This document shows, piece after piece, positions 1-26,394 of a stretch of DNA of 26,394 bases. The stretch lies in the IMG/VR virus record IMGVR_UViG_3300015241_000091, positions 1 through 26,394 of that record; one strand, 5' to 3'. Below the pieces are notes generated by a model. The model made no database searches and was not told the origin of the DNA. It saw only the letters and a list, made by a program, of their open reading frames with translations. Position 1 is the first letter of the stretch. Every line of letters starts with the position of its first letter. A program made the translations under genes and the position numbers. The DNA is from a virus.

Positions 1-1995
1 ACGCAGAATCCGCCTGGTATTGATTTTGTTCCTGATAAACCGGGAAATCCGGAAGACGAGCAAAGTGCCGAGATAGCTGAGGGTTATCGCGAACTATTTG
101 ACCAGGCCAACGATCTAAAGCGCATTCAGCAGGATATGGCTCGCATGATGGAGCTATCCGGCCGTGTTGTGGCATGGACGTATACCGCAAAGGATAAGCA
201 GCGCTGGGGAGTGAATGCAGATGGTGAACCCCGCCAGATGGAGACATCGAAGATCTATGGGACACTTGAGTCTAAGGTCCCGATTGCCTGCAAAGACTTC
301 GCTAAGTGCTTATATGTCTTTCTTTACGACGATCTAGATGTATTGCTTGCAAAGGCATCGAACCCTTGGATCAAGAAGAAGATTAGTGCCGGTCAGGCTG
401 GATTGGGTGAGTCCGACTGGGAGCGTTATGCTCGTCTCGGTGTCAAACAGGCACGCAAGAGCTATTACCTGACTGGTACGGCGTTGGCGCATCTTACCTC
501 GGAGATGAACTGCTTCATCCGGCCAGCAGCCTTTCAGGATCAGTGCTGCGATGAGGCATTCGTGCAGCAAGGTGATGATGAGACTCCTGAGCTTGAGCCC
601 GATGAAGATATGGGATATGTCTCGATCCGAAGCAAGCTTGAGCAGCTCTTTCCGGATGGGATGCATGTAAAATACATCGGCGAGAACTACTCTGAGAGCT
701 GGAATGAGGCGATGGATGATGCAATCGTCATCGGATTCCCGGATCAGCGCGATGGTATGACCGGTGGAGCTCTCATGGAGCCGATGAAGGTGATTCAGGA
801 TACCTTCAATGATTATAAGAATGCGGAACGCGAGAACTACGAGAAGGGTTGGCCTGCCACTTACATCTCAGCTTCTCAGAATGATTACGATGCGATAGTC
901 GATACCAGATCAGCTCCAGGCCGCTACCATCTCATGAAGGATGCGCCGAATGGAGATGTCAAGGCTGCTATCTTCAAAGAGCCTGGATTCGAAGTACCTA
1001 ATTCATTCGTAGCTGCTCAGGATGAACTGCGAGGAACGCTCTCTCAGGACATCACAGGTGCATTGCCAGCGCTTCAGGGAGCCTCTGGGAACGACCAGAC
1101 GGCATCAGGACAGGCGATGGACCGTGCACAGGCAATGGGGATGCTAGGGCCAACCTGGGCGAATATGCAGCGTATGTTTGCGATGATGTATTACCAGGCT
1201 GCAATGCTGGCATCGAAGAACCCCGATCACGGGAAAGAGATTGCGATCGCCAAGCAAGATGGAAGCAAGGTCACTCTGCAGCTAGCGAAGATCCGAAAGG
1301 GAACCTTCAAAGCTATTGCCGATGTTGATTCCTCGTTCCCAGAGTCGACGGCTGCGAAGCGTGCGAACATGACACAGCTTCTGACGCAGATCATCCCGAC
1401 ACCTCTTGGTGCTGCATTCCTTGACTCTCCGGACAATTGGCAGCAGATCCTAGAGTTGAATGGCAATCCCGATGTTGTTCTGACACCGGCTTTGGCATTC
1501 CTCAAGCAGACACGTGAGTTTGAGATTCTTCTCGGCGAGCCACCGATGAGTAATCAAGAGGCCGTGGATGCATACAACATCCAACATGCTTCGGATACTC
1601 TACAGGCGATGAATGCTGGGTTGCCGGAACCTCCATACAATCCACCACCGCCGATGTTGCCATCGCTTATGCCTGAGATGGAGGACTATCACGATTGGGA
1701 GATCAAGAAGTGTGACGAGTATCTCTCCAGTCAGGATTGCTGGATGCGGCAGAATGTCGGTGATCCTGATTCTATCGATACGGCTAAGCAAGGTGTTCAG
1801 AATCTACGACTTCACCGCATGATGCATCTGATGATGAAGCAACAGATTGCAGGTGCGATGCCGCCGCCTTACATCCCTCCAGCGCCTGCGCCGACACCGC
1901 CTCCATCGAATGTGAATACACAGATTCCTGAGGCAAATGCAGCAGTGAACAAGAAAGCTGCCGCGCCAGGTGGCCCGACTTCACCAACTCTCTAA
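1..1995 (+). CDS. portal protein (5' partial)
   Basis: The reading frame is open from base 1, so the gene starts upstream; 664 residues are visible. An internal ATG at 136 is not the likely start, because the frame before it is also protein-like (acidic, Gln-rich helix). It probably forms the dodecameric ring at the capsid vertex through which DNA is packaged and ejected, and on which scaffold and tail adaptor assemble. Support: position just before a scaffold-like gene and the capsid gene, large size as in podovirus portals (500-700 aa), a mixed alpha/beta body, a Met/Gln-rich helical part near the middle (QAMDRAQAMGMLGPTW), and a Pro-rich disordered C-terminus (PPPYIPPAPAPTPPPS). The stop overlaps the Shine-Dalgarno AAGGAG of the next gene 12 bases before its ATG. 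No unique portal motif can be read by eye, so the name rests on context, size and composition. Confidence 0.75.
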   Translation, partial: TQNPPGIDFVPDKPGNPEDEQSAEIAEGYRELFDQANDLKRIQQDMARMMELSGRVVAWTYTAKDKQRWGVNADGEPRQMETSKIYGTLESKVPIACKDFAKCLYVFLYDDLDVLLAKASNPWIKKKISAGQAGLGESDWERYARLGVKQARKSYYLTGTALAHLTSEMNCFIRPAAFQDQCCDEAFVQQGDDETPELEPDEDMGYVSIRSKLEQLFPDGMHVKYIGENYSESWNEAMDDAIVIGFPDQRDGMTGGALMEPMKVIQDTFNDYKNAERENYEKGWPATYISASQNDYDAIVDTRSAPGRYHLMKDAPNGDVKAAIFKEPGFEVPNSFVAAQDELRGTLSQDITGALPALQGASGNDQTASGQAMDRAQAMGMLGPTWANMQRMFAMMYYQAAMLASKNPDHGKEIAIAKQDGSKVTLQLAKIRKGTFKAIADVDSSFPESTAAKRANMTQLLTQIIPTPLGAAFLDSPDNWQQILELNGNPDVVLTPALAFLKQTREFEILLGEPPMSNQEAVDAYNIQHASDTLQAMNAGLPEPPYNPPPPMLPSLMPEMEDYHDWEIKKCDEYLSSQDCWMRQNVGDPDSIDTAKQGVQNLRLHRMMHLMMKQQIAGAMPPPYIPPAPAPTPPPSNVNTQIPEANAAVNKKAAAPGGPTSPTL

Positions 1996-2007
1996 AGGAG
2001 AACCATA

Positions 2008-3318
2008 ATGCCAGAAGAAAGCTTGTTAGAATCAGCATCCGTAGACACAGCCGAAGTCGATACCACGGTTGAGGAAACTGGTGCGGATACAGGGATGTCC
2101 GATGATGTACCCACAGACGAAACTGGAGGCGAAGAATCTCTTGAAACAGATGGCGAACCGCTTTCCGCATCGAAACTATGGCGCGATCTCAAAGAACCAC
2201 TCAAAGCGGTCGATCCTAAGCTCCGTTCTGCGCTCAATAAGGCCATTCATAAGGCAGAAGCGTATGAAAAGAAGTTCCCCGAGGGACTCAGCCATGTAGA
2301 GACAGCGATGTCTGCGATTCAGCAGCTCTCGGACGATCCTGCGCTCCCAATGGAGAAGGTGATCGAGGAAGCAATTGCTAATCGTGATTATTTCCGCGAT
2401 CTGGACAGCAAGTTCACCTCTGGAAGCCCTGATTTCGTTGCAGCACTGGCCGATGCGGAGCCGAATGCTTTCCAGGCGATGATGCCGAATGCTTTAGCCA
2501 AGTTTGCCGAGGTAAACCCAGAAGGTCACTCTGCTTACATCGCAAAGGCGACGATGGGATACCTGAATGAGGCTGAAACACCGCTTCAGTTCAGTATCCT
2601 GCGTACATTCCTGCCTCAATTGCCTGCTGGACCGGTCACAGATCAGATTATTCAGGCTTGCGAGAAGATCTTCGGCACAGTCCAAGGGTTGAAGGGCTTT
2701 GCAGACAAGCCAATCACTCCGAAGTTCGATCCGAAGACACCAGAACAGCCGAATGATGGCATGGATGTTGCCGAACGCGAGACAAAACTCACTCTACGTG
2801 AGTGGAACTCAGAATTCCGTGACTCTGGTGTCAATATGGTGATGTCTGAGGCTGCAAAGGTCAACGTCGGACGCACTAAGTTGACCGAAACAGAACAGAA
2901 ACAAGTACTTGGAAAGGTAAGTGAAGAGCTGGATGCGCGTCTCGCAGTCAATAAAGACTACGGTAAGGCTATGCAGGGGTATTTGCGGGCTGGGAATAAG
3001 ACTGCATTCAATCAGCGCCTTCAGAGTGAGCGTAAAAAGCTGATTCCTGGAGCCACACGGCGTGCTGTAGACGATGTGGTTGCAGCTAGACCGAAGAATG
3101 CACCGAAACCAGCCGCAGCCGCTCCTGCGAAGCCTGGTGCTCCAGCAGGTGCAAAGCCATTACAGGGTGCGGTGCAGTATTCGCGTATCGCTGGTCATCC
3201 TTCGACGCAAGGTCTTCAGGTTGATTTGAACCGGACATCCAATTCGATGCTGGTCAAGCAACAGGCTTATATCAAGGGCCAGAATAATCCGGTTACTTGG
3301 GTTCGCGCAGCCAAATAG
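2008..3318 (+). CDS. scaffolding / capsid assembly protein
   Basis: 436 residues. Residues 1-50 are strongly acidic (Glu/Asp/Thr/Ser-rich, almost no Lys or Arg), the middle (about 60-330) is helical and charged, and a flexible Ala/Pro linker (about 355-380) leads to a basic C-terminal tail. An acidic disordered N-terminus, helical core and basic C-terminal segment is typical of phage scaffolding proteins, whose basic tail binds the inner face of the coat protein. Scaffolds organise coat subunits around the portal and leave before DNA enters. AAGGAG lies 8 bases before ATG. It lies between portal and major capsid genes, the usual place, but is separated from the capsid gene by a 1.9 kb accessory island. 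It ends at a strong terminator. The call is from context and composition; no family signature was recognised. Confidence 0.65.
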   Translation: MPEESLLESASVDTAEVDTTVEETGADTGMSDDVPTDETGGEESLETDGEPLSASKLWRDLKEPLKAVDPKLRSALNKAIHKAEAYEKKFPEGLSHVETAMSAIQQLSDDPALPMEKVIEEAIANRDYFRDLDSKFTSGSPDFVAALADAEPNAFQAMMPNALAKFAEVNPEGHSAYIAKATMGYLNEAETPLQFSILRTFLPQLPAGPVTDQIIQACEKIFGTVQGLKGFADKPITPKFDPKTPEQPNDGMDVAERETKLTLREWNSEFRDSGVNMVMSEAAKVNVGRTKLTETEQKQVLGKVSEELDARLAVNKDYGKAMQGYLRAGNKTAFNQRLQSERKKLIPGATRRAVDDVVAARPKNAPKPAAAAPAKPGAPAGAKPLQGAVQYSRIAGHPSTQGLQVDLNRTSNSMLVKQQAYIKGQNNPVTWVRAAK

Positions 3319-3336
3319 ACTTTCCTCCTCGGTTTG

Positions 3337-3365
3337 GGTCAGCCTTCGGGCTGACCTTATTTTTT
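3337..3365 (+). terminator. rho-independent terminator after scaffold gene
   Basis: Perfect 8-bp stem GGTCAGCC / GGCTGACC closed by a TTCG tetraloop, followed directly by TTATTTTTT. Textbook intrinsic terminator on the + strand, 18 bases after the scaffold stop. Read on the minus strand the same hairpin is followed by CAAACC, so it is not a full terminator for the converging genes. Confidence 0.93.
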
Positions 3366-3750
3366 AGAGTGAAGATACTATTTCCCAATATCGAGCAATA
3401 GCTTCTTCGTCATGATCATCTAGGAAATGGAAGTAATGCTTCTCTGAGGTCTTCTTTTCCTTTGATTTCAATGCTTCTAAAGAAGTTTCCTCAGGCTCAA
3501 ATTGATCTTCCAGTCCATAACAAGAACAGTGACAACCGTGGCATTCATATAGTTTCCCATCTCGCTTCCAAAGCATGAATGCATCGCCTTCATATGATCT
3601 ACCGCCATATGAGGCAAACAGAAGCTCTTCTTCTTTCGGGAAATCATTGGGAGTTGGTTTATAGGTTTTCACTCCGTCTATATAATTCCAATCAAACCAA
3701 TCCTTGCTTATATCTTCATAAGCCGACCATGAACCAAATATATTCTGCAT
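3364..3750 (-). CDS. hypothetical Cys-cluster protein
   Basis: 128 residues, reading towards the scaffold gene. A strong Shine-Dalgarno (GAGGAGG) lies before the ATG. The N-terminal half is aromatic-rich (many Trp, Tyr, Phe, Asp). At residues 70-77 there is a dense cysteine/histidine cluster, C-H-G-C-H-C-S-C, followed by YGLEDQFEPEE and a Lys/Glu-rich stretch. The C-H-x-C-x-C-Y-G...EDQ(F/W)EPE pattern recurs in small phage proteins of unknown role that I have seen near replication or early genes; metal binding is plausible but unproven. It is the second gene of a reverse-strand pair with the secreted protein at 3773-4270 (22 bases between them). It interrupts the conserved scaffold-capsid order, so it looks like an inserted accessory gene. 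Function unknown. Confidence 0.8.
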   Translation of the reverse strand: MQNIFGSWSAYEDISKDWFDWNYIDGVKTYKPTPNDFPKEEELLFASYGGRSYEGDAFMLWKRDGKLYECHGCHCSCYGLEDQFEPEETSLEALKSKEKKTSEKHYFHFLDDHDEEAIARYWEIVSSL

Positions 3751-3772
3751 AGCATCCTCCTCAGGATTAGCT

Positions 3773-4270
3773 CTATTTTATATGCTGAATTGGTGTCCCA
3801 ACCGGAGCAATATTCCGCGTCCGGGTGAAGTTCCGTCCCACAGCATAGCTCTCTGATGCCACATCCAGCATGAGAAGCGTTCTCGCCATCTTATGATGTC
3901 CATGCCTATTCAGAAGCCATGCTCCACCATAAACAGCCGCCAATGCTCCAGCCTGAAATGCAGCTTCGGAAGCGATCGATCCACCTTTGGGTGCAATTGG
4001 GTCCGACTCATGAAAGCACCGGCATGGATCGTTGAGAAGCTTGATTGTCGAATAGCCATCAAGTGCGCGAACGGTAGCATCTGCCGAGAACAGCGCGATG
4101 ACGAACTTGGTGTTAAATGTCTCTGGCTTTGGGGCCGGAACTGTCTTTGCGCTGGCAATCCAGGTATCGAGATAGTCTGGCTTGACGCTGGATGAGATTT
4201 GGGCTTGGCCGATGATTGCTCCGAGTAGAAAGAAAGATGCGATAACTGCGGTCTTGATTAGATTTTTCAT
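3773..4270 (-). CDS. secreted/periplasmic hypothetical protein
   Basis: 165 residues from the ATG at 4270, chosen over the ATG at 4309 because it has GAGGGA 9 bases upstream and begins directly with a signal peptide. Residues 1-23 are a Sec-type signal: Lys at 2 and 6, hydrophobic core AVIASFFLLGAIIG, predicted cut G-Q-A|Q. The mature part is about 142 residues with a Cys at the P-C-R-C-F-H pair, and a C-terminal helical part containing a hydrophobic stretch (AGALAAVYGGAWLL) and RHGHHKMARTLLML. That stretch could be a membrane helix. No family recognised by function. A phage-encoded exported protein placed as a reverse-strand cargo gene would suit envelope modification or superinfection exclusion, but nothing in the sequence proves that. 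Confidence 0.78.
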   Translation of the reverse strand: MKNLIKTAVIASFFLLGAIIGQAQISSSVKPDYLDTWIASAKTVPAPKPETFNTKFVIALFSADATVRALDGYSTIKLLNDPCRCFHESDPIAPKGGSIASEAAFQAGALAAVYGGAWLLNRHGHHKMARTLLMLDVASESYAVGRNFTRTRNIAPVGTPIQHIK

Positions 4271-4327
4271 GTTTGTAAGTCCCTCGAGAACAACCTTCGC
4301 ATGATCCAACCCAGATAAAACACAATT

Positions 4328-4357
4328 ATTTTATCCACATAGTACCTAAGTACCCAA
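4328..4357 (-). promoter_or_regulatory. candidate promoter for the 4270-3364 reverse pair
   Basis: On the minus strand TTGGGT (4357-4352), an 18-base spacer and TAAAAT (4333-4328) form a moderate sigma70-type promoter. Transcription would start near 4322, giving a leader of about 50 bases before the ATG at 4270. Match to consensus is fair only at -10. Confidence 0.35.
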
Positions 4358-4362
4358 AGAGT

Positions 4363-4388
4363 AAGGGCCGACAGTTATGTCAGCCCTT
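4363..4388. other. imperfect hairpin with adjacent TTGCGGAGG repeat
   Basis: AAGGGCCGACA (4363-4373), GTTA loop, TGTCAGCCCTT (4378-4388): 10 pairs with one C-A mismatch. No T-tract follows on the + strand. TTGCGGAGG is then repeated with a 12-base period (4387-4395 and 4399-4407), and GTCGGC at 4407-4412 can alternatively pair with GCCGAC at 4367-4372. It sits between the two divergent transcription units, so a regulatory or barrier role is possible. Confidence 0.4.
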
Positions 4389-4460
4389 GCGGAGGATGTT
4401 GCGGAGGTCGGCGGACAGTCTGAGGGACTTATCTGGAACCGACTGACTCACAATATAGCA

Positions 4461-4466
4461 TATAAT
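4461..4466 (+). promoter_or_regulatory. perfect -10 box before the nuclease gene
   Basis: TATAAT, matching the sigma70 -10 consensus exactly, in an A/T-rich tract (CAATATAGCATATAATGGGG). No good -35 hexamer lies 16-18 bases upstream (ACCGAC region). The start point would be near 4471-4474, inside the 5' arm of the outer stem of the leader structure at 4468-4530. Confidence 0.45.
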
Positions 4467-4467
4467 G

Positions 4468-4530
4468 GGGATGTCGGTGTTTGAGCACCGGCTAACGCCA
4501 ATCTCGCTGTAAGGAGCGAAATGACATCCC
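4468..4530 (+). promoter_or_regulatory. structured mRNA leader enclosing RBS and start codon
   Basis: An 8-bp perfect outer stem, GGGATGTC (4468-4475) with GACATCCC (4523-4530, codons 1-4), encloses three short hairpins in a row: GGTG-TTTGAG-CACC (4476-4489), GGC-TAAC-GCC (4490-4499) and TCGCT-GTAAGG-AGCGA (4504-4519). The Shine-Dalgarno AAGGAG (4511-4516) is in the loop and 3' arm of the last hairpin, and the ATG at 4521 sits at the junction beside the outer stem. All pairs were read directly from the sequence; the multi-branch fold and translational control are inferred. It matches no riboswitch or ribozyme family I recognise. Confidence 0.55.
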
Positions 4531-5111
4531 AAGGATCATCATATACTGGATACGTCTATCTTATTGGAGCTGCCAAATTCGGTTGGTACAAAATAGGTAT
4601 GGCCAAAACTCCCGAAGTAAGAATTGGAAATCTTGGCATATTACTCCCATTTAAGGTGCAGATTATAGCTATTTGGAAAACGACCAATAAAGCCCTTTTA
4701 GAATCAGAAATGCATAAGAAATATGGGAAACGGCTAATCAATGGCGAATGGTTTCTATTCACAGCTCTCCAAGTAAAGGAAATTGTTGATAGCGAACAAC
4801 CCTATGACGCTCTTCGTATATATTCTGCCTTCTCTGATCAGACTCCCAAATTCTGCTTCTCTAATGTGACAAGCAATAGAGTTATTTATGGTTCAGCATC
4901 TTCGATTCGAGGATGCTGGATAACAGAAGTTGCACAGAAGTATCTAAAAGATAATGAGTTGGAGAGCAATACCGCAAACAATAAAGCCGCTTGGGAATAT
5001 GCCGAGTCATGCAAGGACAAACGTAATCCGTTGATTGCACTTGACATTGCTTCTAAATGCTCAGATACTCAGGTCATAATCTGTCGTACGGCAGGGAGCG
5101 GAAACCCATAA
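4521..5111 (+). CDS. GIY-YIG / T5orf172-family nuclease-like protein
   Basis: 196 residues. The N-terminal 85 residues carry the GIY-YIG superfamily pattern in the T5orf172/MUG113 form: Y11-V-Y13 (GIY strand), Y23-K-I-G26 (YIG strand), R34 on the following helix, E61-x-E63-x-H65 and the terminal G75-E-W-F78. Members are DNA-binding or endonuclease-like proteins, often free-standing selfish genes or parts of mobile elements in phages. The C-terminal about 110 residues have no recognised domain and may give DNA specificity; they contain scattered Cys and a Lys/Asn-rich helical region. AAGGAG lies 5 bases before ATG inside a foldable leader. The gene sits alone on the + strand between a reverse-strand pair and the major capsid gene, as expected of a homing-type insertion next to a conserved target. 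Codon use is A/T-richer than in the neighbouring structural genes, which suggests separate acquisition. Activity is not proven. Confidence 0.8.
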   Translation: MTSQGSSYTGYVYLIGAAKFGWYKIGMAKTPEVRIGNLGILLPFKVQIIAIWKTTNKALLESEMHKKYGKRLINGEWFLFTALQVKEIVDSEQPYDALRIYSAFSDQTPKFCFSNVTSNRVIYGSASSIRGCWITEVAQKYLKDNELESNTANNKAAWEYAESCKDKRNPLIALDIASKCSDTQVIICRTAGSGNP

Positions 5112-5185
5112 ACCGATAGCCCTCGACTGGATTGAATATAGTGAAACGCATCGACTGGGCACCCGCCACCTAATAGGGTATGCGA

Positions 5186-5200
5186 TATAGCTAAGCTATA
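5186..5200. repeat. palindrome in the capsid gene leader
   Basis: TATAGC-TAA-GCTATA, a perfect 6-bp inverted repeat with a 3-base loop, 26 bases before the GTG start of the capsid gene. Upstream, TCGACTGG occurs twice (5123-5130 and 5151-5158), and GCAT/ATGC with ACCC/GGGT can pair around 5149-5183. It may be an operator, a transcript-stabilising 5' hairpin or the edge of the accessory insertion. Confidence 0.4.
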
Positions 5201-5225
5201 CATTCTATTCAGTAGAGGTAATAAC

Positions 5226-6491
5226 GTGAGTATTGCAAATGCAGCACAGGCGTTGGCTCAAGAACAGGAGTACGTACGCCCAGAGCTAGAGTATCTTTGC
5301 CTTTCAGCATCAGTATTCTGGAAGCGCGTGCAGAAGAACACCTCTGTGAAGCCGGTCTCAGACCGCCCAACCCGTGTACCGACTGTTCCTTCCGGTGGTG
5401 GTAAGCCAGCACAGGCTAACTTGAATGGTGGCGATCTCGGCCTCGGTTCCGGCCCGACTGGTGTTCCCGGTCAGTTGACCACAACCGCATTCTCCCACGC
5501 ATTCAGCTATACCGCTCAGGCAGAGTATGCGACTGATTCGGATGAGAAGGCAATCGAGAACTTTGCTACATGGACTCGTGCTTTCGCTCCTAAACAGTTT
5601 GCAAACTTCCTTGATGTTATGGCGCAGGGTAACGGTTCCGGCCAGATCGATACGATTCTCTCGACTGTTCTGTCGGGTGGATTGGTTGTCGGTATCGTCG
5701 TAACCAATGCAAACTTCTTCCTCGATGACCAGGACATTGATGTCTGGACGGGTGTTGGTGGTACGTTCATCACTTCCGTTACGGTTCAATCTTCGGATAT
5801 CCTTGGCAATACTCTCTGGCTGCAGACACCGGCTCCTGCAACGGTTGTTGCTGGACAGGGACTGTTTGTCAGCAAATCATCTGCTCAGGCTAATTCCAGC
5901 CTTATGGGTATCCGCGCTTATCAGGTTGGCACGAACACTGGCAACTGGATGGGCGTACAGCGCTCCGCATGGCCCGGAAAGTACAACACGCCCAATGTTC
6001 CGGTAAACGGCGCCCTGACACCCCAAAGCGTCCGTGCATTGCAGTCCTTGGTTGAGCTTTCCAAGGGTGAAGATGCAGATGACGGTATGGTCGCTCATTG
6101 CAATGTGGATGCACGCGATGCATGGGAGCAGAATGCACTCCTCGTACAGCACATCGATATGGCACAGCTCAAGGGCGATACCAGCGTCGATATGCTCAAG
6201 CGAAATGCACCGACCCAGATTGGTGGACGTGAGATGATCGTCAATCCTCGCGCTCTCCCAGGCTATATCGATTTCCTGAAGTTCAAGAACATCTTCAGCA
6301 TCGAAACGGCTCCGGTAGACTTCTATAGCGTCGCAGGCCAGACACTCTTTCCGCTGTATGGAGCGAGTGGCGGCATCATGACGGCTATGGTTTTCTACAT
6401 GATTTACGAAGGTCAGCTCGGCTTTGTTCAGACTCGTGAGAATGCCTTCATGAGTGGCATAACCATTCCGAAGTACATCTTGGGGCATTGA
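5226..6491 (+). CDS. major capsid protein
   Basis: 421 residues, starting with GTG preceded by AGAGGT at a good distance. It is expected to be the HK97-fold coat protein building the icosahedral shell. Support: place after portal and scaffold, typical length for coat proteins with a scaffold supplied separately, no Cys-rich or catalytic motif, a Gly/Pro-rich N-arm (residues 50-90), a helix-rich stretch around 100-130 (SDEKAIENFATWTRAFAPKQ) as in the spine helix region, beta-rich middle part (about 150-220), and a C-terminal half ending in hydrophobic and aromatic strands. Leading and trailing non-coding stretches each contain hairpins, which would fit a separately expressed, abundant transcript. 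No coat-family signature can be confirmed by eye; alternatives such as a second capsid protein are less likely because no other candidate exists nearby. Confidence 0.78.
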   Translation: MSIANAAQALAQEQEYVRPELEYLCLSASVFWKRVQKNTSVKPVSDRPTRVPTVPSGGGKPAQANLNGGDLGLGSGPTGVPGQLTTTAFSHAFSYTAQAEYATDSDEKAIENFATWTRAFAPKQFANFLDVMAQGNGSGQIDTILSTVLSGGLVVGIVVTNANFFLDDQDIDVWTGVGGTFITSVTVQSSDILGNTLWLQTPAPATVVAGQGLFVSKSSAQANSSLMGIRAYQVGTNTGNWMGVQRSAWPGKYNTPNVPVNGALTPQSVRALQSLVELSKGEDADDGMVAHCNVDARDAWEQNALLVQHIDMAQLKGDTSVDMLKRNAPTQIGGREMIVNPRALPGYIDFLKFKNIFSIETAPVDFYSVAGQTLFPLYGASGGIMTAMVFYMIYEGQLGFVQTRENAFMSGITIPKYILGH

Positions 6492-6521
6492 GAATCAAGT
6501 ACTTAGGAATAATGATTGAAA

Positions 6522-6560
6522 TAGCCCTCCTATTATCGAATCTGACTAATAGGGGGGCTA
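6522..6560 (+). terminator. long hairpin after the capsid gene
   Basis: TAGCCCTCCTATTA (6522-6535) pairs with TAATAGGGGGGCTA (6547-6560) over 14 bp with one T-G wobble and an 11-base loop, 30 bases after the capsid stop. It is followed by AATTACATTT rather than a clean T-run, so it is either a leaky terminator or an mRNA 3'-stabilising hairpin. Either would raise capsid output above the downstream genes. A second smaller stem (ACGTGA/TCACG near 6574-6591) follows. Confidence 0.6.
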
Positions 6561-6618
6561 AATTACATTTACTACGTGATTTGTGATTCACGGTTTAGAA
6601 TATGTCAAGAGGGATTGA

Positions 6619-7272
6619 ATGAGCACGATACTCATCGGCAATGACGCAGCAATTCCGAACCCAACGCACTATCCGATGCCAATGTCTCGTTTCGGCACAA
6701 ATACTTACGGTGATCCGCTCTTTCGGATCGTCTATGCTCCCTCGGTCAAGATGGTTGTCGGCGGCGAGTTCTCGGATGGCTTTATTGGATACCGCGTACG
6801 GCCTGCTTACCGCCATATCGGTCAAGAGTGGATAATCGAGAAATGGATTTCAGCTCAGGAAGCAACTGGCCTAACTGAATCTGAATACAATCTCTCGTTC
6901 AAAGACCCATTTACCGGTCTGATTAGTACCGGCCCGTATCCGTCACGGGGCCAATATCACTTCTGCGAGACTTTATCTAAGAACCCAGGCGACATCAATG
7001 CCGAAGTCCTGACACAGCTTATCCTGAAGGCAAAGGATAACGATCCTGCGGCGAATCATCGTGCAATGATGGCTACAATGGAGGCAGAAGAGAAGGCGCA
7101 GGATAATGAACGGTTTGATCGCTGCAAAGAGCTTCTCCCGGCATTCGGTGTGCGTGCCGCCAACCTCGGAGGCCATGTGAAGGCAACGAAGTCAGCGCCG
7201 ATCATGAAATCCGCGAACGAACTTGGGATGCATACTAATGGTGCAGTCCAAGTAAACAAAGGAGTTTCCTAA
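6619..7272 (+). CDS. hypothetical protein in head-gene operon
   Basis: 217 residues; start supported by AGAGGGA before ATG. The N-terminal half is beta-like with many Pro, Tyr and Gly, including VGGEFSDGFIGYRVRPAY followed by a helix around residues 70-90. The C-terminal half is helical and Lys/Asp/Glu/Ala-rich (AKDNDPAANHRAMMATMEAE), ending in a Lys-rich flexible tail. No known family recognised. The stop overlaps the start of the next gene (TAATG), so the two products are probably made in matched amounts. Its place between capsid and head-tail adaptor genes suggests a head completion, decoration or packaging-related role, but that is only positional. Confidence 0.82.
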   Translation: MSTILIGNDAAIPNPTHYPMPMSRFGTNTYGDPLFRIVYAPSVKMVVGGEFSDGFIGYRVRPAYRHIGQEWIIEKWISAQEATGLTESEYNLSFKDPFTGLISTGPYPSRGQYHFCETLSKNPGDINAEVLTQLILKAKDNDPAANHRAMMATMEAEEKAQDNERFDRCKELLPAFGVRAANLGGHVKATKSAPIMKSANELGMHTNGAVQVNKGVS

Positions 7273-8051
7273 TGCCGTTTGACCCTAGAGTTACCGCAGT
7301 CGATGCAAATCAGGCTCTTCAGGGAAAGCTTTCGCAAGCGCGTCAGCGACGTATCCCGAAGATGCTGGAGCAGGTGAGACGCCTTCAGCAGTCAGAGACA
7401 TATCATATCTTCAATGTTGGCCCGTGGCCCCAAGTGGTCAATACAGGCTCTACAGGGACGTTCTATATCCCTGGATGTCCTGACGATAAACCGTATGTTG
7501 AGATGACGGTTACAATTCCCGCGATTATCGAGGAATTGATTATCAAGGACGAGATGGAGTTTACTGCGACCATTGATGATGGCTGGGAACACTTCGCGCT
7601 TGAGATTGTTGGCGATGGCCGTGGTCAGAATCCAGAGCATTCTTTGCGCAACTTCGGCATCTTCCCATCGAAGTCTGAGATTCCGCTTGAAGGTGAGATC
7701 GCAGAGGCTAAGAAGCGTCTCCATACGAAGTGTGCACACTATGTGCGTGAGGCACGTGATCTTTATCAGACAGATCGTAAGCGCTTCTCGCAGGTCGTGC
7801 GGCCTGAGGTCCACTACAAGGCTGCGGACGTGCTGAATCTGACGGATGAGTCATGGCGCACCGAATCTTCACCTGCTGTGAAGAATAAGTGCATGTTCTG
7901 CGGTACGATGAATGATGAGATCGCTGTAAAGTGCCACAAGTGCAACGAAATCATCGATATCGAACGTTACCGCGCATTGAAGGCTGCTCAGGAAGATCAT
8001 TCCGAAGCAAAACGTGGTCCAGGTCGTCCGAGATCTACTGAAAGCAACTAA
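7272..8051 (+). CDS. zinc-ribbon / AT-hook-like protein
   Basis: 259 residues, translationally coupled on both sides (TAATG at each end). Residues 1-200 have no recognised domain: a basic N-terminal helix (QARQRRIPKMLEQVRRLQQ) then a beta-rich part with Gly/Pro turns and a charged helix. Residues 207-224 form a classic zinc-ribbon pattern, C207-x2-C210-x10-C221-x2-C224. Residues 247-254 (KRGPGRPR) match the AT-hook core G-R-P flanked by basic residues, which binds the minor groove of A/T-rich DNA. A nucleic-acid-binding C-terminus within a head gene operon could relate to DNA packaging, genome anchoring or late transcription. The metal and DNA contacts are inferred from motif only. Confidence 0.82.
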   Translation: MPFDPRVTAVDANQALQGKLSQARQRRIPKMLEQVRRLQQSETYHIFNVGPWPQVVNTGSTGTFYIPGCPDDKPYVEMTVTIPAIIEELIIKDEMEFTATIDDGWEHFALEIVGDGRGQNPEHSLRNFGIFPSKSEIPLEGEIAEAKKRLHTKCAHYVREARDLYQTDRKRFSQVVRPEVHYKAADVLNLTDESWRTESSPAVKNKCMFCGTMNDEIAVKCHKCNEIIDIERYRALKAAQEDHSEAKRGPGRPRSTESN

Positions 8052-8869
8052 TGCCGATACTCATTCCGAATCCCGCGCCTTCAGCACCTTACGACACGAT
8101 TGATGATGTGTTGAATCTGACTCGGGCAAGAGTGAATGACGCTATTGTTACTATAGGGGGCGAGATCCTAACCGATACCGCCCCTTTTACTCAGGTTTAT
8201 ACGAATGGTTCATGGCGACGCTTTCAGGCTTATCTGGCAAACCTTGGATTCTCCCGTTTTCGCACCAGAATCATTCTGTCTAATTTTCCCGTCGTCGGGA
8301 CTCAAGATCCAGCCATCCAGACTTATCTGAATTGGTCCGAATACTACGATGGCGTTAGCTTCTACATACCTAACGATGTTTCGGTGCTTCCTCAAGACTT
8401 TATTCTTCCGTTGAAGATCGCAGAGCGTCAGACCGGCACAAACTCTCCATTCCGTCCCATGCAGATGGGGTTAGATGGCCTGCCAGATGTGCGTAAATGC
8501 CCGTGGAATCAGTTCTGGGACTGGCGCGATGACAAGATCTATATGCCGGGCGCTCTTATGCGGTTTGATCTGCAAATCGAGTACTCGCGTTATCTTGCTG
8601 ACTTCGAAACAGTTGGCGAGATAGAATGGTTTGAGCAGCCAGTACCGATTATGCGTTGCTTGAGTGCATTCTCGAACTATATTGCGTATGAGTTTGCGAA
8701 GACGAGAGCAGATCTGGACGCTGCGGTATTCCTGGCAGATGCGAAAGCAGATGCGATGTATCTGTTCAATAATGAAGTAGGAATGAAGCAGAGAACGAAT
8801 CCATCACGAAGAGCCTACAATGGTAGGAACAGTGGTGGGTATAATAACAATAATCGTGGCGGTTACTAG
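8051..8869 (+). CDS. head-tail adaptor / connector protein
   Basis: 272 residues. The N-terminal part (IDDVLNLTRARVNDAI) is a helix like those at the start of phage head-tail connector (adaptor) proteins, which bind under the portal ring and receive the tail nozzle. The middle is rich in Trp, Phe and Tyr (NQFWDWRDDKIYMPGA) and the late part is helical (AVFLADAKADAMYLFNN). The last 22 residues are low-complexity Gly/Asn/Arg (RRAYNGRNSGGYNNNNRGGY), a flexible basic tail. Position, two genes before the large tail protein, corresponds to T7 gp11 or P22 gp4. The ATG overlaps the stop of the zinc-ribbon gene. The role is inferred from helix pattern and order; an exact family was not identified. Confidence 0.6.
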   Translation: MPILIPNPAPSAPYDTIDDVLNLTRARVNDAIVTIGGEILTDTAPFTQVYTNGSWRRFQAYLANLGFSRFRTRIILSNFPVVGTQDPAIQTYLNWSEYYDGVSFYIPNDVSVLPQDFILPLKIAERQTGTNSPFRPMQMGLDGLPDVRKCPWNQFWDWRDDKIYMPGALMRFDLQIEYSRYLADFETVGEIEWFEQPVPIMRCLSAFSNYIAYEFAKTRADLDAAVFLADAKADAMYLFNNEVGMKQRTNPSRRAYNGRNSGGYNNNNRGGY

Positions 8870-8892
8870 AGTTACGACCTAAGGAGAACCAA

Positions 8893-9291
8893 ATGGCTAT
8901 TACCGCAACACTAACTACGGGCCTCGCCCTAAACGATACCACGCAGGCTACGCAGATTGTGCGCGGTACCCTTACTTTCTCCGGTAGCTATGTTCTTGGT
9001 GGTGATTTGATGCCATTGAATCTCTATGGCGTTCAATCTAACTACATTCCAGTGCGGGTACTTGTATATGACTATCCCGCCGTGGGCGGTACTCCTACAG
9101 GTTACGAATTTGTATACCTGAGCGGAACTGATCCATCGAATGGACGTCTCTATATTCTTCAAAGTGGCATTGCGTTCAGTGCTCCCAATGCCCAGGTTCC
9201 TGCCAATACATATGCAACTCTTGGGAATATAGCAGCAGCTAGTGCAGCAGGAGCTATTCAGTTCGAGGCAGTATTTCAGCTAGGTAACTGA
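8893..9291 (+). CDS. small beta-rich structural protein
   Basis: 132 residues, AAGGAG 7 bases before ATG. Almost entirely alternating beta pattern with Thr, Gly, Ala, Val and Tyr; very few charged residues and no Cys. Such composition is typical of small virion proteins that decorate capsids or form tail collars. It lies between the adaptor-like gene and the large tail gene with short gaps (23 and 15 bases), so it belongs to the same late operon. A head decoration or tail protein is likely, but no family was recognised. Confidence 0.8.
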   Translation: MAITATLTTGLALNDTTQATQIVRGTLTFSGSYVLGGDLMPLNLYGVQSNYIPVRVLVYDYPAVGGTPTGYEFVYLSGTDPSNGRLYILQSGIAFSAPNAQVPANTYATLGNIAAASAAGAIQFEAVFQLGN

Positions 9292-9306
9292 TTTCAGGAG
9301 CTTTAA

Positions 9307-12300
9307 GTGGCAAACAATCCGGTAGGTTCTGTTGATGCGGGCGTAGACACTTTCGGCGGCTGGGTAACCGAAATGTCCGCAGAGAGTCTCCCTTCCGGGT
9401 TGTCTCCCGACAATGCTGAATGTGCATTCTCTCCCGGCTCCGTCCAAACTCGCCCAGCCTTCAATAAGATCTTCGCTACTGCATTCCCCCCCAGCAATGG
9501 GAGCGCTCTTGTTCCTACGATGACAGGCGGCAAGAGCTTCGTTGACCCCAAAGGCAATATCAAGAATCTTTTCTTCGACTCGAACGGTGAATTGTGGGTT
9601 GAAGATGTAACGAACTCTCCGGGAACATACACACCACTCTATGCGTCGACTCCAGGCAGCTATATGCAGTCGATCACCGAGTTTGGGCGTGAGTATATCG
9701 CTATCTCGGACGGATTGCATGGTGCCGACATTCCGCTCATGTACGATGGTACATTCCTCGATAGGTACACACAGGATGCTCCGGGTGCTCCACCAACGAT
9801 TGCTAATCTAGTAATTCCTGGACAGCCTCTCGCGGTCAATGCCAGTGCTTCCTATACGGTGACAACGGTTAAGCTGAATGGTACCAATGCGCTTGAGGTT
9901 GATGTCGTTCCAGTTATCCCACTCAATATCTTAGTTCCTGGAACAGTCATAACTATTGCGGGAAACACTCTCTACAATGTGACTGGGACAGTTCTCAGCG
10001 TTCAGCGAGACTTTTCAGGAATTGTCTCGGCTATCTTTATTACTTACACCGGATCGAATCTCGGAACTGGAACTGGTGGTACTGCTACCAGCCCCGCATA
10101 TTCCCTACTGCGCTCGAATAATATCGTTAGCGCTAGAACACTGAATCCTCATGGGTTACAGATTGGCTATCAAGTTCGGATATCGGACACCACGGCAGCT
10201 ACCGTAACTGGAGCGACCTGGAAGATAGATAACGCTAACCTACCTGGTATCGCGACGATAACATTGCCTGGTACGGCCCTCAACGGGATTAGCGCTGGAG
10301 AGACAGTGCTTCTCAAGAATAGTGTTCCAGCGGTTACCTGGATAAGCACTACAGATGATAGCTTAAATGTCTTCACTGTTGTGGCTGCACCTGCTCCAAA
10401 CCAATTCCAGGTTCAGGTGAATGCAAACTCTGGGAGTGGCACATCTATCGACGTTTCTTATGCATGGGATGGTATCTTCTACGTAACAAGCATACCGACC
10501 GGGAACAGCTTCACTTACCAACAACGCGGCCCGAACGATGTATATAGCGGAACTGGAAATGAGTTTCCACAAGGTCAGACGGCCCCAGGAAAGCATCAGA
10601 TGCAGGTGGCCTTTCTCCGTCGCCAAGGTGGCCTGACTGCTCCTTCACCGCCAATCGTCTTCGAGGCTAATGGTGATTCCTATCTCAGCATCAGCAATAT
10701 TCCGATTGGGACATCTTCGGATATTATCGGCAGGGTTCTCCTATTCACCGGTGCCGGAGGCTCACTCTTCTATTACATACCCGTACCCGCGATTATCGAA
10801 GGTCTAATTATATCGACAGGTACGGTCATCAACGATAATACGACGACAAGTGCAGTCCTGGATTTCTCTGACAATACTCTATTCGCTGCGATTGCGTGCA
10901 GTATTCCAGGGAACAACCTTGCCGCACAGATCGTAGTTGATGGTTCACTTGGATTTGCATCCTATGCAAGCCGCCTTATTACCTACGGCCAGCGCAACCG
11001 AGTGCAGAACCTTCAGAACATGGGATTTGAGGGTGGACTGCTTTCCCTTTCTAATCCTGGGTACCCGCTTGGATGGGTATCTGATGGCCGTGGATCAGTT
11101 CTCGCGCAGGGGGCAGGTGGCGTAAAGCCAGGGTCTGGATGGTCTATCCTTAGCGGAACTACTTCAACTATCCAGCAACTAGCATTCCAGGATGGATATG
11201 GTGCTCCCATTCTGAATGGGAATACTCTCTATAAGGTTCGCCTGTTCCTTTCTAGAAGCTCGAACACGAATAATAGCTTCGCCACTGTCACATACAATAT
11301 TCAAAGTCCTTCTCTGGGAATACTTGCAACCGCAGTGATATCTACACGGCTCACTAGAACAGGTGCATGGTTCGAAGCTACATTTAGCGCTATGACTCCT
11401 CTGAGTATCCCCTCAGATGCTGTGCTTTCGATGACATTCCAGTGGCCTGGGGCGGGTGGTGAACGTGCCGTTCTAGACGAACAGTCACTTATCTTTGCAG
11501 ATAATCCGTATACCGATACCATCGAGAATGGTTCCTATGTCAACAATCCAGAAGGATTAGATGGCCTTACTGGCGTCTTCGGACCGGCCAATGATACCCA
11601 TAAGATCATGAACAACGGAATCATTCGCGGCAATCTCTATATGCTGACCCGCGATCCTTCCGGTAATCTCCATGAGACGAGCGACAACGGCACGACCGAA
11701 CCATCTGGTTGGACGATCAATGATGTAGCTAGCGATTGCGGCTCTCTCTCGGCTTTCTGCCTCACTACTTCTCAGGCTGATGACAATACCTCATCTGGAG
11801 GTGAAGAATGGTTCGCGTGGGCATCTGAGGCTGGTGCAAGACTCTTTGGTGGCGATCAACCGTGGAAGATAAGCCAGGAGATTCAGCCTAATTGGAGAAG
11901 TCGCGGTACAGCCGTACAGGTCAATATGGCTGCTGCGACCACGATATGGTCGATCAATGACCCTGTTGACCGTGTGATCTACTTCGGTGTTCCACGTGGA
12001 ACCGCAACGGCGCCGAATACGATCTATACCGTAGACTACAAGGAACTCGATACGGCCTACGCGATTGCGAATGGTGATCCAATGCGTCCCTATGGTGGCC
12101 AGATCGTTACCAGCGATCTCGTCCGTAAATGGAGTCCCTGGATGCGATCATTCAATGGCGCAGCAAGGATCTATCGCACGCCGGGACAGTTGACGTTGAC
12201 ATTCTTCAACGGAAATGGACAAACTCCCGGACTCGCGGCCGGATTCGGGAATATCTATCGCCTCAATCCTCTTTTGAGCACCGATGACGATTATGGCCAG

Positions 12301-12660
12301 ATCAATAGCTACTACGTGACTGCTTCGCTTCCTTCGCGTAGTCAGGAGATTCAGCTTCAGCTCGGTCCGGGGATCAAGATGCTTACCTACCTCACTGGGA
12401 GTCTGAGCGGAATTGGAAATATCATCATCACGCCGTTACGTAATACGCTGACGAATGCATGGCCTTATGTATGCACGCGCCCTCTGGTGCAAGATCCTAC
12501 CTTCGATTTAGAATGGGTTGGTGCGAATGTATGGGGGCAGAGAATATTTTTCAAGGTTCAATCAGTACCGGTGACAGGAACCGATAACCGGTTTGTTTTG
12601 AACAAACTGTTCCCATTCTTTCGAAAGAATCGGGTTTCCGTACGCGGGAGTGCATACTAA
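9307..12660 (+). CDS. large tail protein, nozzle/tubular-B-like
   Basis: 1117 residues, GTG start with CAGGAG 6 bases upstream. The N-terminal segment GGWVTEMSAESLPSGLSPDN followed by FSPGSVQTRPAF resembles the opening of podovirus tail tube or nozzle proteins, where a conserved Pro/Gly/Ser loop is followed by an R-x-G/P-F strand. The rest is beta-rich with Thr/Gly/Ser/Asn repeats and few Lys; residues about 150-430 hold several immunoglobulin-like or beta-sandwich candidate segments, and the C-terminal part (about 930-1117) is again beta-rich, ending KLFPFFRKNRVSVRGSAY. Expected role: the tail tube/nozzle that plugs the adaptor ring, possibly with receptor-binding insertions explaining its size above T7 gp12 (794 aa). 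The stop overlaps the next ATG (TAATG). Assignment is by order, start motif and composition. Confidence 0.65.
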   Translation: MANNPVGSVDAGVDTFGGWVTEMSAESLPSGLSPDNAECAFSPGSVQTRPAFNKIFATAFPPSNGSALVPTMTGGKSFVDPKGNIKNLFFDSNGELWVEDVTNSPGTYTPLYASTPGSYMQSITEFGREYIAISDGLHGADIPLMYDGTFLDRYTQDAPGAPPTIANLVIPGQPLAVNASASYTVTTVKLNGTNALEVDVVPVIPLNILVPGTVITIAGNTLYNVTGTVLSVQRDFSGIVSAIFITYTGSNLGTGTGGTATSPAYSLLRSNNIVSARTLNPHGLQIGYQVRISDTTAATVTGATWKIDNANLPGIATITLPGTALNGISAGETVLLKNSVPAVTWISTTDDSLNVFTVVAAPAPNQFQVQVNANSGSGTSIDVSYAWDGIFYVTSIPTGNSFTYQQRGPNDVYSGTGNEFPQGQTAPGKHQMQVAFLRRQGGLTAPSPPIVFEANGDSYLSISNIPIGTSSDIIGRVLLFTGAGGSLFYYIPVPAIIEGLIISTGTVINDNTTTSAVLDFSDNTLFAAIACSIPGNNLAAQIVVDGSLGFASYASRLITYGQRNRVQNLQNMGFEGGLLSLSNPGYPLGWVSDGRGSVLAQGAGGVKPGSGWSILSGTTSTIQQLAFQDGYGAPILNGNTLYKVRLFLSRSSNTNNSFATVTYNIQSPSLGILATAVISTRLTRTGAWFEATFSAMTPLSIPSDAVLSMTFQWPGAGGERAVLDEQSLIFADNPYTDTIENGSYVNNPEGLDGLTGVFGPANDTHKIMNNGIIRGNLYMLTRDPSGNLHETSDNGTTEPSGWTINDVASDCGSLSAFCLTTSQADDNTSSGGEEWFAWASEAGARLFGGDQPWKISQEIQPNWRSRGTAVQVNMAAATTIWSINDPVDRVIYFGVPRGTATAPNTIYTVDYKELDTAYAIANGDPMRPYGGQIVTSDLVRKWSPWMRSFNGAARIYRTPGQLTLTFFNGNGQTPGLAAGFGNIYRLNPLLSTDDDYGQINSYYVTASLPSRSQEIQLQLGPGIKMLTYLTGSLSGIGNIIITPLRNTLTNAWPYVCTRPLVQDPTFDLEWVGANVWGQRIFFKVQSVPVTGTDNRFVLNKLFPFFRKNRVSVRGSAY

Positions 12661-13253
12661 TGGCTACCTCGGATTTGATAAGCAAAAATTTATCTTACAT
12701 ACGCGGTCTCAGCTCCCCGGATATGCCGGATATCGGGTCGAGAATTTACGAAGTGTTCCAAGGAATACTCCAGCAGAATCAGAATGTGCAGATGCAGACA
12801 AACTCCAATGGGGATGGAACTCCAGCTCCTCCTCCGCAGGTCAATGGAGTGCAGGTATCTGGTGCGAACGGCTATCTTCATGTGGCCGTGAACGATACGA
12901 ATGATATCTACTCCGGCGTTCAATACTATGCTGATCATGCTGATAACCCCAATTTCACCGACGCACAGACTGTCCCAATGGGGGCCGCGCGCAACGTGAA
13001 TATTCCCGTAGGCAATCAGGATCGTTATGTGCGCGTCTATTCTTCCTACGGCAGCAGCCCCGCTTCTTCACCAGTGGTGCATGGAGGAACTGCTCCAGTT
13101 TCCGTAAATGGTGGCGGAACGAATAGCGGCCCAGCATTTTTGCCTTCACAGGGTAGTGGCACTGGATTGCCTGGACAATCTGCGGTCGGTAACGGCCAAG
13201 TACCTTTCCGTAGCCAGAACGGCAAGCCTCCTATCAGAAAGATCCAATCATGA
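12660..13253 (+). CDS. virion protein with fibronectin-III-like domain
   Basis: 197 residues. Residues 1-50 are helical with Gln/Asn-rich end (GILQQNQNVQMQTNSNGDG). Residues about 53-150 read as one beta-sandwich of the fibronectin-III type: a Pro-rich lead (PAPPPQVNGVQV), GYLHVAVND, VQYYADH, and R-Y-V-R-V-Y-S-S-Y as the typical late strand, ending PVVHGGTAPVSV. The C-terminal 45 residues are Gly/Ser/Gln-rich and flexible. FnIII and Ig-like domains are common surface add-ons of phage tail and fibre proteins and help weak binding to carbohydrate. Coupled to both neighbours (TAATG upstream, ATGA downstream). Probably a tail-associated minor protein; the domain call is from strand pattern only. 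Confidence 0.72.
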   Translation: MATSDLISKNLSYIRGLSSPDMPDIGSRIYEVFQGILQQNQNVQMQTNSNGDGTPAPPPQVNGVQVSGANGYLHVAVNDTNDIYSGVQYYADHADNPNFTDAQTVPMGAARNVNIPVGNQDRYVRVYSSYGSSPASSPVVHGGTAPVSVNGGGTNSGPAFLPSQGSGTGLPGQSAVGNGQVPFRSQNGKPPIRKIQS

Positions 13254-13633
13254 GGGTACGTGACTGGAAAGCTAGCGATATCCCGAAGCTCCGAAAGATA
13301 TACGAATCATCAGACTACAAATTCGATTTTCCTGATCCATCCTCCCCGCTAATGGAGGATGTTTTTATTGTGGAAGATGCTTCCGGTGAGCCGATATTGG
13401 CTGGATATGCAGTTCGTAGTATCGAAATGATCATGATGATTCGGCCCGATCATGCTCTAGTGAAGATTCAGGCGATTGCGAAGTTGCATGAGGTAATGCG
13501 AGAGAGTTTGGCGAAAAAGGGATACGATCAGGCGTTTGCGGTCGTCGGTGATCACCTAAAAAGCTATGCCCGGCACATGCAGAAGCTCTTCAACTGGAAA
13601 AAGGATTATACGCTGTACAGAATCTTCCGCTAA
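13250..13633 (+). CDS. GNAT-fold protein, T7 gp13 position
   Basis: 127 residues. It starts MRVRDWKASDIPKLRKIYES, the usual beta1-alpha1 start of GNAT N-acyltransferases (R-x-x-x-x-D-x-x-x-L), followed by F-I-V-E-D and GEPILAGYAVRSIEM (strands 2-4) and a C-terminal helix/strand (YDQAFAVVGDH...). The acyl-CoA binding R/Q-x-x-G-x-G/A loop of active enzymes is not visible, so catalysis is doubtful. In T7-like phages the gene after tail tubular protein B (gp13) is a small GNAT-like protein needed for virion assembly and internal protein stability. Here it occupies exactly that place, before a gp14-like gene. ATGA overlap with the preceding gene. A virion-assembly role is more likely than acetyl transfer. 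Confidence 0.7.
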   Translation: MRVRDWKASDIPKLRKIYESSDYKFDFPDPSSPLMEDVFIVEDASGEPILAGYAVRSIEMIMMIRPDHALVKIQAIAKLHEVMRESLAKKGYDQAFAVVGDHLKSYARHMQKLFNWKKDYTLYRIFR

Positions 13634-13640
13634 GATAGAA

Positions 13641-13654
13641 GTTACTGAAGTAAC
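13641..13654. other. small hairpin between tail and internal-protein genes
   Basis: GTTAC-TGAA-GTAAC, 5-bp stem with tetraloop, in the 35-base gap before the gene at 13669. The CGAGGT ribosome binding site lies just after it. Too small to be called a terminator. Confidence 0.3.
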
Positions 13655-13668
13655 ACGAGGTTAGATCA

Positions 13669-14214
13669 ATGGGTTCAGGCGTAAAAAGTCAGGCTTTGAG
13701 TAATGCAGGCACCGGCCAGCAGATGTCTTCAGATCTCTATGGTCAGGCAAATAGCGCATACGGAACCCTTTCTCCTCAGTTGAATGCAGAAATTACCAAC
13801 CCAACCGGGTATACACCAGCTCAGAAGGCTGCTCAGAATACCGCAGCCCAGCAATCTACTGGTGGTTCGATGTCTGGGGCAGTCGGACAAGGAGCTTTGC
13901 AATCAGCGAGAACTCGCAACGCTGGAGGTTCCCAGGCAGCTATTGCTCAATCGGCCCGTACGGCTGGACAGAATCTCTCGAATGCGGCACTTCAGACCGA
14001 GACAAACAATGCAAACCTTCAGCAGCAACAGCGTCAGGCTGGATTGCAGGGACTTCAGAGCCTTTATGGAACGACGCTTGGCGGAAGCGAGAATGCATTG
14101 GGCCTATCTAATCAGGCACTTAGCACTGCTAATCAAGCTAAACCCAGCTTCTGGCAGCAGCTTGGAAGTCAAGCGGCGGGAGCAGCTCTAAGCGGCGCGA
14201 TGGGAGCTGTCTAA
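13669..14214 (+). CDS. small internal virion protein, gp14-like
   Basis: 181 residues; CGAGGT before ATG. Extremely rich in Ala, Gln, Ser, Gly and Asn, with helical Gln repeats (NNANLQQQQRQAGLQGLQS) and a hydrophobic Ala/Gly end (QAAGAALSGAMGAV) that could insert in a membrane. Almost no charged residues. Size and composition match ejected internal proteins such as T7 gp14 (196 aa), which leaves the virion and forms an outer-membrane channel during DNA entry. Order agrees: directly after the GNAT-like gene and before two large internal-protein candidates. The stop overlaps the next start (TAATG). Assigned by position and composition only. Confidence 0.6.
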   Translation: MGSGVKSQALSNAGTGQQMSSDLYGQANSAYGTLSPQLNAEITNPTGYTPAQKAAQNTAAQQSTGGSMSGAVGQGALQSARTRNAGGSQAAIAQSARTAGQNLSNAALQTETNNANLQQQQRQAGLQGLQSLYGTTLGGSENALGLSNQALSTANQAKPSFWQQLGSQAAGAALSGAMGAV

Positions 14215-16196
14215 TGGCAACAAACCCCATCCTCGGAGAATTGGCTAGTCTTAGCCCGGCTGCAAAGTCAGCACTTCTAGCGGCTCATGGTGCTACGCAA
14301 GGTGCTCCTCCGGTCAATCAAGGCATGGCTGCGCCGGTTGCACCAACCCATATTGCGCCACCGGTCGATACGCCTCCTCCTTCCCTTGGTGGCGCACCGC
14401 AGATGAATGCTAATCCATCCCCATCGCTTATGGGGGGAGATTCATCGGATAAGCTATATCACTATACTCCAGGGATAAAGCCGCCAACATCTGGTATCGG
14501 AATGACTTCTCCCGGGAATATCAATGCTTATGATCGCCCCGTTGTCCATAATCCAGATGGTAGCTCGAGCACTGTTCGCTCTATGAGCTATGGTGATGAT
14601 AATGGAGAGCATCTTATTCCCACGGTAAGCAACGGTGCAGATAATAAATCTCCTCATATCATGAGTAACCGCGAGGCGATAGCCTACGCTCGGAAGACTG
14701 GTCAGAGCTTGGGTACATTCGACACGCCTGATCACGCGACAGCTTTCGCCAATGCTCTTCATGAGCAGCAAGCGACAATGGGTGAAGATAATGGGCGTAC
14801 GGTTCAGCAACCGCAGATGTCTTCAGAGTTGCTTGCTAAGCCTACACTTCCTGCCAATGGGCTGATGGGGAACATGGAAGCGCCGAACCTACCCACACCG
14901 GCGCCTCCAAAGGCCGTCGCTGCTCCACGCGGAACATTGATGGGCGATCAAGACGAACGAAATCGGTTGATAAGTTCTGGAAGTGGAATCCACCAGATCG
15001 AGAATCCATGGCTGAAAGGTCTTGCGACTGCTGGTAATATCATCGGCGGTGCAGTAGCTCCTCGCCTGATGCAGGCAATCCCGGGAACTGAACAGCATCA
15101 CAATCTTCTGTTGAATCAGGCGAATGCAGCAGTCGGGCAAGATGTCGGCAATGCTGAGAAGCAAGCGCAGACACAAGAACTCGGGGCACAGACGAAGCAA
15201 CGCGAGGCTTTGGCCGAACAAGAGCAGGCTAAGGCGCAGTCTCTGCTTCATCCCGAACAGCATCAGAAAGAAGAGAAGCCAGAGAACCTCCAGCAGGAAT
15301 ATGCGGACGCAGTGGCCGATGCGGTTCATCGCGGAGTCGATCCTTCGACCGATCCTAAGGTTCAGCAGTGGGGAGATGCGATCACGAATCTCCAGAAGCA
15401 GCCTACACCGAAAGAGCAGAACAAGGACGATAAGTTCATCGCGATTCAGTCTAAGATGGCTGCTGGTCAACCACTTACACCTGAAGAGAAGTCTTTCGCT
15501 CAGGGGTATCAGAAGTTTGTCGATGTGACGAAGACCCAACCTGGCGTTGCTCGTACCAGTGTTCTTCTCCAGATGCCTCAGGCAATCGCTGACCCGAATA
15601 ATCCCGGGGGTTTGATCTACTCAACTCGTCGCGGATCTATCGGCCAAGGTGCTCCTGGTGGAATCGAGACGCAGGTACCATTGAATGTGGCTAAGAGTGC
15701 AACCTCCGGCCCAATTGCGAATACTATCACCTCCTACAATACGGCTATCGGCCATCTTCACCAGCTTGGACAAGCGGCGGATGCCTTACATAATGGAGAT
15801 CTTCAGGGAATCAATAAGATAGCCAATATCTATGGATTACAGACTGGTCAAGCTGCTCCGGTAGAATTTCAAGCTGTGAAAGCTGCCGTGGCTGGTGAAG
15901 TTGGCAAGATATTCAAGGGTGGTGCTGCTACGGATAATGAGATCAAGGAATTTGATCACGCGATTTCTGCTGCGAATTCCCCCGCGCAGCTCCACGGTGT
16001 TGTGAATACTTATACGCATCTCATGGGGTCGAAGAAGCAAGCTCTCATGCAGCAGGTTCAGCAGGGCATGAATGGTCAGCCAGCTTTCAACGTTCCGCAA
16101 GAAAGCGGTCATCAGGTTGGCGATACCGTAAAGATCAAAGGCCAGTCCTTGAAAGTAACGGCGGTCCATCCAGATGGGAGCTTTGATGCCAAGTAA
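14214..16196 (+). CDS. large internal virion / ejection protein with NPDG module
   Basis: 660 residues. Residues 1-95 are Ala/Pro-rich and flexible. Residues about 100-187 form a recognisable module seen in many phage virion and ejection proteins: G-N-I-x(4)-R-P-V-V-x-N-P-D-G-S followed by T-V-R-S-M-S and LIPTV, then a helix with A-x-x-Y-x-x-T-G-x-x-L-G-x-F-D-T-P-x-x-A-x-x-Y/F-A (here TGQSLGTFDTPDHATAFANA) and LHEQQ. Residues about 300-345 are coiled coil (Gln/Glu/Ala-rich), then helical linkers; the end (residues about 630-660) is a small beta unit (VKIKGQSLKVTAVHPDGSFD). It takes the place of T7 gp15. Probably ejected with DNA to build the trans-envelope channel. The function of the NPDG module is not known to me. 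Confidence 0.65.
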   Translation: MATNPILGELASLSPAAKSALLAAHGATQGAPPVNQGMAAPVAPTHIAPPVDTPPPSLGGAPQMNANPSPSLMGGDSSDKLYHYTPGIKPPTSGIGMTSPGNINAYDRPVVHNPDGSSSTVRSMSYGDDNGEHLIPTVSNGADNKSPHIMSNREAIAYARKTGQSLGTFDTPDHATAFANALHEQQATMGEDNGRTVQQPQMSSELLAKPTLPANGLMGNMEAPNLPTPAPPKAVAAPRGTLMGDQDERNRLISSGSGIHQIENPWLKGLATAGNIIGGAVAPRLMQAIPGTEQHHNLLLNQANAAVGQDVGNAEKQAQTQELGAQTKQREALAEQEQAKAQSLLHPEQHQKEEKPENLQQEYADAVADAVHRGVDPSTDPKVQQWGDAITNLQKQPTPKEQNKDDKFIAIQSKMAAGQPLTPEEKSFAQGYQKFVDVTKTQPGVARTSVLLQMPQAIADPNNPGGLIYSTRRGSIGQGAPGGIETQVPLNVAKSATSGPIANTITSYNTAIGHLHQLGQAADALHNGDLQGINKIANIYGLQTGQAAPVEFQAVKAAVAGEVGKIFKGGAATDNEIKEFDHAISAANSPAQLHGVVNTYTHLMGSKKQALMQQVQQGMNGQPAFNVPQESGHQVGDTVKIKGQSLKVTAVHPDGSFDAK

Positions 16197-17832
16197 AGGA
16201 CAGTTCACGGCAGCGGATCTCGATCAGGATTCTCCTAAGCCCACCGGTGCATTCACTGATACCGACGTTGATCAGGAATCTGCACCTATCCAACCGGGTA
16301 ATGCATTTACTTCTGGGACCCCTTGGCAGACGCTAAAGGCTAACTATAACGAGAAAATGACTCCGAAGCCTGGCGATACTAGCCATGAATTTGGAAGAGG
16401 CGTTTTAGAGAATACAGTCGCCCCTGCGATCAGCGCTATTAGCCATCCTATCGATACCATTATGGGATTAGGGAAAATGGCCGTCCAATCCGCACCACCG
16501 GTTGCACTCTATAACCAACTTTCTGGACATCCAGAAAGAATCCCTGGTGCAAGTACTGGAGAAAATACTGCTAATGAAATCCAGAAAAATGGGATGAAGT
16601 CTCTCCCACATATTGCTGGAGAGGCTACAGGTTTAGGTTTAGCTTCTGGACTGGGTGAGGCTGTTCCCAATATTCCAAAATTGATAAAAGGTACAGGAGA
16701 AGCGGGTGGCGTGGCAACTCCTAGTCTTTTGAATAGAGTTGGAATCGGGAAATCTCCTTCATCGCTATCCCCCATAGAAAGAAGTGCTGTGGATATAACT
16801 AAGGCCGTAAATCCGCAGCAATCGGCATGGAATAACTATTTAGAATCTTCGCAGGCGCAGACGGGAAATGTTATAGATTATGCCAAGAGAAATGGCATGC
16901 CTATCAATGATGCTAGGGATTTTGCAAAGGCCGCAAAGGGAGCAGCAGACGAAACGCGTCAACATTACCAGAAGAACTTCTTAGGCCCTAATGCTGATAC
17001 TCAGGTATCTGTTCCAGGTAGCTATCAAGGGAATAAAATTGGAGAAGGGAATAGGGCTACTCTCGGCGATGTCAACAATAGAATCGACGCTATCAACCGA
17101 GACCTGAAGTCGAATTTCCGAAAACCTACACCTGGGCAGGTTTCATCTGCCGGGGCTTCTGATGCTGAGCTGGAAGCTGAACATAGGGCTTTGACCGATC
17201 TTCTACATAATAAGCTGGGAGATCTTACTGGTGTATCTCCTGAGGAGATCAAGAGTCTACGCGTTAGAGGTGGTCAGCTATCTACTCTTTCTGGAGAGAC
17301 GCAGGGAGCTGCAAATACTGTATCTGGTGCTGCCGCTAAAGGTAATACCGGAGCTCCTGCTATCCCGACAAGTAGTGGTGGCCTATTGAAGGAAGGGATT
17401 ACCGCATTACGTGGTGGTCCCGAGAAGATTGCTGCTTCGAATTTGCGCAAGGCGCTTTCGAATGCTCCGATGGAATCATCTCCTCTTCTGCAACCGGGGA
17501 GCCCAACTCCATTTACGTCTCCGCGCATAAATCCACCAATAACAGGAAAATCTACTCCATTCCAAACCTTTGATGCAACTCCAGATATGGAAGCAGCTAA
17601 TTTAATTCAGAATAAGATAGCTTCCAGGAATCTCCTTCGCGATACTGCAGCAGAACAAAACAAGAAATCTGCTACTCAAGAATTTCTGCATGCAAATGAT
17701 CTAGAGCAAGCAGCGCAGAATGCAGGGAATATACGCGCTGATTATGCGCAAGGAATGCGGGAGCGGTTGGGAAATGCATCTCGATTAGATCGAACTGGAG
17801 GACGGGACTTTAGGAAGCCCAAAACACCATGA
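16186..17832 (+). CDS. internal virion / ejection protein
   Basis: 548 residues from the ATG at 16186. This start is preferred over the ATG at 16174 because GGGAG lies 5 bases before it and none precedes the other; it overlaps the previous gene by 11 bases. Residues 7-16 and 23-32 are a tandem repeat with a 16-residue period, F-T-x-x-D-x-D-Q-x-S, an acidic N-terminal motif of a kind seen in large phage internal proteins. A Gly/Ala/Pro-rich stretch with hydrophobic helices follows (about 85-180, ISHPIDTIMGLGKMAVQSAP; EATGLGLASGLGEA), then helical charged segments, Ser/Pro linkers and a basic Arg-rich tail. Placed where T7 gp16 lies but much shorter, and no transglycosylase motif is visible. 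Probably part of the ejection apparatus. Confidence 0.6.
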   Translation: MPSKGQFTAADLDQDSPKPTGAFTDTDVDQESAPIQPGNAFTSGTPWQTLKANYNEKMTPKPGDTSHEFGRGVLENTVAPAISAISHPIDTIMGLGKMAVQSAPPVALYNQLSGHPERIPGASTGENTANEIQKNGMKSLPHIAGEATGLGLASGLGEAVPNIPKLIKGTGEAGGVATPSLLNRVGIGKSPSSLSPIERSAVDITKAVNPQQSAWNNYLESSQAQTGNVIDYAKRNGMPINDARDFAKAAKGAADETRQHYQKNFLGPNADTQVSVPGSYQGNKIGEGNRATLGDVNNRIDAINRDLKSNFRKPTPGQVSSAGASDAELEAEHRALTDLLHNKLGDLTGVSPEEIKSLRVRGGQLSTLSGETQGAANTVSGAAAKGNTGAPAIPTSSGGLLKEGITALRGGPEKIAASNLRKALSNAPMESSPLLQPGSPTPFTSPRINPPITGKSTPFQTFDATPDMEAANLIQNKIASRNLLRDTAAEQNKKSATQEFLHANDLEQAAQNAGNIRADYAQGMRERLGNASRLDRTGGRDFRKPKTP

Positions 17833-19697
17833 GAAAACTAATATTCTTACTTCTTCTCCTATGCCCTCTGGCCTATTCCCAGAGCAATAGTCGTTTCGAC
17901 TACGCTGCTACGACTACAACGGGCAATGGATCTTTGCCTCCGGTGCTGGCTATTCCTGGAGCTGGAATCCAATTCTTCTCCTGCTCCGGCGCGGCTTGCA
18001 CAACTGCAGCGGTGACTTTTATCTCTGCCACGTCGACAACGCAGTGCGCGGCTAATGTTCAGGTCACATGGCAACCCAACGGGGCTTGCGTTGCGACTGC
18101 AGATAGCCAAGGTAACTTTGGAGGATGGTTTGCGCCAGGTCGATACGCTTATACGATTACGACGCGTGGTCAGACATTTGGGCCATACCAGTTTACTTTA
18201 GGCCCGGTAGGGACAAGTTCGGCGCCATCAATTGCAGTAACTCCGCAGATGCTTAAAGGAGATAACCTAGGAAACGCCATTGCTGCCATACCTGGAACTG
18301 ATTTTCCTGGGTTGAACTCTTTGAATAACTTCACCCAGGTGCAGACATTTTCTTCTGGAATAAATGTCCCTTCTGGTACGGCTGTACTTCCAGGTGGATA
18401 TATCCAGACATCACCTACAGGTAATCAAACAATCACGCAGTCAACTGGAACATCCCTTAGTGTGAATGTTTTCAATGGTGGTGAATATAATGCCACATCT
18501 TACGCTGGTTCCGATATTGGCGCTAAAGTAAATACGGTCCTCGGATTATTCCCATGTGCAAAGGTAATTATTCCAGCTGGAGCATATACGCAGACAACGA
18601 CGATATTGAAGCCTAGATGCGCCACCATCGAAGGCCAAGGTTCTGGCCTCATGGGAACATTGGGAACTGGAACCGTTCTTACTAGTTCGGGAATCCGAGC
18701 AATGATTATTGCAGATTCGAATCTGCCTTTAGGTATAAGCGGCACTTTTGCAGGAACCGTGCGGGATATACGCTTCGTTGGTAATGGAACATCTACCGGC
18801 ATCTACATAGGTGGAGATCCCTTGGGAACTGCAGCCCAATGCTATGGGCAGTCTCTTGTGTCTCCTCCGGTCAACTCTTCAGCAGCTTGTCTTGGCGCCC
18901 ATCAATCTTTCTATAATGTGCACGTAAAGAATTTTGCAGATAATTATCAATATGGAAATGGCGCATGGGATATCAATTGGTTTGGAGGTAATATCCAAGG
19001 AGGTACCCATTCAGGAGTTTATTTTCCTTCTACTGTAACCAATTCAGGAGAGCAGGAATCATTTTTCGGTACGACAATAGCCGAGAATCTTTCAGGCATC
19101 CAGAATGATGGCTCTGGGCAGTTCTTTGCCCATTCAGCAGCATTTGATTACAACACTACAGCGGCTACCGGATCATCGATGTCTTTTGTTTGCACAGGAT
19201 GCCATATTGAGCAGACGAGTTATCCGATCATAAGCGGGACTGGACCGATGAAGGCTTATCTCTATAGCAGTGAAGTGATCGTGGGTGCAGTAGTAGGGCC
19301 TCAGCCAGCATATATCTATAATTCCACGGGTGAGACTCAGGTCAGACTTTCTACGACCAATCTATTTACGCATACAGCGATTCAGTATTGCGTGGATACA
19401 CTAGGATCTCCCGTAAACATCTTCATTGATGGTATGCCAGATAATGGTGGCACTGGTTGCACTACGAATACGAATGTCTCTGTAAATACCTTTGGAGTCA
19501 ATATCATTGATCCATTGAATGCGCAGCTCTGGTCGATTGGTGTTCCTGTCAATGTCAATGGAAGAGTGAATGCAAATGCTGGTTTCAATGTCGGTGCTAA
19601 TGTTGGAAAATCCACTACCGTAGTGGGGTTGACTAGCTGCACTCTGACCTTTACGGCAGGTATCCTAACAGCAAGTTCTGGGGCTAATTGCCCTTAG
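17829..19697 (+). CDS. tailspike-like beta-helix protein with signal peptide
   Basis: 622 residues, ATGA overlap with the previous gene. Residues 1-17 are a clear Sec-like signal (RK, then a seven-residue I/F/L core, cut A-Y-S|Q). Residues about 20-130 form a beta-sandwich-like N-module with paired Cys (F-S-C-S-G-A-A-C; T-Q-C...G-A-C) ending APGRYAYTITTRGQTFGPYQ. From about residue 215 (GSDIGAKVNTVL) comes a pectate-lyase-type right-handed beta-helix: the D-x-G-A-K-V-N tailspike entry motif, VIIPAGAY, TIEGQGSG, VRDIRFVGNG, TGIYIGG, then turns typical of polysaccharide-binding or -cleaving spikes. It probably recognises or depolymerises host surface glycan. A signal peptide on a spike protein is unusual for cytoplasmic virion assembly. 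No catalytic acid pair can be assigned by eye. Confidence 0.72.
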   Translation: MRKLIFLLLLLCPLAYSQSNSRFDYAATTTTGNGSLPPVLAIPGAGIQFFSCSGAACTTAAVTFISATSTTQCAANVQVTWQPNGACVATADSQGNFGGWFAPGRYAYTITTRGQTFGPYQFTLGPVGTSSAPSIAVTPQMLKGDNLGNAIAAIPGTDFPGLNSLNNFTQVQTFSSGINVPSGTAVLPGGYIQTSPTGNQTITQSTGTSLSVNVFNGGEYNATSYAGSDIGAKVNTVLGLFPCAKVIIPAGAYTQTTTILKPRCATIEGQGSGLMGTLGTGTVLTSSGIRAMIIADSNLPLGISGTFAGTVRDIRFVGNGTSTGIYIGGDPLGTAAQCYGQSLVSPPVNSSAACLGAHQSFYNVHVKNFADNYQYGNGAWDINWFGGNIQGGTHSGVYFPSTVTNSGEQESFFGTTIAENLSGIQNDGSGQFFAHSAAFDYNTTAATGSSMSFVCTGCHIEQTSYPIISGTGPMKAYLYSSEVIVGAVVGPQPAYIYNSTGETQVRLSTTNLFTHTAIQYCVDTLGSPVNIFIDGMPDNGGTGCTTNTNVSVNTFGVNIIDPLNAQLWSIGVPVNVNGRVNANAGFNVGANVGKSTTVVGLTSCTLTFTAGILTASSGANCP

Positions 19698-19703
19698 GAA
19701 TCT

Positions 19704-21044
19704 ATGAAGAAATCAATCATCATCCTCGCATTCATTAGCTCTTCTGCGATTGCCCAGCAATTGCCTTATAATCCTACGCCGGTGACTATCGCCGGTCTAG
19801 GGGCATCTGGGCTGTATTACAACTATGCTGCAGACCCAGGCACGGGAGCACTTTTGACTGGGACAGGATTCGGGTTCGCTGTACCTCAAGTCCCTCAACC
19901 TCAGCAGACTGTAGCGCTAGCCGGAGCATGCAATAGCGGCCATTCCTGCCTTGTAGCGGTCGATCCTGCAACTGGTGCGATCCTTACGAGTGGCAGCGGG
20001 GGTGGTGCTGGAACAGTAACATCTGTAGGAGCTACTGGGACAGCTATCGTCGACGTGACCGTCACAAATCCAACCACTACACCGTTGATTATATTGACGC
20101 TTCCGAATCAAGCAGCTAATTGTGCTCTCGGAAACTTTACCGGATCACCGGCAGCGCCTAGTTGCAGCTCTACTCCACAATTCAATGGCGCAAACATCAC
20201 AGGAATAAATTTCACTCAGATTGGTGGTACGGCCTCTATTGCCCAGCTTCCGGCCACAGTGATCCAGACAGTAGGAACTGCTACTGCTAATGTGATTCTC
20301 AAACGAACCACGAGCAATACTGCTACCGATTCATCCTTGACAGACAATGGAACAACTATAACGACGTCTGAATCTATAACGGCTCCATCTTTTATCGGGA
20401 CAGCTACGACGGCCACAAATCTCCCTGGTGGACTCCTGGGCTCTATGCCGTATCAGAGCGCACCAGGAACGACTGCGATGCTTGCTGGCAGCACCTCCTC
20501 CGCGATTGCGGTACTCACGCAGACAGGAACCGGATCTCTCAGTACGGCGCCTAACTGGAATGCAGCTACCGGAACGGGACTGGCCGTCTTCGGAACCTCT
20601 CCGACTATCTCAGGTGCAACGATCACCACTGGATCAATCAATAACACTCCTATTGGGGCTACGACGCGCTCTACTGGGCAGTTCTCGACCGTCAATGCCA
20701 CTTCTACGGTAGTCGGAACAAACATCATGGCCGGAGAAGGGGTTGTAGCCTTTTCGGCAACTCCAGCATTCTCTTCGGGTGCAGTTCAATCTCAGATCAT
20801 CACACTGACTGGGAATGTCACTTCGTGGACGATGGCCGCTGGCGTGGCCGGTAGAGGCTTTACGCTTACAATCTGTCAGGGCACTGGAGGGCCATTTACG
20901 TTTCCTACAACTCCAACTCCTAATACTATGCATGGCGTTGGCACGATTGGGGTTACCACTCCAGCATGCAATTCTCAGCATTTTGTGTATAGCGCGAACC
21001 AGGCAGTATGGTTAGCTGATTCAGCTATGGTGACGAATCAGTGA
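19704..21044 (+). CDS. tail-fibre-like repeat protein with signal peptide
   Basis: 446 residues, AGGA before ATG, 6 bases after the previous stop. Residues 1-17 form a Sec-like signal (KK, IIILAFISSSAIA, cut A-I-A|Q). The body is Thr/Ser/Gly/Ala-rich and beta-repetitive, almost without charge. G-T-V-T-S-V-G (about 110), then S-P-T-I-S-G-A-T-I-T-T-G-S-I-N-N-T-P-I-G followed by S-T-G-Q-F-S-T-V-N-A-T (about 300-340) match the widespread phage tail-fibre shaft repeat (SGGSINNTPIGA...STG-F-T). The C-terminal about 100 residues differ, contain two Cys and probably form the tip. Likely a trimeric fibre or a co-factor of the upstream spike. Like its neighbours it carries an export signal, which is odd for a virion component. 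The shaft motif is strong; its place in the virion is inferred. Confidence 0.72.
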   Translation: MKKSIIILAFISSSAIAQQLPYNPTPVTIAGLGASGLYYNYAADPGTGALLTGTGFGFAVPQVPQPQQTVALAGACNSGHSCLVAVDPATGAILTSGSGGGAGTVTSVGATGTAIVDVTVTNPTTTPLIILTLPNQAANCALGNFTGSPAAPSCSSTPQFNGANITGINFTQIGGTASIAQLPATVIQTVGTATANVILKRTTSNTATDSSLTDNGTTITTSESITAPSFIGTATTATNLPGGLLGSMPYQSAPGTTAMLAGSTSSAIAVLTQTGTGSLSTAPNWNAATGTGLAVFGTSPTISGATITTGSINNTPIGATTRSTGQFSTVNATSTVVGTNIMAGEGVVAFSATPAFSSGAVQSQIITLTGNVTSWTMAAGVAGRGFTLTICQGTGGPFTFPTTPTPNTMHGVGTIGVTTPACNSQHFVYSANQAVWLADSAMVTNQ

Positions 21045-21062
21045 TTTAGAACGAGGCACAAT

Positions 21063-21593
21063 ATGAAGCGCTTTGTACTTGCCTTTGGTTTAGTGTTCAG
21101 CTCGATAATTCTCTGCATGATGATCAAAAACCATGGTGCGTCTGCCCAGGCAATTGCGCCTGTAGGATCACCTGCTCCAGCGCTGCATGGAAATGGTGCA
21201 CCTCCAGCTAACATAAATCAGACATGCAACTCTACTCTCCAGAATGTTCTTTATTATCAGAATGATGGTGGCCTGGGGATGAAGTTTTGGTTCTGTGATG
21301 GTACGGCCTGGACACAGAACAATGGAGCAATCACTCTTGCAGGCACCTCATCAGTTATTACATGGGGTCTCATTGGCGCTGGAAGCTGTTCTCAGCAACT
21401 TATAACGATAACTGGAGCTGCGGTGGGTCAGGCAGCTTACGCGGCAGCTATAGGCGACGCTGGAGACGGCAATGCCAGGATTCGTGCATGGGTTTCAGCA
21501 TCTAATACTGTGACACTACGTGCCTGCAATTATGGACTCACTAGTTTGGGTCTGAATGCGGTAGCATGGAAAGTGATTATTCCGTCTGTTTGA
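21063..21593 (+). CDS. secreted fibre-tip-like protein
   Basis: 176 residues, CGAGG before ATG. The N-terminus (MKRFVLAFGLVFSSIILCMM) is a hydrophobic signal segment, followed by KNHGASA|Q as a plausible cut after residue 28. Six Cys follow or flank the mature part (T-C-N-S, F-W-F-C-D-G, G-S-C-S, R-A-C-N-Y among them), an even pattern suited to disulfides outside the cytoplasm. The C-terminal part (G-S-C-S-Q-Q-L-I-T-I-T-G-A-A-V-G followed by NARIRAWVSASNTVTLRACN) matches a small beta-sandwich unit that I associate with the C-terminal ends of acidobacterial and phage fibre-like proteins (V-S-A-x-N-T-V-T-V-R-x-C-N). Last of three signal-bearing fibre-like genes. Could be a fibre tip, a chaperone-like partner or a secreted adhesin. 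Confidence 0.7.
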   Translation: MKRFVLAFGLVFSSIILCMMIKNHGASAQAIAPVGSPAPALHGNGAPPANINQTCNSTLQNVLYYQNDGGLGMKFWFCDGTAWTQNNGAITLAGTSSVITWGLIGAGSCSQQLITITGAAVGQAAYAAAIGDAGDGNARIRAWVSASNTVTLRACNYGLTSLGLNAVAWKVIIPSV

Positions 21594-21666
21594 CTTGTCC
21601 CACTTTGTCTTTGATCTGCCTCCTGAATGACGAAATCAAGGGAGAAACCACTATACGGAGCTGAGA

Positions 21667-22038
21667 ATGTCGCCATTGCCCGAGTACTTCCCGAATGAAG
21701 GAGTCGAATCTCTCACGATCCTTACAAAAGGTACCGGCGGTGGTAAATCCGTCATAGCTCGTATAGAAGTTCTCGAAGACCGAGATAGGGAACAGAGGAT
21801 AGGATATGCAGAATATAGACTACAAACCCGTGAATCCATCAGTAGGCTTGAGAATGAGATGGATAACCGCATGAAAACATTACAGTTAGACATTGATCAA
21901 GAGATGAAGGAAATCCGCAAAGATAACGCGGAGATCGAGAATGAGCGCCATGCTGAGATGAAGCGGTATATGCAGGCTATCATTGGGATGCTCTTTATAG
22001 CTCTAGGCACTGTTCTCTGGAAGCTAATCGAAAAATAA
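21667..22038 (+). CDS. coiled-coil, C-tail-anchored membrane protein (XhlA-like)
   Basis: 123 residues, ACGGAG before ATG. Residues about 28-98 are a long charged coiled coil (ENEMDNRMKTLQLDIDQEMK) and residues about 101-119 are one membrane helix (AIIGMLFIALGTVLW) followed by KLIEK. A coiled coil plus C-terminal anchor is the layout of XhlA-type holin partner proteins (PF10779), which are smaller (about 90 aa), so this is an analogy and not a confirmed match. It opens the lysis region after the fibre genes, separated by a 73-base gap. A role in lysis timing or membrane anchoring of another phage protein is plausible. Confidence 0.65.
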   Translation: MSPLPEYFPNEGVESLTILTKGTGGGKSVIARIEVLEDRDREQRIGYAEYRLQTRESISRLENEMDNRMKTLQLDIDQEMKEIRKDNAEIENERHAEMKRYMQAIIGMLFIALGTVLWKLIEK

Positions 22039-22056
22039 GGCCCCGTCGCCGGGGCC
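22039..22056 (-). terminator. GC-rich hairpin, terminator mainly for the minus strand
   Basis: GGCCCCG-TCGC-CGGGGCC, a perfect 7-bp GC stem. On the minus strand it is followed by TTATTTTTCG, a proper T-run, so it ends the reverse-strand pair 22594-22063. On the + strand it lies directly after the stop at 22038 but is followed by CCATTG, so it is at best weak there. Confidence 0.75.
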
Positions 22057-22062
22057 CCATTG

Positions 22063-22164
22063 TTAGCTACCCGGAGGTAGATCGGGAGGTGGCGGCCCAA
22101 CTCCATCTGGAACTGCTACCGGCGGATGCTTCGGTTTCTTTGGTTCATCTTTATCCTTGCACAC
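22063..22164 (-). CDS. short proline-rich peptide
   Basis: 33 residues from a GTG at 22164, which has AAAGGGG seven bases upstream and overlaps the end of the membrane protein gene by 14 bases. The product begins with a Lys/Asp/Glu segment (CKDKDEPKKPKHP) and ends in a Pro/Gly run (VGPPPPDLPPGS), stopping six bases before the terminator hairpin. The frame continues upstream to an ATG at 22290, but that would overlap the neighbour by 140 bases and that part looks unlike a protein with its ribosome site, so the GTG is preferred. No family recognised. Existence is moderately supported by the site and position. Confidence 0.45.
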   Translation of the reverse strand: MCKDKDEPKKPKHPPVAVPDGVGPPPPDLPPGS

Positions 22165-22594
22165 TGTAATACCCCTTTCTGCGATACAAGATCCCGCATA
22201 CATACAAGAGTACACATAGATATGGAAGACGCAAAACGTCTGCACACCTGATCGCATATCTCCAATGATGCGTGATGAACAGAGACACATGGATTGTTTC
22301 TGGGATGAGATAAATGAGCATCGCTTGTCCTATAAAGCTCTTTGTAATCATTCTCTTACATTCCATATAGGATAAGGCGAAGAGCATAAACCCTACAATC
22401 TCAAATGCATAATAGAGATAGAAATACGTAATGCTATGTCTAGGTACTGTCATCAGGGCATAGTCGCAGAAGATTCGCGCTATTAGCATGGTAGAGAGCC
22501 AACGCAGCATGAGAGAAGTTTCTCTCCAGATAATCAGCCAGAGAAGGAATGTATGTACGGCTATTGTTGACCAGAAGAAGAACAAGTCGACCAT
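22151..22594 (-). CDS. polytopic membrane protein, possibly leaderless
   Basis: 147 residues, about five membrane helices by hydrophobicity (residues about 4-22, 30-50, 58-77, 88-107, 120-136), with short basic loops (RRKGYY at the end, WRE after helix 1), suggesting cytoplasmic C-terminus. No known family recognised. There is no Shine-Dalgarno before the ATG (sequence TTGGTAG), but TATAAT stands exactly six bases upstream of the ATG, the arrangement of a leaderless gene. It lies on the opposite strand to the lysis genes on both sides, together with the short Pro-rich frame, and ends at its own terminator. An independent cargo unit (for example immunity or exclusion at the membrane) is conceivable, but no sequence feature proves it. 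Confidence 0.7.
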   Translation of the reverse strand: MVDLFFFWSTIAVHTFLLWLIIWRETSLMLRWLSTMLIARIFCDYALMTVPRHSITYFYLYYAFEIVGFMLFALSYMECKRMITKSFIGQAMLIYLIPETIHVSLFITHHWRYAIRCADVLRLPYLCVLLYVCGILYRRKGYYSVQG

Positions 22595-22600
22595 CTACCA

Positions 22601-22606
22601 ATTATA
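22601..22606 (-). promoter_or_regulatory. -10 box of a leaderless promoter
   Basis: TATAAT on the minus strand (22606-22601), six bases before the ATG at 22594, so transcription would begin at or next to the A of ATG. No convincing -35 hexamer is seen upstream, where an imperfect hairpin (AAGGC...GCCTT, 22607-22632) lies instead. Confidence 0.45.
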
Positions 22607-22635
22607 AAGGCCCCCCATTTCTGAGGAGCCTTAAA

Positions 22636-22711
22636 AAGTGTGGGTTGCCGGGTTGCGCGAGTAACGGGTAGCTTGCCAAAGATATCCAGCTCGACGACAA
22701 ACCCACAACTT
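22636..22711. other. long-range paired element, unknown RNA or DNA structure
   Basis: AAGTGTGGGTT (22636-22646) pairs with AACCCACA plus CTT (22700-22711) over 11 bp with one bulged A, enclosing 53 bases. Inside is GTTGC-GCGA-GTAAC (22652-22665), a 5-bp stem with a GNRA-type tetraloop, and the palindrome GATATC. The overall size (about 76 bases) and a 7-8 bp closing stem are tRNA-like, but no T-arm (GTTCRA) or standard anticodon arm can be drawn on either strand. No coding frame here is convincing. Confidence 0.4.
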
Positions 22712-23041
22712 AATCTTGACCCAGATATTTCGACATGTCAATATAGAGATGCCAAAGATCTCAGCTTTGCAAAATATCGCACGGTTGGTTCGCGAGACAT
22801 CCATGACCGAAATAAGAAAAAACGGCTCGCAAGCAGTTCAGTCTACAGGACATAGGCACCTGATGGTTCATACATATGTGAAATCCAGGCAACGGGTAGG
22901 TGATCGATCCTACAATGCGCAGACGCCCTGGTCTATAGCATTCCCGCAAGGGTAAATAAGCATTTTGTATGTTCTAAGAGACTTGCTGAGTATCTTGAGT
23001 AAAAGGGACACTAGGTATAAATGCTTAGGGATTGCGCTATG
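22712..23041. other. stretch without a convincing gene
   Basis: About 330 bases between the reverse-strand membrane gene and the endolysin. Short frames exist on both strands (for example + strand from 22749 to 22955) but lack ribosome sites and have unremarkable, low-quality composition. TTGAGT (near 22997), 15 bases, TATAAA may be a weak promoter towards the endolysin. In a genome this dense the gap is noteworthy. Confidence 0.4.
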
Positions 23042-23044
23042 CCT

Positions 23045-23053
23045 TGATATACT
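23045..23053 (+). promoter_or_regulatory. extended -10 promoter of the lysis operon
   Basis: TG-A-TATACT: an extended -10 (TGnTATACT) ending six bases before the endolysin ATG at 23060. It would start the transcript at or next to the A of ATG. The gene has no Shine-Dalgarno, which agrees with a leaderless message. A -35 is not evident (TTAGGG at about the right distance), as allowed for extended -10 promoters. Confidence 0.5.
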
Positions 23054-23059
23054 TCAATC

Positions 23060-23497
23060 ATGACACGTATAGCATCATCTCGTGGCCGCGACCTGATCGA
23101 GAGTGTAGAAGGCTTGCGGATGAAGGCATACCAGGATGGTAATGGTGTCTGGACTATCGCTTACGGCCATACTGCCAATGTCCACCCCGGAGATACCTGC
23201 ACACAGGAACAGGCCGACGCCTATCTCGCCGGTGACCTCCATCAGGCTGAATGGGCTGTCAATACCTTCGTAAAGATACCGCTCAATCAAAATCAGTTTG
23301 ATGCTCTATGTTCCTTTGTTTACAACATCGGATCGGGTAATTTCAGCAAATCAACGATGTTGAAGTTGTTGAATGAAGGTAAGTACGAAGAAGCCGCACA
23401 GCAGTTCTTTGTGTGGGTCAAAGTGGCTGGTAAGTTTAGCCAGGGACTCATGAACCGTCGGATCAAGGAAGAAACATTGTTCATGGAGGCATTATGA
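23060..23497 (+). CDS. endolysin, GH24 lysozyme (muramidase)
   Basis: 145 residues. It cuts the beta-1,4 bond between MurNAc and GlcNAc in peptidoglycan to release progeny. The T4/P22-type catalytic triad keeps its spacing: E17 (SVEGLRMKAY), D26 (YQDGNG) and T32 (VWTIAYGH), 9 and 6 residues apart as in T4 (E11, D20, T26). Further signatures: QFDALCSFVYNIGSGNFSKS, the conserved N-x-G...F-x-x-S-T helix region, and a C-terminal G-L-x-x-R-R (here GLMNRRIKEE). The usual T-I-G-Y-G is T-I-A-Y-G here, a mild change. There is no signal peptide or SAR anchor, so export depends on a holin. First gene of a four-gene operon coupled by ATGA overlaps. No Shine-Dalgarno; an extended -10 box lies 6 bases before ATG. 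Confidence 0.94.
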   Translation: MTRIASSRGRDLIESVEGLRMKAYQDGNGVWTIAYGHTANVHPGDTCTQEQADAYLAGDLHQAEWAVNTFVKIPLNQNQFDALCSFVYNIGSGNFSKSTMLKLLNEGKYEEAAQQFFVWVKVAGKFSQGLMNRRIKEETLFMEAL

Positions 23498-23592
23498 TCA
23501 CAGCATTTTTCGTAAAGGCTTATAACTCAGTAGTTTCCTTCTTCGCATCGGTAAAGGCTTGGTTCAAGAAGATGTTTGTGAGACAGGCATGA
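23494..23592 (+). CDS. 32-residue cationic amphipathic peptide
   Basis: ATGA overlap with the endolysin stop, GGAGG 6 bases upstream and another ATGA overlap with the next gene: the same coupling as the whole operon, strong support for a real gene despite its size. The sequence has five Lys/Arg, no Asp/Glu, seven aromatic residues besides Ile, Val and Met, and a near-repeat FF-V-K-A-Y / FF-AS-V-K-A-W. It would form one amphipathic helix with a basic end (WFKKMFVR). Such peptides insert into membranes; a lysis accessory, pinholin-like or antiholin peptide is possible. No family recognised. Confidence 0.65.
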   Translation: MITAFFVKAYNSVVSFFASVKAWFKKMFVRQA

Positions 23593-23777
23593 ACGACCAA
23601 GCGGGAACGATAACTCAGATTATTTCCTTGGTGTTGATCGTCTTGGGACTAGGGGCCATAGCCTCGGCAGACCACTTCAACATGCGCGATCTGGCTAATG
23701 CTGGAACTGTTGTTGTCGGTGCTGGTGTCGGTTTGCTTACTGGTAAAGCGTTGAGAAATAAGGATCCGCAAGTATGA
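23589..23777 (+). CDS. small membrane protein, holin candidate
   Basis: 62 residues from the ATG at 23589, chosen because it overlaps the previous stop as ATGA and gives a normal membrane protein; an ATG at 23559 would lie inside the preceding gene. Two membrane helices: residues about 9-26 (TQIISLVLIVLGLGAIASA) and about 38-53 (AGTVVVGAGVGLLTG), with a charged hinge (DHFNMRDL) and a Lys/Arg C-tail. Size and two-helix layout fit class II or III holins, which open the membrane for the endolysin. Position directly in the lysis operon supports this. Sequence families of holins are too diverse for a definite match by eye. Confidence 0.7.
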   Translation: MNDQAGTITQIISLVLIVLGLGAIASADHFNMRDLANAGTVVVGAGVGLLTGKALRNKDPQV

Positions 23778-24478
23778 GTGCTTTCCTGAAGTTGCATGAG
23801 AGATTGATTCTTATCGTCCTGGGCCTGCTTGTTGCAGGCTTTCTTATTTGGAAGTACCTCGACCATTCCTCCGCGGTCGCCGATAAGAAGTCGCTTCAGG
23901 CCGATGCGGTACTTCAACAGCAGACGGTGATCAATAACAACCTCGCCGCGCAAGTAAAGTCACAGGGAGACGTACTCACCCAATTGGTAGTACAGGTATC
24001 CCAGGAGAATGCGGCACTCCTACAGGCCATCCAGGTACGATCTACAGCTACGGCCGTACAGGTTGTAAAAGACAAAACTCTTCCTTTACCTGAATTAGCG
24101 ACCCGTTGGGAGAATCTGGCATCCCTTCAATCCGCAGACATCACCGCAACAGCGTCAGGATTGCTCCTAAGCGACTCCGGTAGTCGTCTGACAGTCCAGG
24201 CCCTCGAAAACCTTCCCACGCTGTCTCAAAACCTTGCTGACACCCAGGCTATCGTTCAAAACAAGGATTCACAGATCTCCAGTATGACGGAGTTCCAAGG
24301 GACGCTTCAGGCTCAGGTACAGGGACTTAATACTCAGATTGGTGATGCGGACAAGGCATGCAAGGCTACCATTGCTTCGGTGAAGGCCGACGCAAGGAAG
24401 TCAAAGTTCAAGACCTTCCTTTGGGGGCTTGGAATTGGAATTGGTGGCGGAATCGCCATCGTGTCCAAAGTTCTCTAA
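23774..24478 (+). CDS. double-anchored coiled-coil protein, spanin-like
   Basis: 234 residues, ATGA overlap with the holin candidate. N-terminal membrane helix (residues about 11-28, LILIVLGLLVAGFLIW), a long Gln/Ala/Leu-rich coiled coil (about 32-200) and a second hydrophobic end (about 214-232, FLWGLGIGIGGGIAIV) after a Lys/Arg/Cys segment (KACKATIASVKADARKSK). The place, after endolysin and holin, is that of the Rz-type spanins, which join inner and outer membranes and destroy the outer membrane. Typical i-spanins have only the N-terminal anchor and 100-170 residues, and u-spanins have a lipobox plus a C-terminal helix; this protein has neither exactly. So it may be a divergent one-piece spanin or an unrelated membrane protein. 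Its stop interleaves with the stop of the converging minus gene. Confidence 0.6.
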   Translation: MSAFLKLHERLILIVLGLLVAGFLIWKYLDHSSAVADKKSLQADAVLQQQTVINNNLAAQVKSQGDVLTQLVVQVSQENAALLQAIQVRSTATAVQVVKDKTLPLPELATRWENLASLQSADITATASGLLLSDSGSRLTVQALENLPTLSQNLADTQAIVQNKDSQISSMTEFQGTLQAQVQGLNTQIGDADKACKATIASVKADARKSKFKTFLWGLGIGIGGGIAIVSKVL

Positions 24479-24642
24479 TACGGGAAGAAATACTCTAAAG
24501 CATGCCATCCATAGAAGATCATGGCCAGAGCGACCACAGGGCTATAGATAATAGCTCCAGCGATCAGCGTCCATCCTAGCATACGTGCCGTTCTCCATCC
24601 TTCTTCCGTTACCGCAGCAGATAAGAGATCATCATGGGACAT
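24475..24642 (-). CDS. 55-residue membrane protein
   Basis: ATG at 24642 with TGGAGGT nine bases upstream on the minus strand, an excellent site. The product has a charged N-terminus (MSHDDLLSAAVTEEGWRTAR) and one long or two short membrane helices (about residues 21-46, MLGWTLIAGAIIYSPVVALA and continuing) ending in an aromatic tail (ALEYFFPY). Last gene of the minus-strand cluster, 16 bases after the 135-residue gene. Its TAG stop (24477-24475) overlaps the TAA stop of the converging spanin-like gene (24476-24478), a four-base tail-to-tail overlap. No family recognised; it could modify the host membrane. Confidence 0.75.
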   Translation of the reverse strand: MSHDDLLSAAVTEEGWRTARMLGWTLIAGAIIYSPVVALAMIFYGWHALEYFFPY

Positions 24643-24658
24643 TTTGTACCTCCAGTAC

Positions 24659-25066
24659 TTAGTTTATTCTCTCTTTCTCTTCAACTCTCATATATTTCAC
24701 GATCTTGAACTTCGTGTCTAGATGATCCTTCGACCACATCTCGCGGTAGCTTTCGGCCATTTCGAGCGATAGGAATGGATAGTCCTCGCGTCCGTCGGCG
24801 GTCCACTTGTGGCCGTCCTTGTCTGCGTCGATCATGAAAAACTCGTCATACGTCTGCTTTCCTACATGCAGTATTGGATGATAATCCTCATAGACGCCGT
24901 CCCAACCAGCCTGATATAGAACCTCTCGCAAGGTCTCTCCTCCGACTACGAAACCACTGGAGTATTGAATGTCCCACTCCTTCCTTGATGCATTATAGGT
25001 AAACGCATGCAGGCTTGTATCTGGGCGCAACCGGCTTGCAATATGTACAGCCTGTTCGATTGTCAT
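24659..25066 (-). CDS. hypothetical protein of early cluster
   Basis: 135 residues. Begins with a helix (MTIEQAVHIASRLRPD) followed by beta-rich, aromatic and acidic sequence (EVLYQAGWDGVYEDYHPILH, FFMIDADKDGHKWTADG) and a Lys/Glu tail. DADKDG resembles an EF-hand-like Asp loop by chance or by metal binding, but no full motif is present. The start overlaps the stop of the 55-residue gene upstream (ATGA) and has no strong ribosome site, so translation is probably coupled. No known family recognised. Confidence 0.82.
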   Translation of the reverse strand: MTIEQAVHIASRLRPDTSLHAFTYNASRKEWDIQYSSGFVVGGETLREVLYQAGWDGVYEDYHPILHVGKQTYDEFFMIDADKDGHKWTADGREDYPFLSLEMAESYREMWSKDHLDTKFKIVKYMRVEEKERIN

Positions 25067-25230
25067 ATCAGGATAACCAATGGCTTGCCTTCGACGATCC
25101 GCATCCTAAGATGATCTATCTTGCTGTAGTTATTCCCCGAAAATGCATAAGCAACAACCGCATCTTCTGGAGTCGATGGATAGTCTACAAAGCTATCCTG
25201 TAGAAGTTTTATTAGTTCGGTTCGCGTCAT
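25063..25230 (-). CDS. 55-residue hypothetical protein
   Basis: Start at 25230 is chosen because GGAGGA precedes it and it overlaps the preceding stop as TAATG; an in-frame ATG at 25290 lies inside the neighbouring gene. Product: a short helix (MTRTELIKLLQDSFVDYP), then a small strand-rich part (AVVAYAFSGNNYSKI; HLRMRIVEGKPLVILI). Small alpha/beta unit of unknown role. Coupled on both sides. Confidence 0.75.
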   Translation of the reverse strand: MTRTELIKLLQDSFVDYPSTPEDAVVAYAFSGNNYSKIDHLRMRIVEGKPLVILI

Positions 25231-25385
25231 TATTCCTCCAGGAGGCTTAATACATATTTTGTATGTTGCCATAATCCAACTTGAAGCCACGTTGGGCTCG
25301 GGCTACATTTGCATTCGTTGTCATATTTTTCTAAATCTTGTTTCAATGTTTTGGTAATAGATTTTAATTTCTGCTCGCATGTCAT
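25230..25385 (-). CDS. 51-residue hypothetical protein
   Basis: ATG at 25385 with AAGGGAG nine bases upstream. Highly charged helical first half (CEQKLKSITKTLKQDLEK) followed by N-E-C-K-C-S-P-S-P and an amphipathic helix (WLQVGLWQHTKYVLSLLEE). Three Cys in a short product suggest metal or disulfide, but no pattern is complete. The stop overlaps the next start (TAATG), which supports it as a real gene. Family unknown. Confidence 0.7.
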   Translation of the reverse strand: MTCEQKLKSITKTLKQDLEKYDNECKCSPSPTWLQVGLWQHTKYVLSLLEE

Positions 25386-25427
25386 TATCAGATCTCCCTT
25401 TCCATACTGGATCTACGAAACCTTAGC

Positions 25428-25634
25428 TCATAAAATTGTCCTCGAGCCGGTCAATTCAACGTAAAACTGTTCAACTAATGGAGTCCAACCCACGAATACT
25501 TCATACTCCTTATTGAACACAAAGTACTGATCGCACCGCGTGCAATGCTGCTTCCAGCTACCGTTCTCGAACGTCTGCACGGTGCGGAGTTTGTGGCGGA
25601 GATGGCTGCAGAGGAAGTCTTTGAATTTACTCAT
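25428..25634 (-). CDS. small zinc-finger-like protein
   Basis: 68 residues from the ATG at 25634, which has TGGAGGA upstream; a frame-extending ATG at 25691 lies inside the preceding gene. Candidate metal ligands: C9-S-H11 (or H14) and C31-T-R-C34, with the intervening loop R-T-V-Q-T-F-E-N-G-S-W. The C-S-H-L-x-H...FENGSW...HCTRC layout resembles small phage zinc-binding proteins. The end is aromatic (EVFVGWTPLVEQFYVELTG). A nucleic-acid or protein-binding role early in infection is plausible; target unknown. Overlaps the upstream gene's end by 8 bases. Confidence 0.72.
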   Translation of the reverse strand: MSKFKDFLCSHLRHKLRTVQTFENGSWKQHCTRCDQYFVFNKEYEVFVGWTPLVEQFYVELTGSRTIL

Positions 25635-25827
25635 CAATATCCTCCATAGGCATACTCTCCAGCTCGGATAGAGAAGCTTTTCTTCGAACAATAGCGCGGC
25701 AATATTTCTCCGTATCTCCAGTGTTCAATATCGAGAATATCTCCCACCCTTGCGCTTCTATATTTTCCAGATCTTCTGGAAGGATATCCATGCTGCAGAT
25801 ATACCATGACCATTTATATCGGATCAT
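25627..25827 (-). CDS. DUF4177-like small protein
   Basis: 66 residues; GAGGAGG before the ATG at 25827 and ATGA overlap with the preceding gene. Layout: a first strand (YKWSWYICSM), a helix (LPEDLENIEAQGWEIF) with the G-W-E signature, then a strand pair (CRAIVRRK) and an acidic tail (SLSELESMPMEDIDE). Strand, helix with GWE, strand with final basic residues is the DUF4177 pattern (about 60 aa, common in phages and bacteria, function unknown). The assignment is by pattern only. Confidence 0.65.
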   Translation of the reverse strand: MIRYKWSWYICSMDILPEDLENIEAQGWEIFSILNTGDTEKYCRAIVRRKASLSELESMPMEDIDE

Positions 25828-26048
25828 GCTTCCTCCTCTAGCTCTATCGCTGCATTACATTGCGGGCAGTAATCATGCCCATCATTTAAAGCCAGCTCTC
25901 CACATTCGCAATGCGGTAGGCAATCTTCGCATCGGATCTCGGTTTGTGTTCCATGCCGATATGTATAGATAGGACCCTGCGTCGTATCGCATACGTCACA
26001 AATCATGTTTTCTTGGTAGATGGACGAATATATCTCTGCAGTAGCCAT
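25824..26048 (-). CDS. double zinc-ribbon-like protein
   Basis: 74 residues. Eight Cys in four pairs: C17-x2-C20, C40-x2-C43, C47-x-C49 and C61-x2-C64, with C-x2-C...C-x2-C as one probable zinc site and C-x-C...C-x2-C as a second. The tail is acidic (AAIELEEEA). Rubredoxin-type knuckles of this kind bind zinc and are frequent in small phage proteins that touch host transcription or translation machinery. The start overlaps the preceding stop (TAATG); its own ribosome site is weak, so it is probably coupled. Confidence 0.78.
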   Translation of the reverse strand: MATAEIYSSIYQENMICDVCDTTQGPIYTYRHGTQTEIRCEDCLPHCECGELALNDGHDYCPQCNAAIELEEEA

Positions 26049-26341
26049 TAGATTAGCCCCATTTTCTGAGCATTAGGTAGCTCTGAGATGCTGTTGAAAT
26101 AGCTCAACATTTCTGAAGAATCATGGTAATCATCGTAACCATTCATGCAATCCAGCATGAGCTCCATGGCCCGGGGAGGTACCACCAAACCAAGTCCGAC
26201 TGCGTAATCGACCACAGCATCGATTCGTGTGGCGGCAGCGTCTAGGCAGCGTTTCTGGCCGTCTAGATTGCGGTTCTTGGCGTGGCCACCAGCGATCTTT
26301 ATGTCGGCTGAGGCTGAGTCTAATGTCATGGTGATTTCCAT
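26048..26341 (-). CDS. first gene of the minus-strand cluster, hypothetical
   Basis: 97 residues from the ATG at 26341, which has GGAG seven bases upstream; an ATG at 26383 would fall inside the promoter. The sequence begins MEITMTLDSASADIKIAGGH, is Asp/Ala-rich and helical in the middle (RCLDAAATRIDAVVDYAVGL) and ends in a helical acidic part. No family recognised. It is the promoter-proximal gene of eight, so it is probably the most abundant product of the cluster. Confidence 0.75.
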   Translation of the reverse strand: MEITMTLDSASADIKIAGGHAKNRNLDGQKRCLDAAATRIDAVVDYAVGLGLVVPPRAMELMLDCMNGYDDYHDSSEMLSYFNSISELPNAQKMGLI

Positions 26342-26361
26342 TGCGTGTCTCCAGTTCCTCA

Positions 26362-26390
26362 ACAATAGAATAGGTTGACGCATAAGTCAA
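26362..26390 (-). promoter_or_regulatory. sigma70-type promoter of the minus-strand cluster
   Basis: On the minus strand TTGACT (26390-26385), a 17-base spacer and TATTGT (26367-26362): five of six matches at -35, four of six at -10 and ideal spacing. Transcription would start near 26355, giving a leader of about 14 bases before the ATG at 26341. This is the best host-type promoter in the window. Confidence 0.65.
26375..26390. promoter_or_regulatory. inverted repeat over the -35 box, possible operator
   Basis: TTGAC-GCATAA-GTCAA, a perfect 5-bp inverted repeat with a 6-base centre that contains the -35 hexamer. A dimeric repressor or activator could bind it. Short enough to occur by chance. 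Confidence 0.3.
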
Positions 26391-26394
26391 GTAT

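Follow-up and report, generated by a model that had tools for sequence, protein, structure and literature searches.

The GIY-YIG nuclease gene of a 26.4 kb IMG/VR phage contig has a leader that is predicted to fold, together with the first codons of the gene, into a branched RNA structure around the Shine-Dalgarno (SD) sequence and the start codon. The leader probably acts in cis as an RNA lock and ties translation of the nuclease to the gene's own promoter. The contig was analysed as a whole and is called the window below. It carries a portal gene (136-1995), a scaffold-like gene (2008-3318) and a capsid gene (5226-6491), and the interval between the last two contains a terminator, two antisense genes and the nuclease gene:

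3336-3357, + strand: intrinsic terminator after the scaffold-like gene, which limits read-through in this phage
3364-3750 and 3773-4309, - strand: two antisense genes in the interval from the terminator to the nuclease gene
4521-5111, + strand: GIY-YIG nuclease gene of the T5orf172/MUG113 type, 196 aa, assigned by profile matches
5041-5069, + strand: promoter-like TTGACA-17-GATACT within the 3' end of the nuclease gene, a candidate promoter for the capsid gene

Both profile matches of the nuclease lie above curated cut-offs (PF13455, 8.8e-14, 52.3 bits with a cut-off of 22.3; PF10544, 3.8e-07, 31 bits with a cut-off of 20). Promoters embedded in T4 seg genes drive neighbouring genes, an arrangement to which that at 5041-5069 may be comparable. 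The product of 3364-3750 matches PHROG 21421 "integrase" (E 1e-24), a doubtful label for a protein of 128 aa with no Pfam match. The nuclease gene is intergenic between the scaffold-like and capsid genes, and Rfam searches of the whole window and of 4200-5300 gave no match to a group I intron. At the gathering threshold no Rfam family matches the window or 13 relatives; a mir-122 match in the scan (E 1.6) was dismissed as chance. A tRNA search found none. No close prophage or bacterial homologue of the nuclease was found, the only match being a partial one of 37% in a Streptomyces genome. In 26 phage relatives with both flanking genes readable, the scaffold-capsid gap contains no GIY-YIG nuclease gene. 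A different nuclease (HNH_3, weak AP2) is present in the same gap of the relative L027 (3154-3768, - strand), where it overlaps the end of the scaffold gene, which suggests that nucleases tend to insert in this gap. The absence of the gene from the 26 relatives and the other nuclease of L027 are consistent with homing.

The capsid gene has leaders of its own in the relatives. Upstream of it, L005-L030 (e.g., L018, 3485-3708) mostly have a TGATATAGT-like -10 element followed by a structured-looking leader of 100-250 nt. In eight aligned relatives a predicted 12-bp stem (GCTATAGCGATC / GATTGTTATGGC) would enclose the SD and the capsid ATG. Five pairs of this predicted fold are changed on both sides, and it matches no Rfam family. 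A kinship of the nuclease leader with these capsid-gene leaders was suspected.

The nuclease leader and its promoter comprise the following elements, where P1 is the closing stem and P2 to P4 are the hairpins that it encloses:

4454-4459, + strand: possible alternative, weaker -10 element TATAGC (TATAGT at an equal offset in L035)
4461-4466, + strand: -10 element TATAAT (6/6) of the nuclease gene's own promoter; -10-like hexamers have the same place in L032, L033, L035, L073 and L044
4468-4475, + strand: 5' arm of P1, GGGATGTC, which holds the predicted start site (about 4472-4474)
4476-4489, + strand: hairpin P2 (GGTGT-TTGA-GCACC), with compensatory changes in L035 and L073
4490-4499, + strand: hairpin P3 (GGC-TAAC-GCC), which L073 has as well
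4504-4519, + strand: hairpin P4 (TCGCT-GTAAGG-AGCGA), which holds the SD; an SD hairpin is also found in L032, L033, L035 and L073
4512-4517, + strand: SD sequence AAGGAG, with AAGG in the P4 loop and AG in the P4 stem
4523-4530, + strand: 3' arm of P1, GACATCCC, which starts at the G of the ATG and stops at base 2 of codon 4

P1 is a perfect 8-bp pairing of 4468-4475 with 4523-4530. The initial annotation had described this architecture from the letters of the window, and it holds with small corrections. The TATAAT does lie directly before the leader. The perfect 8-bp stem is there, but its 3' arm begins at the G of the ATG and ends at base 2 of codon 4, and so does not cover codons 1-4 in full. 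All three hairpins were found, but AAGGAG is half in a loop and not fully presented by the last of them. The SD hairpin and the AUG are enclosed by P1 as had been claimed; the A and U of the AUG sit in the junction, outside the stem. The RNA of 4461-4530 has a predicted folding energy of -29.7 kcal/mol, as compared to a mean of -16.5 (sd 2.9) for dinucleotide shuffles (z -4.6), and 0 of 1000 shuffles are as low; for 4468-4532 the z-score against such shuffles is -5.2. Among the 21 gene starts of the window, the nuclease start alone has a z-score below -4. As in an I-TevI-type lock, the start site (RBS and AUG) is thus enclosed by stable RNA structure. The leader also contains a small ORF (4471-4512; ATG TCG GTG TTT GAG CAC CGG CTA ACG CCA ATC TCG CTG TAA) that begins in the 5' arm and has its stop codon on the nuclease SD. 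Its reading as a leader peptide was rejected, as L035 and L033 do not keep this frame.

The -35 region of the nuclease promoter is poor, and a sigma70 scan listed no promoter at the leader. The window (4451-4466) and L035 (about 2922-2935) have in common a tandem TATAG[CT]-R-TATAATGGGG before the arm, which gives two overlapping -10 candidates, the second -10-like hexamer lying 7 nt upstream of the first. If TATAGC were used, the transcript would carry the complete 5' arm. The hexamers of the lineages described below (TATAAT, TAAAAT, TAGCAT) are sigma70-like and are not T4 late promoters of the TATAAATA type (gp55). A promoter for a T7-like polymerase was considered, as GACTCACAATATAG resembles one; a PF00940 search of 14 records gave no match, and the controls were equally without a match.

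Relatives were found in viral contigs with the nuclease protein as the query and their upstream DNA was read afterwards, so that none was found via its leader; a search of viral contigs for the exact leader pattern gave no match. Five further lineages with 36-44% protein identity carry a leader, and each has a 5' arm complementary to the gene start, with the end of a -10-like hexamer 0-1 nt ahead of it. In L032 (three identical contigs), TAGCAT is followed by the arms GGGGATTG and CAATCCCC. In L035 and the near-identical L037, TATAAT precedes the arms GGGGTTG and CAACCCC. TATAAT is also found in L073 (and L074), where the arms GAGGCATC and GATGCCTC close a four-way junction as in the window with a different closing stem. 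The small middle hairpin is missing from L032 and L035. The leader of L033 (TAAAAT, arms AGGGGTATC and ACGCCCCT) comprises only the closing stem and the SD hairpin, while that of L044 is minimal, with TAAGAT, a single C and a plain stem (AGCCGGGCT and AGCCCGGTT) without the SD. L002 and L059 have no leader though they belong to the same protein clade. In the proteins whose genes carry the leader, GYVYLIG is preceded by 4-10 residues, and the 3' arm lies in the stretch that encodes them; most relatives without the leader begin MxGYVYLIG (MAGYVYLIG or similar).

Sixteen of the 18 helix pairs are changed on both sides with pairing kept among the window, L032, L035 and L073, and all 72 cells of these pairs (72/72) are standard pairs, as counted on a structure-guided alignment, which leans towards structure. 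This alignment was used because a MAFFT alignment of the leaders misplaces the arms by one base. Since its construction followed the structure, it was complemented by two tests with less bias. When each 5' arm was set against every 3' side, the true assignment was the best of 120 permutations. In the other test, every ATG start of an ORF of at least 120 aa in the loci analysed was scanned for a -10 hexamer and, after it, 10 nt able to pair with the start region. Among the 679 ATGs the top five places go to GIY genes, and six GIY lineages reach -13.0 kcal/mol or better as against 1 of 641 control ATGs (Fisher 7.6e-9, an approximate value because the 38 GIY ATGs include internal ones and L073 has two ATGs). 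The same fold is written with different letters in distant relatives, which suggests selection on the fold itself. What the sequences show directly is the structure, its conservation through compensatory changes and a -10 element at a fixed position relative to the arm, and the leader structure appears to be evolutionarily maintained. The initial annotation had staked its reading on compensatory changes in homologous leaders; these are present, and it stands on this point.

The predicted effect of the leader depends on where its transcript starts. Read-through RNAs were modelled from 5' ends that lie 30-200 nt ahead of the arm. The mean pair probability of P1 is about 0.9-1.0 in most such RNAs of the window, L032, L033, L035 and L073, with dips to 0.36-0.77 for one 5' end in the window and to 0.52 once in L035; the stem of L044 is lost in longer read-through contexts. 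A promoter of the sigma70 type should start transcription at +6 to +8 after the -10 element. With 5' ends at these positions, the predicted probability of P1 is 0-0.06 in the window, L032, L033, L035 and L073, while the stem of L044 is still at 0.94 at +6 and falls to 0.15 at +7. The switch of P1 according to the 5' end, full in read-through RNA and gone at +6 to +8, is thus predicted in the direction that had been proposed for it.

The cost of clearing positions -15 to +15 for the ribosome (the 30S footprint) falls upon truncation in all six lineages. It is predicted to go from 14.1-16.7 to 11.8 kcal/mol in the window, from 18-19 to 8 in L032, from 10-11 to 5.7 in L035, from 20 to 12 in L073, from 23.5 to 8.8 in L033 and from 16-17 to about 11 in L044. 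Control starts truncated in a like manner show a mean change of 0.6 (sd 2.3), and 11% of them drop by 3 or more. The predicted change is large in L032, L073 and L033. The predicted gain in the window is modest (about 2-5 kcal/mol) because the SD hairpin stays folded in both transcripts. The weak stem that had been expected in the short transcript corresponds to the predicted loss of P1, but the SD hairpin remains. Read-through RNA is expected in L032, with about 80 nt from the end of the upstream gene to the nuclease gene, and in L033, whose upstream gene ends in a TGA overlapping the extended -10 element. These are the only two lineages with a clear source of read-through, because a terminator and antisense genes lie upstream in the window.

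We infer the transcription start, the effect on translation and the purpose of the leader as follows. In read-through RNA from upstream, the complete 5' arm would pair with codons 1-4 and shut the SD hairpin and the AUG inside a junction, and it is proposed that 30S loading is therefore blocked. An RNA started about 7 nt after TATAAT would be missing 5-6 bases of the arm. P1 could then not form and the gene would become translatable, tempered by the small SD hairpin. The purpose may be that a putative homing nuclease is kept silent on messages of the structural operon.

The same fold might instead act as a permanent brake, if transcripts start upstream of the arm (from TATAGC at 4454, or by read-through only) and translation of the nuclease is always low. 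The tandem hexamers of the window and L035 would suit such a brake, as would the SD hairpin that is kept in both forms and the high opening costs. We consider it unlikely, since a plain brake has no need of a hexamer 0-1 nt before the arm in six lineages, and L073, L033 and L044 have a single -10-like hexamer. The fixed position of this hexamer is also left unexplained if the leader is a protein-binding switch, in which the nuclease or another phage protein binds the SD-loop hairpin and regulates the gene. L032, L033, L035 and L073 do keep a hairpin whose loop contains all or part of the SD, but its loop and stem sequences vary between lineages, unlike a typical protein target, which makes such a switch improbable.

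Variation of the letters also bears on a DNA operator, in which the inverted repeat would serve a DNA-binding protein and the RNA fold would be incidental. The repeat does overlap the promoter, and I-TevI autorepresses by binding its own promoter (PMC2988022). We regard an operator as very improbable, as the lineages have different repeat sequences that are nevertheless complementary, P2 and P4 show covariation too, and the arms are 47 nt apart. That the fold is a chance product of a GC-rich leader deserves next to no credence: several 70-nt stretches elsewhere fold about as strongly, but compensatory changes in independent homologues refute this explanation, and only 1 of 641 control starts is comparable. 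A lock that is released by the gene's own promoter hence remains the preferred reading.

A related arrangement may exist in sister branches of the nuclease family. The nuclease-domain tree places the six leader-bearing genes together with L002 and L059 with moderate support (91/82), and most other relatives lie across a weakly supported branch; L044 was labelled 'other' in that run. On the other side of that branch, in L056, L060, L062, L063, L068 and L097, a -10 element (5 or 6 of 6) is found 5-6 nt before the ATG and there is no usable SD. L076 and L079 have an equal arrangement at 7 nt, and L061 has a weaker -10 element. The genes start as follows, with a -10 element that is often TGNTATAAT:

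L056, 2998
L060, 2995
L062, 2995
L063, 2995
L068, 3007
L076, 2941
L097, 2926

Only 3 of 193 other starts have this geometry of a -10 element and an SD-less ATG (Fisher about 8e-5). If transcription starts where expected, these messages are putatively leaderless, and leaderless, SD-less messages would also be read poorly from read-through RNA. That the whole family can be translated from its own promoter only, by an RNA lock or by a leaderless SD-less message in the sister branches, is a tentative proposal that we would hesitate to affirm. If true, the I-TevI logic would have arisen independently of T4, and free-standing nuclease genes within structural operons would follow a general rule.

Translation of selfish nucleases from their own promoter only has been worked out so far in T4-like phages. 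Promoter-dependent translational control is described for T4 I-TevI, I-TevII, I-TevIII and segB, Aeh1 mobE and gene e (PMC2988022, PMC3014915). The likeness to I-TevI drawn in the initial annotation agrees with these T4 reviews, which describe the same logic (PMC2988022, PMC3014915). Long transcripts of T4 gene e (lysozyme) contain an inhibitory structure whose 5' portion is missing from the late ones, and the T4 soc leader has an inhibitory structure too (PMC3014915). Unlike the window gene, gene e and soc encode non-nucleases and have T4 late promoters and simple stem-loops. The T5orf172 homing genes of ICP1-like and T5-like phages are often found in capsid-gene neighbourhoods (31%; PMC10448857). 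They share the nuclease domain family and the capsid-gene neighbourhood with the window gene, and homing is putative in both; the main text of that paper mentions no promoter or hairpin. A search of open-access papers found no description of the leader reported here. Its structural motif could be used to spot self-regulated nuclease genes in environmental phage data.

As in I-TevI, I-TevII, I-TevIII, segB and mobE, a phage endonuclease gene here has its RBS and start codon in RNA structure. Similarly, the -10 element is placed such that the gene's own transcript, from its predicted start, would be without the 5' arm while RNA initiated upstream would have the full structure. By analogy the leader would work like the I-TevI lock, and nothing seen suggests common descent. 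The promoter is a sigma70-like TATAAT here and a T4 late promoter there. Unlike the I-TevI group, the gene is free-standing between scaffold-like and capsid genes of non-T4 phages, and it encodes a T5orf172/MUG113-type GIY-YIG protein. The structure also differs, as codons 1-4 close a three- or four-way junction and the SD lies in a separate hairpin that survives truncation. In unrelated phages, with promoters of the host type and another RNA architecture, compensatory evolution suggests that silence on structural-gene messages has been selected repeatedly.
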